Below, in pieces: positions 1 to 64,000 of a stretch of 64,000 nt of DNA (position 1 is the stretch's first letter; each line of letters opens with the position of its first letter). The notes under the pieces were generated by a model. It was given only the letters and a program-made list of their open reading frames with translations. It was not told where the DNA came from and did no database searches. Both the position numbers and the translations under genes were made by a program. The stretch is from Beduinella massiliensis (GTDB lineage: Bacteria > Bacillota > Clostridia > Christensenellales > Aristaeellaceae): contig NZ_LT963430.1 of the NCBI RefSeq assembly GCF_900199405.1, forward strand, positions 1,302,001-1,366,000. The letters are read 5' to 3'.

Positions 1-3
1 GGC

Positions 4-5509
<5,506 letters not shown>

Positions 5510-5517
5510 GAGGCCAA

Positions 5518-5560
5518 AAGGACGGGGCGGCGCTGTTCGGCGCCGCCCCGTCCTTGATGT
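5518..5560. terminator. Bidirectional rho-independent terminator
   Basis: A perfect 16-bp stem (5518-5533 with 5540-5555) and a 6-nt loop lie between the convergent beta-galactosidase gene and the secreted repeat protein gene. Confidence 0.85.
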
Positions 5561-5563
5561 TCA

Positions 5564-8254
5564 CTATTTTACTTCCTTGAGATAGGAGAGCGATACGAAT
5601 GCCTGCGCGCCGCCGTAGGCGATGCGCGCCCAGTTGCCGGTCTTGCCGACCACCGTGACCTCGTCGCCGCGCTGCAAGGTGTCCAGCTTGGCGTAGTTGG
5701 TGCCCGCGCCCGCCCGCACGTTGACCGTGCCGGAGGTGACGCGGTAGGTGGAGAAGCCCGGCGCGTAGCCGGAGACCGTGAGCTGCACGCTCGCGGTGCG
5801 TCCGCCGCTTAAGGAGGCCGCCCGCAGCGTGACGGTGCCCGCGCCCAGCGCGGTGACCGTCTTGCCCTCGACCTGCGCGACGCCCTGCGCCTGCCCGGAC
5901 GCGAGCGAGAGCGTCCAGTCAAACCCGGTCGTCGGAATGCCGGGTAGCACGATGGGCGTCATCGTCTCGCCGATGCGCAGGGTGTAGGCATCCTCGCGGA
6001 AGGCGATGCTCTGCGGGTCCGCCGCCGCGCCGGACTGAAGCCTGATGCCGGTCAGGCGCGTCAGGTCGCTTGCCGCGACGAAGAGCTTGCCGCCCTTGAT
6101 GAACGGGACGGCCGACAGCGCTTCGGACTGGCCCGCGCGCGTGGCCGCGTTGGAACCGGCGACGAACGCGGCGAGCACGCCGCCGTGTTGAATGTACATC
6201 GTGTACCCGTCGCTGAACAGGTCGTAGGCTGCGTCCAGCGACGCGAGGTCGGCGGGGGCGATCATGACCTGGCCGGTCGCCGCGTCCAGATAGGGCGGGG
6301 TCGTGGTGACGCAGACCGCGCCGCCGTCCGTCGAAAGCACGGAGCTGCCGGGGGTCATGAAGACCGTCTGTGTGCTGGCGGGCAGGTTACCGGGCGTCCA
6401 GGGACGCGCCGTCTCCGCGGAAGCGGCGGAATCGTCGGCGGCGGCCAGGCGAATCGCGCCCAGCTTCGTGCGCTGCCCCTCCGCATCCAGCGTGACGTTC
6501 ACGCGCGCGCTCCTTTCGGGATGCAGCGAAAGCGCGAGCTGCCCCAGCCCGCCTGCGACGTTCATGTGGCCGATCTGCACGGTCAGCCGGGAGGGGCGCG
6601 TTTGGTCGATGACGGCGCTTTGAACGAACACGTTCGCGCCGGAAAGCGCGCCGTAGCCGTTCAGCGTCACGTCCGCGTCGCGCCAGCGTCCGCTCGCGAG
6701 ATCGAGGATGAGCGTGAATGTGCCCGTATCGCCCGGCAGAGAAGCGGCGGATGCGTTCAGCACGACGCCGAAGGCGGGCGTGTCGGCGTCCGTGGTGTCC
6801 AGCGTCATGCCCGTGGAGGCGACGTAGGCCTCGAGCTTCGCGGCCGTCGCGGTCTGCACGTAGTCGCATTCGCGGCATGTGCGTTCCCACAGGCCGGTAT
6901 TTGCGGTGGTGGGCATGCGGGTAAGGCGCCAGTCCTCAAAGTCGTGGCCGAACGGCTCCGTCTGATCGTATTCTCGCCACGCGCCGCAGACGGCGCAATA
7001 GTCGGTCGTATAGCCCTCGTCTGTGCAGGTGGGCGCGACGGTAACCCGGCCCGTCCAACGGTGCGGCAGCGCTGCGATGGCTTCATCCCGGGTGCTCCCG
7101 CAGACCGCGCAGGTGTATTTGCGCACGCCGGGCTCCTTGCAGGTGGCGGCCTTGGTGACGGTGCCCGCATCCCACTTGTGGCCGGGCGCGGGGATCGTTT
7201 CCTCGATCGTGCTCTTGCAGACGGAGCAGGTAAATGTCTTCACGCCGGTCTGGACGCAGGTCGCGGGGGTGGTGATGACGCCGCCGTCCCAGGCGTGCTC
7301 GCCCGTGGCGGGGATGGTTTCGGTGCGCTGCTCGCCGCAGACGGAGCAGGTAAATGTCTTCACGCCGGTTTGGTCGCAGGTCGCGGTGGCGGTGATGACG
7401 CCCTCGTCCCAGGAATGCACGCCGGTGGCGGGGATGATTTCGGTGCTCTGCGCGTTGCAGACGGAGCAGGTAAATGTCTTCACGCCGGTCTGGCCGCAGG
7501 TCGCGGGGGTGGTGATGACGCCCTCGTCCCAGGAATGCACGCCGGTGGCGGGGATGGTTTCGGTGCTCTGCGCGTTGCATACGGAGCAGGTAAATGTCTT
7601 CACGCCGGTCTGGTCGCAGGTCGCGGGGGTGGTGATGACGCCGTCGTCCCAGGAATGCACGCCGGTGGCGGGGATGGTTTCGGTGCTCTGCGCGTTGCAT
7701 ACGGAGCAGGTAAATGTCTTCACGCCGGTCTGGTCGCAGGTCGCGGGGGTGGTGATGACCCCGTCGTCCCAGGTGTGCTCGCCGATGGCGGCGATGGTTT
7801 CGGTGCGCTGCGCGTTGCAGACGGAGCAGGTAAAGGTCCTGACGCCGGTCTGGTCGCAGGTCGCGGGGGTGGTGATGACCCCGTCGTCCCAGACATGCGA
7901 TTCCGTCCTGCCGCACACGCATGCGTGGTGGTCTGCGTCTAGACTGTGGTAGCTATGCGCCTGGGCGATATTTCCGCAGGCACACTTGTGTTGCTCGCCG
8001 AAATCGATCATGACGTCGTGCTGGCAGACGTATTCGCATATCGTGCAGACGCCGTTTTGATACTGGTGCGGCAGGGTCGCGCCGCAATCTTCACATATGT
8101 GCTTTTGCGTGTCCGTGAGTCCTGTGCTGACGTCGGGTACGTAGGGCTTGCAGACGTCGTGCAGGCATTCGTCCGCCATCGCGGGCATTACAGTAAGAAG
8201 CATCAGAAACGCGCTTATCCACGCGATTGGCTTTTGTAAAAAACGATATTTCAT
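5564..8254 (-). CDS. Secreted Cys-rich tandem-repeat protein with SH3b domain
   Basis: An 896-residue exported protein. The signal peptide (residues 1-27) ends at MPAMA and has no lipobox. A Cys-rich region (about 30-480) contains near-identical 40-residue repeats, each with a C-x9-C-x2-C pattern (ATCDQTGVKTFTCSVC) and a HxWDDGVITTP segment. These are followed by a beta-rich segment (about 485-600), a stretch resembling copper-amine-oxidase N-terminal-like domains (about 665-740), an Ig-like (Big2-type) domain (about 755-830), and a C-terminal bacterial SH3 domain (about 835-896). Similar Cys repeats are common in gut Firmicutes surface proteins; their function is not established. The SH3b domain suggests cell-wall attachment. 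The ATG has an AAAGGGGG ribosome-binding site. Confidence 0.8.
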   Translation of the reverse strand: MKYRFLQKPIAWISAFLMLLTVMPAMADECLHDVCKPYVPDVSTGLTDTQKHICEDCGATLPHQYQNGVCTICEYVCQHDVMIDFGEQHKCACGNIAQAHSYHSLDADHHACVCGRTESHVWDDGVITTPATCDQTGVRTFTCSVCNAQRTETIAAIGEHTWDDGVITTPATCDQTGVKTFTCSVCNAQSTETIPATGVHSWDDGVITTPATCDQTGVKTFTCSVCNAQSTETIPATGVHSWDEGVITTPATCGQTGVKTFTCSVCNAQSTEIIPATGVHSWDEGVITATATCDQTGVKTFTCSVCGEQRTETIPATGEHAWDGGVITTPATCVQTGVKTFTCSVCKSTIEETIPAPGHKWDAGTVTKAATCKEPGVRKYTCAVCGSTRDEAIAALPHRWTGRVTVAPTCTDEGYTTDYCAVCGAWREYDQTEPFGHDFEDWRLTRMPTTANTGLWERTCRECDYVQTATAAKLEAYVASTGMTLDTTDADTPAFGVVLNASAASLPGDTGTFTLILDLASGRWRDADVTLNGYGALSGANVFVQSAVIDQTRPSRLTVQIGHMNVAGGLGQLALSLHPERSARVNVTLDAEGQRTKLGAIRLAAADDSAASAETARPWTPGNLPASTQTVFMTPGSSVLSTDGGAVCVTTTPPYLDAATGQVMIAPADLASLDAAYDLFSDGYTMYIQHGGVLAAFVAGSNAATRAGQSEALSAVPFIKGGKLFVAASDLTRLTGIRLQSGAAADPQSIAFREDAYTLRIGETMTPIVLPGIPTTGFDWTLSLASGQAQGVAQVEGKTVTALGAGTVTLRAASLSGGRTASVQLTVSGYAPGFSTYRVTSGTVNVRAGAGTNYAKLDTLQRGDEVTVVGKTGNWARIAYGGAQAFVSLSYLKEVK
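7203..7902 (-). repeat. 120-bp tandem repeats coding for 40-residue Cys-rich units
   Basis: About six units with exactly 120 bp periodicity; the segment beginning tcgcgggggtggtgatga recurs at 7261, 7501, 7621, 7741 and 7861, with a variant at 7381. The near-identity of DNA, not just protein, indicates recent expansion or homogenisation by recombination. More divergent units continue toward 7000. Confidence 0.9.
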
Positions 8255-8350
8255 AATATGAGGCCCCCTTTCGCGCTTTCAAATATATAACGCCGGGTCT
8301 TCCACCTTTCTTCCGGGATGTGGCTGGAATTTGCCATCCAAAAAGCGGAA

Positions 8351-8388
8351 AGAAAGGGCCCGCCCTCCATAAATGCGGAGGGCGGGCC
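8351..8388 (-). terminator. Terminator of the ferritin-like gene
   Basis: A 12-bp stem (8377-8388 with 8357-8368) is followed on the minus strand by a pyrimidine-rich CTTTCTTTCC tail. Confidence 0.75.
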
Positions 8389-8402
8389 GGGAAAATGCGT
8401 GC

Positions 8403-8918
8403 CTAGCAGAAATGGCGTCCGATCGCTTCCTGAAAGAGCTTGATGTGCACGCGCTCGTCCTGAATGATCCTGGCAAGCAGCGCCTTTACGTTGGGATCTG
8501 CGATTTGCTCGATGTGCCTTTGATACTGCGCAATCGCCGCGTATTCGGACGCAATGTCCATGTGCAGCCGCTCGCACAGGGTTTCTCCATAGGCGACACG
8601 GTCTGCGCACCAGGGCGTGGACGTTCCATAGACCGGCTTTTCGCCGAGCAGCAGAATCGCCTGCGCCAGCTTTTCCATGTGCATCATTTCCACGATGGCG
8701 GTCTTTTCGAGCATTTCCGCTACGTCCGGATATTGCCTCAGCGTGCTATGGTGGTACAGGTACTGGTTGACCGCCGTGAATTCGCTGGTTCCCCCGGCAT
8801 AGTCCGCCATCAAAAGCTGGGCGGCGCAGGGATCGGGCTGTAAAACGGTTATTTCGGGATAGGGCGCGGGGTCTTGATAGCCTTCCCGATAGTGAATATC
8901 GCATTGAATGTCCTGCAT
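8403..8918 (-). CDS. Ferritin-like di-iron protein
   Basis: A 171-residue soluble protein of the ferritin-like/rubrerythrin four-helix superfamily. The di-iron ligand pattern is visible: Glu46, Glu77-x2-His80 (EMMH), Glu125 and Glu155-x2-His158 (ERVH). It lacks the C-terminal rubredoxin domain of rubrerythrin. Such proteins are placed in iron storage or peroxide handling in anaerobes; the exact activity cannot be read from sequence. The ATG at 8918 has a GGAGGG ribosome-binding site and the gene stands alone, oriented away from the tRNA genes. Confidence 0.75.
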   Translation of the reverse strand: MQDIQCDIHYREGYQDPAPYPEITVLQPDPCAAQLLMADYAGGTSEFTAVNQYLYHHSTLRQYPDVAEMLEKTAIVEMMHMEKLAQAILLLGEKPVYGTSTPWCADRVAYGETLCERLHMDIASEYAAIAQYQRHIEQIADPNVKALLARIIQDERVHIKLFQEAIGRHFC

Positions 8919-9026
8919 GGCAATCCCTCCACAGGCGATTTGGGCGAAGCAGCCCCTGATATCCTATGGGCTGGGCCGGCCCTGCGTGAACGAAAGGGAA
9001 GATTGCAGGGAATTTTATCAACGGCA

Positions 9027-9055
9027 TTGACAAAAGCATCGAAAAAGGGTATAAT
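9027..9055 (+). promoter_or_regulatory. Consensus promoter of the tRNA-Ser pair
   Basis: TTGACA at 9027-9032 and TATAAT at 9050-9055 have a 17-bp spacer, 25 bp before the first tRNA. Confidence 0.85.
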
Positions 9056-9080
9056 AATTTCCGCTGGTTCCAATTCTCTT

Positions 9081-9169
9081 GGAGAGATGGCCGAGCGGTT
9101 TATGGCGCTGGTCTTGAAAACCAGTGATACAGCAATGTACCGGGGGTTCGAATCCCTCTCTCTCCGCCA
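9081..9169 (+). tRNA. tRNA-Ser (anticodon UGA)
   Basis: A full class II cloverleaf with GGAGAGA acceptor pairing to TCTCTCC, anticodon stem CTGGT/ACCAG around CTTGAAA (anticodon TGA), a long variable arm typical of serine tRNAs, GGTTCGAATCC T-arm and encoded GCCA end. Confidence 0.95.
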
Positions 9170-9200
9170 TTTCCGAAAATCGCATACGTGCTTTTGACAT

Positions 9201-9291
9201 GGAGAAGTACCCAAGAGGCCGAAGGGGCTCCCCTGCTAAGGGAGTAGTGTGCGAAAGCGCAGCCCGGGTTCAAATCCCGGCTTCTCCGCCA
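9201..9291 (+). tRNA. tRNA-Ser (anticodon GCU)
   Basis: Acceptor GGAGAAG pairs with CTTCTCC. The anticodon stem CTCCC/GGGAG surrounds CTGCTAA (anticodon GCT). It has a long variable arm, T-arm GGTTCAAATCC and an encoded GCCA end, and is probably co-transcribed with the upstream tRNA-Ser 31 bp away. Confidence 0.95.
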
Positions 9292-9294
9292 GAA

Positions 9295-9336
9295 AATCTA
9301 CTAGCTTTTGATACAAAGCTAGTAGATTATTTTTTT
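9295..9336 (+). terminator. Terminator after the tRNA-Ser pair
   Basis: A perfect 14-bp stem (9295-9308 with 9315-9328) with loop TGATAC is followed by ATTTTTTT. The same hairpin with one base change recurs at 34232-34265 after a tRNA-Val remnant. Confidence 0.9.
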
Positions 9337-9744
9337 GCCTTCAAAGCCCTGGACGCACGGGATTATAGGGAGCGTTTCGCCCGGTGATAGGGCGCACGCG
9401 TAAGATCAGGGGGAACCGGAGAGCTATTCAGCCTCCGGCCCCTTTTCCTTTTTATCCTTACAGGAGCTTGCGAAGGGAAGGGGAGGGCTCGAAAACGAAA
9501 TTTTTGCTGAGCATTGAAGCGACGGCATGCAAGTATTTTGGCGACAGCATAGAAATGTGGGCAAGATAGGAATCTGCTGGCTTTAAAAATGAAACTAGCA
9601 GATTTTTTTTGAATTTTATAAGTTGCTTTTCGTATGGAATATTTAACAAAGTATTAGTGATTTTGGGTTCCAACAAAGACGCAGGAAATTGAAACATCCC
9701 ATACTTTATTTTAGAAGGGGGATTTTATTGTCCTAATATCCATT
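9337..9744. other. Gene-poor stretch with two further terminator-like hairpins
   Basis: No supported gene. One hairpin (GGGG-CCGGAG paired with CTCCGG-CCCC, 9409-9442) is followed by a T-rich tail. A second (AATCTGCTGG with CTAGCAGATT, 9571-9604) is followed by eight T. The second resembles the tRNA-Ser terminator stem. A short frame ending near 9569 has no ribosome-binding site I trust. Confidence 0.6.
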
Positions 9745-9999
9745 TTAATTAAGTGTATCGGATGTAGATAAGATACCACTTCTTTTTGCTTCCTCTAGGA
9801 ATTCAATAAACTCTCGCACGGTTGGGATTTCTTCTTTTCGTTTTACATTATCTAAAATCACTTGTGTTTCTGGGCTTCTGTGGGGGTTAGTGAACATATC
9901 ACAGATCGCATCCTGCATATCTTTAAGAACTTGTTCAATCGGTTGTTTATGTTCAATAGCTATGGTGACGATAATTAGGTTATATTCTTCATCTGTCAT
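9745..9999 (-). CDS. Small Spo0A-C-like or unknown regulator
   Basis: An 84-residue acidic helical protein. The ATG at 9999 is chosen because GGAGGT lies 7 nt upstream; a longer frame begins at a TTG inside that site. The central part (IAIEHKQPIEQVLKDMQDAI) followed by a PTVREFIEFL segment resembles the small Firmicutes proteins often labelled as Spo0A C-terminal-like. That comparison is by eye and weak. It is divergent from the XRE gene at 10292, with a long inverted repeat between them. Confidence 0.5.
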   Translation of the reverse strand: MTDEEYNLIIVTIAIEHKQPIEQVLKDMQDAICDMFTNPHRSPETQVILDNVKRKEEIPTVREFIEFLEEAKRSGILSTSDTLN

Positions 10000-10138
10000 A
10001 GTGTCTACCTCCAATAAAGTTTAATTTGAAATGAACTCGGATTCAGGTGAATAAGGCCATGTCGCATGGATTATGGCTTCGGTTGCTTCATCGTCACAGG
10101 ATTCCGATCATAGTTTTACGAGACATCCACCTTTCTTT

Positions 10139-10177
10139 TACGCCTATATGAAGCACATTTTAACTTATATAGGCGTA
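10139..10177. promoter_or_regulatory. Inverted repeat between divergent genes, likely operator
   Basis: TACGCCTATAT (10139-10149) and ATATAGGCGTA (10167-10177) form a perfect 11-bp inverted repeat with a 17-bp gap, in the control region shared by the 9999 (-) and 10292 (+) genes. A related ACGGCGTAT occurs at 10232-10240. Binding by the adjacent XRE protein is inferred. Confidence 0.55.
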
Positions 10178-10291
10178 TTTATGCTATGCATTATATCATA
10201 AAGTGACGTAAAAAGGAATATGGTGTATTTTACGGCGTATGAATAAAAGGAAGAATCAGCTACAATTTGAGTTGAAAGAGGGCTGATAAAA

Positions 10292-10654
10292 GTGCCTATA
10301 TCTTACAAGGTAATAGGAAGTCATCTTAGGCAAGTACGTAAGAAGGCGGGGCTAACGCAAGCGACGGTGGCCGAACGGCTTGATATTTCCGCAAAGCATT
10401 ACGGACATATTGAACGTGGAGCTCGACCGATTTCTTTAGATATGTTGGGACAGCTTTGTGCTCTATATGCCATTCCGCTGGAAGCATTAGTAAAAGGTGC
10501 GTTGGTAGACGTGCCATTAGCAGAAATAAATGGAGAGACAATGGCAGATCATCAAATCGCCGGGATAATTAATATGATGCAGGGCTGTGATGCGAAAACA
10601 TTGGATTTGCTTATGGAGATTGTGGATTCCGTAACTCGTTTCACTAAGGCGTAG
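10292..10654 (+). CDS. XRE-family transcriptional regulator
   Basis: A 120-residue cytoplasmic DNA-binding protein with an N-terminal helix-turn-helix of the Cro/C1 type (residues about 7-62; GLTQATVAERLDIS, then HIERGARPISLD). The short C-terminal tail contains QGCDAKTLDLLMEI, a motif shared by several other XRE proteins in this window. It starts at GTG after a GAAAGAGGG purine stretch. It is followed by a terminator at 10670-10697. No effector domain is present, so it is probably a simple repressor; target unknown. Confidence 0.85.
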   Translation: MPISYKVIGSHLRQVRKKAGLTQATVAERLDISAKHYGHIERGARPISLDMLGQLCALYAIPLEALVKGALVDVPLAEINGETMADHQIAGIINMMQGCDAKTLDLLMEIVDSVTRFTKA

Positions 10655-10669
10655 GATTATGTCAAATAG

Positions 10670-10697
10670 AGAAGCGCTTCCGGGCGTTTCTTTTTTT
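10670..10697 (+). terminator. Terminator
   Basis: AGAAGCGC (10670-10677) pairs with GCGTTTCT (10684-10691, one G-U pair), then a T run. Confidence 0.75.
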
Positions 10698-10799
10698 TAA
10701 CGGAACCATGTCTATCTGCATGGTTTAAATACATGGCAATACGCTTGTATAGATGAATGAAATACGCTCTTATAAGTGTTTCTGTAACTTATAGGTTTA

Positions 10800-10828
10800 T
10801 TGAGCTACAAAATTCTTACCTGTACAAT
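10800..10828 (+). promoter_or_regulatory. Promoter of second XRE gene
   Basis: TTGAGC (10800-10805) and TACAAT (10823-10828) have a 17-bp spacer. A CTTATAAG palindrome lies just upstream and may be an operator. Confidence 0.6.
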
Positions 10829-10856
10829 ATGAATGTAAAGCTTAGGGGGTGGGTAT

Positions 10857-11216
10857 ATGCTATCGTATAGAAAGCTAGGCGTTAATATTCAAAAAGCTCG
10901 GCTCCGTCGCGGCTTGACACAGGAGACTGTTGCGACGAGCATGGGACTCACCCAAAACTACTATGGCCGATATGAACGGGGAGAGGTTCGACCTAGTTTA
11001 AACCGTCTATACGAGATTTGCGTGATTTTATCGACCCCCATAGAAGAAATGTTTCGTGGTACATATGATCCCAAAGAGTTCGACGAGCCTCTTCCGCCAG
11101 ATATGACGGTGATGGGCATATCGCGTTTGATTGGTGGCTGTTCACCAAAGCATAAAGCGGTCATGTATCAACTATGTGAGGCCATTGCGGCACTTGAACG
11201 CGACGATGTAGAGTGA
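10857..11216 (+). CDS. XRE-family transcriptional regulator
   Basis: A 119-residue protein with N-terminal Cro/C1-type helix-turn-helix (about residues 5-62; GLTQETVATSMGLTQNYYGR, then YERGEVRPSL). The C-terminal tail IGGCSPKHKAVMYQLCEAI closely matches that of the XRE protein at 38878. ATG is preceded by TTAGGGGGTGGG. It has its own promoter and a bidirectional terminator. It is probably a small repressor of local genes, but the target cannot be named. Confidence 0.85.
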   Translation: MLSYRKLGVNIQKARLRRGLTQETVATSMGLTQNYYGRYERGEVRPSLNRLYEICVILSTPIEEMFRGTYDPKEFDEPLPPDMTVMGISRLIGGCSPKHKAVMYQLCEAIAALERDDVE

Positions 11217-11251
11217 CGTTTCCCCTCAGGTCAAATCATGAAGATAAAAAT

Positions 11252-11287
11252 ATAAGGGGCACGAAAAAATAAATTCGTGCCTCTTAT
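11252..11287. terminator. Bidirectional terminator
   Basis: The stem GGCACGAA/TTCGTGCC with flanking ATAAG/CTTAT pairs (11252-11287) separates the XRE gene from the convergent GH43 gene. Confidence 0.8.
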
Positions 11288-11364
11288 TGTTACCCGTAAG
11301 CAATCACTTCTATAATATTTCTTGTTGGCGATTACGAAATCTCTTTAAATACGATAACCTGCTT

Positions 11365-12273
11365 TTAGCGCTCGACGACCAGCCGCCCTGCCTCGTCGAA
11401 GCGAACGGGGGACAGGAAGCCAACGCGCGCGTCGCCTGTCTGTTCCGTGCGGCCGTGATAGACGATGCACATTTCTTCGCCGTCCAGCTTCGCCATGCAG
11501 CTGTGGCCCGTGCCGGTGACGTGCCCGCCGCGCGCCAGAATGGGGTTTTCGGGCGCCTTGACGAACGGCCCCAGCGGCGATTGGGCTGTGGCATAGCCCA
11601 CCGCGTAATCCGGGCCGCCGAAGAAATTGGCCGAGTAGGTGATGTAGTACGTATCGCCGCGCTTAAAGAGGTAGGAGCCCTCGTTCCAGCGGCGGCCGGT
11701 CGAGGCGGCGGAACGGTTTTCCCATTCCTGCTCCGGCAGGAGGAGCGCCTTCGGTTCGCCGATGACGCCCGAAAAGTCCGGCCGCAGCTCGACGCCGTAG
11801 ATCCAGCTTTCTTCCCATTCGCCCACGCGGTGCTTGTAGCAGCAGCGCGAATAGTAGAGATAATAGCGCCCGTCCTCTTCGTACACGTTCGCGTCGATGA
11901 TCGGGTAGCCCGGATCGAAGACCGGCTTGTCCGAGATGTCTTCAAACGGCCCCTCCGGCTTGTCCGATACGGCGACGCCGATGCGGAAGTTTTCCTCTTC
12001 TTCATTCGGGTTTTCGCGCCAGTTCGCGCTGTAAAAGAGGTAATAGCGGCCGCGGATGCGATAGCACTCCGGAGCCCAGAAGCAGCTCACGCCCCAGCGC
12101 GACCGCGAAGGGCCCATGGCGATTCCTAAATCCTCCCAAACGGTCAGATTTTCCGAACGGCGCACGCTGACCCCTTCGCCGTCCTCGCGGGTGCAGTAGA
12201 GGTAGAACCGTCCGTCGGTATCCCGCAGGAGAAAGGGGTCCGCCGCCTGAAAAGGAAACTCAATCGTCTTCAA
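11365..12273 (-). CDS. Glycoside hydrolase family 43 enzyme
   Basis: A 302-residue five-bladed beta-propeller enzyme without a signal peptide, so intracellular. The three GH43/GH62-clan carboxylates are visible: Asp12 (AADPF, base), Asp127 (PIIDANV, pKa modulator) and Glu198 (WNEGS, acid). WAPECYRIRGRYYLFYSA is typical of the family. Members are alpha-L-arabinofuranosidases, beta-xylosidases or exo-galactanases; substrate cannot be decided here. The start is TTG at 12273 with GAGGGAG upstream, as no ATG fits. It is separated by a terminator from the upstream MerR gene and has no linked transporter. Confidence 0.9.
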   Translation of the reverse strand: MKTIEFPFQAADPFLLRDTDGRFYLYCTREDGEGVSVRRSENLTVWEDLGIAMGPSRSRWGVSCFWAPECYRIRGRYYLFYSANWRENPNEEEENFRIGVAVSDKPEGPFEDISDKPVFDPGYPIIDANVYEEDGRYYLYYSRCCYKHRVGEWEESWIYGVELRPDFSGVIGEPKALLLPEQEWENRSAASTGRRWNEGSYLFKRGDTYYITYSANFFGGPDYAVGYATAQSPLGPFVKAPENPILARGGHVTGTGHSCMAKLDGEEMCIVYHGRTEQTGDARVGFLSPVRFDEAGRLVVER

Positions 12274-12374
12274 GAAAACTCCCTCGCTTTTCTTTATGGA
12301 TAGGCTAGAAACAGTGTACCATATTTTGCCCGGGGCGAAAACCGTATTTTCCGCATGAAAAGGACAAAAATCCG

Positions 12375-12410
12375 CAAAAAAAGGACGGCCAACCTTGCGG
12401 CGGACCGTCC
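12375..12410 (-). terminator. Terminator of the MerR gene
   Basis: On the minus strand GGACGG (12405-12410) pairs with CCGTCC (12383-12388), followed by seven T. Confidence 0.75.
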
Positions 12411-12417
12411 AAACGGT

Positions 12418-13152
12418 TCATTCTTCTGTGAGGGCCGCGACGGCTTCCAGCAGGAATGCCGCGCATCCGGGGACTTCCCTGTCGTAGTAGGCGGTGAAGC
12501 GCGGGTCGGAGACGTACATCTGCGCGAGGCCCAGGTGCGCCTGCGGCGTATAGGAAGGCCAGGTAAAACCGAGCCATTCCCGGTGCAGGGCGGCGATGGC
12601 CCGCCCCTCTTCTCCGCCGGGCAAAACGCCCGTGCGAACGGCGTTTTGAAGGCGCTCGACGATTTGAACAGACAGATGCTCCATGCGCTGAATGTCCGCG
12701 TCGGATAGGCCCTTCAGCCGTTTATTGCTGGCGTTCACGGCATTATCTCCGTATTTTTCCCTGATTTCCGCGCCGTAACGCGCTTCGTTCTCTTCGATCA
12801 TCTTTTCACGGTTCATGCTGGTTCCTTCTTCCTGCAGGAGCATTTGTTCCAGGCTGCCGATCATCCGGTCAAGGCGTGCGCGCTCCGCAAGGAGCGCCGC
12901 ATGCTGGCTGGAAAGCGCTTCGCGTAGCGCCGCGTCCGGCGCGTTCAGCAGCCGCGCGATCGCCTCCAGGCTCATGCCGTAGGAGCGGTAAAGGGCGATT
13001 CGGCGCAGCGCTTCCAACTGATGGTCGCCGTATATTCGATAGCCGGAGGAATTGACGCGCAGGGGTGTGAAGAGCCCGATTTCGTCGTAATAGCGCAGCG
13101 TGCGCGCGCTGACGCCGGCTAAACGGCTGAAAGCCTGTATGCTCAGTTCCAT
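12418..13152 (-). CDS. MerR-family regulator with TipAS-like drug-sensing domain
   Basis: A 244-residue regulator. Residues 1-70 form the MerR winged helix (FSRLAGVSARTLRYYDEIGL). A coiled-coil dimerisation helix spans about 75-115. The C-terminal domain (about 125-244) fits the TipAS antibiotic-recognition fold family, with Tyr/Trp-rich helices. TipAL-like proteins are autoinduced by bound ligands, often peptide antibiotics. ATG at 13152 has AAAGGAGG upstream. The promoter has the elongated 19-bp spacer and dyad typical of MerR targets, so autoregulation is likely. No exporter gene is linked, so the regulon is unclear. Confidence 0.88.
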   Translation of the reverse strand: MELSIQAFSRLAGVSARTLRYYDEIGLFTPLRVNSSGYRIYGDHQLEALRRIALYRSYGMSLEAIARLLNAPDAALREALSSQHAALLAERARLDRMIGSLEQMLLQEEGTSMNREKMIEENEARYGAEIREKYGDNAVNASNKRLKGLSDADIQRMEHLSVQIVERLQNAVRTGVLPGGEEGRAIAALHREWLGFTWPSYTPQAHLGLAQMYVSDPRFTAYYDREVPGCAAFLLEAVAALTEE

Positions 13153-13203
13153 CCGCGTTTCCTCCTTTATCGCTTGGCAGCCATTCCTGTTTCCTGCACG
13201 TTC

Positions 13204-13234
13204 AGGATACACCTTTACGTAGCGAGAAGGTCAA
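13204..13234 (-). promoter_or_regulatory. MerR-type promoter with 19-bp spacer and dyad operator
   Basis: On the minus strand TTGACC (13229-13234) and TATCCT (13204-13209) are 19 bp apart. ACCTT (minus, 13227-13231) and AAGGT (minus, 13211-13215) form the dyad within the spacer. MerR proteins activate such over-long promoters by untwisting DNA. Confidence 0.75.
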
Positions 13235-13258
13235 GCGGAATTTTTGCTTTTTTTCAGT

Positions 13259-14293
13259 TCAATGGTGCGTCACGTCGCCCGCCGCGCAAATTGCTGAAAC
13301 GACGCGTTGGCCCGCCTCGCTTTGAAAGAACGCGTACGTGCTGTCGGGCACGAAGGGACGGATGGCGGGGACGCCTTGGGATTGAATCAGCCGCCGCACC
13401 CCGGAAGCGCTGATCGGTCCTTCGGGCCCTGACTTTCGCGGCACGACGACGCACTCGACGCCCGCCGGGGGCAGCGTCTCGCACAGCGCTTCATTATATA
13501 ATTGTGTCGTATGGGAGAAGGGCTCTTCGCCCACGTAGCGGCGCGTCACCCCCAGCGCGGCGGCGATCCGCGCGAAGACCGCCGCGTCAAGCCGTGCGTG
13601 CGCGCGGGTCACCAGATCCGCTTCCTTTAGAAAGTAGGAGGGAAAGGTCGCGCTGGAGATCATGTATGCCCCGGAGGGCAGCACCGTCACGTTTTTCAGG
13701 TGCGCTGTGCCGGAACGCACCAGGGACAGGCGTGCGTCGAACGGCACGAGCGACGCGTCCTCCGACAGGACGAAGAGGAAGACGCGGGGGTTTTCCGCCG
13801 CCGCGCGCTCGACCAGGTATTGATGGCCGAGGGTGAAGGGGTTGGCGTTCATCACGACCGCCGCCGCCCCGGGCATTTTCATCGGGGCGAGAGAGGCGAG
13901 GTGGCGCGCAAACGCGCCGCGCCGGTTTTCCATGAAGACGACGCGGCCGTCCACCCGGGCGATTTCGGAAAAACCCAGATCAGAAAAGAAGCGCGCGGCA
14001 TCGCACTTGGTGTAGAGGAAGAGGTGGTCGTAACCGCGTTCGTGCTCGACCTCGATCAGGTGCGTGACGATCTGGGCGAGCAGGCCCTCTCCGCGATGGC
14101 GTCCATCCACCGCCATGCAGCGCAGCGTCTGCTGAAAACACGAGCCGGTCGCGGCCAATTCGCCGTCCTCGTCGTAAAGCCCGACGGTGTAATCGAGGTG
14201 TTGATCGCGCGAAATTCCCTCGCGCTCGAGCAAAGCGTCCATCTCGCGGCGCGCGCGCCTGTCGCTGTCGTAGATGCGGGAAAGCTCGTACAT
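13259..14293 (-). CDS. citC: [Citrate (pro-3S)-lyase] ligase
   Basis: A 344-residue enzyme that acetylates the thiol of the citrate lyase prosthetic group (HS-acyl carrier to acetyl form) using ATP and acetate. Residues 1-135 form a GNAT-like domain (CMAVDGRHRGEGLLAQIV). The rest is a nucleotidyltransferase-fold domain with the NPFTLGHQYLVE signature and a C-terminal ISASGVR segment (the ISxSxVR-like motif). ATG at 14293 has AGAAAGGTTGGAG upstream. It is divergent from citXG, consistent with a shared citrate-fermentation regulon, with citDEF 6 kb away. Confidence 0.93.
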   Translation of the reverse strand: MYELSRIYDSDRRARREMDALLEREGISRDQHLDYTVGLYDEDGELAATGSCFQQTLRCMAVDGRHRGEGLLAQIVTHLIEVEHERGYDHLFLYTKCDAARFFSDLGFSEIARVDGRVVFMENRRGAFARHLASLAPMKMPGAAAVVMNANPFTLGHQYLVERAAAENPRVFLFVLSEDASLVPFDARLSLVRSGTAHLKNVTVLPSGAYMISSATFPSYFLKEADLVTRAHARLDAAVFARIAAALGVTRRYVGEEPFSHTTQLYNEALCETLPPAGVECVVVPRKSGPEGPISASGVRRLIQSQGVPAIRPFVPDSTYAFFQSEAGQRVVSAICAAGDVTHH

Positions 14294-14322
14294 GGGCGCT
14301 CCAACCTTTCTGCGTACATTTG

Positions 14323-14344
14323 TTATGCAAATCCCCTTGTCAAG
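14323..14344 (-). promoter_or_regulatory. citC control region with TTATGCAAA element
   Basis: TTATGCAAA at 14323-14331 is identical to the repeated element in the LysR/tctC control region (16960-16968). A TTGACA (minus strand, 14339-14344) may be the citC -35 box, with AATGTA about 17 bp downstream as a weak -10. Confidence 0.5.
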
Positions 14345-14494
14345 CCTCTGACACAGAGCCATGGGATTTGCAGATCTTCGTCGGGAATGCAACCGGCAGC
14401 AAGCCGGTTTATTTCAGTATACCATGCTTTGACGCCGATGGCGAATAGGAAAGCGGTTATCGGGCACATAGGCAAAAAGCCATGGGCACGCGCC

Positions 14495-14523
14495 TTGCAA
14501 ACCCGGCGGTCGTTTGCTACAAT
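14495..14523 (+). promoter_or_regulatory. Promoter of citXG
   Basis: TTGCAA (14495-14500) and TACAAT (14518-14523) have a 17-bp spacer; the ATG is 32 bp downstream. Confidence 0.7.
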
Positions 14524-14555
14524 CCCTATAGAAGCGGATGAAAGGGGGCGGCGCG

Positions 14556-15917
14556 ATGGAGGAGAGGCTATACGGATGCCCGGTCGGCGTCGCGGACATG
14601 ATGGAGGCGCGGGAGGGGCGCGCCGCTGCGCAAAGGCGGCTTGTGCGGGCGCACGGCGCACCGCTCGTGTGCCTGACGATGAACATCGCGGGCCCCGTGA
14701 AGGTGACGCGGGAGATCGAGCGGGCGTTTGAAAACGCCCTGGAGGAAATCGAGGCCCAGATCCTGCGCGAGGGGTACGTGCGCGCGCGGGAGCAGGTGCG
14801 GGCGGTTACGGGGCTCGAGGCGTTTTTTGTCGTCGCGGGGGTCGGCGTGCAGCTGCTCAAGCGCCTGATGTGCGAAGTGGAAGACGCGTCGCGGGTCGGG
14901 CGCCTGCTCGACGCGGACGTGATCGGGCTGGATGGGGAAAAGCTCTCCCGTACGGACGTGGGCCTGCCGGTTCGGCGCTGCCTGCTGTGCGGAGAGGAAG
15001 CGCCACTGTGCGCCCGGAGCCGCGCGCACAGCGCGGAGGCGCTCTTTTCGCGCGCGGAGGAGATCATTCGCGAGGATTTGTCGGCACGCTATGCGCGCCG
15101 GGTTGGACAAAGCGCGCAGCGGGCGCTGCTGTACGAGGCGGCGGTGACGCCTAAGCCCGGTCTGGTGGATCGCGCGAACAGCGGCGCGCACCGGGACATG
15201 GACTTCTTTACATTTCTGGACAGCGCGGCGGTGCTGCCTTCCTATTTTGAAAATTGCGCGCGCGAGGGAATACGCCTGCACAGCCGCCGCCCGGCGGAGG
15301 TGTTCGAGGCGCTGCAGCGGCGCGGAGCGCGCGCGGAGCGGGCGATGCTCGCGGCGACGGGCGGCGTAAACACGCACAAGGGCGCGATCTTTTCCCTCGG
15401 CGTCGTCTGCGGGGCGCTGGGCATGCTGTACGGCAGACGGTCCGGGGAGTTGGAAGGGGCCGAAGCGGACGACGTGCTCGCCCTCTGCGGCGAGATGACG
15501 CACGAGGCCGTCTGCAAAAAGCTGTCCTCTCTGACCCTGGAGAACGCGCGCACGTTCGGGGAACGCCTGTATGTGGAGCACGGGCTTGCGGGCGTGCGGG
15601 GCGAGGCGGCGGCGGGCTTTCCCTCCGTAGCGCGGGCGTCGCTGCCCGCCTTTCGCGCGGCGCTCGCGGCGGGAAGAAGCGTGAACGACGCGGGCGTCGC
15701 GGCGCTGCTCGCCCTGATGGCGAACGCCGAGGACTCCAACGTCATCCGCCGCGGAGGGCTTGCGCGGGCGCGGGCGCTTATGCGCGAGGCGCAGACGGCG
15801 CATGTCCCGGATGTGGAGGCAATGGACCGCAGGCTGATCGAGGAAAACATCAGCCCGGGCGGCTGCGCGGATCTGCTGGCGGTGACCTTCCTGCTGTACT
15901 TCCTGCTGGAGGAATGA
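14556..15917 (+). CDS. citXG: CitX-CitG fusion: citrate lyase prosthetic-group synthesis and transfer
   Basis: A 453-residue bifunctional protein. Residues 1-175 match CitX (apo-citrate lyase phosphoribosyl-dephospho-CoA transferase; LTMNIAGPVKVTRE corresponds to the NIPGPxK motif). Residues about 180-453 match CitG (triphosphoribosyl-dephospho-CoA synthase; TPKPGLVDRANSGAHRDMD and ATGGVNTHKGAIF). Together they make and attach the prosthetic group to CitD. Such citXG fusions occur in other bacteria. ATG at 14556 is chosen for its AAAGGGGGCGG site; an upstream in-frame ATG at 14538 overlaps that site. Confidence 0.93.
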   Translation: MEERLYGCPVGVADMMEAREGRAAAQRRLVRAHGAPLVCLTMNIAGPVKVTREIERAFENALEEIEAQILREGYVRAREQVRAVTGLEAFFVVAGVGVQLLKRLMCEVEDASRVGRLLDADVIGLDGEKLSRTDVGLPVRRCLLCGEEAPLCARSRAHSAEALFSRAEEIIREDLSARYARRVGQSAQRALLYEAAVTPKPGLVDRANSGAHRDMDFFTFLDSAAVLPSYFENCAREGIRLHSRRPAEVFEALQRRGARAERAMLAATGGVNTHKGAIFSLGVVCGALGMLYGRRSGELEGAEADDVLALCGEMTHEAVCKKLSSLTLENARTFGERLYVEHGLAGVRGEAAAGFPSVARASLPAFRAALAAGRSVNDAGVAALLALMANAEDSNVIRRGGLARARALMREAQTAHVPDVEAMDRRLIEENISPGGCADLLAVTFLLYFLLEE

Positions 15918-15960
15918 GCCCCGAAGGCGCGCAGTCAGGGCGGGAACTGGTTTCAAAATC

Positions 15961-15998
15961 AAAAGAGCGGCGCTCCCTGCAAAAGCGGGGAGCGCCGC
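15961..15998 (-). terminator. Terminator between citXG and lysR
   Basis: An 11-bp GC stem (15967-15977 with 15988-15998). The T-rich tail lies on the minus strand, so it mainly ends the LysR transcript and may also act on citXG. Confidence 0.8.
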
Positions 15999-16003
15999 GG
16001 TGT

Positions 16004-16912
16004 TTAAACGGACTTGCCGAGCTGCTGGCGGACGATGGAAAGAAAGTCCTCCATGAAGCGCGTGAAGTAGAGCCCCCTGCGGTAGCAGAGGTAAAAGTGG
16101 CGTTCGTAATCGTTGTTCTTGATGGGGTAGCAGTGCACGCGGTAAAGCAGGTCGCGGGACCCCGCGATGTAGACGTACGGGCAGATCATCACCGCGCCCG
16201 CGCGGGCGGCGACGTTCTTGCATGCCTCCAGGCTGTTGGATTCGAGTAGGATGGAGGGCTTCATCTGGTGCAGCTGGAAAAGCCTGTCCTGAATCGTGCG
16301 CACGCTGTGACCGGGGCAGAGGCAGACGAAGCGCTCGGAAGCCGCCTCGGTGATGTCGATGGGCGTGCCGTCCGGGATGCGCTGGGCGATGTCTGTGGAG
16401 CGGTCGGCCATCAGCACCAGCTGTTCGGTTTCCAGCAGAATGTATTCCAGCGCGCTGGGCTTTTCGTTGGTGGTGATGAGCGCGATGTCGCACTCGCCCT
16501 CGGTGGTGAGGCGCTCCAGCGTGTCCGAGCCGTGCTCGATCAGCTCGATCTTGACGTGCGGGTACTTGCGGGTGAACGGCGGGATGACGAGCGGGAGCAG
16601 CTGCAGCCCGCGCTGAATGGAGATGCCCAGGCGCAATCGCCCGTGCGTCTCCTTTTTCATTTCCTCAATTTCATTTTGTAGGTTGGTGGAAATGGTCATC
16701 ACCTGCTGGACGGCCTTGACGTACAGCTCGCCCGCGTAGGTGAGGGCGAGCGGCTCGGTCGCCCGGTCGAAGATCGGCGCGCCGAGGTTTTGCTCGACCT
16801 GCTTGATCGTCTGGCTGAGGGAGGGCTGAGAGACGTATAGCTTTTTGGCAGCCGCGGTAATGCTGCCCTCGCGCAGCACGGCCAATACGTAGGACGCATG
16901 CTTTAGATTCAT
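16004..16912 (-). CDS. LysR-family regulator of the tricarboxylate locus
   Basis: A 302-residue LysR-type regulator: N-terminal winged helix (residues 1-60; SITAAAKKLYVSQPSLSQTI) and a periplasmic-binding-protein-like effector domain (about 90-295). It is divergent from tctC, the usual place for a LysR protein controlling the neighbouring transport operon. The effector is plausibly citrate or another tricarboxylate (inference). The intergenic region carries repeated TTATGCAAA-like half sites that would suit it. It is paralogous in type, but not closely similar, to the second LysR protein at 23439. Confidence 0.9.
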   Translation of the reverse strand: MNLKHASYVLAVLREGSITAAAKKLYVSQPSLSQTIKQVEQNLGAPIFDRATEPLALTYAGELYVKAVQQVMTISTNLQNEIEEMKKETHGRLRLGISIQRGLQLLPLVIPPFTRKYPHVKIELIEHGSDTLERLTTEGECDIALITTNEKPSALEYILLETEQLVLMADRSTDIAQRIPDGTPIDITEAASERFVCLCPGHSVRTIQDRLFQLHQMKPSILLESNSLEACKNVAARAGAVMICPYVYIAGSRDLLYRVHCYPIKNNDYERHFYLCYRRGLYFTRFMEDFLSIVRQQLGKSV

Positions 16913-16948
16913 AGATACCTCACTCTGGGGCCGCGTGCGGGCAGATCA

Positions 16949-16997
16949 TAATTTTTGCCTTATGCAAACCATAATGCAAAGAGTATTTGCTTTATGG
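16949..16997. promoter_or_regulatory. Clustered operator half sites between lysR and tctC
   Basis: TTATGCAAA (16960-16968) and TAATGCAAA (16972-16980) lie 12 bp apart. The second forms a 29-bp dyad with TTTGCTTTA, with CCATAATGCAAA (16969-16980) facing TTTGCTTTATGG (16986-16997) across 5 bp. A further TTTGC (16954-16958) faces GCAAA. This resembles LysR binding-site arrays. A perfect GCATAAG-CT-CTTATGC palindrome follows at 17053-17068. Confidence 0.6.
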
Positions 16998-17154
16998 CTA
17001 ATTCTATATTATCATGAGATTGTAAAAAATACAAGAATTCTTTGTGAGCTGTGCATAAGCTCTTATGCCTCTGTTTTCATTCGTTTTGGCAGCCGGCGCG
17101 TCCGAGGGAAAGCGGCCGGTTCCAGATAAAACATTTTATGGGAGGGCTCAAACA

Positions 17155-18147
17155 ATGAAGAAACTGGTATGTCTCGTACTGGCACTCGTCATGATGGCTT
17201 CCATGTGCCTGGCCGCGTCCGCGGAGGACTGGAAGTTCGAGCGCAAGATCGACATCGTGTGTCCGTGGGGCGTCGGCGGCGGCGCTGACTCCACCATCCG
17301 CCCGATGGCGCAGCTGCTCAGCGGCATCCTCGGCGTTCCGGTCGAAGTCGTGAACGTGGAAGGCGCGGGCGGCGTCAACGGCGTCGAGTACACCTACAAG
17401 CAGCCGGCCGACGGCTACACCTTCATGCTCGGCACGCAGAGCCTGTTCATGCAGGACATGCAGGGCACGACCTCTATGGACTTCAAGACCGAGTTCAAGC
17501 CGCTGAGCGTGCTGGTGCACTCGATCAACATCATCGCCGCTTCCAAGAAGAGCCTCGACCAGTTCGGCGTGACCAACTGGCAGGAGCTCTCCGAGTACGT
17601 GAAGGCGAATCCCTACGATGTTACCGTCGGCATGCTGACGGCGACCGGCGTGGACGGCGCATCGCTCGCGCAGGCGATCGAGGGCATGAACCTGCTGGAA
17701 GTCTCCTATGCGTCCGGTTCTGAGGTCAACTCCGCGCTGGTCGGCGGCCACTGCGCCCTCTCCATCTGCGGCACCGACGAAATTTCCGGCCTGATCGAGT
17801 CTGGCGACATCGTTCCGCTGCTGGCGCTGTGCGAGAACCGCATGAGCGTGTTCCCGGACATGCAGTGCTCCGGCGAGCTGGGCATCAACTCCTACATGGG
17901 CCCGTGGCGCGGCATCTTCGCGAAGACCGGCACCCCGCAGGAAGCCTGCGACGCCCTCGTCGCCGCGATTCAGCAGGCGCGCGAATCCCAGGAGTGGAAG
18001 GATTTCCTGCACACCGCCGCGTATGACGAGCGCAAAATCCCGGCCGAAGGCGAAGAACTGGATGCGTTCGTCGAGTCCGAGTACAAGGCGCTCTCCGATT
18101 ACCTCAAGGAGCAGGGCGTGCTGACCAAGGACTACTACGCTGAGTAA
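17155..18147 (+). CDS. tctC: Tripartite tricarboxylate transporter substrate-binding protein
   Basis: A 330-residue exported binding protein of the TctC/Bug family. The signal peptide (about residues 1-23, ending CLAASA) lacks a lipobox cysteine. The mature part begins with the family pattern around DIVCPWGVGGGADSTIRP, and has the NVEGAGGVNG segment that forms part of the ligand-binding loop. ATG at 17155 follows TTATGGGAGGG. It delivers a tri- or dicarboxylate to the TctA/TctB membrane components encoded downstream. It opens the operon and is likely induced through the divergent LysR protein. Confidence 0.93.
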   Translation: MKKLVCLVLALVMMASMCLAASAEDWKFERKIDIVCPWGVGGGADSTIRPMAQLLSGILGVPVEVVNVEGAGGVNGVEYTYKQPADGYTFMLGTQSLFMQDMQGTTSMDFKTEFKPLSVLVHSINIIAASKKSLDQFGVTNWQELSEYVKANPYDVTVGMLTATGVDGASLAQAIEGMNLLEVSYASGSEVNSALVGGHCALSICGTDEISGLIESGDIVPLLALCENRMSVFPDMQCSGELGINSYMGPWRGIFAKTGTPQEACDALVAAIQQARESQEWKDFLHTAAYDERKIPAEGEELDAFVESEYKALSDYLKEQGVLTKDYYAE

Positions 18148-18181
18148 GGTTCCCTTTATAAAATCTGTATGCGATACAAGC

Positions 18182-18212
18182 GGGAAAGAGGGGCATTTTA
18201 CCCCTCTTTCCC
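18182..18212 (+). terminator. Intercistronic hairpin between tctC and tctB
   Basis: A perfect 12-bp stem (18182-18193 with 18201-18212) and 7-nt loop but no T run. Its position suggests partial termination or mRNA stabilisation that favours binding-protein synthesis over the membrane subunits. Confidence 0.65.
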
Positions 18213-18235
18213 CTGTAAGAGGGAGTTGAAGCGCA

Positions 18236-18760
18236 TTGTTTGAACTCATCGTCAACATTCTTCTGTTCTTATTCCTGGGCTTTACGTTCTTCACCCACGT
18301 GCTGGAGGCCCCCGTGCCCGCCAAGGTGGCCAACAACCCCTACGCCCTTCAACCGGACGTGTGGCCGAAGACCATCATCGTTCTGCTCATGATCTGCCTG
18401 GTGGTCAACATGTACAAGATCATCAAGAAGAACAGGGGGAAGGAAGATTTCACCCTCAAGTATTTCTTCGCCTCCGTTCCCGGCTTCTTCAAGAGCAAGA
18501 TGTTCCTGGGCATCGTGATCCTGGTCATCGCCTCGCTCGTGCTGGAGCTGCTGGGCTTCATGGTGACCAGCGCGCTGGTGCTTTTCTTCTACGGCCTGCT
18601 GCTGGGCGAGCGCAAGTACGCGCGCCTCGTGATCGCGTCGGTGCTCATCACGCTCGTGCTGTACATCGTGTTCAGCGGCCTTCTGAGCGTCAACCTGCCG
18701 CGCGGCACCGTTCCCTTCCTGCGCAACTTCGCGCTCTTCCTCGAAGGGTTGATTCCATAA
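18236..18760 (+). CDS. tctB: Tripartite tricarboxylate transporter small membrane subunit
   Basis: A 174-residue membrane protein with four predicted helices: residues about 1-20, 38-58, 80-110 and 120-155. TctB-like subunits are poorly conserved but always sit between tctC and tctA, as here. Start is assigned to TTG at 18236 with AGAGGGAG upstream; no ATG gives a full-length protein. It partners with TctA to form the membrane part of the secondary transporter. Confidence 0.85.
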   Translation: MFELIVNILLFLFLGFTFFTHVLEAPVPAKVANNPYALQPDVWPKTIIVLLMICLVVNMYKIIKKNRGKEDFTLKYFFASVPGFFKSKMFLGIVILVIASLVLELLGFMVTSALVLFFYGLLLGERKYARLVIASVLITLVLYIVFSGLLSVNLPRGTVPFLRNFALFLEGLIP

Positions 18761-18775
18761 GGAGGCGATTGGAAA

Positions 18776-20305
18776 ATGAGTACGATGGAACTTCTGGCTT
18801 CCGGCTTTAGCGTCGTCTTTCAACCTCAAATGTTCATCATGGTCATCCTGGCGGTCATTTTGGGCACGATCTTCGGCGCGCTGCCCGGCGTCAGCGCTAC
18901 GATGGCGGTCGCGCTGGGCCTGACCTTTACCTATACCATGGATCCGATCCCGGCGATCGTCTTCCTGGTCGCTATTTACTGCTCTTCCATCACCGGCGGT
19001 TCGATCACGGCCATCCTGTTCAAGATTCCGGGCGTGCCGTCCTCCGCGCCGACGACGTTCGATGGATATCCCATGGCGCAGCGCGGCGAGGCCGGCAAGG
19101 CGCTGGGCGTGGCGCTGATCGCGTCCGCCATCGGCGGCCTGTTCTCCGCGCTGTGCATGTTCCTGCTCAGCCAGCCGCTGACCGCGGCCGCGCTGCAGTT
19201 CGGGCCGAGCGACCTGTTCGCCGTGACCTTCATGGGCCTTTCGATCCTCACCTGCCTGGACGGCGATAACGTTCTGAAAACCGTCATCTCCGGCCTGCTG
19301 GGCCTGCTGCTGGCCTGTATCGGCCAGGATAAGATGTACGCCGTGCAGCGCATGACGTTCGGCAGCAAGCAGCTGCTCGCGGGCGTCGAGATGATCCCCG
19401 TGCTGATCGGCCTCTTCGCCGTAACCGAGGTGCTCAAGCAGACGAACAAGAAGGATCGCCTGAACGCCAAGGACGGCGTCGGCGGCGGCAAGGTCAACAC
19501 GAAGATGCCCTCCTTCAAGGAGCTGTGGGGCATCAAGTGGCTGATGGCGCGCTGCTCCGTCGTGGGCACCGTGGTCGGCATCCTGCCGGGCGCGGGCGCG
19601 ACGATCGCTTCCTTCCTGTGTTATACGATGGAGAACAAGGTCTCCAAGCACCCTGAAAAGTTCGGTACCGGCATCATCGACGGCGTCGCGGCCTCTGAGG
19701 CGGCGAACAACGCCGCGACCGGCGGCGCGATGGTTCCGCTGCTCTCTTTGGGCATCCCGGGCGGCAACGCCGCGGCGGTCATGATGTCCGCGCTCGTCCT
19801 CAAGGGCGTGCAGCTGGGGCCGCTGCTCCTCGTGAACCAGCCGACCTATCTTTCCGCGACGTTCGCTTCCATGATCATCACCAACATCGTCATGGTCGTC
19901 GTCGCGATCGGCATCGCGAAGGTGTTCGCGCAGATCCTCTCCATTCCGTATTCCTTCCTGGGGCCGATCATCATCATGCTGGCGGTCATCGGTTCCTACG
20001 CGACCCAGATGAGCATCGCGGACGTTCAGATCATGGTCATCGCGGGCATACTGGGCATCGTCGTCAAGGTTTGCCACTTCAACAGCGCCGCGCTGGTGCT
20101 CGGCCTTGTGCTGGGCGGCATGTGCGAATCCAACTTCTCCCGCGCTTATACGATGATGCGCGGCAGCCTGAAGGACATGTTCGTCCGCCCGATCGCGGGC
20201 CCGATCATGATCTTCTGCGTCGTGATGCTGCTCTGGCCGGTCGTCATGCCGATGATCAAAAAGCACAGGGCTTCCAAGGACGGCCAGACGGACGCAAAGG
20301 CGTAA
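18776..20305 (+). CDS. tctA: Tripartite tricarboxylate transporter large membrane subunit
   Basis: A 509-residue polytopic membrane protein of the TctA family (about 12 helices, usual length near 500). Family segments are visible: GALPGVSATMAVALGLTFTY near residue 40, GSITAILFKIPGVPSSAPT near 80, and SLGIPGGNAAAVMMSALVLKG near 325. It couples tricarboxylate uptake to an ion gradient. It lies 15 bp after tctB with an AAGGAGG site, so translation of the two is likely linked. A terminator-like stem at 20364 separates it from citD. Confidence 0.95.
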   Translation: MSTMELLASGFSVVFQPQMFIMVILAVILGTIFGALPGVSATMAVALGLTFTYTMDPIPAIVFLVAIYCSSITGGSITAILFKIPGVPSSAPTTFDGYPMAQRGEAGKALGVALIASAIGGLFSALCMFLLSQPLTAAALQFGPSDLFAVTFMGLSILTCLDGDNVLKTVISGLLGLLLACIGQDKMYAVQRMTFGSKQLLAGVEMIPVLIGLFAVTEVLKQTNKKDRLNAKDGVGGGKVNTKMPSFKELWGIKWLMARCSVVGTVVGILPGAGATIASFLCYTMENKVSKHPEKFGTGIIDGVAASEAANNAATGGAMVPLLSLGIPGGNAAAVMMSALVLKGVQLGPLLLVNQPTYLSATFASMIITNIVMVVVAIGIAKVFAQILSIPYSFLGPIIIMLAVIGSYATQMSIADVQIMVIAGILGIVVKVCHFNSAALVLGLVLGGMCESNFSRAYTMMRGSLKDMFVRPIAGPIMIFCVVMLLWPVVMPMIKKHRASKDGQTDAKA

Positions 20306-20363
20306 ACTCCGGGGCTCCAGGGAGCGCCGCAGCGCTCCTTTCAGCCATATACTCCCTCCCTCG

Positions 20364-20415
20364 CCCGCATGGCGCATAGGTAATGGACGATGCCATGCGC
20401 CATGCGGGTTCTTTT
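20364..20415 (+). terminator. Terminator after tctA
   Basis: A perfect 13-bp stem (20364-20376 with 20396-20408), 19-nt loop and TTCTTTT tail. A weaker hairpin GGAGCG/CGCTCC lies at 20321-20338. Readthrough into citDEF is possible, since no obvious separate promoter is seen. Confidence 0.7.
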
Positions 20416-20482
20416 GTGGGCGCAAACGGGAATGCAGGCCGGGGCACCGGCTGAAACGTGATAGAGAAAGAAGGCTGATGGA

Positions 20483-20782
20483 ATGCAGGTATTGAAACCG
20501 GCAGTCGCAGGCACGCTCGAATCCAGCGACGTTCAGATTTCCATCGAACCGGGCGACGCGGGCATCGAGCTGACGCTGCGCTCGAGCGTAATCAACCAAT
20601 ACGGACGCCAGATCAAGGCGACCGTGCTCCAAACGCTGGACACCCTGGGCGTGAAGGACGCGCGCGTGGACGTGGTGGACAAGGGCGCGCTGGACTGCAC
20701 GATCAAGGCGCGCGTGGAGTGCGCCGTGTATCGCGCCGCGGGCGTGACCGAGGGCTATCCGTGGGGAGGTGCGATCAGGTAA
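20483..20782 (+). CDS. citD: Citrate lyase acyl carrier protein (gamma subunit)
   Basis: A 99-residue acyl carrier subunit. Ser14 in AGTLESSDV is the expected attachment site of the phosphoribosyl-dephospho-CoA prosthetic group made and transferred by CitXG. The length is typical of CitD. The stop codon overlaps the citE start by one base (taATG), so translation is coupled. It acts in the cytoplasmic CitDEF complex that cleaves citrate to acetate and oxaloacetate. Confidence 0.95.
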   Translation: MQVLKPAVAGTLESSDVQISIEPGDAGIELTLRSSVINQYGRQIKATVLQTLDTLGVKDARVDVVDKGALDCTIKARVECAVYRAAGVTEGYPWGGAIR

Positions 20783-21690
20783 TGGCACCGAATCCGAATT
20801 TAAAGCGGCTTCGCCGTACGATGATGTTCCTTTCCGCGCAGAAGCCAAGCCTCATCAAGGACGCATACATTTATGGCTGCGACAGCCTGATGTTCGACCT
20901 GGAGGACGCCGTGGCGGAAAACCAGAAGGACGCGGCGCGCTTCTCGCTTTACCACACGCTGACGACGATCGACTACGGCGCCACCGAGCGCATCGTGCGC
21001 ATCAACGGTCTGGACACGCCCCACTGGAAGGAAGACATCCGCGTTTGCGTGGCGGCGGGCTGCGACGGCATCCGCATCGCCAAGACGGAGCGCGCGCAGG
21101 ACGTGTGGGACGTGGTGGAGCGCATCGAACTTGCGGAAAAGGAGTTTGGCAAAGAGCCCGGCTCCACGCTGGTCATGTCCGCGCTGGAAAGCCCGCTGGG
21201 CATCATCAACTCCTATGAAATCTGCAAGGCCGCGCCGGATCGCATGCTGGGCGTCGCCATCTCGGGCGGCGATTACCGCCGCTGCCTGCAGACGGGCGTC
21301 TCCAAGACCGGCATTGAAATGATCGGCGGGCGCGCGCAGATGATCATCTCCGCGCGCGCGGCAGGCGTGCAGTGCTTCGACACGGTCTTCACCGACCTGG
21401 ACGACATGGAGGGCTTCCGTCAGGAGGTCATTCAGAACAAGGAAATGGGCTTTGACGGCAAGTCGCTCATCAGCCCTAAGCAGATCAAGATCGTCCACGA
21501 AATCTTCACCCCGACGCAGAAGGAGATTTTGCGCGCGGAGAAGATCGTGCGCGCCGTATACGAGAACAAGGCAAAGGGCATCGGCGTGTTCACGGTGGAC
21601 GGCAAGATGATCGACATCGCATTCCTGGAGGGCGCCGAGCGCACGATCAAGCTGGCGAAGGCCTCCGGCGTGTATGAGGGGGATCTGTGA
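20782..21690 (+). CDS. citE: Citrate lyase beta subunit (citryl-ACP lyase)
   Basis: A 302-residue TIM-barrel lyase of the HpcH/HpaI aldolase/CitE family. It cleaves citryl-ACP to acetyl-ACP and oxaloacetate. Visible family features are SLMFDLEDAVAENQKDAAR near residue 32, VRINGLDTPHW near 75, and SALESPLGI near 133 (metal and substrate binding carboxylates). The ATG at 20782 has GGGGAGGTG upstream inside citD. It is followed immediately by citF. Confidence 0.95.
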   Translation: MAPNPNLKRLRRTMMFLSAQKPSLIKDAYIYGCDSLMFDLEDAVAENQKDAARFSLYHTLTTIDYGATERIVRINGLDTPHWKEDIRVCVAAGCDGIRIAKTERAQDVWDVVERIELAEKEFGKEPGSTLVMSALESPLGIINSYEICKAAPDRMLGVAISGGDYRRCLQTGVSKTGIEMIGGRAQMIISARAAGVQCFDTVFTDLDDMEGFRQEVIQNKEMGFDGKSLISPKQIKIVHEIFTPTQKEILRAEKIVRAVYENKAKGIGVFTVDGKMIDIAFLEGAERTIKLAKASGVYEGDL

Positions 21691-21691
21691 G

Positions 21692-23245
21692 ATGCTGAAT
21701 AAAGTGAAACGCGACATCCCGGACGAGCTGCTCGCGGGCGGCAGGGAGGTCTTTCAGGGCGCAAACGTGAAAAGCGGCCGGGAATATCAAAAGGTCGGCC
21801 CGAAGGTTCGAAGCTACGAGCGCCCGCAGGAGAGCAAGATCGTCTCTTCCATCCGCGAGGCTATCGTAAACTGTGGTCTTTGCGACGGCATGACGATTTC
21901 CTTCCACCATCACTTCCGCGATGGCGATTACATCGTGAACCTGGTGATGGAAGAGATCGTGAAGCTGGGCATCAGGGACATCACCATCGCCGCTTCCTCG
22001 ATGGGCACGGCCCACGACCCGGTGGCGGATTACATCGAGCAGGGCATCGTAACGGGCCTTCAGACCAGCGGCATCCGCGGGCGCATGGGCGAGGTGGTCT
22101 CGCATGGGAAGCTGAAGACACCGGCGATCCTGCGCAGCCACGGCGCGCGCGTGCGCGCGATCGAGTCGGGCGAGGTGCACATCGACGTCGCTTTCATCGG
22201 CGCGCCGACGGCGGACTGCTACGGCAACGCGCGCGGCAAGGGCGGCAAGAGCGACTGCGGCGTGCTCTCCTACGCGATGGTGGACGCCAAGTATGCGGAC
22301 AAGGTCGTCGTGATTACCGACACGCTGGTCGATTTCCCGAACTTTCCGCCGTCTATCGAGGCGGTGGACGTGGACTGCGTCGTCGTCGTGGACGAGATCG
22401 GCAACCCCAAGAAGATCGCTTCGCAGGCGGCCCGCCTGTCGCAGGACCCGCGCGACCTGATGATGGCGGAAAACTGCGTCAAGGTCATGGCGGCGACGCC
22501 CTACTTCAAGGACGGCTTTTCCTTCCAGACCGGCGCGGGCGGCCCTTCGCTGGCAGCGAACCGATTCCTCGAGCCGCTGCTCGTGGAAAAGGGAATCAAG
22601 CTCAGCTGGATCATCGGAGGGATCACGCAGCCTGCGGTGGACTTGCTCGAGAAGGGGCTCGTCGGCTGCATCGTGGATGCGCAGGACTTTGACGTGCCCA
22701 GCGTGCAGAGCGTACACACGAACCCGAACCACTACGAGATTTCGACCAGTCAGTACGCGAACCCGGCCAACAAGGGCGCGTTCGTCAACAAGCTGGATTT
22801 CGTGATCCTCGCGGCGCTTGAGATCGACACGGACTTTAACGTCAACGTCATCACCGGCTCGGACGGCGTGCTGCGCGGAGCGCCGGGCGGACACCCGGAT
22901 GCGGCGGCCGGCGCGAAGTGCTGCATCATCGTCACCCCCCTGGTGCGCGGACGCATGCCCACCGTGTGCGAGCACGTGGTCACCGTGACGACCCCCGGCG
23001 AGACGGTGGACGTGCTGGTCACCGATTACGGCATCGCGGTCAATCCGCTGCGCGCGGATCTTGCCAAGTGCCTGGACGACGCGGGCATTCCGCACGTGAG
23101 CATTGAGTCGCTCAAGGAACGGGCTTACAGTATCGTGGGCCGCCCTGACCCGGTGGAATTTGACGATCAGGTCGTCGCCATCATGGAAGCGCGCGACGGA
23201 ACGATTCTGGACGTGGTGCGCAAGGTCAAACCGGTCGAGATTTAA
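21692..23245 (+). CDS. citF: Citrate lyase alpha subunit (citrate:acetyl-ACP transferase)
   Basis: A 517-residue CoA-transferase-family subunit that exchanges acetate for citrate on the ACP. Family blocks are visible at SFHHHFRDGDYIVN, IGAPTADCYGNARG, and GVLRGAPGGHPDAAAGAKC near the C terminus. Length matches known CitF (about 510). ATG at 21692 follows the citE stop by one base with GAGGGGGAT upstream, completing a tight citDEF operon. A hairpin terminator follows at 23299. Confidence 0.96.
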   Translation: MLNKVKRDIPDELLAGGREVFQGANVKSGREYQKVGPKVRSYERPQESKIVSSIREAIVNCGLCDGMTISFHHHFRDGDYIVNLVMEEIVKLGIRDITIAASSMGTAHDPVADYIEQGIVTGLQTSGIRGRMGEVVSHGKLKTPAILRSHGARVRAIESGEVHIDVAFIGAPTADCYGNARGKGGKSDCGVLSYAMVDAKYADKVVVITDTLVDFPNFPPSIEAVDVDCVVVVDEIGNPKKIASQAARLSQDPRDLMMAENCVKVMAATPYFKDGFSFQTGAGGPSLAANRFLEPLLVEKGIKLSWIIGGITQPAVDLLEKGLVGCIVDAQDFDVPSVQSVHTNPNHYEISTSQYANPANKGAFVNKLDFVILAALEIDTDFNVNVITGSDGVLRGAPGGHPDAAAGAKCCIIVTPLVRGRMPTVCEHVVTVTTPGETVDVLVTDYGIAVNPLRADLAKCLDDAGIPHVSIESLKERAYSIVGRPDPVEFDDQVVAIMEARDGTILDVVRKVKPVEI

Positions 23246-23298
23246 CGGAGAAGCCGGGCGGGCACGCCTTCTGAATGTATCTCCGCCTGGCTTGCGAT

Positions 23299-23327
23299 CC
23301 CGCCGGTTTGCCCGGCGGGTATTTTTA
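23299..23327 (+). terminator. Terminator after citF
   Basis: CCCGCCGG (23299-23306) pairs with CCGGCGGG (23312-23319), followed by TATTTTT. Confidence 0.75.
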
Positions 23328-23438
23328 ATGGAAGAAAGATTGCATGCCGCGACGGGGCCGGGGAACGTGCGGCGCGAAAACGGACATTTGTAAATGGAAG
23401 CGGGGATGCCCGCATCCTGTCGAAAGGGGCGCTGCCGC

Positions 23439-24341
23439 ATGGACTTTCGGGAGCTTCGCTATGTGCTTTCGGTCGCCAGCCATCAGAATTTGACGCGCGC
23501 GGCGCAGGAGCTCTACATCTCCCAGCCGTCGCTGAGCAAGTACCTGCAAAATCTGGAGCGCACGACGGGCATGCGGCTCTTCGACCGGCAGGGAAACCGT
23601 CTGCGACTGACCTACGCGGGCGAGCGCTACGTGCGCTACGCCAGGCAGATGCTCCTGATGAAGCGCGATATGGACGAGGAACTGGGCGAGATCGCCAGGG
23701 AGGAGCGCGGACGCATCCGCGTCGCGATTCCCATCCTGCGCAGTTCTTACCTGATGCCGCGCGCGCTGGTCGACTTTGAGGCTGCGTATCCGGGTGTCGA
23801 GGTGGAGCTGCTGGAGCAGCCGTCCGCCGTGCTGGAACGGATGCTGCTGTCGGGCGAAGCGGACGTGGCGCTCATGAACCGGCCAGAAGCGGATGAAGCG
23901 CTCGAGTGCGAGGTGCTCGCGCAGGAGGAGATCGTGCTCGTGGCAGAGGCCGAGCCGCTGCCCGAGAAAAAAGCGGGCTCGGACGATGCGGCGCGCAGGG
24001 AGCTCGCGGATTTCGCGCAGGCACGCTTTATCCTCAACCACGAAGACCAGCGTACCGGGCAGATCGGTCGGATGCTGCTGCGCCGCGCGGGCATCGAGCC
24101 CCGCATTCTGCTTTCAACCCGCAGTGTGGAGGGCGCGGCGGCCATGGCGGCGCAGGGGCTGGGCCTCGCCTTCACCCCGGACACGCACCTGAAGCACATG
24201 CACCTTACGCCGCAGCCGCGCTGCATTCGCCTGAGCGATCCGGCGGCGCGCAGCGAGTTCGTGGCCGCCTTCCGTAGGGGGGCGTTCAGGCCCGGCTACC
24301 TGCGTGCTTTTATTGAAGCGGTGCGAAATGCCATGCAGTAA
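23439..24341 (+). CDS. LysR-family transcriptional regulator
   Basis: A 300-residue LysR-type protein: winged helix at residues 1-60 (NLTRAAQELYISQPSLSKYL) and an effector-binding domain (about 90-295). ATG at 23439 has CGAAAGGGGC upstream; an earlier in-frame ATG at 23394 lacks a good site. It sits between citDEF and the hydratase gene, transcribed in the same direction, so it may control the hydratase promoter at 24369 or the whole locus. Two LysR proteins in one locus suggests response to two signals, for example citrate and aconitate (inference). Confidence 0.9.
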   Translation: MDFRELRYVLSVASHQNLTRAAQELYISQPSLSKYLQNLERTTGMRLFDRQGNRLRLTYAGERYVRYARQMLLMKRDMDEELGEIAREERGRIRVAIPILRSSYLMPRALVDFEAAYPGVEVELLEQPSAVLERMLLSGEADVALMNRPEADEALECEVLAQEEIVLVAEAEPLPEKKAGSDDAARRELADFAQARFILNHEDQRTGQIGRMLLRRAGIEPRILLSTRSVEGAAAMAAQGLGLAFTPDTHLKHMHLTPQPRCIRLSDPAARSEFVAAFRRGAFRPGYLRAFIEAVRNAMQ

Positions 24342-24368
24342 ACGCATGAAATCTATGGGAATTATGTA

Positions 24369-24398
24369 TTGGACGCGCGGCAAACCGGGCGGTATACT
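24369..24398 (+). promoter_or_regulatory. Promoter of the hydratase gene
   Basis: TTGGAC (24369-24374) and TATACT (24393-24398) have an 18-bp spacer, just after lysR. Confidence 0.7.
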
Positions 24399-24451
24399 GA
24401 TCGTAACAAAGCGGCCCGACGGGCCGCGCGACAGAAAGAGGGGGACAGCGC

Positions 24452-26707
24452 ATGGTCAAATTATATGACGGAGGCGTATTCCTGAAGGACGGCAAGGAGA
24501 TCCTGGAGGCGCGCGAAGGCGAGCGGCAGGGACTTGACCGCGAGACGGCGCGCAGGGGCACGATGGCCTACGGCATCCTGCAGGCGCACAACCGGAGCGG
24601 CGACGCGCAAAAGCTGAACGTATCCTTCGACGCGATGGCCAGCCACGACATCACGTTCGTCGGCATCATTCAGACGGCGCGCGCGTCGGGCCTCACGAAG
24701 TTCCCGATACCCTACGTGCTCACCAACTGCCACAACAGCCTGTGCGCGGTCGGCGGCACGATCAACGAGGACGACCACATGTTCGGCCTGAGTGCGGCGC
24801 GCAAGTACGGCGGCGTCTACGTGCCCCCGCACATGGCGGTCATCCATCAGTACATGCGCGAGATGTACGCGGGCTGCGGCAAGATGATCCTCGGCTCGGA
24901 CAGCCATACGCGCTACGGCGCGCTGGGCACCCTGGCGGTGGGCGAGGGCGGCGGCGAGCTGGTCAAGCAGTTGCTGTGCAAGACATGGGACATCGATTAT
25001 CCGGGCGTCGTGGGCGTGTATCTGACGGGCAAGCCGAACCCCGGCGTGGGCCCGCAGGACGTAGCGCTGGCGATCATCGGCGCGGTGTACGAGCGCGGCT
25101 ACGTCAAGAACCGCGTGATGGAGTTCGTCGGAGACGGTATTTCGAACCTTTCGATGGACTTCAGGAACGGCATCGACGTGATGACGACGGAGACGACCTG
25201 TCTTTCCTCCATCTGGCGCACGGACGAGCGCACGCAGCGGTTCCTCGCGGTGCACGGCCGCCCGGAAGAATACCGGGAGCTGAACCCGGCCCCCGTCGCC
25301 TATTACGACGGCATGGTGTACGTAGACCTTGCGTCCGTGAAGCCGATGATCGCCCTGCCGATGCATCCCTCCAACGTATACGAAATCGAGGCGCTGCTTG
25401 AAAACCCCGGCGACATCCTGCGCGAGACGGAGAAGAAGTGCGCTTCGCTGCTGGAAGGCACGGGCGTGAGCCTGACGCTTACCGATAAGGTGGAAAACGG
25501 CCGCATCCGCGTCGACCAGGGCGTGATCGCGGGCTGCGCGGGCGGCACCTACGAAAACCTGTGCGCGGCGGCCTCCATCCTGCGCGGGCAGAGCTGCGGG
25601 AACGGCCGCTACGCGCTCAGCGTCTATCCCTCCAGCCAGCCGGTCATGCAGCGGCTGATCGAGATTGGCGATATTTCCACCTTCATCGCCGCGGGTGCGA
25701 CGATTCGCACGGCGTTCTGCGGGCCGTGCTTTGGCGCGGGCGACGTGCCGATGAACGGCGGCCTTTCAATTCGCCATACGACGCGCAACTTCCCCAACCG
25801 CGAGGGCTCCAAGCCTGCGAACGGGCAGATCGCGTCGGTCGCGCTGATGGACGCCCGCTCCATCGCCGCCTCGAGCGCGGCGGGCGGCTATCTGACGCCG
25901 GCGGACGCGCTGGACGTGACCTACGACGTGCCGGAATACACGTTCGACGACGCGGCGTACAAGAGCCGCATCTACAGCGGCTGGGGCTGCCCGAAGGATC
26001 AGGAAAAGCTGATCTTCGGCCCGAACATCAAGGACTGGCCGCAGATGAGCCCGCTCGGCGAACACCTGCTGCTGCGCGTGGCCTCGCTGATCGAGGATCC
26101 GGTGACCACGACGGACGAGCTGATTCCCTCGGGCGAGACGAGCTCGTTCCGCTCCAATCCGCTGGGACTTGCCGAATTCACCCTTTCGCGCAAGGATCCG
26201 GCGTACGTAGGCCGCGCCAAGGCGGTTCGCGCGCTGGAAGAGGAGCGCAGGGAGCGGGGGAGCGTGCCTGAAATCGCCTCCGTGCTCGAGGCGGCGCGGC
26301 GGGTGCCGGGCTGCGAACAGCTCACGGAGCAGGAGATCACGATCGGCTCCTGCGTGTACGCGGTACGCCCGGGCGACGGCTCGGCGCGTGAGCAGGCCGC
26401 GAGCTGCCAGCGCGTGCTGGGCGGCGCGGCGAACATCGCGGTCGAATACGCGACGAAGCGCTATCGCTCCAACCTGATGAACTGGGGCATGATTCCCTTC
26501 CTCATGGAGGATAAGCCCGCGTTTAAGGTGGACGACTACATCCTCGTGCCGAACGTGCGCGAGGCCGTGCTGGGCGATACCACGCACATCGACGCCTACG
26601 TGTTGGGCAGAGAAAATCGAAAGATAACGCTCTCCATCGCGGAGATGACGCCCTCGGAGCGCCAGATCATCCTGGACGGCTGCCTGATCAACCATTACAG
26701 GAAGTAA
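24452..26707 (+). CDS. Aconitase-family hydratase (YbhJ-like)
   Basis: A 751-residue aconitase-superfamily dehydratase: large 4Fe-4S domain set (residues 1-490) and C-terminal swivel domain (about 560-751) in one chain. Candidate cluster cysteines lie in [13 protein letters not shown] and in [11 protein letters not shown]. The first motif departs from the GCTNSS form of classical aconitase, and the overall length and features fit the E. coli YbhJ type better than AcnA/AcnB. ATG at 24452 has AAAGAGGGGGAC upstream. Its place beside citrate lyase and a tricarboxylate transporter suggests interconversion of aconitate, citrate or isocitrate, or hydration of a related acid; the exact substrate is unproven. 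Confidence 0.85.
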
Positions 26708-26937
26708 CGGTAAGCGCCGCCTTACGGCCTTCGCGCAGGGAATGCATTCCCTTGCGCCAGGCTGGAAGGCGGTGCCTTTCTGCGCTTTGGCGGCGAGTGC
26801 GGGAGATCGTGGACGCGGCGACCGGGTTACGGGATTTTGCAGAGGCGAAAGCGGCTTTGCGGTAGTACGGGCTGGCGCGGCAAGTCCGTTCTGCGAATTC
26901 CGAACCGTCGGAAAGCCGAGCATTTTGCCGCCAAACA

Positions 26938-26946
26938 TGGTATAAT
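26938..26946 (+). promoter_or_regulatory. Extended -10 promoter of the EamA gene
   Basis: TGG-TATAAT at 26938-26946 is an extended -10 element. No good -35 is seen at the expected distance. The ATG is about 40 bp downstream. Confidence 0.55.
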
Positions 26947-26984
26947 AGAGCGCATGTTTCAAAGGGAAAGGAAGCACCAAACGA

Positions 26985-27875
26985 ATGAAAAAGGAACAGA
27001 TGCGCAATTCACTTCTACTGCTCCTGACGGCGGCGATTTGGGGCGTCGCCTTCGTGGCCCAAAGCGTGGGCATGGATTATGTCGGCCCTTTTACCTTCAA
27101 CGGCGTGCGCAGCCTGATCGGCGGCATCGTGCTGCTTCCGCTCGTGCTCGGCAAGAAACGCAGAGCGGATGCGGCCAAGGTGGGCCCGGCGGACCGGCGA
27201 ACGCTGCTGCTGGGCGGCGTTCTTTGCGGCGCGGTGCTCTTTGCGGCCAGCAGCCTTCAGCAGATCGGCATCCAGTATACGACCGTGGGTAAGGCGGGGT
27301 TCATTACAGCCTGCTATATCGTCATCGTGCCGCTGCTGGGCCTCGCCTTCGGAAAGCGCTGCGGTCTGTTTACGTGGCTTGCGGTCGCGCTGGCGCTGCT
27401 CGGGCTCTATCTTCTGTGCATCACGGAGACGCTCTCCGTCGGCAAGGGGGATCTGCTGATGCTGGGGTGCGCGCTGCTCTTCTCGGTGCACATTCTGGTG
27501 ATCGACTTCTTTTCGCCTCGTGTGGATGGGGTCGCGATGTCCTGCATCCAGTTCTTCGTCTGCGCGCTGCTCAGCGCCGTGCCGGTGTTTGTAGGGGAGC
27601 GGCCGCAGATCTCTGCGATTCTCGCGGCCTGGGCGCCGGTGCTCTACGCGGGCGTGCTCTCCTGCGGCGTGGCGTATACGCTGCAAATCGTAGGTCAGAA
27701 GGGCATGAACCCGACGGTGGCTTCCCTCATTTTAAGCCTGGAATCGTGCATCTCCGTCCTCGCGGGCTGGCTGATCCTCGGCCAGCGGCTGAGCGGGAGG
27801 GAAATTCTCGGCTGCCTGGTGATGTTCGCCGCCATTGTGCTCGCGCAGCTTCCCCAAAAGCGTTTAAAGGCGTAG
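26985..27875 (+). CDS. EamA/DMT-superfamily transporter
   Basis: A 296-residue membrane protein with ten predicted helices formed by two EamA repeats (residues about 8-140 and 155-290). The WGVAFVAQSVGM and FNGVRSLIGG segments near the N terminus are typical. Drug/metabolite transporters of this type export amino acids, nucleosides or other metabolites; substrate is unknown. The ribosome-binding site is AAAGGGAAAGGAAG. The next gene starts 13 bp downstream, suggesting an operon. Confidence 0.88.
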   Translation: MKKEQMRNSLLLLLTAAIWGVAFVAQSVGMDYVGPFTFNGVRSLIGGIVLLPLVLGKKRRADAAKVGPADRRTLLLGGVLCGAVLFAASSLQQIGIQYTTVGKAGFITACYIVIVPLLGLAFGKRCGLFTWLAVALALLGLYLLCITETLSVGKGDLLMLGCALLFSVHILVIDFFSPRVDGVAMSCIQFFVCALLSAVPVFVGERPQISAILAAWAPVLYAGVLSCGVAYTLQIVGQKGMNPTVASLILSLESCISVLAGWLILGQRLSGREILGCLVMFAAIVLAQLPQKRLKA

Positions 27876-27888
27876 AGGAGAAACGGAT

Positions 27889-28509
27889 ATGTATTGTATC
27901 TTGATTTGCGGCGCGCCTGCTTCCGGGAAGAGCACGCTGGCCCGTGAGCTGTCGAGGGCGCTTGCTCTCCCCCTGATGAGCAAGGATGACATCAAGGAAA
28001 TCCTATTTGACACGCTGGGGTTTGAGTCCCGCGCCGAAAAGGTGGCTCTGGGCGAAGCCGCTATGCATATGCTCTACGCCTTCGCGGAGACGATGATGCG
28101 CGCCGGGCAGACGTTTATGCTGGAGAACAACTTTGAAGCGGTTTCCAAGCCGGAGCTTTTGCGCCTGCTCGCGGCCTATCGCTGCGAACCACTGACCGTC
28201 TGCTGCTCGTGCGATCCGGGGGTGCTGCACGCGCGTTTTCTGGCTCGGGAAAGGGACCCTTCGCGCCATCGGGGACACGTCGTCAATACGCGATACCCCG
28301 AGCGGGCGGGGGAAAATGCGCAGGCGGAACCGGTAGACTTTGAACGCTTCATCTCCTCGCTCCGGCGGCGCGGCATGCTGGACTTTTCGGTCGGCGGCGC
28401 GCGCGTCGAGGTGGACACGACGGACTTCTCGCAGGTGTGCTATGCGGAAATCGCCGCGCAGGTGCGGAAGTTGATGGCGGCAAAGCCGAATGAGGACGGG
28501 GGCATTTGA
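27889..28509 (+). CDS. P-loop kinase, AAA_33/zeta-toxin-like
   Basis: A 206-residue cytoplasmic ATP-binding protein. The Walker A motif CGAPASGKSTLAREL lies at residues 6-20, with MSKDDIKEILFD (about 30-41) as substrate-side acid residues and LENNF near 77. This fits the AAA_33 small-molecule kinase group related to chloramphenicol phosphotransferase and zeta toxins. No antitoxin partner is adjacent, so a metabolic or resistance kinase role is more likely than a toxin. AGAGGAGAAACGGAT precedes ATG. Confidence 0.7.
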   Translation: MYCILICGAPASGKSTLARELSRALALPLMSKDDIKEILFDTLGFESRAEKVALGEAAMHMLYAFAETMMRAGQTFMLENNFEAVSKPELLRLLAAYRCEPLTVCCSCDPGVLHARFLARERDPSRHRGHVVNTRYPERAGENAQAEPVDFERFISSLRRRGMLDFSVGGARVEVDTTDFSQVCYAEIAAQVRKLMAAKPNEDGGI

Positions 28510-28625
28510 ATTTTTACGCTCGCCCTTTCGGGCTTCCTATTGCGTAATTTATTCTCCGTATGCTGCCCGCGATTTTCTCCGTGCGCCTCCCGTAAACTTT
28601 TTTAAGTGGGCAAGGGGCATAAAAT

Positions 28626-28668
28626 AAACGGTATCCGGCTTGAGGGCCGAATACCGTTTGTTCTTCCT
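28626..28668 (+). terminator. Terminator of the EamA-kinase operon
   Basis: AAACGGTATCCGGC (28626-28639) pairs with GCCGAATACCGTTT (28646-28659, one bulge), then GTTCTTCCT. Confidence 0.7.
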
Positions 28669-28757
28669 ATCCTGCTTCAGGCAGTCGCTATGTTGGTTTT
28701 TTGAGTTCCCGTCTGATGAGCAGCTGCCGTAAGACGCCGGGGATTGACTTCCGCCGA

Positions 28758-28889
28758 TCAGTGGAAGTCGTGGAAGAAAAGCATGCCGTTCGTCATGCCC
28801 GCGTCGGAGGGAAGCATCGCGAAGTACAGGCTGCTGCCCACGTGCTTGATCGCGCTCTTCCAGTTCGTCTTAATGTTAAAGGTCTTCAT
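28758..28889 (-). CDS. Small protein of unknown function
   Basis: A 43-residue frame starting MKTFNIKTNWKSAIKHVG and ending FFHDFH. The ATG at 28889 has AAGAGGTG 7 nt upstream, the main reason to call it. The sequence is not low complexity, has mixed hydrophobic and charged residues and several His/Met near the end, and no clear membrane segment. I do not recognise it. It is too short for codon statistics; it could also be non-coding. Confidence 0.4.
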   Translation of the reverse strand: MKTFNIKTNWKSAIKHVGSSLYFAMLPSDAGMTNGMLFFHDFH

Positions 28890-29499
28890 TTTACAACACC
28901 TCTTATTTCTCTTTGTCGGTCGATCAGGACCCTCTATATTCAGTGAGCGGAGGAGCCTCATGGAGCTTTCCCTCTCACGGCGCAAACTATAGCACAGCCC
29001 GGGCATGTTGTAAAGAGGCCCGGGCAAAGACCGTCACTTTGAAACAAAAGGCAGGAGACGGAATGGAAAAAACGCTTGTTTGAGGTGAAAAGAACGTGCA
29101 AAACCCGCCGGGCAATTTTGTGCTTGTTTTTTTCACTTGCATATGCATGAAGGGATTTTTGGATTTGTTGGTTGCGTGAACGTAAACGCATCTTGGAAGG
29201 CAAAACAAAAATGAAGGAAACGTAAAATGGCTTGCAATATGGCGTCGGGCTGCAAGTATCTGCTTCCTGAAAGAAGGTTATAGGAACTGAACGATAGGGC
29301 CTTGCCGCGTGCAAGGCGCCTCAATTGTCCGGCGGCAGCGCAACGGGCGATCCATCAAACGGCCTTAAGCGGATTGCGGCGGGAGAAACCGGCGCGGGCG
29401 TCGTATGGCCGTCGCGGGAAAGCCGCAGAAGGATTTCTCCCTCTGGGCGGCGAAGGTAACATATCGCAATACCGAGATGGAAAGAAGGGTGAAAAAGCG
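28890..29499. other. Stretch with no supported gene
   Basis: AT-richer DNA with no frame that has both a ribosome-binding site and protein-like composition. A 118-residue minus-strand frame (28958-29314) looks like chance. There is a CCTTGC/GCAAGG repeat near 29300. Confidence 0.5.
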
Positions 29500-29727
29500 A
29501 TGCGGTGCGGATGCCCGGAATGCGGCGCGTACATGGTGCACGCCGATGGAGCCCACGTGGGCTGCGTATGCCCGGATTGCAAATACCGCTGTACGGCTTG
29601 CCTGGGGACGAACAGCGTCCTGAGCCGTGAAGCGCTGCGGCATTTGAAGGAAAATCCGGAGCTTGCCAGACGGGTGATGGACAATATTTTGGATGAAGAC
29701 GCCTCGCAGGACGACGGAGAGGCATGA
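29500..29727 (+). CDS. Small zinc-ribbon-like protein
   Basis: A 75-residue protein with three CxxC-type pairs (CGCPEC, CVCPDC, CTAC) in the first 40 residues, compatible with one or two zinc sites. A short acidic helical tail follows (LKENPELARRVMDNILDED). ATG at 29500 is chosen because AAAGAAGGGTG lies just upstream; the longer upstream frame has no such site. Function unknown; zinc-ribbon proteins of this size often bind nucleic acid or act as adaptors. It ends at a hairpin shared with the MATE gene. Confidence 0.7.
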   Translation: MRCGCPECGAYMVHADGAHVGCVCPDCKYRCTACLGTNSVLSREALRHLKENPELARRVMDNILDEDASQDDGEA

Positions 29728-29729
29728 AC

Positions 29730-29759
29730 AAAGCGGCCGGGGAAACCCTCGGCCGCTTT
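29730..29759. terminator. Bidirectional terminator
   Basis: AAAGCGGCCG (29730-29739) and CGGCCGCTTT (29750-29759) form a perfect stem between convergent genes. Confidence 0.8.
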
Positions 29760-29784
29760 GACGTCCATGTATGGTGCCTGTCGC

Positions 29785-31116
29785 TCAGAAACGCATCTTT
29801 TTTTGACAGCGGTAGTAGCTGACGCAGAGCAACAGCCCCGCGCCAACCCACCCGGCAGGCTCCGCGAAGTACACGCCCCATACGCCGAACCAACGGGGCA
29901 ATAGGTACACCGCCGCGATGCGCAGCAGCAGCTCGGCAAAACCCGACAGCATCGGCACAAAGGGCCGGCCGATACCTTGCAGCGCGGAGCGATAGACGTA
30001 GAGCAGATAGAGCGCGGGCAGACACAGGGCGATGGCGCACAGGTTCGCGTAGCCGACGCCGATCGCCTGCGCGGCCTCCTCGCCGGGAGCGACGAGCAGG
30101 CCCAGGAGCGGACGCCCCAGCGCGACGATGAGCAGCGCCACAGCGACGGCGCATACGACCGCAATGCGGACGCAGATACGGACGCCCGTGCGAATGCGGT
30201 CTCCCTCTCCGGCGCCGTAGTTCTGACCGACGAAGGTCGCCAAGGCACCCTCCAGCGCACCGCCTGCCATCTCCATCAGCCCGAAGTAGCGGCGGGCGGC
30301 CGTCGTACCCGCGACGAACAGCACGCCGTAGCCATTGATGACCGACTGCACGACGAGCCCGCCGACCGAGATGACCGCGTCGCGGAAGGCGAGGGGCGCG
30401 CCCAGCCGGAGCAGCTCGTGGAGCGTGCCGGCTTCAAGCCTGAAATCCCCGAGGGCGGGCAGCAGGTCGGGATAGGTGCGCAGCTTCCATAGACAATAGC
30501 CGAAGGCAAAGAACTGCGCAAGCACCGTCGCCAGCGCCACGCCGCTGATGCCCAAATGCAGGGCCGCGACGAAGAGCAGGTCCAGCACGATGTTGAGAAC
30601 GCTGGAAAGGATGACCGCGACGAGCGGCGTGCGCCCGTCGCCGACCGCGCGCAGCAGCGAGGCGGCGGCATTATAAAGGAAGGTGACGACGAGCCCGCCC
30701 AGCGTCCAGCGCAGATAGGCGAGCGCGCCGGAAAGCAGCGCGTCGGGCGTGCGCACGAGCAGCAGCACAGGGTGTACGGCAAGCTGAAACAGCGCCGTCA
30801 GTGCGGCGCCGAGCGCTAGGGTGAGCAGCAGCGCCATGGAGACGGCCCGCTTGAGCCCCGTCTTCGCGCCGAAGCGCTGGGCGAACAGCACGCCAAAGCC
30901 CTGCGACAGGCCGAGCACTACGCTGAATGACAGCCAGCCGAAGAAGCTGGCCGCGCCCACCGCGGCGAACGCATCCACGCCGAGCAGGCGACCGACGACC
31001 GCGCTGTCCACCAGGCTGTAAAGCTGCTGGAAGATCGTTCCCAGCATGAGGGGCAACGCGAACGTGACGATCAACCGTGCGGGGCGGCCGCGGGTCATGT
31101 CCATGCTCTTGGCCAT
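29785..31116 (-). CDS. MATE-family efflux transporter
   Basis: A 443-residue, 12-helix membrane protein of the MatE family (two MatE domains, about residues 15-175 and 235-400). The N-terminal TRGRPARLIVTFALPLMLG and QQLYSLVDSAVVGRLLG are characteristic of clostridial MATE proteins. It exports cationic drugs or metabolites by Na+ or H+ antiport. ATG at 31116 has GGAGGGATAACC upstream. It is transcribed after a terminator that isolates it from the gene at 31233. Confidence 0.92.
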   Translation of the reverse strand: MAKSMDMTRGRPARLIVTFALPLMLGTIFQQLYSLVDSAVVGRLLGVDAFAAVGAASFFGWLSFSVVLGLSQGFGVLFAQRFGAKTGLKRAVSMALLLTLALGAALTALFQLAVHPVLLLVRTPDALLSGALAYLRWTLGGLVVTFLYNAAASLLRAVGDGRTPLVAVILSSVLNIVLDLLFVAALHLGISGVALATVLAQFFAFGYCLWKLRTYPDLLPALGDFRLEAGTLHELLRLGAPLAFRDAVISVGGLVVQSVINGYGVLFVAGTTAARRYFGLMEMAGGALEGALATFVGQNYGAGEGDRIRTGVRICVRIAVVCAVAVALLIVALGRPLLGLLVAPGEEAAQAIGVGYANLCAIALCLPALYLLYVYRSALQGIGRPFVPMLSGFAELLLRIAAVYLLPRWFGVWGVYFAEPAGWVGAGLLLCVSYYRCQKKMRF

Positions 31117-31149
31117 GGTTATCCCTCCAAAAACGCCGTTACTTCAAAG

Positions 31150-31187
31150 AAAGATGCCAGGTTGCGAAAGGCAGGACTGGCATCTTT
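31150..31187 (-). terminator. Terminator upstream of the MATE gene
   Basis: AAAGATGCCAG (31150-31160) pairs with CTGGCATCTTT (31177-31187). On the minus strand it ends the transcript of the gene at 31233. Confidence 0.7.
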
Positions 31188-31232
31188 TTCTATAAGCTAT
31201 TGTACGCCGCGCAAGGGCGTTTGTAAAGGGAA

Positions 31233-31916
31233 TCAGACTGCTTTGGCGGTGGGAAAGAAGCGGTTCAGGTAGGCGTCGGTGTAATGCGTGTCGAGATAGC
31301 GTTCAAAGGCGCTGGAGGGCGCGTAGCCTGCCCGGCGGTCGCTCTGGCGGGCGACGGCTGTGGCGGTGATGAAAAGGTTGTAGGCCATAAACGCGCAGAG
31401 CAGGCAGGTCAGCATCCGCCCGGTAGCGCGGGGCATGCGTTCAATCGTCGCGGAAAGGCGCGGATACAGCACGCGAATCCACACGAGCCCCAGCGCGCCC
31501 CATAGCAACATGAACCAGATGTTCGTGCGCCCTCCAAAATTGAGCGGCGAATTGGAGTAATCCCAAGAGGTCGTGCCGAAAAAAATCTCCTGGAAGAGGC
31601 TGCAGAGGTACTCGAACGCGCCGCCGATGAGCCCTCCGGCGAGAAAGATCGCCCCGTTGCGGCGAAGGCGATACAGGAACACCGTGAGCAGCACGCAGCC
31701 CGCGCCGTAAATCGGAATGAGCGGGCCGTACAGGACGCCGACGTGCAGTTCCGGCTGGGCGTGCACGAGGAGGCACCAGGCTGTCTCCAAAATGAACCCG
31801 GCGAAGCTGCCGATCATGAAGACCCAAAACAGCTTGGAAAAGCAAACGCCGACGGCAAAGCCCGCGGCCTGCTGCACGTCTCGCGGACGGGTAGATTCTC
31901 TCAGGGCGATATTCAT
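31233..31916 (-). CDS. CmpB-like membrane protein (putative ABC-transporter type IV)
   Basis: A 227-residue protein with about five membrane segments. The GSFAGFILETAWCLL and VLYGPLIPIYGAG segments, and the later GTTSWDYSNSPLNFGGR, match the Pfam family called ABC_trans_CmpB. Its function is not established. ATG at 31916 is chosen because GGAGGTCGCCT precedes it. It is monocistronic and divergent from the PAP2-kinase gene. Confidence 0.75.
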   Translation of the reverse strand: MNIALRESTRPRDVQQAAGFAVGVCFSKLFWVFMIGSFAGFILETAWCLLVHAQPELHVGVLYGPLIPIYGAGCVLLTVFLYRLRRNGAIFLAGGLIGGAFEYLCSLFQEIFFGTTSWDYSNSPLNFGGRTNIWFMLLWGALGLVWIRVLYPRLSATIERMPRATGRMLTCLLCAFMAYNLFITATAVARQSDRRAGYAPSSAFERYLDTHYTDAYLNRFFPTAKAV

Positions 31917-32227
31917 AGGCGACCTCCTCATTTATTCCGCTTCGCACACGGCGGATATAAGCAGTCTATCAAATGGACACGTTCGTGCGAAGGGTTAAGC
32001 GCGAAATACCGCGTTTTTCGTTTTCATTCGACATCTCCCGCACCCATAATCGCAGTATACGCCCTGAACAAGCGACGCTTCAAGGAGCAGGAGATGAGCA
32101 TTTCCTTAGAGTTTGATGAGGAAGCCTCTTTGCCGGAATAGACCTTGCAATAAGACGCTGTTTTTGCTATGCTTTGCATGTTGACCCTGTGAAGGGGTCA
32201 GCCTAAAAGCAAAGGATGGGATAAACG
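31917..32227. other. Divergent control region with promoter for the PAP2-kinase gene
   Basis: TTGCAA (32145-32150) and TATGCT (32168-32173) are 17 bp apart and face the gene at 32228. A GACCC/GGGTC hairpin follows in the leader (about 32182-32198). A 15-codon frame beginning at the ATG of caggagatgagc (32094) has an AAGGAG site; it could be a leader peptide but is not called as a gene. Confidence 0.5.
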
Positions 32228-33250
32228 ATGGCGAAGGTTTGGAAGTATAAGCGGTGGATTGTGGCAGCCGGCCTGCTGCTCGTTTTTTTGCTCTTTGCGT
32301 TCAATTTAAATTCCCTCGGCCCCTTCGATCAGGCGATTTATGGGGTGGTTTCGCTGCTGCAATGCGGCTTTGCGACGCGGCTTTTCAGGGGCATGACGCT
32401 GCTCGTTCATCCGGTGGTGCTTCTTGCGGTCAGCCTGGCGCTGATCTATCTGGTGCATCAGCGTACGTACACCGTGCCGATCTTCATGAATCTCGCGCTT
32501 TCCGTGCTGCTTAACCTCGGGCTCAAATCGATCTTCACGCGTCCGCGCCCCGTGAACGTGGTGCGCTTTGTGACCGAGACGGGCTATAGCTTTCCCAGCG
32601 GCCATTCGATGGCAGCCGCCACCTTTTACGGCTTCGTAATCTATCTGGTTCGTCAATCCGGGCTCAGCCGGGCGAAAAAGAACGCGCTGACCGTGCTGCT
32701 TACCGGAATGATCCTGTTGGTGGGCACGAGCCGCGTCTACCTGGGCGCACATTACGGCAGCGACGTGATCGCGGCCTTCTGCGTTTCGACTGCTTACCTG
32801 ATCGTCTTTACGAGCTTTGTGACCACCTATTTCCGCGAGGGGCGCAGCCTCGCCCCGGAGAAATCGATGGCCCGCAAAAACGACAGCCTGCTCATCAGCT
32901 TTGCGCATGCATTGGACGGCGTCATCGCCGGGCTCAAGGCGGAGCGCAATATGCTCATTCATTTCGGCGTCATGTCCATGGTGATCGTCTTCGGCGTTAT
33001 TTTGCACATCAGCGCCGCGGAATGGATCGTCTGCGTCATGCTCTTTGCGCTGGTCATGGCGATGGAGCTGGTCAATACGGCGATTGAAGCGGCAGTCGAT
33101 CTGTGCACGCAGGAATACGATCCCAAAGCGAAGCTGGCGAAAGACACGGCGGCTGGGGCTGTGCTGGTCGCGGCGATCGGGGCCGCGGTCGTCGGCTGCA
33201 TCATCTTTCTGCCTAAGATCGTCGGCATCATCCAGGCGGAATTCAGATAG
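32228..33250 (+). CDS. PAP2 phosphatase-diacylglycerol/undecaprenol kinase fusion
   Basis: A 340-residue membrane protein. The first 200 residues are a PAP2-type lipid phosphatase with its three catalytic motifs: KSIFTRPRP (about 100), PSGHSMAA (about 122) and SRVYLGAHYGSD (about 170). Residues about 215-340 are a DgkA/UdpK-like lipid kinase with ERNMLIHF and ELVNTAIEAAVD. The two activities oppose or complement each other in undecaprenyl-phosphate or lipid recycling. Fusions of this kind are known in Bacillota, but the net reaction is uncertain. Ribosome-binding site AAAGGATGGG. Confidence 0.9.
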   Translation: MAKVWKYKRWIVAAGLLLVFLLFAFNLNSLGPFDQAIYGVVSLLQCGFATRLFRGMTLLVHPVVLLAVSLALIYLVHQRTYTVPIFMNLALSVLLNLGLKSIFTRPRPVNVVRFVTETGYSFPSGHSMAAATFYGFVIYLVRQSGLSRAKKNALTVLLTGMILLVGTSRVYLGAHYGSDVIAAFCVSTAYLIVFTSFVTTYFREGRSLAPEKSMARKNDSLLISFAHALDGVIAGLKAERNMLIHFGVMSMVIVFGVILHISAAEWIVCVMLFALVMAMELVNTAIEAAVDLCTQEYDPKAKLAKDTAAGAVLVAAIGAAVVGCIIFLPKIVGIIQAEFR

Positions 33251-33380
33251 CCTTCTAAGTGGAGGAAGAAAACGCGGCATACCAGGAATGCGGGAGCATG
33301 AAGATGCCCTGCGGCGAGAGGACGTTGAATCATCGAATCGCCCAGGGCAGATTTTTTGCCTGAAACGTTTGCTTTTTTCC

Positions 33381-33409
33381 TTGACAGGCCGGAAAACACA
33401 TGCTATAAT
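33381..33409 (+). promoter_or_regulatory. Consensus promoter of tRNA-Val
   Basis: TTGACA (33381-33386) and TATAAT (33404-33409) have a 17-bp spacer, 20 bp before the tRNA. Confidence 0.85.
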
Positions 33410-33429
33410 AATCCACGTCGTCAAGACGT

Positions 33430-33505
33430 GGTCTGTTGGCTCAGTTGGTAGAGCACATCGTTCACATCGATGGGGTCACTGGTTCGAGTCCAGTACAGAC
33501 CACCA
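33430..33505 (+). tRNA. tRNA-Val (anticodon CAC)
   Basis: Acceptor GGTCTGT pairs with ACAGACC, anticodon stem CATCG/CGATG encloses TTCACAT (anticodon CAC), T-arm CTGGTTCGAGTCCAG and encoded ACCA. Its 3' 43 bp are repeated at 34178-34220. Confidence 0.95.
33456..33498 (+). repeat. 43-bp direct repeat, copy 1 (3' half of tRNA-Val)
   Basis: Identical over 43 bp to 34178-34220. Together the copies bracket a terminator and a DUF1989 gene, as attL/attR-like ends would. This copy is part of the functional tRNA. Confidence 0.85.
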
Positions 33506-33540
33506 AAGATACCATCTTCGTAAGAGGATGGTATCTTTTA
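33505..33540 (+). terminator. Terminator after tRNA-Val
   Basis: AAAGATACCATC pairs with GATGGTATCTTT across a 10-nt loop, followed by TACT. Confidence 0.75.
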
Positions 33541-33589
33541 CTATATTCTGTTGATGAAATATATACTTCACTTATTGGAGGCGAAGGTA

Positions 33590-34165
33590 ATGCAAGAATA
33601 TATCATCGGTGCGTGTAGCGGAAAGGCAATCGATGTAAAGAAAAACAAAACCATTACAGTCGTGGATTTGGAAGGCCAGCAAGTAGTAGATTTCTTTGCG
33701 GAAGCTCAATGTAATGCAGATGAGTTTTTGTCCACTGGCGTTACCATCGACTGCAATGATTCCTTGAAAATTAAAGTTGGCAATACCATCTTTACAAACC
33801 TTTATCGTCCCATGTTTATTGTCGTGTCGGACGATGTTGGCGAGCACGACTTGTTGCACCCCTGTTGCAGGCCGGAAATGTATGATTTTTTCTATAATAA
33901 TGGAACAGGCCATTCAAGCTGCTTAGACAATATCAATACCAGCCTGAACGAAAAGCGTCCAATTATTACGCCCTTCAACATTTTCATGTACACGAAAATC
34001 AACGAAGATGGAAGCATATCTGTGGAAGAACCAGTTTCAAAGCCCGGTGATGCCATCAAGTTAAAAGCCCTCATGGATGTGCGTTTGGGTATAGCAGCTT
34101 GCAGCGTATCAGAGAGTAAATGCAACGGCGGAAAATGCTCCCCCATCAAAATCATTATCGAGTAA
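33590..34165 (+). CDS. DUF1989 family protein (urea carboxylase-associated family)
   Basis: A 191-residue cytoplasmic protein of the DUF1989 family, some members of which are encoded near urea carboxylase. Visible family blocks are GQQVVDFFAE, HPCCRPEMYDFF, GHSSCLDNINT, TPFNIFMYT and SKPGDAIKLKALMDVR, with conserved Cys that may bind metal. ATG at 33590 has GGAGGCGAAGG upstream. It is clearly AT-richer than its neighbours and lies between two copies of the tRNA-Val 3' half, so it looks acquired. No urea carboxylase is present in the window; function unknown. Confidence 0.85.
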   Translation: MQEYIIGACSGKAIDVKKNKTITVVDLEGQQVVDFFAEAQCNADEFLSTGVTIDCNDSLKIKVGNTIFTNLYRPMFIVVSDDVGEHDLLHPCCRPEMYDFFYNNGTGHSSCLDNINTSLNEKRPIITPFNIFMYTKINEDGSISVEEPVSKPGDAIKLKALMDVRLGIAACSVSESKCNGGKCSPIKIIIE

Positions 34166-34177
34166 ATGTTTTGACAG

Positions 34178-34220
34178 CATCGTTCACATCGATGGGGTCA
34201 CTGGTTCGAGTCCAGTACAG
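34178..34220 (+). repeat. 43-bp direct repeat, copy 2 (tRNA-Val remnant)
   Basis: It carries the anticodon arm, variable loop and T-arm of tRNA-Val but lacks the 5' half, and its 3' end reads CCCCCACA instead of ACCACCA, so it cannot make a tRNA. Confidence 0.85.
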
Positions 34221-34231
34221 CCCCCACATAT

Positions 34232-34272
34232 AATCTACTAGCTTTTGATACAAAGCGAGTAGATTATTTTTT
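34232..34272 (+). terminator. Terminator matching the tRNA-Ser terminator
   Basis: AATCTACTAGCTTT (34232-34245) pairs with AAAGCGAGTAGATT (34252-34265), then ATTTTTT. It differs from 9295-9328 at one base, including the same TGATAC loop. Confidence 0.85.
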
Positions 34273-34287
34273 ACCCCCTTACCCCTA

Positions 34288-34318
34288 AAAGCCCTTGCCA
34301 CGAGGGCTTTCTTCTTTC
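34288..34318 (+). terminator. Terminator
   Basis: AAAGCCCT (34288-34295) pairs with AGGGCTTT (34303-34310), followed by CTTCTTTC. Confidence 0.7.
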
Positions 34319-34319
34319 G

Positions 34320-34450
34320 TTTCGCCAAATCATGCGGCGGTTGCCCCTATTTGTACAAAGCCGAAGGGCGCGGAGACTAAAATATACTCCCGCGCCCTTT
34401 CTTTTTACCCCCTAAAGGTATTTCGCCAAAAGATAAAGTGTTTCGCCAAA
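34320..34450 (+). repeat. Three TTTCGCCAAA elements, two spaced exactly 20 bp
   Basis: Copies occur at 34320-34329, 34421-34430 and 34441-34450. The last two are bracketed by CCCCCT and AGGGGG. A related degenerate arrangement (CCCCCT, TTTCGCCCAA, ATTTCGCGGA) lies near 40266-40305. Confidence 0.6.
34364..34406 (+). terminator. Terminator-like hairpin
   Basis: AAGGGCGCGG (34364-34373) pairs with CCGCGCCCTT (34390-34399), followed on the plus strand by TCTTTTT. Confidence 0.65.
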
Positions 34451-34461
34451 TTATAGGGGGT

Positions 34462-34755
34462 TTATTGCTTGGCCGGTTCTGAATCATCCTCCCCATAGTA
34501 GGTCGCAAACACGCTTTCAACCCCGTGCCGTTCTTTAGTCGATATGCCGTGCAGCAACCATTCCATATCGGTTTCCAACGCAAGGCATAACGCGACAAAG
34601 GCGTTCACGTCCAGTTCGCACTCGCCAGCCTCAAACTGCCGGATTTCCTCCGTGCTGTATTCTGTCACTCTTTCGGCAAGTTCCTCCACCGAGAGCCCTC
34701 TGTGTTCCCGTGCTTTTTGGAGGCGCTGGCCAATTTCGACGTACCGCTTATCCAT
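34462..34755 (-). CDS. XRE-family transcriptional regulator
   Basis: A 97-residue protein with a helix-turn-helix in residues about 5-65 (RGLSVEELAERVTEYSTEEI, then FEAGECELDVNAF) and a short acidic tail. Start ATG at 34755 is chosen for the AAAGGAG site upstream. The frame stays open for 76 more codons to 34983 (including ARDEESGATTLQLLLDGF), so an N-terminally extended form cannot be ruled out. A promoter-like pair at 35108-35136 would give a long leader. Target unknown. Confidence 0.75.
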   Translation of the reverse strand: MDKRYVEIGQRLQKAREHRGLSVEELAERVTEYSTEEIRQFEAGECELDVNAFVALCLALETDMEWLLHGISTKERHGVESVFATYYGEDDSEPAKQ

Positions 34756-35149
34756 AGCGTTTTGCTCCTTTTGCCCCATCGCGCAGCCTTTGAAACCGTC
34801 GAGCAGCAGTTGCAGCGTAGTCGCGCCGGATTCTTCATCCCGAGCGATCAGGGCGCAAATCCAGCCGCATCTCACGCTCGCGACAAAAACGTCAAGGCAC
34901 GTAATCCGGTTAAAGCATTGCTCGAAGCGGAGGTTCAATACCCCTTGCGCGCGCCTTGTAAAGCACAGTTTCCTGTAATACAATATGCGTAAGTCGTGGT
35001 GCCGTTAAACGGTTGCGAGGGGTAGTGTATGTACCTTTCGCAGGGCAGGTGTGCTGGTAACGCACCTGCCTGCCGCGGCGTTTTCACGCCTCGATCCTTG
35101 TGGTCGTATTACAGCTCTAACCGGCCCGAATGTCAAGGGGTGTCCTAAG
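34756..35149 (-). promoter_or_regulatory. Long leader with strong hairpin, and promoter
   Basis: On the minus strand TTGACA (35131-35136) and TGTAAT (35108-35113) are 17 bp apart, giving a leader of about 340 nt before the ATG at 34755. The leader contains a strong stem, CAGGTGTG/CGCACCTG, around 35045-35070. No known riboswitch class is recognised. Confidence 0.45.
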
Positions 35150-35512
35150 TTATTTTAAACAATTTTGCTTGTTGAATATGGAAACACCGGCTCCACCCCA
35201 ACGTTCGGAAAGCTCGTCCACCATTTCACGCAGGGCCTCGAAAACCACGGCCTTTTGTGTGCTGGACAAAAAGGGGTCTCGCCCGCCGTATAGCAGATAA
35301 AACGGACTCAGGTCTAGCACGATGCACAGGCGCGAAAAGGTCTCCAGCGACATCTTCCTGGCGCCCCGCTCAATGTGGCCGAGGAACGAAACGGAGATCC
35401 CCGTGTCCTCGGCTAACTGCTCCTGAGTCTTGTGCGCTTCTTTGCGCGCTTTCCGAATCCTCAGCCCAATTCTCTCGTAATCGATGGCGAACAGTCCCTG
35501 TTTGTTTTCCAT
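35150..35512 (-). CDS. XRE-family transcriptional regulator
   Basis: A 120-residue protein with N-terminal Cro/C1 helix-turn-helix (residues about 14-70; HKTQEQLAEDTGISVSFLGH, IERGARKMSLETF) and a C-terminal helical tail without a recognised domain. ATG at 35512 follows AAAGGAGGGGGG. It is the upstream member of a run of minus-strand accessory genes. Probably a repressor; target unknown. Confidence 0.85.
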   Translation of the reverse strand: MENKQGLFAIDYERIGLRIRKARKEAHKTQEQLAEDTGISVSFLGHIERGARKMSLETFSRLCIVLDLSPFYLLYGGRDPFLSSTQKAVVFEALREMVDELSERWGGAGVSIFNKQNCLK

Positions 35513-35622
35513 GCGGTCTTACCCCCCTCCTTTTGTGTAAAAGCTGCCGCCCAGCCAACGGGCAGCAGCTTTTGGTTAGAAATCACGCCTGAACCGGGCC
35601 ATACCGCTCGCATACCGCGCTG

Positions 35623-36054
35623 TTACGCCCCTACGACCTTTGTGTAAAGGGTGGCGCTGTCCGTGCTCGCGCCCTTAGACACATACCCGTAAATCTTCGT
35701 GCGGTAAATCATGCCCGCCTTGGCCGTGGTGCTGGTTGACTTGGTCGCGGATTTCTCCCCGGTTGCCGACCAGCTCGATCCGTTTTTCCATTTGCCATCC
35801 TCAAAGTATTGCAGCGTAATGGTAACCTTAGCGTAGGTGCAATCGCCCGATACCGTCCCCGTCAGGTACACCTTCCCGTCTTTGACCGAGGTGTTGCCGT
35901 GGATGGACGAGATCAGCACATACGCGGGCGCTATGCCGTCGGCCTGTTGTTCAATGCGGCTCGCCGCCTTCTCTACTACTGACGCCGCCTGTGCGCTGGC
36001 GGTACCGCTTAAAACCAGCAGCGCAAGCGCGATTGCCCCAAATTGCTTGCCCAT
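35623..36054 (-). CDS. Small secreted beta-rich protein, paired with DUF4367 protein
   Basis: A 143-residue exported protein: signal peptide about residues 1-22 (LALLVLSGTASAQA), short helical stretch, then a beta-sandwich-like domain (about 45-143) with GKVYLTGTVSG, VTITLQYFEDGKWKNG and YRTKIYGYV strands. Its layout matches the secreted protein at 47766 (GKVY, hydrophobic strand, G-x-W, late YK/YR strand). Both lie directly downstream of a DUF4367 membrane protein. Translation starts 40 bp after that gene with AGGAGGG upstream. No named family is assigned; probably surface or extracellular. Confidence 0.7.
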   Translation of the reverse strand: MGKQFGAIALALLVLSGTASAQAASVVEKAASRIEQQADGIAPAYVLISSIHGNTSVKDGKVYLTGTVSGDCTYAKVTITLQYFEDGKWKNGSSWSATGEKSATKSTSTTAKAGMIYRTKIYGYVSKGASTDSATLYTKVVGA

Positions 36055-36094
36055 GATTTTCCCTCCTAAATGGTGTAGTTATTGAATCCTCGCG

Positions 36095-36808
36095 TCAGGA
36101 GACGCGGTTCAATCCATCGACGATTTGTTGTATTTCTCGATCCGTTACGGCTGTGTCAAAATCCATCTGCACATACGCCTCGCCCACCAGCAGGTAGGCG
36201 GTCGTGTGTCCGCTTTCCGCGTTCCAGACGTGGATCGTGCCCCGCTTGGATTCGATCACGTGGTGCGCGGCATGCTCGTTGTCATAGCTGGCCGAAGCGC
36301 CGCGCGGATAGTAGTAGTATTGAATCTGTTCCCCCGCGCCGTTGACGTAAGACATGTAGAGCATGTCTCCCGTGGTGGTGTGGTAGTTCGACGCGTAGCC
36401 GCTCGGCATCAGGCTGGGGACGACGTAGCCCTGCAGGTCGGCGTATCGATCATAGGCCACGGATTCCACGCGGACCGCTTCGTGGCTGGTGAAGACGCGC
36501 AGCACGGAGGCCCGAATGCTGTCGGCCATACCCGGCACGGATAAGAGCAGCACCAGCAGGACCGCCATCGCCGCTATCCCGGTTTGACCGGCCACGGCTT
36601 TCCATTGCCGTCGTGGCCGCGCCGTATAGGTAATGTGGTCCACCTTAACCTCCTCGTTCATAATCATCCGGTAGGTTTCGAGGCTTATCCCAAATCTCCG
36701 CGCGATTTCCTGATCCATCCGCTTCAGGCGTTGTGCCAGAAATTCAGCCTCAGCCAAATCATCTTCCGTCGCTTTTTTCGAGAGTTCCTTGATTCTATCA
36801 ATTAGCAT
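36095..36808 (-). CDS. Membrane-anchored DUF4367 protein
   Basis: A 237-residue protein with a cytoplasmic N terminus (residues 1-85, including an RRFGISLETYRMI segment that may contact a regulator), one membrane helix (about 86-106) and an external DUF4367 domain (about 135-237; YVVPSLMPSGYASNYH and a Y-rich middle). DUF4367 domains are often found C-terminal to anti-sigma-factor-like membrane proteins. ATG at 36808 is chosen because AAGAAGGTGG precedes it. It shares a compact divergent promoter region with the XRE gene at 36941. Confidence 0.78.
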   Translation of the reverse strand: MLIDRIKELSKKATEDDLAEAEFLAQRLKRMDQEIARRFGISLETYRMIMNEEVKVDHITYTARPRRQWKAVAGQTGIAAMAVLLVLLLSVPGMADSIRASVLRVFTSHEAVRVESVAYDRYADLQGYVVPSLMPSGYASNYHTTTGDMLYMSYVNGAGEQIQYYYYPRGASASYDNEHAAHHVIESKRGTIHVWNAESGHTTAYLLVGEAYVQMDFDTAVTDREIQQIVDGLNRVS

Positions 36809-36849
36809 GTTCCACCTTCTTTTTTCTGTCAAATTGATAGTTTGCCTCT

Positions 36850-36915
36850 ATCTTATCTCGAATCCTGACGACATGTCAAGGGAATATTGACAAAAGTCTC
36901 TCAGCTTGATAAAGT
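36850..36915. promoter_or_regulatory. Back-to-back divergent promoters
   Basis: Leftward: TTGACA (minus, 36874-36879) and TAAGAT (36850-36855), 18 bp spacer. Rightward: TTGACA (36887-36892) and TAAAGT (36910-36915), 17 bp spacer. The two -35 boxes form an inverted repeat separated by 7 bp, so the two polymerases would compete. Confidence 0.75.
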
Positions 36916-36940
36916 GCTGCTATCGGGAGGGCTGTGAAGT

Positions 36941-37363
36941 ATGGACGAAAAAGAAAAAGCCTTGCATGAAATGCAGAACCGGTTTTTGGCGATCCGAAAA
37001 GCCTTGAAAAAGTCACAGGCAGAAATGTCTCAGGCTTTAGGCTATTCCGATTCCTATTACAGCAAGTTGGAAGTCGGCAAGGATGAGATTCGCAAGAATG
37101 TCATTTATCAGGTGTGCCTCACGTTTAATGTATCGCGCGAATACCTCATCAAGGGCGAGGGGCCGATGTTCGTGGAAGCCGACGTGCGCATGGAGCGCCT
37201 TTGTAAGCTGTTCAAAGAATTATCCGAGCCCTGCCAGGAGCTATTGCTGGATATGGTCGAATACACGGTCAACAAGCGTCAAGCGGAAAAGGCTCAAGCC
37301 GAGCGTTTGGAGGCAGATGTTGAAACCAACGTAAGCGAGGAAGAATCCCCGGCAATCGAATGA
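36941..37363 (+). CDS. XRE-family transcriptional regulator
   Basis: A 140-residue protein with helix-turn-helix in residues about 12-72 (KKSQAEMSQALGYSDSYYSK, then LEVGKDEIRKNV), followed by REYLIKGEGPMF, a feature of phage-type repressors, and a charged C-terminal helix. ATG at 36941 follows CGGGAGGGCTGTG. It is divergent from the DUF4367/secreted-protein pair and is the obvious candidate to control it through the shared promoter region. A terminator follows at 37461. Confidence 0.85.
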   Translation: MDEKEKALHEMQNRFLAIRKALKKSQAEMSQALGYSDSYYSKLEVGKDEIRKNVIYQVCLTFNVSREYLIKGEGPMFVEADVRMERLCKLFKELSEPCQELLLDMVEYTVNKRQAEKAQAERLEADVETNVSEEESPAIE

Positions 37364-37460
37364 AGAATACGTGTATCCTAAGTGCGCCGCGCTCTTAGGC
37401 TATAGTACCGCCCTCATACGCCAAGGGAAGGGAACACGTACATAAATACTAGAATAGGCA

Positions 37461-37500
37461 AGCCCGGAGTGCGCTCAAGCATTCCGGGCTCTTTCTCTTT
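37461..37500 (+). terminator. Terminator
   Basis: AGCCCGGA (37461-37468) pairs with TCCGGGCT (37483-37490), followed by CTTTCTCTTTC. Confidence 0.75.
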
Positions 37501-37519
37501 CCGTCGAACCAGACGGCGC

Positions 37520-37822
37520 TCACGACTGGATCGATCCCCAGCACTTATCTGAATCTGGATCATAATAGATAGCAAACCTCGCACCATGACCACAGGTGTA
37601 AGCCGTAAAGGACAAATAGCCGCTATCCCGTCCTTCGATATACCCTGCCGTACCGCGCAAATAGGGGGTGTCGACTTCTTCCACGTGCCACTCAGCTTTC
37701 GGATTACGACTGAGTACCTCACAGGCACAAGGCGGCGTCGGCCTGATTTGACCATATAGCAGGGTGATGCAACACACAAGGGCGGCAAAGCCGAATACCA
37801 GCCGCCAGAAAAGTCTGGACAA
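37520..37822 (-). CDS. Small membrane-anchored or secreted protein
   Basis: A 100-residue protein with one N-terminal hydrophobic segment (residues 5-24, LVFGFAALVCCITLLYG) and an external part with several Cys, Tyr and Gly residues. The start is TTG at 37822 with GGGAG upstream. It has no recognised family. It sits between an XRE gene and a Spo0E-like gene in the accessory block. Confidence 0.5.
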   Translation of the reverse strand: MSRLFWRLVFGFAALVCCITLLYGQIRPTPPCACEVLSRNPKAEWHVEEVDTPYLRGTAGYIEGRDSGYLSFTAYTCGHGARFAIYYDPDSDKCWGSIQS

Positions 37823-37960
37823 ACACGATCCGCTCCCTTCCTACATCGCTACGAAAGATACACCGTCAGCAGAGGCGCTGCCAGCGCCCGATGGTTAGGC
37901 TATATTTAGACCGTGTTGCCTATATAGATACCTATTCAGCGGTCAAAAAAAAGAACGTCA

Positions 37961-38203
37961 TCATGAATCGCAAAAGTAACCTTTCATGTCCCCGAGTTTC
38001 AATACCAGTTGATCCAGTTCTTTTGACAATTCCATGATCCTCGGCGCTGTAAGGGGTACCCCTTTTCGGATGTTCAGCCTTTTGATTCGCCAGTTGTAAT
38101 ACTCCACCTTGCGCGCGAGCCACCACATTTTCCAGCCATCCCGGACTAAAGATACACGCCTTCTGGGGTGCAGACGCATGGAATCCATCTTCATAGAAAT
38201 CAC
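37961..38203 (-). CDS. Spo0E-like sporulation phosphatase
   Basis: An 80-residue protein whose C-terminal 45 residues read VEYYNWRIKRLNIRKG, a short linker, then MELSKELDQLVLKL. This resembles the two-helix Spo0E family, in which an SQELD-like motif carries catalytic residues for dephosphorylating Spo0A-P. Here the motif is SKELD. The N terminus is Arg-rich. GTG at 38203 with AAAGGATGG upstream is the likely start. The family call is by eye; if right, it would delay sporulation. Confidence 0.6.
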   Translation of the reverse strand: MISMKMDSMRLHPRRRVSLVRDGWKMWWLARKVEYYNWRIKRLNIRKGVPLTAPRIMELSKELDQLVLKLGDMKGYFCDS

Positions 38204-38271
38204 GCTCCATCCTTTGTTCTGCCCGTAACCTTGCTTCGTCGCCCATTATATCATAGTTGGCACTTAGAATC

Positions 38272-38283
38272 CATACTAGTATG
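38272..38283. promoter_or_regulatory. Perfect 12-bp palindrome, likely operator
   Basis: CATACTAGTATG lies between the divergent Spo0E-like and XRE (38351) genes, 67 bp before the XRE start. Confidence 0.45.
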
Positions 38284-38350
38284 CATAAACCTGTAACAAA
38301 GCGGGAAAGGACGATAAAATAAACCTATCAATGTGAATGGATGTGATTGA

Positions 38351-38689
38351 ATGGCAGTATCGTTACTGCTGCTGGGAAGGCGAATACGCGAAGCTCGCAA
38401 GCAGAAGAAATTCACGCAGGAGCAGCTTGCCGAGATGATCGATGTATCTCCCTCGCATATGTCAAAGGTGGAACGTGGCGAGAACCAAATTTCCCTTCTG
38501 GCCTTGGGTCGCCTTTGTGACGTATTGGACGTTCCTTTTGAGCTAATCGCGAGCGGCGCGTCCGTACCGGCAAATCCCGAATACAACCAGCAGTTTACCG
38601 CCATTCTTCAAGACTGCGATGAACAGACCATCGCGGCTATGCTGGACATATGCCAGCGTGTTAAGGATGTGCGCAATCTGCCTAAATAG
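38351..38689 (+). CDS. XRE-family transcriptional regulator
   Basis: A 112-residue protein with helix-turn-helix at residues about 8-62 (KKFTQEQLAEMIDVSPSHMSK, then VERGENQISLLA) and a C-terminal tail with LQDCDEQTIAAMLDICQRV, the variant tail motif found in other XRE proteins of this window. The ribosome-binding site is weak (GGATGTGATTGA before ATG). A perfect palindrome upstream may be its operator. Confidence 0.82.
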   Translation: MAVSLLLLGRRIREARKQKKFTQEQLAEMIDVSPSHMSKVERGENQISLLALGRLCDVLDVPFELIASGASVPANPEYNQQFTAILQDCDEQTIAAMLDICQRVKDVRNLPK

Positions 38690-38788
38690 GTTCAGCCTGT
38701 CGAAGCACCGGCCTATCTATGTACCACTTGGAATAATTCATAATACATAGAGCATACTTTTCCTCTATAAGTTCTCGAAACCAGCATC

Positions 38789-38812
38789 CATATAGGCTAC
38801 GTTGCCTATGGG
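38789..38812. promoter_or_regulatory. Inverted repeat upstream of XRE gene
   Basis: ATAGGC (38792-38797) and GCCTAT (38804-38809) lie 6 bp apart upstream of the gene at 38878. Related CGCCTATAT/ATATAGGCG arms occur at 10140-10176, and GCCTATATAG occurs at 37918. Confidence 0.4.
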
Positions 38813-38877
38813 GGTATATTGTCAGATTACGGGAAATCCTGGAGAATATTATCAGATAAAGTATAGGGGTGTTCGGC

Positions 38878-39231
38878 GTGCTGGATTATAAGAAACTTGG
38901 CCTCAACATCAAACGGGCTCGAATGAAGGCCGGTTTGACGCAGGAAGCTCTAGCCGGTCAGATGAAAATATCGCCGGATTACTATCGCAAGCTGGAACAC
39001 GGCGTGGTCCGCATTAACCTCGAGCGGTTGGAGCAAATCAGCGAGCTGCTGTCGGCCCGGATCGAAACCTTCTTCGCGGGTACTTATACGGTTCGAGACT
39101 TTGTCGAACCGCCAACGGACGGCGCTGAATTGGTTGAGGACATGCTGCATGGATGTAGTCCAAAGGGGATGGAAGCCATTTTATCCATCTGTGGCATCGT
39201 GTCGGAGCTGGATAAAGAGATTAAAAAATGA
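38878..39231 (+). CDS. XRE-family transcriptional regulator
   Basis: A 117-residue protein closely matching the one at 10857 in layout (MLDYKKLGLNIKRARMKAGL against MLSYRKLGVNIQKARLRRGL) and tail (LHGCSPKGMEAILSICGIV). The helix-turn-helix is at residues about 5-62. GTG at 38878 is chosen over GTG at 38869 because TAGGGGTG then sits at the right distance and the paralogue starts at the same residue. Its end overlaps the convergent gene at 39221 by 11 bp. Confidence 0.82.
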   Translation: MLDYKKLGLNIKRARMKAGLTQEALAGQMKISPDYYRKLEHGVVRINLERLEQISELLSARIETFFAGTYTVRDFVEPPTDGAELVEDMLHGCSPKGMEAILSICGIVSELDKEIKK

Positions 39232-39589
39232 TTTTACGGCTCGGCATTGGGGGTTGATTCCTGAGCCAATAAGCGCATTTTCGCAAGAAGAATAGAGGCA
39301 TAACCGCGTTTGTTGTTCCGGTGATTCTTTCGTACAAATCGGGGTCGTACTTCTTCGCGCGATCAGGAACGCGCCGTAATGTGCTGGCAACGGTTGAATA
39401 GTTGGTACCCTCTTTGTCAGCGATGTACTGATAAAGCGAGTTTCCATAAGGCACGTCCGAATACAGCGTATCCAGCGCGGTGTAGAAATACTTGAAATGA
39501 ACTCTCAGATAAAAGCACATGGCCTCCATTCGCGCATTGACGGGCTTTTTAATGGTTCTGCGTTCATCGTCGGGTATAGTGTTGCTCAT
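39221..39589 (-). CDS. Possible Spo0A C-terminal-like DNA-binding protein
   Basis: A 122-residue soluble protein. The middle part (FYTALDTLYSD, then SLYQYIADKEGTNYSTVAST and LRRVPDRA) resembles the helical Spo0A effector domain pattern (LYPDIAKKF-type helix followed by an ERAIRHAI-type recognition helix), without a receiver domain. The similarity is weak and judged by eye. ATG at 39589 is favoured over ATG at 39595 because AGAAAGAAGG ends right at the latter. It overlaps the convergent XRE gene by 11 bp. Confidence 0.5.
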   Translation of the reverse strand: MSNTIPDDERRTIKKPVNARMEAMCFYLRVHFKYFYTALDTLYSDVPYGNSLYQYIADKEGTNYSTVASTLRRVPDRAKKYDPDLYERITGTTNAVMPLFFLRKCAYWLRNQPPMPSRKIIF

Positions 39590-39631
39590 AATCATCCTTC
39601 TTTCTGTGCCGTATCAAGCAGAGCCAGCCTC

Positions 39632-39736
39632 TTATAACGCGGCAAAACACTCTCTTGGCTGGTACGGGGACTTTAGAAGCGGGGACTTCCGGGACGCTTT
39701 CGTTTCGCAGGCTCGGCTTGGAACCTCTGAGTCCAC
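39632..39736 (-). CDS. Possible 34-residue small protein
   Basis: GTG at 39736 follows AGGAGGGAATTGG at good spacing, and the frame runs 34 codons (MDSEVPSRACETKASRKSP onward) ahead of the gene at 39589. It is basic with Ser/Lys/Pro content and no known family. An overlapping frame starts at a GTG upstream. Coding status is uncertain; it could be a leader peptide. Confidence 0.25.
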   Translation of the reverse strand: MDSEVPSRACETKASRKSPLLKSPYQPRECFAAL

Positions 39737-39863
39737 CCAATTCCCTCCTTTTCTGTGCTGTAGTCACAGTTTTATTATATCATAAAAAGTCTGTATTCGG
39801 AAAATGAATCCTTATTTGGATTCTGGCAGACACTAAAAAATAGGACTATAGGAGGTAGTGAAA

Positions 39864-40241
39864 ATGATCAGCTACAAGATTGTCGGAAATCACATCAGGA
39901 ACGCAAGGCTACGGCTGGGGCTGAATCAAGCGGAGGCGGCGGAGCGGGCGGGAATATCAACGCCATATTACAGTAAGTATGAGCGGGGTGTCATCAAACC
40001 GAACCTCGACCGACTTGGAGATATATGTATCGCGTTGAACATTCCTCTGGAGACCGTGTTTCAAGGCGCATTGATTACGGAGGACCGGATACTGGATAAC
40101 ATGCCGCCAAGCGCGGAAGAGTTCGAGCAGTACTTGCAGGAGATCACCAAGAAGGCTGACGACCGAACAAAGAGAATTATGATGCGCATTTGTGATGAAC
40201 TGGCGAATCTACAGGCCGAGACGTCCAAAGAGGCTGAATAG
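39864..40241 (+). CDS. XRE-family transcriptional regulator
   Basis: A 125-residue protein with helix-turn-helix at residues about 6-62 (GLNQAEAAERAGISTPYYSK, then YERGVIKPNLDRL) and a helical C-terminal tail (KKADDRTKRIMMRICDELANL) related to the other tails. ATG at 39864 is chosen because AGGAGGT is 7 nt upstream; the GTG two codons earlier is too close. It is the last gene of the accessory block. Confidence 0.85.
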   Translation: MISYKIVGNHIRNARLRLGLNQAEAAERAGISTPYYSKYERGVIKPNLDRLGDICIALNIPLETVFQGALITEDRILDNMPPSAEEFEQYLQEITKKADDRTKRIMMRICDELANLQAETSKEAE

Positions 40242-40627
40242 CTCTCCTGCGCCCGTTCTTTTTTACCCCCTATTAGGATTTCGCCCAAGGATAGGGAATT
40301 TCGCGGATTTATATCCGAGTTTTATATTGTAAAAAACGCCTCTTCTTATACATCCGATACATCCGACATCGCGGCGATTGCGCAAATGGCGGACGATGCC
40401 GAAATGTCCTTTGTTCTGCAATGAGGGCATGACGGGTGCTGGGCGACGAAAGCCTTGTCCGTCGCCGCCTTTTTTTCAGCGCGCCGTGGAAGAAGCCGCC
40501 GGCGTAAGCCTCGATCGTTTTGGCCGATCAATTCGCCTATGGGCGCTTGATTTGGCGAGAAAACTATGATACAATTTGTTCAATTTGCCTCGGCAGATGG
40601 AAAACAAATGAAAGCGAGCAACGAACG
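40242..40627. other. Boundary region: degenerate repeat, terminator, and MATE promoter
   Basis: 40262-40310 resembles the 34405-34455 element (TACCCCCT followed by two TTTCGCC-like boxes). GGCGACG (40442-40448) pairs with CGTCGCC (40460-40466), then a T run. TTGATT (40547-40552) and TACAAT (40570-40575), 17 bp apart, serve the MATE gene. A frame ending near 40424 may be a gene remnant but cannot be identified. Confidence 0.5.
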
Positions 40628-41983
40628 ATGCGGCTCTTTTCGGACAAAAAATTCAACAGAAACCTGCTTCGGCTTGCCATGCCGATCGCCATTCAAAGCC
40701 TGATGCTGGCGGCCGTCGCCGCTGCGGACGCCTTTATGCTGGGGGGCGTGGAGCAAAACGCCATGTCGGCCGTATCGCTGGCTACGCAGATTCAGTTTAT
40801 CCAAAACATGATTCTGTCCTCCGTGACGGCGGCTGCGGGTATCCTGGGGGCTCAATACTGGGGAAAGCGGGACGCGGCGGCCATCAACCACATCTTCTGC
40901 ATGAGCATCCGCGTGTGCGGCCTGACCTCGCTGCTTTTTTTTGCGGCCTGCATGTTCATCCCGCGCTACTTGATGCTGCTCTTTACCGGTGAAGAAGCGC
41001 TCATCCGCATCGGCATCAGCTACCTGCGCATTGCGGGCTGGTCGTATCTGCTCACGGGCATTTCGCAGTGCTACCTGACCGTCATGAAGGTGACCGATCA
41101 TGCCGCGTCCTCCGCGAAAATCAGTTCGGTGACGGTGATGATCAACATTGTGCTGAACGCGGTGTTCATCTTCGGGCTGCTGGGCGTGCCCGCCATGGGC
41201 GTTCGCGGCGCAGCGGCCGCAACGCTGATTTCCCGCGTGGTCGAGCTGGTTTGGGCCATGGCGCTCTCCGGCAGGGCGGGCTACATCCGGCCGAACTGGA
41301 AGGGCCTGTTTCAACGCCACAAGCTGCTGGCGCTCGACTTCCGCAAGTGCTTTCTGCCCATTCTGGGGGCGAGCCTTTTGTGGGGCGTGGGCTTTACCTC
41401 CTACACCGCGTTCATGGGGCACATGGGGACGGACGCCGCGGCGGCCAACTCCATCGCTTCGGTCATCCGCGACCTGGTATGCTGCGTATGCAATGGACTG
41501 GCCAGCGGCGGCGGCATCCTGGTAGGCAACGAACTGGGCGCGGGCAACCTTGCGCGGGGCAGGCAATATGGCGACCGGCTGACCGTCATGGCCTTTCTGT
41601 GCGGCGTGATTTCTTCGCTGCTGATGTTTGCCCTCACGCCCCTGGTCCTCCGTTTTGTGAAGCTGACGGATGGTGCACGGGCGGAGCTCGTCGGCATGAT
41701 GGTCGTGATGGCGATCTACATGATCGGCCGTGCGGTGAATACCATCGTCATCAACGGCATATTCGCCGCGGGCGGCGACACACTCTTCGACATGTACAGC
41801 CTGGTGGTCACCATGTGGATGATCGCCGTGCCGTTGGCCGCGGCGGGCACGTTCCTGTTTCATTGGCCGGTGATCGTCGTGTATGCCTGCACCTGCCTTG
41901 ACGAGGTCGGCAAGATTCCGTGGGTGATGCTGCATTACAGGAAGTATATTTGGGTGAAGGATTTGACGCGCAATCAGGCGTAG
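40628..41983 (+). CDS. MATE-family efflux transporter
   Basis: A 451-residue, 12-helix MatE-family exporter. KFNRNLLRLAMPIAIQSLML, then VAAADAFMLG and ILGAQYWGKRD are typical. ATG at 40628 has only a weak purine-rich site (AAAGCGAGC). It is not closely similar to the MATE protein at 29785. It would export drugs or metabolites by ion antiport. It has its own promoter and may be read through into rtcB, 117 bp downstream. Confidence 0.9.
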   Translation: MRLFSDKKFNRNLLRLAMPIAIQSLMLAAVAAADAFMLGGVEQNAMSAVSLATQIQFIQNMILSSVTAAAGILGAQYWGKRDAAAINHIFCMSIRVCGLTSLLFFAACMFIPRYLMLLFTGEEALIRIGISYLRIAGWSYLLTGISQCYLTVMKVTDHAASSAKISSVTVMINIVLNAVFIFGLLGVPAMGVRGAAAATLISRVVELVWAMALSGRAGYIRPNWKGLFQRHKLLALDFRKCFLPILGASLLWGVGFTSYTAFMGHMGTDAAAANSIASVIRDLVCCVCNGLASGGGILVGNELGAGNLARGRQYGDRLTVMAFLCGVISSLLMFALTPLVLRFVKLTDGARAELVGMMVVMAIYMIGRAVNTIVINGIFAAGGDTLFDMYSLVVTMWMIAVPLAAAGTFLFHWPVIVVYACTCLDEVGKIPWVMLHYRKYIWVKDLTRNQA

Positions 41984-42100
41984 GCTCCCGGGCCTGCGGT
42001 TAAATCCGGTGCCTGTCTGCTTGCGGCGCCCTTGCGGGGCCGGGAGCGCAAAGCGTGAGGGACTGGAAAAGTGCGGCCAGGACGGCGAGGAGGGAACACA

Positions 42101-43315
42101 ATGCTGGAAGTTCAGGGCCTGTGCAACACGGCCAAGGTCTTCACCGATGCGCTGGAGTCCACGGCGCTCGCGCAGATTCAAGCGCTGTGCAATCAGGCGT
42201 TTACCCAAGGCAGCAGGCTTCGCATCATGCCGGACGTGCATGCCGGAGCGGGCTGCACCATTGGAACGACGATGACGATTTCGGACAAAGTGGTGCCGAA
42301 TCTGGTGGGCGTAGATATCGGGTGCGGCATGGAAACCGTCCGGCTGGCGGAAAAGCGGCTGGAACTGCCCAAGCTGGACGCGCTCATCCGCAAACGGATT
42401 CCTTCGGGCTTTTCGGTCAGGACAGACCCGCATGCGCTGGCGAAGGAGATCGACCTGTCTGCGCTGCGCTGCCGCGCCGCCTGCAACTTGAATCGCGATT
42501 ATGCCAGCATCGGCACGCTGGGCGGCGGCAACCACTTCATCGAGGTGGATCGCGATGAGGAGGGCAGCCTCTACCTGGTCGTGCATTCGGGCAGCCGCCA
42601 TCTGGGGCTGGAGGTGGCGAAGCACTATCAGGAAGCCGGGTTTGCGCAGCTCAACAAAGGCGACCCTGCGGATTTGAACGCGTTGATCGCGCAGTACAAG
42701 GCGCAGGGCCGGGATCGGGAAATTTCGCAGGCCATCAAGGCCTGGAAAGCGGAAAACCGCAGTGAAATCCCCTTTGCGCTGGCCTATGTGAGCGGGGAAC
42801 TGTTTGACGACTACATTCACGACATGAAGCTCGTGCAGCGCTTTGCTGCGCTGAACCGTCAGGCCATGGTCGGCGAGATCATGAAGGGGATGAAGCTGCA
42901 CGAGGAGGAACGGTTTACGACCGTCCATAACTACATCGACACCGAGACGATGGTCCTGCGCAAGGGGGCGGTATCCGCAAAGGCGGGGGAAACCCTGCTC
43001 ATCCCCATCAACATGCGCGACGGCAGCCTGATCTGCACGGGCAAAGGAAACGCGGACTGGAACCAATCCGCGCCGCATGGCGCGGGCCGTCTGATGAGCC
43101 GCGCGGAGGCCAAACGGCAGTTTACCGTGGCCGCCTATAAAAAAGAAATGGAAGGCGTATTTTCAACCTCCGTGGACAAGGACACGCTGGACGAATGCCC
43201 CATGGCCTACAAACCGATGGAGGACATCCTGCGGCAGATCGGGCCGACGGCGGAGGTGCGGAAGGTCATCAAGCCAATCTACAATTTCAAGGCGGCGGAG
43301 GAGCCCGCGCGATGA
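42101..43315 (+). CDS. rtcB: RNA-splicing ligase RtcB
   Basis: A 404-residue GTP- and Mn-dependent RNA ligase that joins 2',3'-cyclic phosphate (or 3'-phosphate) ends to 5'-OH ends. Active-site features are visible: DVHAG (Asp45, His47), VGVDIGCGM (Asp72, Cys75), GGGNHFIE, VHSGSR, and the guanylylated His326 in APHGAGR. ATG at 42101 follows CGAGGAGGG. No archease or rtcA/rtcR gene is adjacent. Its role is probably tRNA or rRNA repair. Confidence 0.95.
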   Translation: MLEVQGLCNTAKVFTDALESTALAQIQALCNQAFTQGSRLRIMPDVHAGAGCTIGTTMTISDKVVPNLVGVDIGCGMETVRLAEKRLELPKLDALIRKRIPSGFSVRTDPHALAKEIDLSALRCRAACNLNRDYASIGTLGGGNHFIEVDRDEEGSLYLVVHSGSRHLGLEVAKHYQEAGFAQLNKGDPADLNALIAQYKAQGRDREISQAIKAWKAENRSEIPFALAYVSGELFDDYIHDMKLVQRFAALNRQAMVGEIMKGMKLHEEERFTTVHNYIDTETMVLRKGAVSAKAGETLLIPINMRDGSLICTGKGNADWNQSAPHGAGRLMSRAEAKRQFTVAAYKKEMEGVFSTSVDKDTLDECPMAYKPMEDILRQIGPTAEVRKVIKPIYNFKAAEEPAR

Positions 43316-43411
43316 GCGCAAACGTTTTGACCGCCCGTCCCCAGGATTGCATCACTTCGGCGGAATGCGGACGACAATCGTTGGGCGAAGCGACTAAATC
43401 GCAATATGGAC

Positions 43412-43440
43412 TTGCAAACGCATGCCGGGAATGTTAAAAT
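43412..43440 (+). promoter_or_regulatory. Promoter of the NUP-family gene
   Basis: TTGCAA (43412-43417) and TAAAAT (43435-43440), 17-bp spacer. Confidence 0.6.
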
Positions 43441-43546
43441 AACCGGCGGAAGCTGTTCCGGATGGCCTGCAAAGGGACGGAGCAGCTTCTTCTGGTTGCT
43501 TGGTACACCGAAGATTCAAACGCATCCGTTTGAGAGGAGAAACGAA

Positions 43547-44566
43547 ATGAAGAAACTGATTGCCACCCTGCTGGTAGCCGTGCTGCTGTTTCCCGCCGTG
43601 CTCGCCTTCACTGAGGGCGATGCCCCCATCGAGATCAAGGTGCTCATCCTGCCCAAGTTTGAGGTGGACGAGCTGGCCGGCGATTTCCCCGGAGAGGCCC
43701 AGTATTACTATGAGGCCTACTGCGACGGCGGCGACGCCTACGACATCAAGGGCGGCTTTGAGGACAACAAGCTCTACGTGAAGGACGGCGTCGCCCTGTA
43801 CGTGACCGGCATGGGCAAGGTCAACACCGCCCTGAGCCTGAACGCCATCCTGCTGGACAGCCGCTTTGACTTTTCCAACGCGTACATCCTGAGCACGGGC
43901 TGCGCCGGTTCCGCCATCGAGTACGGCGTGATGGGCGACGTGTTCGTCATCACCGCCGCCGTCGATTTCGACCTGGGCCACCATGCGGACGTCCGCGACC
44001 TCTCCGAGGGCGCGACGACCACCTGGTTCCACGATGAAGGGTACGACAGCGCCTCGTGCAAGATTCTCGACAAGGACCTGATGGACAGGGTCTACAACCT
44101 CGTGAAGGACGTCAAGATCGAGACGACCGAGAAGACCCGCGCTTACATGGCCGCCGCGTTCGACAATGCCGACTGGGCCGTGCGCGACCCGCAGGTGCTG
44201 CGCGGTACCACCGTCTCCGGCGACAACTACTGGAAGGGCTACTACGACCATGCCAACGCCGTGCTCATGACCGAGACCTACGGCTGCCCTGACCCGTATG
44301 CGCTGACCGAGATGGAGGATTCCGCGCTGGGCGTCGTGCTCGACCGTTTGGGCATGCTCGACCGCTACATCATCATCCGCGACTCGGTAAACATGGACGT
44401 GTTCATGAACGGCGCCACGGCTGAAAGCCTCTGGGACCCGAACTTTGACGGCTCCCTCGCTTCCGAGGACAGCGTCGAGTCCGCCGACATCTTTGCCACC
44501 GCCATGGAGAACAACTTTAAGGTCGGCAGCGTCGTGGTAGAGGCCATCCTCAACGGCACGCTCTGA
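43547..44566 (+). CDS. NUP-family purine nucleoside permease/binding protein
   Basis: A 339-residue exported protein: signal peptide about residues 1-20 (LLVAVLLFPAVLA), then the NUP fold, related to nucleoside phosphorylases. Family segments are KVLILPKFEVDELAGDFPGE, GMGKVNTALSLNAIL, TGCAGSAIEYGVMGDVF and MTETYG. NUP proteins are named from a Candida nucleoside permease; the bacterial role is poorly known and a soluble, exported phosphorylase-like enzyme is possible. ATG at 43547 has GAGAGGAG upstream. A good terminator follows. Confidence 0.8.
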   Translation: MKKLIATLLVAVLLFPAVLAFTEGDAPIEIKVLILPKFEVDELAGDFPGEAQYYYEAYCDGGDAYDIKGGFEDNKLYVKDGVALYVTGMGKVNTALSLNAILLDSRFDFSNAYILSTGCAGSAIEYGVMGDVFVITAAVDFDLGHHADVRDLSEGATTTWFHDEGYDSASCKILDKDLMDRVYNLVKDVKIETTEKTRAYMAAAFDNADWAVRDPQVLRGTTVSGDNYWKGYYDHANAVLMTETYGCPDPYALTEMEDSALGVVLDRLGMLDRYIIIRDSVNMDVFMNGATAESLWDPNFDGSLASEDSVESADIFATAMENNFKVGSVVVEAILNGTL

Positions 44567-44586
44567 TCCGGGTGTTTTGCCTTCAC

Positions 44587-44616
44587 AAGCCTCGCCTTCG
44601 GGCGGGGCTTTTTGTT
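44587..44616 (+). terminator. Terminator after NUP gene
   Basis: AAGCCTCGCC pairs with GGCGGGGCTT around a TTCG tetraloop (44587-44610, one G-U), then TTTTG. Confidence 0.85.
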
Positions 44617-44679
44617 TGGCGGGCGTTTTTGCCGCGGCCGCGAGCAAAAGCGCGGAAGAACCCGGCATCCGGCGAGGGA

Positions 44680-44708
44680 TTGACAACCAGAAGCGACTTT
44701 ATTATACT
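44680..44708 (+). promoter_or_regulatory. Promoter of the MoaE-like gene
   Basis: TTGACA (44680-44685) and TATACT (44703-44708), 17-bp spacer. Confidence 0.8.
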
Positions 44709-44739
44709 TAACCCCATGCAAATCAGGGAGGGACGAAAC

Positions 44740-45135
44740 ATGAGCAAGAACACAAAGCCGTCGATGGACCAGTGGATGCAGGAGGCCAAAGCGGACGCAA
44801 GCGCTGCCGATTGCGGCATGTACCTGATACACAACGGCGTGGTGCGCCAGACCGCCAAGGCGAAGGTGCGCCAGGGCGATGAAAATACGAAGCCGGTAAC
44901 CGGCATGGCGTTCGGTTACGACGAACAGAAGGTCTCCGCCGCGATTGCGGATACCTATAAGATGCCGGGCGTTTACTATGTGCGGGTGTGGCTGAACGAG
45001 GGACGCCTGGACGTGGGCGACGACATCATGCAGGTGCTCATCGGCGGCGACATTCGTCCGCACGTCATCGACGCCCTTCAGGCGCTGGTGGGGCAGATCA
45101 AGCAGAACTGCGTCAGTGAAACGGAAATCTACTGA
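44740..45135 (+). CDS. MoaE-like protein
   Basis: A 131-residue soluble protein resembling the larger molybdopterin synthase subunit fold (VRVWLNEGRLDVGDDIMQVL, then IGGDIRPHVIDALQ). No other molybdenum cofactor genes are nearby, and catalytic Lys residues of true MoaE cannot be assigned with confidence, so it may be a divergent paralogue with another role. ATG at 44740 follows AGGGAGGGACG. Expressed from its own consensus promoter. Confidence 0.6.
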   Translation: MSKNTKPSMDQWMQEAKADASAADCGMYLIHNGVVRQTAKAKVRQGDENTKPVTGMAFGYDEQKVSAAIADTYKMPGVYYVRVWLNEGRLDVGDDIMQVLIGGDIRPHVIDALQALVGQIKQNCVSETEIY

Positions 45136-45248
45136 ACAGGAGTCCGCCCGGCCCGCAGCCGGACGGATTTTGCATTTTCGCAGGCGCGTTTCGATTGGCG
45201 GACGCGCGGGCACTCTATTGGCGATGGAAATGAAAGGAGGCGGCAGAC

Positions 45249-45779
45249 ATGCTGACGCTTCGGCGGCACGCGGACTGGGACGGGGCGATGGACGAGGTCT
45301 GGGCCCTTTATGAGGCGAGCTTTCCGCTGCATGAAAGGCGGCGCAGGGAGGATCAGACGCAGGCGATGCGGGAGCCGAACTTCCGCTGCCTGAGCGCGTG
45401 GGATGGGAGCGTGTTTGCGGGGCTGGCGCTTTGCTGGGCATGGCCCTGCGGCATCTACGTGGAGCATCTGGCCGTAGCGCCTGAGCTTCGCGGACGGCGC
45501 TATGGAGCGCGCATCCTTGCGGCGCTCAAGGAAGAGGGACGTCCTCTGATTCTGGAGATCGATCCGCCGGTGGACGAGATCTCGGAGCGCCGGGAGCGCT
45601 TTTACCTGCGGGAAGGGTTTTTGCCAAACGGGTTCAAACACGTGCACCCCTCCTACCGGCACGCCTGCGCGCCGCATCCGCTGAAGATCATGAGCTGGCC
45701 GGAGGCGCTTTCGGAAGAGAACTATGCGGACTTTCTAAAGCGGCTGCGGGTTGAGGCGATGCAATACGCGGAAAAATGA
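45249..45779 (+). CDS. GNAT-family N-acetyltransferase
   Basis: A 176-residue acetyltransferase. The acetyl-CoA binding motif is IYVEHLAVAPELRGRRYGAR near residue 75 (RGRRYG matching R/QxxGxG/A), followed by a conserved ILEIDPP strand near 100 and EGFLPNGF near 125. It transfers acetyl groups to an unknown amine. GAAAGGAGG precedes ATG. It is followed by a strong terminator. Confidence 0.85.
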   Translation: MLTLRRHADWDGAMDEVWALYEASFPLHERRRREDQTQAMREPNFRCLSAWDGSVFAGLALCWAWPCGIYVEHLAVAPELRGRRYGARILAALKEEGRPLILEIDPPVDEISERRERFYLREGFLPNGFKHVHPSYRHACAPHPLKIMSWPEALSEENYADFLKRLRVEAMQYAEK

Positions 45780-45784
45780 GACGG

Positions 45785-45808
45785 AACGGCCGCGAAACGG
45801 CCGTTTTT
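45785..45808 (+). terminator. Terminator of GNAT gene
   Basis: AACGGCCG pairs with CGGCCGTT around CGAAA (45785-45805), then TTT. A second terminator-like hairpin, CCGGGGC to GCCCGG then TCTTTTTG, lies at 45831-45868. Confidence 0.8.
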
Positions 45809-45941
45809 GGACGGAAAAATGAAACGAATGCCGGGGCTTCCCAGAGTGGGTGGCGCCCGGTCTTTTTGTGTCCTTTTTGGTCATGCAAATGCAGAAAAAC
45901 AGGGCCCGCGGCAGGCTGAACAGAAAAGAATACTTTTATGC

Positions 45942-45970
45942 TTGACATATGACCTGTAAAATGCTATTGT
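45942..45970 (+). promoter_or_regulatory. Promoter of the sigma-factor operon
   Basis: TTGACA (45942-45947) and TATTGT (45965-45970), 17-bp spacer; the first gene starts 260 bp downstream. Confidence 0.75.
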
Positions 45971-45976
45971 GCTTTT

Positions 45977-46230
45977 GAAAAAGATATAAATATCCAAATA
46001 GTGTGCATTATCCTAATGACTTTTGACGAAAAAAGTCGTCACGGATTTATTGGTAATAAGAAGTAAATCCACACAAAATGGTAACTATTAGAATTTATCG
46101 GCAAAGGTGGTGCGGGCCGTTGATGCTGGAAAATATCAACGGCTTCATTTTATGGGTCAATGCTGTCCATTGCGGCGGCAATGGGCCGGCGGGGTCATAC
46201 AAAAGAAAACGCGCATGGGAGTGAAGCAGT
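45977..46230 (+). promoter_or_regulatory. Long structured leader of the sigma-factor operon
   Basis: Three successive hairpins: GACTTTT/AAAAGTC (46018-46037), GGATTTA/TAAATCC (46043-46070), and GCCGTTGAT/ATCAACGGC (46116-46143) followed by TTCATTTTA. The last resembles a terminator, suggesting attenuation. I recognise no known riboswitch. Confidence 0.5.
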
Positions 46231-46806
46231 ATGGAGGATACGCTTTGTTGGATAAGGGAACTGTACGAACGGAATTTTGTTCGCATGCACAACATAGGCA
46301 GGACGTTTATCTTTCAACGGAATTACGGTACACATGAGAACAATGCCGTGGAAGACCTGATACATGACGTATTTGAGATGCTGATAAACGACGCAGAAAT
46401 CCTAAAGACCCACGCCAACATCGACGGATGGCTGACCATCACCTTGAAGTACAAGCTGATGGATTACAACAAGCACAGCCTCGTTCGGTTCAACAACGAG
46501 GTCTTTCCCGCCGAACACGTGGAATGGTACGACTTCGTCGATACCAGGCGCGCCGACCGGTCGGAGGACGCGCTGTTGGATCGGCTCATCACGGAAGAAC
46601 ACATGCGCCAGTTGGAGAAGCTGCTCGGCAAGGAGGACATGAAGTTCTTTTATGAATACTGTTTAGAGCACACGCCCGCCAACGAAATTGCGAAGCGTTA
46701 CAACATGAGCACAAACGCGGTTTACGCCCGCGCGAACCGGCTACGCAGGAAGATTTTGAATCATCCAGAAATTTTTGCGCTCGTCATCCTCCTTTTTTTC
46801 TATTAA
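46231..46806 (+). CDS. ECF-like RNA polymerase sigma factor
   Basis: A 191-residue protein. Residues about 10-85 fit sigma region 2 (RNFVRMHNIGRTFIF, AVEDLIHDVFEMLI, WLTITLKYKLMDYNKH). Residues about 125-180 fit region 4 with a helix-turn-helix (HTPANEIAKRYNMSTNAVYAR, then ANRLRRKIL). The linker is acidic. It differs from typical ECF factors in its hydrophobic C-terminal end (FALVILLFFY). GGGAGTG lies before ATG. It leads an operon with a DUF4367 membrane protein, likely its anti-sigma partner. Confidence 0.8.
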   Translation: MEDTLCWIRELYERNFVRMHNIGRTFIFQRNYGTHENNAVEDLIHDVFEMLINDAEILKTHANIDGWLTITLKYKLMDYNKHSLVRFNNEVFPAEHVEWYDFVDTRRADRSEDALLDRLITEEHMRQLEKLLGKEDMKFFYEYCLEHTPANEIAKRYNMSTNAVYARANRLRRKILNHPEIFALVILLFFY

Positions 46807-46858
46807 GCCGTAAGATTTCCGCCGCTGAATCAATAAAGATTACGTAGGGGTGTTGAAA

Positions 46859-47761
46859 TTGGCAACGATGCGCAGAAAACAGAAGAAAGCATACCTGGCG
46901 TGGCTGAACTATGTCATCACAAAGGACGAGATGACTCGGGAGGAAGCGTTCTACATTCTCAAAGGTCAGTTGTTGCTGCCCGCGGAAGAAGTGGATTGCG
47001 GGCTGATCGACAAATGCCTGGATCATCTGTACCCGGATAGGGCGACGAGAACGTATCCGACCAAGGAGCCAACCTGGCAACGCATCATGCAGACTTATCA
47101 AGAGAAGGAGGCGAATCGCAGGAGAAAGAAGATACGGAAAAAACGGCGCAGCTTGCGCCCTGGAATTGCTATCGCGCTGTTTATCCTGCTCGCAGCCGCT
47201 GCTGGTTCAACAATCGCCTACGCCCTCGGAGTTGATGTTTGGTCGAGTTTCGTCAGTTGGACGAAGGACATTATGTCTATCGAAACGCACATATCTGCTG
47301 AACCTGAGCCGCAAACGACATCGGAATCTGTCATTCCTCCAATCGACAAACGCATCGGATTCGGTCGTGGAGATGCGTTTGACCGAGAACTGGAACGGCT
47401 CGGGATGGAACCAAGATTGCCTTCGTGGATGCCGGAAGGTCTCGAATATGATAGCTTTACCTCAGAAATCTGGGAATCAGGAACGATTTATCTAAAAGCT
47501 ATTTATCGGGATCAACTGGACCGCTCATTTACTATTATTGTAGAAAAGATTAGCTCGATAGGAAATCGCTCAGACGAACTTGAGAAAAACACCAACGATC
47601 CGGTAACTTTCGGCTTAAATAATGTCGAGTTTGTTATTGCTAAGAACATTGAAAGGTTTATTATGCAATGGCAAGATAAGCCTTATGTCTTGACAATACG
47701 TGGTAACCTTACACAAGAAGAACTCGTAAAAATGGCTGAATCAATATTTATGGAGGATTAG
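46859..47761 (+). CDS. DUF4367 membrane protein, putative anti-sigma factor
   Basis: A protein of about 300 residues: cytoplasmic N-terminal domain (1-90) with basic stretch RRRKKIRKKRRS, one membrane helix (about 102-125, AIALFILLAAAAGS) and an external DUF4367 domain (about 175-300; LPSWMPEGLEYDSFTSE and the final TQEELVKMAESI). The start is uncertain: TTG at 46859 best fits the AGGGG site, with TTG at 46853 and ATG at 46868 as alternatives. Its place right after a sigma factor supports an anti-sigma or signal-sensing role. Confidence 0.72.
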   Translation: MATMRRKQKKAYLAWLNYVITKDEMTREEAFYILKGQLLLPAEEVDCGLIDKCLDHLYPDRATRTYPTKEPTWQRIMQTYQEKEANRRRKKIRKKRRSLRPGIAIALFILLAAAAGSTIAYALGVDVWSSFVSWTKDIMSIETHISAEPEPQTTSESVIPPIDKRIGFGRGDAFDRELERLGMEPRLPSWMPEGLEYDSFTSEIWESGTIYLKAIYRDQLDRSFTIIVEKISSIGNRSDELEKNTNDPVTFGLNNVEFVIAKNIERFIMQWQDKPYVLTIRGNLTQEELVKMAESIFMED

Positions 47762-47765
47762 AATC

Positions 47766-48185
47766 ATGATGAAAAAGAAATTAGTAAGCGCGATCGTTCT
47801 TTGCTTTGTCCTGTGTTTGGGAATTTTGCCGTGTATGGCGTCTGCATCAGAGATAGTTCCGTATGCTAGTGATGTTATCGACTATACTTCACTAACACTT
47901 ACAAGCTCTAACGGAAAAGTGTATGCGGATGCTCACATTGCGACGACTGACACAGCAACAAAGCTGGGATTTAAATCCGTAACGATTTATCATAAGGTTA
48001 ATGGTGTTTGGAGCGTAGCGGCATCAGCGTCTGGAAAATACTCTAGCGGGACAGATGATTATACCTACTCTATTTCGTGCAGTGTGGTTTCTGGACGCGA
48101 GTACAAAGCTTCTTGTAGTTCCTATGCTGTGGTTAATGGAAAATCTGATACTGGCTCAGCTAGCGTTAATCCTATAACTTTTTAA
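47766..48185 (+). CDS. Small secreted beta-rich protein of the DUF4367 cassette
   Basis: A 139-residue exported protein: signal peptide about residues 1-27 (LCFVLCLGILPCMASA), then a beta-rich domain with GKVYADAHIA, KSVTIYHKVNGVWSVAAS, SGKYSSGTDDYTYS and REYKASCSSYAVVNG strands. It resembles the secreted protein at 35623 in length, order of strands and position after a DUF4367 gene. It starts 4 bp after the previous stop, with the ribosome-binding site TATGGAGG inside that gene. No named family is assigned. Confidence 0.72.
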   Translation: MMKKKLVSAIVLCFVLCLGILPCMASASEIVPYASDVIDYTSLTLTSSNGKVYADAHIATTDTATKLGFKSVTIYHKVNGVWSVAASASGKYSSGTDDYTYSISCSVVSGREYKASCSSYAVVNGKSDTGSASVNPITF

Positions 48186-48211
48186 TCGTGTAACATTCAC
48201 TAAGTGACCTT

Positions 48212-48243
48212 CCCCGTTGTCAACGCGGCAACGGGGATTTTCA
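48212..48243 (+). terminator. Terminator of the sigma-factor operon
   Basis: CCCCGTTG (48212-48219) pairs with CAACGGGG (48229-48236), then ATTTT. Confidence 0.85.
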
Positions 48244-48510
48244 GCTAATGAATCCATAAAATAATCCCTGTCCGCGATGGAAGCTGCCAGCTGAGCGGAT
48301 CATGACAGAAAGAAGCACGCCGTGTCGAAGGGCGGGCTTGCGAGTACAGGGTTTCCATGGGGTTTATCGGGTAAATGCTCCTAACGCGCCCTTTTTCGTA
48401 AAAATGGAGTTACATTCGGCATCACGATACGCGAATTCGCCATGACGTCTTGATCTGGCTGCGAAAACTTCCTATCGTAAGGATATGGGAATTTACAGGA
48501 GGTTTCGCAA
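48244..48510. other. Intergenic DNA, nothing identified
   Basis: No coding frame with a ribosome-binding site. Only the AGGAGG site of the next gene (48498-48503) is clear. Confidence 0.4.
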
Positions 48511-48879
48511 ATGGAATCGAGACAAAACTTGGCCGAAAACCTGAAGAAGTATCGGCTCAGGCAGAATATGAAGATGGACGAATTCGCCGATTATCTGGGT
48601 ATCGGCAGAACTTCCCTTTACGAACTGGAAAACATGCGCGTCAGCTGCACGCTGGACACGCTCGACGGTATCGCGTCGCATATGGGCGTCCCCGCGTCCA
48701 TGCTGCTCGTGAAGGACATGGACCCGACGCAGACCCCGGCCTGCGCCCACATCGTCGATCTGTGCAGTTGCTATATGAAACTGCCGATGGAGCAGGCCAG
48801 GGAGCTGGCCGAGCACATCCTGCGGATGGGGGACATTCTGTCGTCGGCGCGCGGGGAGGAAGGTGCGTCCCATGAATGA
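48511..48879 (+). CDS. XRE-family transcriptional regulator
   Basis: A 122-residue protein with helix-turn-helix at residues about 8-62 (RQNMKMDEFADYLGIGRTSL, then YELENMRVSCTLDTL) and a C-terminal helical region. CAGGAGG lies before ATG. Its last 8 bp overlap the Spo0A C-terminal protein gene, so the two proteins are translationally coupled and probably act together, perhaps in sporulation or stationary-phase control. Confidence 0.82.
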   Translation: MESRQNLAENLKKYRLRQNMKMDEFADYLGIGRTSLYELENMRVSCTLDTLDGIASHMGVPASMLLVKDMDPTQTPACAHIVDLCSCYMKLPMEQARELAEHILRMGDILSSARGEEGASHE

Positions 48880-49225
48880 GATCGAAGCATTGCTGCACAG
48901 GCTGGGCATCGGCGTGCGCTACGTCGGTTTTCGTTATATGGCGGTCTGCATCGATCTGGCGGTGCACGAACCGGTGCGGCTGCAAAATGTTTCAAAACGC
49001 CTGTATCCAGAGGTCGCGCGCCGCTGCGGAATCAGCGACCCGGCACAGATCGAGCGCAACCTTCGCACGGTGATCCGCATCTGCTGGGACAACGGAAACC
49101 GGCCGCTGCTGAACCTGCTGGCCGGATATACCATGATCGAGAAACCCTCGTGCGTGGAATTTATCGACATCCTGTCGGGCTACGTGCGCAGCAGGCGCGC
49201 TTCCAAGGAAGGGCCTGCGTCTTAA
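48872..49225 (+). CDS. Stand-alone Spo0A C-terminal domain protein
   Basis: A 117-residue protein matching the DNA-binding effector domain of Spo0A along its whole length. It has LGIGVRYVGFRYMAVCIDLA, then KRLYPEVARRCGIS, ERNLRTVIRICWDNGNR (recognition helix region) and SCVEFIDILSGYVR. The phosphorylatable receiver domain is absent, so it cannot respond to the phosphorelay directly. It could occupy 0A boxes or other sites. ATG at 48872 has GGGGAGGAAGG upstream inside the XRE gene. Confidence 0.85.
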   Translation: MNEIEALLHRLGIGVRYVGFRYMAVCIDLAVHEPVRLQNVSKRLYPEVARRCGISDPAQIERNLRTVIRICWDNGNRPLLNLLAGYTMIEKPSCVEFIDILSGYVRSRRASKEGPAS

Positions 49226-49257
49226 AGGAAGCCGGCAAAAGAAAAATACGCACCGGA

Positions 49258-49285
49258 GGCGGCAGGCATCGGCCTGCCGCCTTTT
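49258..49285 (+). terminator. Terminator
   Basis: GGCGGCAGGC (49258-49267) pairs with GCCTGCCGCC (49272-49281) around ATCG, then TTTTG. Confidence 0.85.
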
Positions 49286-49325
49286 GACGCGCGCCCGTCC
49301 TTCGCCCGATTCGCATATTTGCGTG

Positions 49326-49354
49326 TTGATTCCGGGTAGGACATGTGGTATTAT
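49326..49354 (+). promoter_or_regulatory. Promoter of nrdJ
   Basis: TTGATT (49326-49331) and TATTAT (49349-49354), 17-bp spacer. No NrdR box is recognised. Confidence 0.65.
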
Positions 49355-49443
49355 ACTAAATGCTGCGTTGAACGATTGGGGGAAGACTATATGTTGTTTC
49401 TCCGACGACGCGATATTGGGCAGAGGTGAAAGGAGAACAAAAG

Positions 49444-51786
49444 GTGAACGTAAGAAAAAGAAACGGCAAAGTGGTCGCTTTTGACCGTGAATTCATAGCG
49501 CGCGCCGTCACGCTTGCGGCGGCCGCGGCGGGGGAACACGACGACGAGGCCGCGCAGCGCGTGGCCCAGGACGTGGAGGCACGCCTTGCGGAGGACGCCG
49601 GGCAGGCCGTGGACATCGAGACGATTCAGGACATGGTGGAGCAGGTGCTCTTCGAGCAGCAGCGCTTCCGCACGGCCAAGGCCTACATCCGCTACCGCAT
49701 GGAGAAGGAAAAGGTCCGCGGCAAGGAGGAATGGCGGGACGGCCTCCTGAGCAAGGAGTTTTTGAGCCGCTATAAGCACGCGGCCAATCCCATGGACCAG
49801 CTCGGCTCGTTCGTCTATTCCCGCACCTATTCCCGTTACCTGCCCGCGCTCAACCGCCGCGAATTCTGGTGGGAAACCGTGCGCCGCGCGGTCGAGTACA
49901 ACTGCTCGCTTGCGCCGACGAGCCGCGAGGAGGCGGAGCGCCTGTTCGACAACGTCTATCACCTGCGGCAATTCCTCTCCGGGCGCACGCTTTGGGTGGG
50001 CAATACGCCCGTCTCGCAGGCGTATCCGCTGGCGAATTATAACTGCGCCTTCGAGGTGCTGGACGATTATCACGCCTTTCACGACCTGTTCTACCTGCTG
50101 ATGGTCGGCAGCGGCGTGGGCGTGCGCGTCCTCAGGGACGACGCGGCGAAGCTGCCCAAGATTCGCACGAACATCCAGATCATTCACAAGGCCTACGACC
50201 CCCGGCCGCTGGACGAGCGGCTGGAGTTTACCAACCTGACCTTCTCCACCGACACGGCCACGCTTTCCATCGGGGACTCTAAGGAGGGCTGGGCGCAGGC
50301 GCTGGACCACTACTTCGCCCTGTTGACGAACCGCGAGTACAACAAGCTGCGCAAGATCATCGTGGAGTACGACAGCATCCGCCCGCGCGGCGAACGGCTC
50401 AAGGTGTTCGGCGGCACGGCCTCCGGCTACGAGTCGATGATGGCGATGCTGGACAAGATTCATAAGGTCATCATGGCGGCGGGCGCGCGCGACGGTCAGG
50501 TGCTCACCCAGTTGAAACCGATCGACCTGCTGGACATCGCGAACATCATCGGCGAGAACGTCGTCTCCGGCGGGGTGCGCCGCACGTCGGAAATCGGACT
50601 GATCGACCAGGACGACGAGGCCTGCATCAAAGCCAAGAGCAACCTGTACCGGCAGGTGAACGGCCGGTGGGAGATCGACAAGAGCATCGCGCACCGCCAG
50701 ATGAGCAATAACTCCATCTTCTATCGGCGCAAGCCCACGCGGGAGCAGCTCCACTGGCATTTGCAGCAGATGCGCTACAGCGGCGAACCGGGCTGGATCA
50801 ACGAGGAAGCGGGCTTGAAGCGCCGCCCGAACTTCTGCGGCTGCAACCCCTGCGGCGAAATCCTGCTGGACAGCCACGGCCTTTGCAACCTGACGACGGT
50901 GAACGTCATGGCGTTCGTGAAGGACGGCGTGCTGGACGAGGAAGCGCTGCTGGACGCGCAGCGCCTTTCCGCGCGCGCGGGCTACCGCATGACCTGCCGC
51001 GAGCTGGAGATGCACCAGTGGAACGCCGTGCAGCAGCGCGACCGGCTGCTGGGCTGCTCGATGACCGGCTGGCAGGACATGGTGAACGCCACGGGGCTGG
51101 GCCGGGAGGAACAGGCGCGCCTGCTCGACCGCATGCGCGAGGCCGTGCACGAGGCGGCGGATCGCATTGCGGATTCGCTCGGCCAGAAGCGGCCGCTGCT
51201 CATGACGACGGTGAAGCCGGAGGGCACGCTTTCGCTGCTGCCGACGGTTTCCAGCGGCGTGCACTACTCGCACGCGCCGTACTACATCCGCCGCGTGCGC
51301 ATCTCGGCCTCCGACCCGCTGTGCAAGGTCTGCGAGGAGCTGGGCTATCCGGTCTTCCCGGAGGTCGGGCAGGACGCGGAGACCTGCAAGACCAAGGTGG
51401 TGGAATTCCCCGTCAAAGCGCCGGAGGGACGCGTGAAGGCGGACGCCTCGGCCATCGAACAGCTTGAAAACTACAAGATGTTCATGACGCATTACGTGGA
51501 CCACAACTGTTCCATCACGGTGCACGTGCGCGACAACGAATGGGAGCAGGTGGAGGAGTGGGTCTGGAATAACTGGGACGACGTCGTCGCGCTCTCCTTC
51601 CTCAGCTACGACGACAGCTTCTACGAACTGCTGCCGTATGAGGCGATTACGAAGGAGGAGTACGAGCGCCGCAGGGCGGAGATGCGCCCCTTCAACCCTT
51701 CGCTCATCTCCAAGTACGAACACGAGGAGACGGAGCTGGACATCGGCGGAAGCGATTGCGCCAGCGGCGTGTGCCCGATCCGTTGA
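49444..51786 (+). CDS. nrdJ: Adenosylcobalamin-dependent ribonucleotide reductase (class II)
   Basis: A 780-residue enzyme that reduces ribonucleotides to deoxyribonucleotides with a B12 radical. There is an N-terminal ATP-cone-like domain (residues 1-90, VRKRNGKVVAFDREFI). The ten-stranded barrel contains VVSGGVRRTSEIG, CGCNPCGEILL (active-site Cys and Glu) and LCNLTTVNV. The C-terminal redox pair lies in GGSDCASGVCPIR. GTG at 49444 is chosen for the AAAGGAG site 8 nt upstream. Its 3' 58 bp are repeated at 60791. It allows DNA synthesis with or without oxygen. Confidence 0.95.
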   Translation: MNVRKRNGKVVAFDREFIARAVTLAAAAAGEHDDEAAQRVAQDVEARLAEDAGQAVDIETIQDMVEQVLFEQQRFRTAKAYIRYRMEKEKVRGKEEWRDGLLSKEFLSRYKHAANPMDQLGSFVYSRTYSRYLPALNRREFWWETVRRAVEYNCSLAPTSREEAERLFDNVYHLRQFLSGRTLWVGNTPVSQAYPLANYNCAFEVLDDYHAFHDLFYLLMVGSGVGVRVLRDDAAKLPKIRTNIQIIHKAYDPRPLDERLEFTNLTFSTDTATLSIGDSKEGWAQALDHYFALLTNREYNKLRKIIVEYDSIRPRGERLKVFGGTASGYESMMAMLDKIHKVIMAAGARDGQVLTQLKPIDLLDIANIIGENVVSGGVRRTSEIGLIDQDDEACIKAKSNLYRQVNGRWEIDKSIAHRQMSNNSIFYRRKPTREQLHWHLQQMRYSGEPGWINEEAGLKRRPNFCGCNPCGEILLDSHGLCNLTTVNVMAFVKDGVLDEEALLDAQRLSARAGYRMTCRELEMHQWNAVQQRDRLLGCSMTGWQDMVNATGLGREEQARLLDRMREAVHEAADRIADSLGQKRPLLMTTVKPEGTLSLLPTVSSGVHYSHAPYYIRRVRISASDPLCKVCEELGYPVFPEVGQDAETCKTKVVEFPVKAPEGRVKADASAIEQLENYKMFMTHYVDHNCSITVHVRDNEWEQVEEWVWNNWDDVVALSFLSYDDSFYELLPYEAITKEEYERRRAEMRPFNPSLISKYEHEETELDIGGSDCASGVCPIR
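51725..51782 (+). repeat. 58-bp direct repeat, copy 1 (nrdJ 3' end)
   Basis: Matches 60791-60848 at 55 of 58 positions. The three differences (gat/gac, tgc/tgt, gcc/gct) are all synonymous. Confidence 0.85.
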
Positions 51787-51811
51787 CGGGGATGGTGCTC
51801 GACAAAAATAT

Positions 51812-51856
51812 ACGGCGCCCGGTTTGCGCGTGATTGCAAACCGGGCGCCGTTTTTA
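51812..51856. terminator. Bidirectional terminator between nrdJ and lacI-type gene
   Basis: A perfect 16-bp stem (51812-51827 with 51836-51851), T run on the plus strand. Confidence 0.85.
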
Positions 51857-51929
51857 TTCGCGGACGAAGGGGCGAGGATAATCGCAAACGCTTACGGGGT
51901 TTTGAACCGAAGCGCATTTTTCGCGGGGA

Positions 51930-52967
51930 TCAGACGAGCTGCTCTGAGCCCCGCAAGACCAGCCGCGGCTGGAGATAAATACGGTTGTTGCTGAATTCAT
52001 CGGGATTTCCGTTTTGCTCCTTGCGAATTCGTGTAAGCAGCGTATGGGTGGCAATGCGCCCCAGTTCATCCGTGGGCTGCGATACAACCGAGACATTCTG
52101 TGCCCACATCTCATATGGATCGATTTCGTCCGAACCGATTACGGCGATGTCTTCGGGTATGCGAAGCCCGTTTTGACGTAGGAACTTCAAGCAGCCAATC
52201 GTGTGCGTATTGCTGCAACAGAAGATCGCGGTGGCGTTTTTCTTTTTCGGGCTCAGTAATTGGGGCATAATCGCCATTGTTCCGTTAATTCCGTCGTTTG
52301 TTTCAAATTGCAGGCTGGAAACAGGGGTGATATTGGCTTCCTTGTGGGCATCCAAATACCCGTTCAGTCGATCATATTCGGTTTTATAAAAAAGAGAGCC
52401 GTGAATAATGGCGATTCTTCTGTGCCCTTTTTGTAACAGCAGCTTCGTGGCGTCGTAGGCGCCCGTGTAGTTGTCGTAGAAGACGCCTTCGGACGAAAAA
52501 CCGGGAACCTCGTTGTCGACCAATATGATCGGAAAGCCTTTTGCGCTCAAAGAACATAAGGTATCGCGATTGTTAATAGAATCCGTCTCAACAATCGGCG
52601 TAACGATCAAGCCGCTGACACGGTTTTCGGCGAGCATTTCCAGAGATGCTTTTTCCATAGCGATGGATTCGTTCGTGATGCAGACGTTCATTCCATAGCC
52701 CGTCCCATTCAAAACTTCTGAAATCGCTTTCACAAGATTAGAAAAATAGGGATTGGTGATGTCTGAAACGACGACGCCAATCTGCTGCGTGCGGCTTGTG
52801 TGAAGATTTCTTGCAATCGCGTTTGGCGAATAGCCCAGTTCACGAATGACGGAATTCACCTTGTCGCGCGTTTGTTGCTTGACGTATCCGGAATTGTTCA
52901 CGACTCTTGACACGGTGGACAATGCGACGTTCGCTTTCTGAGCGACGTCTTTGATTGTAACGGACAT
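51930..52967 (-). CDS. LacI-family transcriptional regulator
   Basis: A 345-residue repressor: LacI helix-turn-helix and hinge at residues 1-60 (IKDVAQKANVALSTVSRVVN, then LGYSPNAIARNL) and a periplasmic-binding-protein-like sugar-sensing domain (about 62-340). ATG at 52967 has GGAGGGAAAGAAT upstream. It is divergent from the glycoside operon starting at 53215, and a perfect GGAAACGTTTCC operator overlaps that operon's promoter. A related TGAAAACGTATTCA at 53043 may give autoregulation. Confidence 0.92.
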   Translation of the reverse strand: MSVTIKDVAQKANVALSTVSRVVNNSGYVKQQTRDKVNSVIRELGYSPNAIARNLHTSRTQQIGVVVSDITNPYFSNLVKAISEVLNGTGYGMNVCITNESIAMEKASLEMLAENRVSGLIVTPIVETDSINNRDTLCSLSAKGFPIILVDNEVPGFSSEGVFYDNYTGAYDATKLLLQKGHRRIAIIHGSLFYKTEYDRLNGYLDAHKEANITPVSSLQFETNDGINGTMAIMPQLLSPKKKNATAIFCCSNTHTIGCLKFLRQNGLRIPEDIAVIGSDEIDPYEMWAQNVSVVSQPTDELGRIATHTLLTRIRKEQNGNPDEFSNNRIYLQPRLVLRGSEQLV

Positions 52968-52994
52968 ATTCTTTCCCTCCGATATGGTGCTTCC

Positions 52995-53056
52995 ATTATA
53001 ACAGCATTTCATGGAAAAAGCAAACCTAAATAAATCAATAGATGAAAACGTATTCA
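52995..53056 (-). promoter_or_regulatory. Promoter and candidate operator of the LacI-type gene
   Basis: On the minus strand TTGCTT (53018-53023) and TATAAT (52995-53000) are 17 bp apart; TGAAAACGTATTCA (53043-53056) is a LacI/cre-like imperfect palindrome upstream. Confidence 0.65.
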
Positions 53057-53135
53057 TTTTATGAGCCCGACAAAGGCGTAATTCCGTGAAATATGGGTCA
53101 AATAACACAGCTTTTTGAAAAAAATAAGAGATGTA

Positions 53136-53183
53136 TTGACATAAAACGAAAAATGTGTATAATACGAATCAGGAAACGTTTCC
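53136..53183 (+). promoter_or_regulatory. Promoter and LacI operator of the glycoside operon
   Basis: TTGACA (53136-53141) and TATAAT (53158-53163) with a 16-bp spacer; GGAAACGTTTCC, a perfect 12-bp palindrome at 53172-53183, covers the expected start site, a repression position. Confidence 0.8.
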
Positions 53184-53214
53184 ATTAATTACGGAGTGCG
53201 CGGAGGAAACACTT

Positions 53215-54072
53215 ATGTCCCAGAAGGTCGGTATTCAAAAGTTTGGGCATGTCGCCATGCGGGTTCACGATATGGATAAGGTGCTGTCCTTTTATCGCGA
53301 TGCCCTGGGTCTTGAGCACGTCTTTGGATTGCGGGACGACGCCGGAGAACCGTGGATCGAGTATGTAAAGATCGCAGAGAACCAATATGTCGAGCTTTTC
53401 CATGGCGGAACTGTTCGCCCGGATGCGGCGTACGACTTCGACAGAATCGGATATCATCATTTTGCGATATCTGTAGGCGATATAGCGGCTTTGGCAAAAA
53501 AACTGTTCGCTATGGGGCTCATTGAGAAGGATACGCCTTCCCTGAATGACGATGGAAATCTGGGCCTGTGGATTGAAGATCCGGAGGGGAACGCCATTGA
53601 AATCGTCGAGTACCAGCCCACATCCCCCGTGATGAAGGCAAATCACGCGGCGTTCGATTATCCTGTGACGCCGGGCGTGAAAGGAATCGCGCATGTCAGC
53701 TTTGTCGTAGAGAACATGGACGAGGCTGTGGATTATTTTGAAAAGCGAATGGGCTTTGAACATGTCCTCGATCTTCCGGACAAGGAAGGAAAGCCGTTCC
53801 TGAAATTTCTTCGTGTGTGCGACGGGCAGTATATGGAACTGTTTTATACCGCGAAGCACAGGCGTGAACGCAAGGCTGGGGAGGCCGGATACGAGCATCT
53901 TTGCTTCATCGCAGAGGATGTTCAAAAATCGGCTTCTTCGTTAAAAGATGCGTGCATTTCCATCGATGCAGCTCCCAAGCTCGGCAAGGACGGCAACCTT
54001 CAACTCTGGTGCCATGATACGGATCAGAACCCAATCGAAATCGTCACGTTGATGCCCGGTGCGTCAATCTGA
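53215..54072 (+). CDS. Tandem VOC (glyoxalase/dioxygenase-fold) protein
   Basis: A 285-residue protein with two VOC domains (residues about 5-140 and 155-280). Potential metal ligands recur in each. The first has His in FGHVAMRV, Glu in YVELFHGG, His in YHHFAI and Glu in AIEIVEY; the second has AHVSFV, YMELF, YEHLCF and PIEIV. The family includes glyoxalases, epimerases, isomerases and extradiol dioxygenases, so the reaction is open. ATG at 53215 has GCGGAGG upstream. As first gene of the operon it probably acts on the imported glycoside or its oxidised product. Confidence 0.8.
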   Translation: MSQKVGIQKFGHVAMRVHDMDKVLSFYRDALGLEHVFGLRDDAGEPWIEYVKIAENQYVELFHGGTVRPDAAYDFDRIGYHHFAISVGDIAALAKKLFAMGLIEKDTPSLNDDGNLGLWIEDPEGNAIEIVEYQPTSPVMKANHAAFDYPVTPGVKGIAHVSFVVENMDEAVDYFEKRMGFEHVLDLPDKEGKPFLKFLRVCDGQYMELFYTAKHRRERKAGEAGYEHLCFIAEDVQKSASSLKDACISIDAAPKLGKDGNLQLWCHDTDQNPIEIVTLMPGASI

Positions 54073-54129
54073 GAATGTATTGTAATCGATGTAAATCGAT
54101 TCAATAATAAATAGACGGAGGGATAAACC

Positions 54130-55398
54130 ATGAAAAAACTCGTCGCACTGTTCCTTTCTCTGGCTCTTCTTCTATCGATGATGAGCGCGACCGCATTGGC
54201 TGAAGAAGAAAAAACGATTTCGATTTACAACTGGGGAGATTCTACGGATATGGCGCTGAACGAGGCGGCGATTGCCCGCTTCAACGAAAAGCATCCCAAT
54301 GTAAAGGTGGAGGTTCGGTATCAGGAAAAATCCATGAGCTGGGCAGACTACATCACCAAGCTGCTGGCTCAGATCGCTGCGGGCGACGCCCCCGATATCT
54401 GCCTGATGGCTATCGAAGGTCTCTATCAGCTCAACTCATACGATCTGCTGATGTCGCTTAACGATTTTATCGCCAACGACGAAGAGGTCAAAGCTGCCAT
54501 GACGGACATTCATCCGTCGCTGCTGGAGGGCTTCACGGTGAACGACAACGTCCTCCTGTTCCCCGCGCACTGGAATGGCATGAATCTCTTCTGCAACAAA
54601 GATTTGTTCGACGAAGCCGGAGTGGAACTTCCGAGCTCTGACACCACTTGGGATGAGTTCCTTGAGATTTGCAAGGCGTTGACCAAGGGGGAAGGCGCGG
54701 AAAAGCAGTATGCTTTTGACATCTACCCCGCTGCCATCTTCTTCAACCTTTTTACCTATGCGAATGGCTGCAGCACGCTGGTCGACGGTAACAATACCAG
54801 CAACATGACGGATCCTAAAGTCGTGGAATCTTGGCAGTTCTTGCACGATCTGATCTGGAAGCACGGCGTTATGCCGATTCCCGAGCTTGGCAATTACTCT
54901 GCCGAGAACTTCATCAACCGCAAGATTGCCATGACCGTCATGGGGCACGTTTCCTGCTATGAATACCAGGCTGCCGGCATGGAGAATGTGTATGTCACCA
55001 CCTTCCCGGTGCAGGACAAGGAAAACGGAAGCCAGATTTTCGGAGCTGATGGATACGGCATTCTCAAGACTGCGGAGGATCCGCAGCTCTGCTTCGACCT
55101 GATTATGGAATTCGCGGGCGAGCAGACCCAGATGGAGATTGCCGCCTCCGGCGTCAGCAATCCCGTCCGTCGTTCCGCCGCAAACAGCGAGAGTTTCCTG
55201 GCTTATCCGCAAAACGCAGAGGTGTTTTATGGGATGCTGGACGAAGGCGCCCGTATTCTGCCCGCGCCCATCAACAGTGCAGATTACGAGAACCTGCTGA
55301 CCCGTTACTACTTTGAGATCATGGGTCAAAATGAACGTTCCATCGAAAGCTACCTGGAAGAAGCCGATCTCGAGCTGAAGGATATTCTTGCTCAGTAA
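54130..55398 (+). CDS. ABC sugar transporter substrate-binding protein
   Basis: A 422-residue exported binding protein of the extracellular family 1 type (carbohydrate CUT1). The signal peptide (residues 1-24, ending SATALA) lacks a lipobox Cys, as in the TctC protein of this genome. The mature part starts KTISIYNWGDSTD and contains NEKHPNVKVEVRYQ. It would capture an oligosaccharide or glycoside for the two permeases that follow. GACGGAGGG precedes ATG. The ATPase is not in the operon and is presumably a shared MsmK-type protein. Confidence 0.9.
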   Translation: MKKLVALFLSLALLLSMMSATALAEEEKTISIYNWGDSTDMALNEAAIARFNEKHPNVKVEVRYQEKSMSWADYITKLLAQIAAGDAPDICLMAIEGLYQLNSYDLLMSLNDFIANDEEVKAAMTDIHPSLLEGFTVNDNVLLFPAHWNGMNLFCNKDLFDEAGVELPSSDTTWDEFLEICKALTKGEGAEKQYAFDIYPAAIFFNLFTYANGCSTLVDGNNTSNMTDPKVVESWQFLHDLIWKHGVMPIPELGNYSAENFINRKIAMTVMGHVSCYEYQAAGMENVYVTTFPVQDKENGSQIFGADGYGILKTAEDPQLCFDLIMEFAGEQTQMEIAASGVSNPVRRSAANSESFLAYPQNAEVFYGMLDEGARILPAPINSADYENLLTRYYFEIMGQNERSIESYLEEADLELKDILAQ

Positions 55399-55486
55399 CC
55401 TTTTTCACAACGGCCATTTCTCTGTGGAGCGAGAATTCGCTCCACAGAGACACTTCGTTTAGGATATATAGGAGGTTTACTGGCTG

Positions 55487-56416
55487 ATGGAAAAGTCTGC
55501 ATCATCCATTTCAGTTATAAAAAAACGAAAGATCAGCAGGGCATCACTACAGGAAGAAAGAGCTGCTTATCTTTTCATTCTCCCTGCTGTAATTTGTATT
55601 TTTGCGACCGTGATCATCCCTGTATTTGCTTCGTTCTATTTTAGCCTAACAGATTATAACATCATCCGTACTCCTGTATGGAAGGGATTGGCGAACTATA
55701 TCAAGATTTTTACCGGAGATCGCCGCATTGGGACAGTTTACAGAAATACATTTGTATACACATTCTTTGCGGTTGTCTTAAATGTCGGCAGCGGCTTACT
55801 GTTAGCCCTTTTATTGAACAGGAAGATTCCAGGAGTGCTTAGCAGCACGGTCAAGTTCTGTTTCTTCATACCGGTCGTCATCGCATATGTATATGTCGCG
55901 ATTGTCTGGCACGCGCTCTACAATACGGAGTTTGGCGTGATCAACTATTTCCTTGGGACTTGGGGGATTGACAAGATCGGATGGCTTACCAATAAAAAGT
56001 ATGCGATGCCAGCTATCCTTTTGATGGACACGTGGAAAAATGCCGGGTATTACATGGTGATTTTTCTGGCTGGCTTGCAGAATATCCCTACCCAATATTA
56101 CGAAGCGGCAAAGATCGACGGTTGCAGTGGATTGCGCATGTTCTGGAAGATTACCTTGCCATTATTGACGCCCACGCTCTTTTTCAATCTGATTTGGAGC
56201 TCCATCAATGCGCTTCAGGCCTTTGATTCCATGAGCATTCTGACCCAGGGCGGCCCGGGAGATGCAACGCGCAGCGTTGTGATGTATATTTACGAGCAGG
56301 GATTCCAGGGCGTTCGGTTTGGCTATGCGTCGGCCATTGCGGTTACGCTTTTTGCGTGCGTTGGCTTGCTGACATTTGTCCAGTTCAAGCTTAGCGATCG
56401 ATGGGTTCATTATTGA
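55487..56416 (+). CDS. ABC sugar transporter permease (MalF/UgpA type)
   Basis: A 309-residue membrane protein with six helices and the BPD_transp_1 coupling loop EAAKIDGCSGLRMFWKITLP near residue 205, which docks on the ATPase. The N terminus is basic (KKRKISRASLQEERAAY). ATATAGGAGG lies upstream of ATG. It partners with the permease at 56433 and the binding protein at 54130. Confidence 0.92.
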   Translation: MEKSASSISVIKKRKISRASLQEERAAYLFILPAVICIFATVIIPVFASFYFSLTDYNIIRTPVWKGLANYIKIFTGDRRIGTVYRNTFVYTFFAVVLNVGSGLLLALLLNRKIPGVLSSTVKFCFFIPVVIAYVYVAIVWHALYNTEFGVINYFLGTWGIDKIGWLTNKKYAMPAILLMDTWKNAGYYMVIFLAGLQNIPTQYYEAAKIDGCSGLRMFWKITLPLLTPTLFFNLIWSSINALQAFDSMSILTQGGPGDATRSVVMYIYEQGFQGVRFGYASAIAVTLFACVGLLTFVQFKLSDRWVHY

Positions 56417-56432
56417 GAAAGGGGTGAAGCAT

Positions 56433-57275
56433 ATGAATCGGGCAAAGATCGCAAAAAGAACAAAAGATTACGTTTACGCTGCTTTTCTCCTGTTCCTGTC
56501 GTTTGTAATGCTGATACCATTTCTTTGGATGTTTTCCACCTCTTTCCGGCCGCCGTCTGAATCCTATAAGCTGCCTCCGAGCTTTATTCCGACATCCTTT
56601 GAAATACATAATTATGAAGCGGTTCTGTTCTCATCCATCCCGTTTTTCAGGATGCTTTGGAATAGCGTACTGGTGGCCGTCGTTGTAACAATCGCTCAGC
56701 TAATCACCTGTTCTATGGCGGCATATGCCTTTGCGCGCCTTCATTTCCGGGGCAAGGGATTGATTTTCGCAATATTGATGTCAACGCTGATGGTGCCTTC
56801 CCAGGTTACGATTATTCCAACCTTTATCGCTTTATCTAAAATAAGGCTGACGGATACGCTATTCAGCTTGATTTTACCTTATATCACCAGTGTGTTCGGT
56901 GTTTTTCTGTTGAGGCAATTCTTTCTTTCTCTGCCCAAAGAATTGGAAGAGTCGGGAATGATTGACGGCGCTAATTATCGACAGATTTTTGTCAGGCTGA
57001 TAATGCCACAGTGTGGATCTGCTATGGCGGCGCTCTGCGTGTTGCAGTTTTTGAACTCATGGAACAACTACTTCACACCGTTGATTTTTATCAGAACGTG
57101 GGAAAAGATGACGTTGCCGCTTGGCATTGCGTCTTTGCAGGGGTATATGGGGAGCGGTAATCTGTCGGAGATTATGGCAGGCGTTACATTGGCAATGCTG
57201 CCGATGATGGTTATTTTTCTGTTTGCCCAGCGCTATTTCATCGAGGGAATCGCGATGTCTGGCATTAAAGATTGA
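56433..57275 (+). CDS. ABC sugar transporter permease (MalG/UgpE type)
   Basis: A 280-residue membrane protein, six helices, with the coupling motif EESGMIDGANYRQIFVRLIM near residue 172. ATG at 56433 has GAAAGGGGTG upstream, 16 bp after the previous stop. Forms the second half of the CUT1 channel. No ATPase gene follows. Confidence 0.92.
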   Translation: MNRAKIAKRTKDYVYAAFLLFLSFVMLIPFLWMFSTSFRPPSESYKLPPSFIPTSFEIHNYEAVLFSSIPFFRMLWNSVLVAVVVTIAQLITCSMAAYAFARLHFRGKGLIFAILMSTLMVPSQVTIIPTFIALSKIRLTDTLFSLILPYITSVFGVFLLRQFFLSLPKELEESGMIDGANYRQIFVRLIMPQCGSAMAALCVLQFLNSWNNYFTPLIFIRTWEKMTLPLGIASLQGYMGSGNLSEIMAGVTLAMLPMMVIFLFAQRYFIEGIAMSGIKD

Positions 57276-57295
57276 AAATTGGGAGGAAACGGAAC

Positions 57296-58294
57296 GTGGA
57301 AAAAATTCGTTTGGGAATTGTGGGAACCGGATTGATTTGGCGGAATACTCATAGGCCTGTTTTAGACAAGCTGGTTGATCGATACTCAATTCGTGCATTG
57401 TGTGTCGTAAAGGAGGATGAATTGAGCTATTGGAAAGGAGAGTATCCGCAGGCAAGATACTATCGTGATTATCAAACGCTTGTGGAAGACCCTGATATTG
57501 ACGCCGTGTTGGTCGCGACGCCTATCTCGTTGAATCCGATTGTCAGCATTGCGGCACTGAAGGCCGGGAAAAATGTCTTTGAAGAAAAACCTATTGCCGT
57601 AACGTCGAAACAGGCTGAGGAAGTGCTGGCAGCTCAGAACGTATATGGAAAAAAAGTTTTCATGTTGGAGCAGCTGATGTACGATCCCAAGATATTGAAC
57701 CTGCAAAAGCTAGTGCGGGAGCAGACGCTGGGACGGCCTGTAAGCTATGAAATGTTGACGCACTTTATCCTCGACCCTGAAAAGGATGGAGAAAAGAGCT
57801 TCAGCCGAACGCCCTGGCGCATGAATCCCGATTTTCCCTTGGGAGCAATCTTTGACGGCGGAGCCCACGACTTTGCCATTTTGACAGCTCTGTTTGGTTC
57901 TCCTGATACAGTTTTCTCCTATGGAAGCAAGCTGCGCGAAACGATGGGCGAATACGACCACGTGATGTCACTGCTTGCTTATAAGAATGGCATTGCGGGA
58001 ATGCATAGCCATTCGGCGTATCTGGGATGCAGCAATAATTATTTTAACGTGCGTTTTGCGCAGGGCGCTGTATATGTAGAGGATAATGGCCTGACGATTG
58101 AGCGCCGTACCGGCGAACAAGAAAAGATCACCTTCCCGGAAAGCAATTTACATGAATTGATGTGGAATGATCTGTACGATATCTATTTTGGCCGCAAAGA
58201 GCCGGTGTTTACCAGCGAGCAAGCTGCCGATAGCGTTTTGATTTTTGATGCCATTACGTCCTCAATTCGCACTGGCCGTTCCGCTTCAATTTAA
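57296..58294 (+). CDS. Gfo/Idh/MocA-family oxidoreductase
   Basis: A 332-residue NAD(P)-dependent sugar oxidoreductase. The Rossmann motif is IRLGIVGTGLIW at residues 4-15. The family EKP motif is in NVFEEKPIAVT near 100 (Lys is the usual catalytic residue). The C-terminal beta-sheet domain has GAIFDGGAHDFAILT near 190. GTG at 57296 is chosen because GGGAGGAAACG precedes it. In glycoside operons these enzymes often oxidise a sugar hydroxyl to a keto group, easing cleavage. Confidence 0.88.
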   Translation: MEKIRLGIVGTGLIWRNTHRPVLDKLVDRYSIRALCVVKEDELSYWKGEYPQARYYRDYQTLVEDPDIDAVLVATPISLNPIVSIAALKAGKNVFEEKPIAVTSKQAEEVLAAQNVYGKKVFMLEQLMYDPKILNLQKLVREQTLGRPVSYEMLTHFILDPEKDGEKSFSRTPWRMNPDFPLGAIFDGGAHDFAILTALFGSPDTVFSYGSKLRETMGEYDHVMSLLAYKNGIAGMHSHSAYLGCSNNYFNVRFAQGAVYVEDNGLTIERRTGEQEKITFPESNLHELMWNDLYDIYFGRKEPVFTSEQAADSVLIFDAITSSIRTGRSASI

Positions 58295-58312
58295 AGAAAG
58301 GGCCTTGTTGCT

Positions 58313-60715
58313 GTGAAATCATATTCTTGGAAAGCACAGGTTGCAAAATTTCTGCATGGCGGTATTGGAACCGGCAGCATATCGGTCAATGCATCTGGAA
58401 GGTTTGTTGATTGGGAAATTTTCAATCAACCCAACGTCGGCTATACGCCGCCGTATACATTTTTTGCGATCCGCACGGCAGATGAAAATGAACAGTGCAA
58501 AGCCAAACTCATCGAGGGCCCCATCAGCGGCCCCGTAGAAGGTTCCCACGGTGTTTATTCCTGGGACATGGGCGGCCTTCCGCGTTTTGCGGAATCGTCG
58601 CTCAGCGGATGTGTCAGCCGTGCGAATGTATGCTTTGAAGATGATTCCATGCCCGTTTCCGTCAAAATGGAGTCTTTTTGTCCATTCATTCCGCTTTGCC
58701 CGGAAGATTCCGGAATTCCCGCCATTCACATTACCTATTCGGTTCAAAACATCTCCCCGCGGGTACAGCATGTCTCTGTTTGCGGAAGTGTTTGTAATGT
58801 CGTGGGGTATGTCGGAAAAGAGCTGTTTGGGTCAAACATCGTCAAAGGGGAACTCGTCAACCAGATTCGAGAGGAAAAGGCGGCCAAAGGCGTTTTCTTT
58901 ACGGCTGAATTGCAGAACGATGATTTGCAATATGGATCAATGGCTCTGGCAGCAGTGCCCGGCAAAGCTGAAATCAATCTCAAGCGGGAGTGGCTGAACG
59001 GAAATTGGTGGGATGGAGCTCATGATTTTTGGGACGATTTTCTGGACGACGGTTTCTTGGCGCCGGAGTCCTTTACGGATGCAATCGACAGCCATTTAAC
59101 GTCCGGCAGTACGACAACGCGGATTGGATCGGTGAATCAGGTGGCTGTGTTACAGCCCGGAGAAGAATGTAAGTTCGTCTTTATCCTTGCCTGGCATTTC
59201 CCAAACAGAATGTCTGCATGGAATGGACATGTCTTTTTGGCGGAAGCGGAGGCTGACGCCCAACAGACCCGCAATTTCTATGCGGCCCGTTACGAGGATG
59301 CATGGGATGTCGCAAAAGACCTGACGCTGCGATATGACGCCCTCTACCAGTCCTCTGCAGCGTTTGAGAACGCCTTGTCATCCACTACGCTTCCCGAAGA
59401 GATGATTGATGCCCTTGCGGCGAATATTACCGTGCTGAAAAGCAACACCTGTTTTCGACTTGAAAACGGAAAGTTTTATGCTTGGGAGGGATGCTTCAAT
59501 CATCGCGGATGCTGCGAAGGAAATTGTACCCATGTTTGGAACTATGCGCAAACCCTCGCTTTTCTTTTTCCTACCTTGGAACAAGATATGCGCAGGACAG
59601 AATTCTTGTTTGAAACGGATGAAAACGGGGAGATGCCGTTTCGGGCATCGGTTGCGCTGGGCAATCGCAGGTTTGATTTGTATCCCCCGGCGTCCGATGG
59701 GGAGATGGGGTGCATCATCCGGCTTTATCGAGACTGGAAGCTAAGCGGTAATGATGATCTTCTGCGTGAAGTATGGCCGCGCGTTAAGAAGTGCATACGC
59801 TATGCCTGTACGGTATGGGATACGGATGGCGATGGCGTATTGGACGCGATGCAGCATAACACATACGACGTAGAGTTTTACGGTATCAATCCACTGACAA
59901 ATGGGATCTTTTTAACGGCGCTGCTTGCAGCCGCTGAAATGGCGCGGTACTTGCATGAAGACGACCTCGCCTGTGAATATTGCACTCTCTGGAGAAGAGG
60001 CAGCGAGAAGCTTGACCATCTCTTATATAATGGCCAGTACTTTCAGCAAAGACTCAATCATTCTGAACGCTATAAGTACCAGATCGGAGACGGCTGCCTA
60101 AGTGATCAACTTTTCGGGCAAACCCTTGCAAGTCTTTTGAACCTCGGTTACATTCTGCCTCAACAGCACATTCATGCCGCTGTTTGTTCCATCTATGAGA
60201 ACAACTTCCGGAAGAGCCTGGAAGGCCATTTTAATGTTCAGCGGGCTTATGCGCTTCAACAGGAAGGCGGTCTGCTGATGTGCACATGGCCTCATGGCGG
60301 CCGCCCAAAGTTTCCTTTCCCTTACTGCGACGAGGTTTGGACCGGGGTAGAGTATCAGGTCGCGACGCTGATGATTTATGAGGGGCTGCAAAGTGAAGCT
60401 GAGGAATTAATTCGGACGGTCCGGTCGCGGTATGATGGGCATAAACGAAATCCTTGGAACGAGGTAGAATGTGGACATCACTATGCGCGTTCTTTGGCGA
60501 GCTGGGGGCTTTTGATCGCAGCTAGCGGGTACACATACAATCTTCAAGAGGGCTGGATCAGTTTTCGGCCGATCACGGATGATTTTAAGTGCTTTTTCAG
60601 TACGGCAAAGAGCTGGGGAATCTACGAATCAAAGAGGATGGATGAAAATACCCTGGATGAAAAAATCACCATTCTATTTGGCAGCCGTGATTTGATCCTG
60701 AAGAAACGTCAGTAA
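58313..60715 (+). CDS. Glycoside hydrolase family 116 enzyme
   Basis: An 800-residue cytoplasmic enzyme (no signal peptide) with the GH116 (GBA2-like) layout: N-terminal beta domain (residues about 10-330; FLHGGIGTGSISV) and a C-terminal alpha-toroid (about 370-790). Glu402 in CCEGNCTHVWNY is the likely nucleophile. The conserved QHNTYDVEFYG (Asp519) and GDGCLSDQLFGQ are candidate acid/base regions. Bacterial members are beta-glucosidases or beta-xylosidases. It starts at GTG with GAAAGGG upstream. As last gene of the operon it would cleave the imported glycoside. Confidence 0.88.
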   Translation: MKSYSWKAQVAKFLHGGIGTGSISVNASGRFVDWEIFNQPNVGYTPPYTFFAIRTADENEQCKAKLIEGPISGPVEGSHGVYSWDMGGLPRFAESSLSGCVSRANVCFEDDSMPVSVKMESFCPFIPLCPEDSGIPAIHITYSVQNISPRVQHVSVCGSVCNVVGYVGKELFGSNIVKGELVNQIREEKAAKGVFFTAELQNDDLQYGSMALAAVPGKAEINLKREWLNGNWWDGAHDFWDDFLDDGFLAPESFTDAIDSHLTSGSTTTRIGSVNQVAVLQPGEECKFVFILAWHFPNRMSAWNGHVFLAEAEADAQQTRNFYAARYEDAWDVAKDLTLRYDALYQSSAAFENALSSTTLPEEMIDALAANITVLKSNTCFRLENGKFYAWEGCFNHRGCCEGNCTHVWNYAQTLAFLFPTLEQDMRRTEFLFETDENGEMPFRASVALGNRRFDLYPPASDGEMGCIIRLYRDWKLSGNDDLLREVWPRVKKCIRYACTVWDTDGDGVLDAMQHNTYDVEFYGINPLTNGIFLTALLAAAEMARYLHEDDLACEYCTLWRRGSEKLDHLLYNGQYFQQRLNHSERYKYQIGDGCLSDQLFGQTLASLLNLGYILPQQHIHAAVCSIYENNFRKSLEGHFNVQRAYALQQEGGLLMCTWPHGGRPKFPFPYCDEVWTGVEYQVATLMIYEGLQSEAEELIRTVRSRYDGHKRNPWNEVECGHHYARSLASWGLLIAASGYTYNLQEGWISFRPITDDFKCFFSTAKSWGIYESKRMDENTLDEKITILFGSRDLILKKRQ

Positions 60716-60790
60716 GCACGGTGAACGGTCTGCGCAGGTGAAGAAGCGAAGACGAATCGCGGGTTGCAGCGGCGATGCGGTGCGATCTCA

Positions 60791-60848
60791 AGGAGACGGA
60801 GCTGGACATCGGCGGAAGCGACTGTGCTAGCGGCGTGTGCCCGATCCG
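60791..60848 (+). pseudogene. 58-bp nrdJ 3'-end remnant (direct repeat copy 2)
   Basis: Encodes the final residues of NrdJ (ETELDIGGSDCASGVCPIR) and a stop, with no start or upstream nrdJ sequence. The three differences from 51725-51782 are synonymous, so it derives from a functional nrdJ that had already diverged. Followed by a good terminator, as a real gene end would be. Confidence 0.85.
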
Positions 60849-60860
60849 ATAAAGAAAAAG

Positions 60861-60896
60861 CCGCGCCCCGACTTTGAATTTGGGGCGCGGTTTTGA
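60861..60896. terminator. Bidirectional terminator
   Basis: CCGCGCCCC (60861-60869) pairs with GGGGCGCGG (60882-60890), with T-rich tails on both strands. Confidence 0.85.
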
Positions 60897-60912
60897 TTGT
60901 ACAGACCCATTT

Positions 60913-61137
60913 TTATGATTTAGCGTCGGAGGCGTCCGAATCCTCCATGACCAGGAAGACTTCCTCGATGGGCACGCCAAAGACCTTTGCGATGTTCCAC
61001 GCCAGCACGAGCGAGGGGTTGTAGCGCCCCTTTTCGAGATTGCCGATTGTCTCCCGACGTACGCCTACGCGTGCGGCCAAATCCTCCTGTTTCATGTCGA
61101 AGCGGGCGCGATACTCGCGGATTCTGTTCTTAATCAT
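60913..61137 (-). CDS. Small XRE-family regulator (YozG-like)
   Basis: A 74-residue protein that is almost only a helix-turn-helix (RFDMKQEDLAARVGVRRETI, then NLEKGRYNPSLVLAWNIA), the form often encoded next to small membrane proteins. ATG at 61137 overlaps the end of the DUF3796 gene by 8 bp, so the pair is translationally coupled. Likely a repressor of its own operon. Confidence 0.85.
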   Translation of the reverse strand: MIKNRIREYRARFDMKQEDLAARVGVRRETIGNLEKGRYNPSLVLAWNIAKVFGVPIEEVFLVMEDSDASDAKS

Positions 61138-61483
61138 CCCGCGCGGCCCAGCTTTCACGAAATCCATAGTAAGCGGAGGAAAGGGAGTAGACGATGACCG
61201 ATGCGGCCCAGCCGACCGACAGGCCGACGGCGAGCGCCTTGCCGGGCGCGGCGGAAAGCAGGGAGAAAAGCGTGGTCAGGGCCATGGTGAGCATGCCGAG
61301 GAAAAAGGCGCGCGCCGCAGAACGGTTCATGTACTCGACGAGCATTTCATCGGCAGGAACAAAGAAATACAAAAAGTCGCAGGCAAAGGCGAAAAAGGCG
61401 AGGAACGATTTTTCCGGCGTAAACACGCCGATAAAGCCCAGCAGAGATAAGAACCCCAAAAAACCGTACAGGCTGCGTTTCAT
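61130..61483 (-). CDS. DUF3796-type membrane protein
   Basis: A 117-residue protein with four hydrophobic segments (residues about 5-22, 27-45, 55-80 and 83-105). The arrangement with a downstream overlapping small XRE gene is typical of DUF3796 members. ATG at 61483 has CAGGAGGTG upstream. Function unknown; possibly a membrane partner of the XRE protein. Confidence 0.7.
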   Translation of the reverse strand: MKRSLYGFLGFLSLLGFIGVFTPEKSFLAFFAFACDFLYFFVPADEMLVEYMNRSAARAFFLGMLTMALTTLFSLLSAAPGKALAVGLSVGWAASVIVYSLSSAYYGFRESWAARDD

Positions 61484-61575
61484 GGTGGCACCTCCTGAAT
61501 GTGATAAATCTCCGTCTTTATGATAGAAATATACCACATTTAATGCGAAACGTCAAGCGGAGGAAGGCGATTTGT

Positions 61576-62013
61576 TCAGTTTTCTGCGCTGCCCGGCGCG
61601 ACACGGTCGAAGAAAAAATAGCCCTGCGCGATGCTTGCGAACGTGTTGGCGCCGTCGTCCTTGACGGCGTGTGCGCGGCCGCGCCAATAGACGGTTTTAT
61701 CGCTGACCTCGAGCGATAGGGCGCTTCCATCCTTCAAATGGTAGACGAGGCGGAGGAATGGTGCCTCCGTATCGGCTGCGCCGGGCGTATAGTTCAAAAA
61801 GCCCAGCATGTTGACGGCCATTTCGACATCCCTGGGCGTCGCGAGCACACGCGCTTTAGGCGAGAGGCGCGTATCCGTGATTTCGACGGAGACTACGTCC
61901 GCCGCATCGGGCACGCCCCAAAGGGGAATACCGTGTGCCAGAAAGAAAAGGGCCGACGTGAGGAGCGCGCTCAGCGCCACGGGAACAACGTATTGCTTTA
62001 AAAACCTTTTCAT
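61576..62013 (-). CDS. Membrane-anchored protein of unknown function
   Basis: A 145-residue protein with one N-terminal membrane helix (residues about 8-30) and an external mixed alpha/beta domain (VVSVEITDT, LRLVYHLKDGSALSLEVSD). No family is recognised with confidence. GAGAGGATG precedes ATG at 62013. It is divergent from the SGNH hydrolase. Confidence 0.6.
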   Translation of the reverse strand: MKRFLKQYVVPVALSALLTSALFFLAHGIPLWGVPDAADVVSVEITDTRLSPKARVLATPRDVEMAVNMLGFLNYTPGAADTEAPFLRLVYHLKDGSALSLEVSDKTVYWRGRAHAVKDDGANTFASIAQGYFFFDRVAPGSAEN

Positions 62014-62151
62014 GAGGACATCCTCTCTGTTTCAATACACTTTGCGTGCAAGTATACCGCAGGCGGCACGGGAACGCAAGATACCTCTTGCACAGCACGC
62101 GAGGCGGTGGTATCCTGTGCGGAGAAATATACAAGAACGGGAGGAAACGAC

Positions 62152-62787
62152 ATGATCAACATCCTTTGCTTCGGCGATTCCAATACATACGGTTCCAATC
62201 CGACGGGCGGACGGCATCCGCGGGAGGTTCGATGGCCCGGCAGGCTGCAGCGGCTGCTGGGCGGGGATTACTACGTGATCGAGGAGGGTATGGGCGGCCG
62301 CACGACGGTCTGGGACGACCCGCTGGAACCGAACCGCTCCGGCATCATGGCGCTGCCCATCGTGCTGCAAAGTCATAAACCGCTGGATCTCGTCATCCTC
62401 AGCCTGGGCACGAACGATTGTAAAGCGCATTTTGCCGCTTCGCCGCGCGTGATCGCCAAGGGGGTAGAAGCGCTCTGCCGGCTCGTGAGGACGTTCGATT
62501 ACGGCGTGGGAACACCTGTGCCGCAGATTTTGCTGATCTCCCCAATTCACGCGGGCCCTCAGATCGCGAGCAGCCCCTTTGCGAGCTTCGACGCGAGCGC
62601 TTATGAGAAATCGCGCGCGCTCTCGCCCCTGTACGAGCAGGTCGCGCGGCAGTTCGGGTGCCTGTTTCTCGACGGCGCAGCCGTCGCGCGGGCGAGCGAC
62701 GAAGATCAACTTCACATGGACGCGAAGGGGCATGCGGCCATGGCGGACGCTGTAGCGGAGATCGTCCGCATGTGGGGAATGGCATAA
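62152..62787 (+). CDS. SGNH/GDSL-family hydrolase
   Basis: A 211-residue cytoplasmic esterase-type enzyme. Catalytic features are visible: FGDSNTYGSNP (Ser9 nucleophile region), GMGGRTT (Gly block), LGTNDCKAHF (Asn block) and DQLHMDAKGH (Asp/His pair near the C terminus). Similar proteins act as arylesterases or acetyl-carbohydrate esterases. ATG at 62152 has GGGAGG upstream. Confidence 0.88.
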   Translation: MINILCFGDSNTYGSNPTGGRHPREVRWPGRLQRLLGGDYYVIEEGMGGRTTVWDDPLEPNRSGIMALPIVLQSHKPLDLVILSLGTNDCKAHFAASPRVIAKGVEALCRLVRTFDYGVGTPVPQILLISPIHAGPQIASSPFASFDASAYEKSRALSPLYEQVARQFGCLFLDGAAVARASDEDQLHMDAKGHAAMADAVAEIVRMWGMA

Positions 62788-62814
62788 AGAAAGCCCGGGA
62801 ACCGATCGGTGGAC

Positions 62815-62953
62815 TGCTATAACGGAAGTAGACAAAAAAACAAACCCGGACGTAGAATGGCGCGGCATCAGGCGGCTTTACTCCGAATTTGGAAGGGAGT
62901 AAGGCCGTTTTTCACCTCAATGCGTTGGTAGTTGTAGAATCAATAGAATCGCC
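62815..62953 (-). pseudogene. IS3-family transposase 3' remnant
   Basis: The minus strand from 62950 to the stop at 62868-62870 encodes FYNYQRIEVKNGLTPFQIRS, then KAA, the typical C terminus of IS3/IS150-type OrfB transposases. An internal stop lies just upstream. The rest of the element is missing; downstream TTTGTCTACTT may be its end. Confidence 0.75.
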
Positions 62954-62962
62954 CGGCCCTCC

Positions 62963-63058
62963 TATAACGTAATCGCGGGCTGCGGCCGTCTGGGGGCCGG
63001 TCTGGCCGACGCGGGCGAGAGGGTGCTTGCCATCGACCGGAACAAGGAATCTTTCAGG
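62963..63058 (+). pseudogene. trkA N-terminal fragment
   Basis: Encodes VIAGCGRLGAGLADAGERVL, then AIDRNKESF, the NAD-binding start of TrkA/KtrA potassium-channel regulators (GxGxxG). It begins at the IS3 remnant and runs out of frame into the kdpE remnant. Confidence 0.7.
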
Positions 63059-63650
63059 CCTATGCGGCGGCGCAGGCGGGGCTGAACCTGCTCATTTCGG
63101 AACCGGTTGATTTGATGCTGCTCGATTGGGGACTGCCTGATTTCGACGGTATGGACGTCATCCGAAAGGTGCGCAGGTGGTCGCAGGTGCCTATCCTCGT
63201 GGTGAGCGCGATCAGGATCCGGAAAAGGCGTTCGCGCTGGACGCAGGCGCAGACGATTACCTGACCCAGCCCTTTTCCACGACGGAATTGATGCGCGCAT
63301 CCGCGTGGCCCTGCGCCACCTGCAGCGCCGAGACGGGGGATGCAGGCGTTCTCTGCTGGCGGTAAGCGGGTGCGCATCGACCTGGGCAAGCGTCGGGTCT
63401 ATCTGTGCGACGTCGAGCTGCACGCGACGCTGAGGAAGTACAGCCTGCTGCCGCTGTCTTCCCGCAACACGGGCAAGGAGTTCACCTCTTCCTACATCAT
63501 CAGGGAAATCTGGGGCGCGGGCTACGGCAGCGACACGCAGGCGCTGCGCGCGCTGAGGGCGGGCCTGCGGCGCAAGGCCGAGGGAAACCCCGCCAAGCCG
63601 CGTTATCTGTTGCGGAGATCGGCGCGGGCTACCGGATCGCGGATCGGTAA
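63055..63650 (+). pseudogene. kdpE-like response regulator pseudogene
   Basis: Receiver-domain pieces (PVDLMLLDWGLPDFDGMDVI, VPILVVSA, AGADDYLTQPF) and an OmpR-type winged helix (GKEFTSSYIIREIWGAGYGS, then DTQALRALRAGLRRK) are spread over three frames. The end (AEIGAGYRIADR) needs another shift. The phosphoacceptor Asp of LLDWGLPD is kept, but the gene is broken by at least two or three frameshifts. Confidence 0.8.
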
Positions 63651-63662
63651 GCAGGCGAAGGA

Positions 63663-63691
63663 TTTACATTTTCCTGCGTTTCCTGTACAAT
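63663..63691 (+). promoter_or_regulatory. Promoter of the last gene
   Basis: TTTACA (63663-63668) and TACAAT (63686-63691), 17-bp spacer. Confidence 0.7.
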
Positions 63692-63722
63692 AGGGAAAAC
63701 AAAAACTTGAGGTGCTATTCTT

Positions 63723-64000
63723 ATGAAGCGAATTTTTAGCCTGATTCTTGTGCTTGCGATCGCACTGCCCGCGCTTGCGCTGGCCGAATCCTCCGCGCGG
63801 GAGGAGATGATCGACGACATTATCGCGCTGGCGGAGACGAAGTTCGACGAGGCGGGCGGACGCGCACAGCGCGCGCAGTACTCCGGCGACATCTACATCT
63901 GTAAAAACTTCACGGTTTATCTCTTCCGGGAGGTGGCCCCGGCTTATCGCATGGAGGAATTCCCGGACACCGAGCTGGTGATCCCCAATAACAACCCCAA
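63723..64000 (+). CDS. Secreted protein, 3' end outside the window
   Basis: The first 92 residues are visible. The signal peptide (residues 1-22, MKRIFSLILVLAIALPALAL, cleavage near AES) is followed by a helical segment (EEMIDDIIALAETKFDEAGG) and a beta-rich start. GAGGTG lies before ATG. Too little is present to name the family. Confidence 0.65.
   Translation, partial: MKRIFSLILVLAIALPALALAESSAREEMIDDIIALAETKFDEAGGRAQRAQYSGDIYICKNFTVYLFREVAPAYRMEEFPDTELVIPNNNP

Follow-up and report, generated by a model that had tools for sequence, protein, structure and literature searches.

Integron gene cassettes and pdif modules are single-gene units whose recombinase is supplied in trans. For the genomic islands found at tRNA and tmRNA genes, the excerpted text of the Islander study names tyrosine integrases as the catalysts (PMC4383910), and tyrosine integrases also accompany the tmRNA islands in the excerpt used from PMC12595487, one of which is transduced by a jumbo phage. 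The Dehalococcoides ssrA islands have a serine recombinase, DsiB; according to the part of PMC3146451 drawn on here, they carry the displaced 3' end of their target as a direct repeat, can lie in tandem and possess an integration module in 16 of 31 cases. Finally, the relevant sections of PMC5704250 describe serine-recombinase IMEs with very short direct repeats, the site-specific ones disrupting dispensable genes, as well as cis-mobilizable elements (CIMEs), which are decay products of ICEs and IMEs and accrete in tandem at tRNA genes.

Small units at tRNA genes that hold one or a few genes and no recombinase readily escape notice, since island finders seeded on integrases pass over them. Among the titles and abstract openings of the open-licence PMC literature, we recognised no earlier description of large serine recombinases (LSRs) that target tRNA genes together with recombinase-less one-gene units. 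Here we analyse such a unit in Beduinella massiliensis, within a stretch of 64,000 nucleotides that we refer to as the window. A preliminary description had reported a 43-bp repeat of tRNA-Val(CAC) enclosing one AT-rich DUF1989 gene and no recombinase, and the repeat, tRNA, Pfam and GC analyses presented below confirm that account.

Results

A single-gene unit between tRNA-Val(CAC) and a copy of its 3' half

The left junction of the unit (attL) is the 3' part of an intact tRNA-Val(CAC) gene on the plus strand (33430-33505 by ARAGORN, 33430-33502 by Rfam), which is preceded at 33381-33409 by a promoter-like TTGACA-17-TATAAT found in a scan. A segment of 43 bases of this gene (33456-33498), reaching from the anticodon stem (5' strand) to within the acceptor stem (3' strand), is repeated exactly, on the same strand, at 34178-34220, and 45 of 46 bases match over 33456-33501. 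The number of chance pairs like this one expected in 64 kb is ~1e-16 by an i.i.d. estimate. When a 36-base pattern was searched with up to 3 mismatches, it occurred at 2 sites in the whole genome, both at the insert, while its reversed control had no match in the genome at the same setting. The second copy is the displaced tRNA-Val 3' half and forms the right junction (attR). Its tRNA end is eroded past 34220, though still similar to the intact one; there the displaced copy reads ACAG-CCCCCACA and the end of the tRNA ACAGACCACCACA, differing by eye by one deletion and one substitution.

A hairpin with a few T residues behind it (33505-33538, plus strand), recognised by eye and not reported by the scan that gave the promoter-like sequence, is probably a terminator brought in by the insert. 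Next comes a GGAGG (33577-33581, plus strand, also by eye) that probably serves the DUF1989 gene as its ribosome-binding site. The gene runs uninterrupted on the tRNA strand from the ATG at 33590 to a stop codon ending at 34165 and encodes 191 aa (PF09347, E 2.9e-42). The 12 bases between this stop codon and the displaced half (34166-34177, plus strand), together with the end of the gene, are treated as the element-side attachment arm in the arm comparisons below. The DUF1989 gene is the single ORF between 33506 and 34177, and no recombinase or phage fragment was seen in the 722-base unit. Its composition also sets it apart: GC content is 0.41 over 33506-34177 vs 0.576 for the window, and third-position codon GC is 0.49 in the DUF1989 gene vs 0.77 in the gene upstream.

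Beyond the displaced half lies a second terminator-like hairpin (34232-34272, plus strand), again not reported by the scan, which is identical at 40 of 41 positions to 9295-9335, the stretch that follows tRNA-Ser(GCT) in the same genome. Given this near-identity, the original chromosome is probably represented by the displaced half and what follows it, with 34232-34272 as the original tRNA-Val terminator, in which case the hairpin beside the tRNA would have come with the insert.

XRE-type regulator genes follow both of these near-identical stretches. Several XRE/HTH_3-like regulator genes (3 confirmed by Pfam) occupy the ~6 kb downstream of the insert (34462-40241), with some TTTCGCC motifs near them, and the AT-rich region after tRNA-Ser(GCT) (9290-11300) holds two XRE-like genes. 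A second copy of the tRNA-Ser(GCT) 3' end was not found in the 64-kb window.

The cargo protein and its relatives

The DUF1989 protein scores 144.6 bits against PF09347 (gathering cut-off 27). It falls below the curated cut-offs of the NCBIfam UAAP models; against TIGR03424 (UAAP2) it reaches 96.3 vs 284.7 bits. Sequence relatives in the PDB are 3oru and the TMAO demethylase 9q59. DUF1989 relatives occur in 17 of 200 family genomes, the insert host included, and the 14 family copies compared are 56-72% identical to the protein of the insert. DUF1989 as tRNA-linked cargo elsewhere was considered and rejected: in the 16 other family genomes, the flanks read, which reach 1.5 kb at most and less where a contig stops, contain no tRNA. 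In 14 of these 16, wider flanks contained no tRNA-Val half, and a single genome had a tRNA (Trp), ~6 kb away. Two IMG/VR stretches matched a DUF1989 peptide pattern and neither encodes a relative; a phage collection gave no DUF1989 match, and the sole DNA match in a plasmid collection was to a Clostridioides plasmid at 70% DNA identity.

The tRNA-Val(CAC) site in related genomes

Vertical conservation of the tRNA-DUF1989-remnant arrangement, which the preliminary description had named as the observation that would speak against its interpretation, was rejected. The arrangement is absent from both other genomes of the genus as far as they can be read: in G001, tRNA-Val(CAC) is followed by a terminator, and the 142 bases left before the contig stops hold no second half; in G002, what follows the tRNA looks by eye like an ordinary terminator, and the remaining ~2.1 kb of the contig likewise lack a second half. 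The DUF1989 genes of the 16 other genomes have no tRNA within the flanks of up to 1.5 kb described above. A precise empty site with identical flanks, which the preliminary description had also suggested looking for, was not found, since the flanking sequence of G002 differs and the contig of G001 ends.

Allowing up to 3 mismatches, the tRNA-Val 3'-half pattern is present in 118 of the 200 genomes of the family searched, and with up to 1 mismatch in at least 153 of 308; of the genomes not among the matches listed in the 308-genome search, 12 were searched again. Flanks were read for part of these matches, which makes the counts of units lower bounds. At least 14 family genomes, including the insert host, carry an intact tRNA-Val(CAC) and a displaced half on the same contig and strand, and the check proposed in the preliminary description, for other cargo between the same repeats, was positive in the 13 other genomes. 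The units measure 722, 999, 1195, 1360, 1731, 2180, 2567, 3183, 3362, 3563, 4190, 6775, 6891 and 10649 bases, 11 of the 14 being shorter than 5 kb. Excluded from this set were the two pairs of G290 (L206, a tRNA plus a tRNA, and L207, two displaced halves); L209 repeats L203 on a second G273 contig. The displaced halves L079, L256, L258, L261 and L266, which ARAGORN calls tRNAs, are not intact genes.

With 3 LSR queries, tblastn detected an intact LSR in one of the 14 units (L059), decayed pieces in another (L065) and nothing in the remaining 12, and a tyrosine-recombinase motif was flagged in none of the 13 units scanned (all but that of the window). Cargo mostly differs from unit to unit. 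A Pfam search of 9 proteins from 6 loci returned an HTH_3 regulator, a List_Bact repeat protein, a PD-(D/E)XK protein and a GT2 plus GtrA, with some proteins having no match or one below the cut-off only; the 6775- and 6891-base units (G090 and G184) have genes in common, partly inverted. All listed ORFs of at least 140 aa lie on the tRNA strand in 10 of the 11 units below 5 kb. Same-strand cargo as a rule was nevertheless rejected, given the opposite-strand ORFs in the L207 unit, in one unit of L287 and in L289, where both ORFs are reversed (L287 and L289 are at tRNA-Ala).

In 7 of the 8 full-length displaced halves, 53-56 of the 56 queried bases are repeated. The LSR pieces in the 3.4 kb unit of G077 (L065) are 74-87% identical to the LSR of the viral contig L197. 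In this same locus, the acceptor stem of tRNA-Val is of another type than that of the displaced half, which looks as if a different allele had taken the place of the 3' half and the 5' side had followed. In L070, L139, L141 and L161, second 3'-half copies just past tRNA-Val are seemingly split by tens to a few hundred bases, the splitting inserts showing by eye a GCCGCC...GGCGG-like palindrome, and in L161 the second copy occurs twice.

An LSR clade associated with tRNA-Val(CAC)

The LSR of the L059 unit is 520 aa long, and its relative on L197 has Resolvase, Recombinase and zinc-ribbon domains. A profile of 3 LSR sequences, applied to 308 family genomes at 1e-60, gave 58 matches in 48 genomes, 15 of the matches being on the same contig as a tRNA-Val 3' half. 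Among the 13 strongest, 11 share a contig with such a half (no more than 4.6 kb away in 10 cases, 19.9 kb away in one) and a twelfth (G072) lies ~1.2 kb from tRNA-Val(CAC); the weaker matches L256, L258, L261 and L266 adjoin tRNA-Ala(CGC) 3' halves. Seen from the target, a clade LSR (at least 36% identity over at least 365 residues) lies downstream of 11 of 101 intact tRNA-Val(CAC) genes, for which up to 12 kb each and 601 kb in total were searched. The other finds past these genes were decayed LSR pieces in one case (L065), a distant LSR relative in three (24-27%) and a tyrosine-recombinase motif in two. Clade LSRs also stand beside the full-length displaced halves L059, L065, L079 (= L185), L197 and L199, one of these LSRs being decayed.

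LSR relatives were located at 55 loci in genome contigs and at 28 loci in IMG/VR, and two viral contigs (L197/L305 and L199/L318) hold both an LSR and a tRNA-Val half. Within the fetched stretches of the 55 loci, ARAGORN called tRNA-Ala(CGC) in 32, tRNA-Ala(GGC) in 2, tRNA-Asn(GTT) in 5, tRNA-Val(CAC) in 2 (L078 and L079, the latter a displaced half) and none of these in 14. In L096-L098, L101 and L118, from four Monoglobus and one uncultured Clostridia, a clade LSR lies upstream of tRNA-Asn(GTT) in the same direction, and L098 has a second copy of the tRNA-Asn(GTT) 3' part 182 bases on.

The insert host genome contains no clade LSR at 1e-60, its only matches being 23-30% identical, and just 2 of the hosts of the 12 recombinase-less tRNA-Val units (G273 and G090) have a clade match at that threshold. 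By eye, two serine recombinases, apparently of another kind, lie to the right of the displaced half in L198, and a transposase-like fragment is found at the displaced half in L062. Repeat length was rejected as a marker of recombinase type, as a 21-base copy is present both in L071, with a clade LSR, and in L170, with a tyrosine-type motif.

Attachment arms of LSR-bearing and recombinase-less units

We compared the sequences flanking the displaced halves on the element side, using p-values obtained from base shuffles and uncorrected for the number of arms; L196 and L223 fell outside these tests, as too little sequence precedes them. AGAGCA stands directly before the core in 30 of the 37 displaced-half rows other than that of the window, and to its left the arms fall into groups. 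The recombinase-less L058 shares 22 of 28 arm bases with the LSR-bearing L059 (p 0.0002-0.0005), and the arms of L202, L205 and L208 reach uncorrected p-values of 0.013-0.045 against LSR-linked arms. In all, four of the 12 recombinase-less tRNA-Val units fall below an uncorrected p of 0.05, one of them clearly, and eight, the insert (G000) among them, lie above it. The displaced half of the insert has no AGAGCA before its core, and its arm matches no LSR-linked arm (best 12 of 28, p 0.40-0.47); neither does it match any of 31 other arms (p 0.30), whose mutual likeness is inflated by the AGAGCA that they keep. The decayed-LSR unit L065 and the viral L197 are alike in their arms and also in their LSRs.

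Units at tRNA-Ala(CGC) and tRNA-Trp

At tRNA-Ala(CGC), two one-gene units, 1175 and 770 bases long, stand in tandem in the L287 locus (G190), and 17 of 28 positions of each of their arms agree with arms belonging to the LSR genes themselves (p 0.001 and 0.004). The arm of L288, at tRNA-Ala, does so at 16 of 28 (p 0.018). In L256 (G196), a one-gene unit of 833 bases comes after an LSR gene and a displaced half at tRNA-Ala(CGC), and the arm of this unit agrees at 18 of 28 positions (p 0.001). The two arms of L289 and that of L290, likewise at tRNA-Ala, do not match LSR-linked arms.

As a negative control, tRNA-Trp failed, since units occur there too. The six same-contig tRNA-Trp pairs fetched, which are from among the matches listed and give lower bounds, comprise three whole-tRNA duplications (L292, L293 and L296) and three unit-like cases (L291, L294 and L295, of 708, 1186 and 2033 bases), indicating that duplicated 3' halves with cargo are not special to tRNA-Val in the family. 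Pieces in L295 read by eye like a tyrosine recombinase. More than one type of recombinase may be at work on tRNA 3'-half units in this family.

Discussion

Site-specific integration at the 3' end of tRNA-Val is well supported as the origin of the 722-base unit. That the unit is recombinase-less cargo placed there in trans by a tRNA-targeting LSR is the reading that we favour, and we consider it about evenly poised between right and wrong. Under this model, the tRNA gene would have recombined with a circular DNA on which the DUF1989 gene lay together with a terminator and a tRNA-Val 3' half of its own; the incoming 3' half would then have restored tRNA-Val and pushed the original half to the far end. 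To judge from the relatives, the recombinase would most likely have been a member of the tRNA-Val(CAC) LSR clade, encoded by a phage or island and acting in trans. By its present state the unit seems old and is probably immobile, since both edges of its displaced copy have changed and the genome has no clade LSR.

Movement in trans, one of two origins offered by the preliminary description, finds support in some relatives, from arms held in common and from tandem association. The arms speak for it clearly in one tRNA-Val unit, weakly in three, and also in some tRNA-Ala units. The arm of the insert does not extend this to its own copy. The insert shares with the clade's units its target and its duplicated 3' half; its arm is unlike theirs, and neither the unit nor the genome contains a clade LSR. 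For the insert, then, we infer trans movement from target and anatomy.

The other origin offered, the remnant of a larger element, is possible yet somewhat doubtful: a prophage, ICE or IME at tRNA-Val would have decayed until one cargo gene was left between the attachment sites, as in the formation of CIMEs described in the excerpted PMC5704250. The erosion at both edges of the displaced half is in keeping with such decay, as are the larger islands and viral contigs found at tRNA-Val in relatives and the G077 unit with its pieces of an L197-like LSR. The insert itself, however, is clean, with one uninterrupted gene ending 12 bases from the right half and no relic of a recombinase or phage, and clean units of 1-3 genes with mostly different cargo recur at tRNA-Val and tRNA-Ala(CGC).

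It is unlikely that a tyrosine recombinase, another serine recombinase, or homologous recombination between a circle bearing a tRNA-Val fragment and the chromosome produced the insertion. The unmatched arm of the insert is in keeping with such an origin, and other enzymes do occur in this setting (the tyrosine-recombinase motif downstream of 2 of the 101 intact tRNA-Val(CAC) genes, the tyrosine-recombinase-like pieces of L295 and the serine recombinases adjoining the half in L198, the last two by eye), but clade LSRs are found past 11 of these 101 genes and at the five full-length displaced halves listed above. An assembly or duplication artefact, for which we found no support except the shortness of the repeat, is very improbable for a unit whose gene differs in composition from its surroundings and that lies inside a 3.97 Mb contig (of a 4.18 Mb genome in 3 contigs), with like arrangements in 13 other genomes.

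If placement by a tRNA-targeting LSR in trans holds for such units, single genes that are no part of a phage or island could be spread by it, and shared arms would provide a testable pairing of helper and client. More broadly, and as a tentative proposal that we hold to be possible rather than probable, tRNA genes of this family may serve as landing platforms on which LSRs specialised on tRNA-Val(CAC) and tRNA-Ala(CGC), carried by phages and small islands, shuttle one-gene, recombinase-free units. Every such unit would supply a terminator along with its tRNA 3' half, and units could be stacked in tandem; genes would then be captured much as by an integron, though none is present, and the window would hold the smallest complete tRNA-Val unit found, now frozen.

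How does this locus relate to described systems? As in the islands of the Islander excerpt, a restored tRNA and a displaced fragment mark the two ends of the insert; unlike those islands, which have their integrase gene inside, it contains only the DUF1989 ORF (PMC4383910). The Dehalococcoides ssrA islands, in the portion of PMC3146451 considered, are similar in that a serine recombinase acts at an RNA gene, the displaced 3' end is repeated, tandems form and the integration module is sometimes absent. They differ in their tmRNA target, their 20 bp repeat and a DsiB that is a homologue of CcrB with a six-gene module, whereas the family units target tRNA-Val and tRNA-Ala and, in 7 of 8 full-length cases, repeat 53-56 of 56 bases. 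An LSR clade whose integration leaves a tRNA restored and a repeat of at least 53 bases also departs from the serine-recombinase IMEs as characterised in the sections of PMC5704250 used here.

With CIMEs, the insert has in common that cargo lies between attL and attR and that genes for recombination or transfer are absent, and family units too can be found in tandem at one target. As to an origin by decay, which CIMEs imply, the insert unit yielded no relic, and the unit of one relative, G077, retains recombinase relics. The family units differ from the CIMEs of the PMC5704250 excerpt in often holding one or few genes and in the LSR clade that goes with the tRNA.

The insert resembles integron cassettes and pdif modules in being a single-gene unit and, as proposed here, in depending on a recombinase in trans. 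It differs from them in its boundary, which is a tRNA 3' half and not attC or pdif, and in starting with a terminator-like hairpin.
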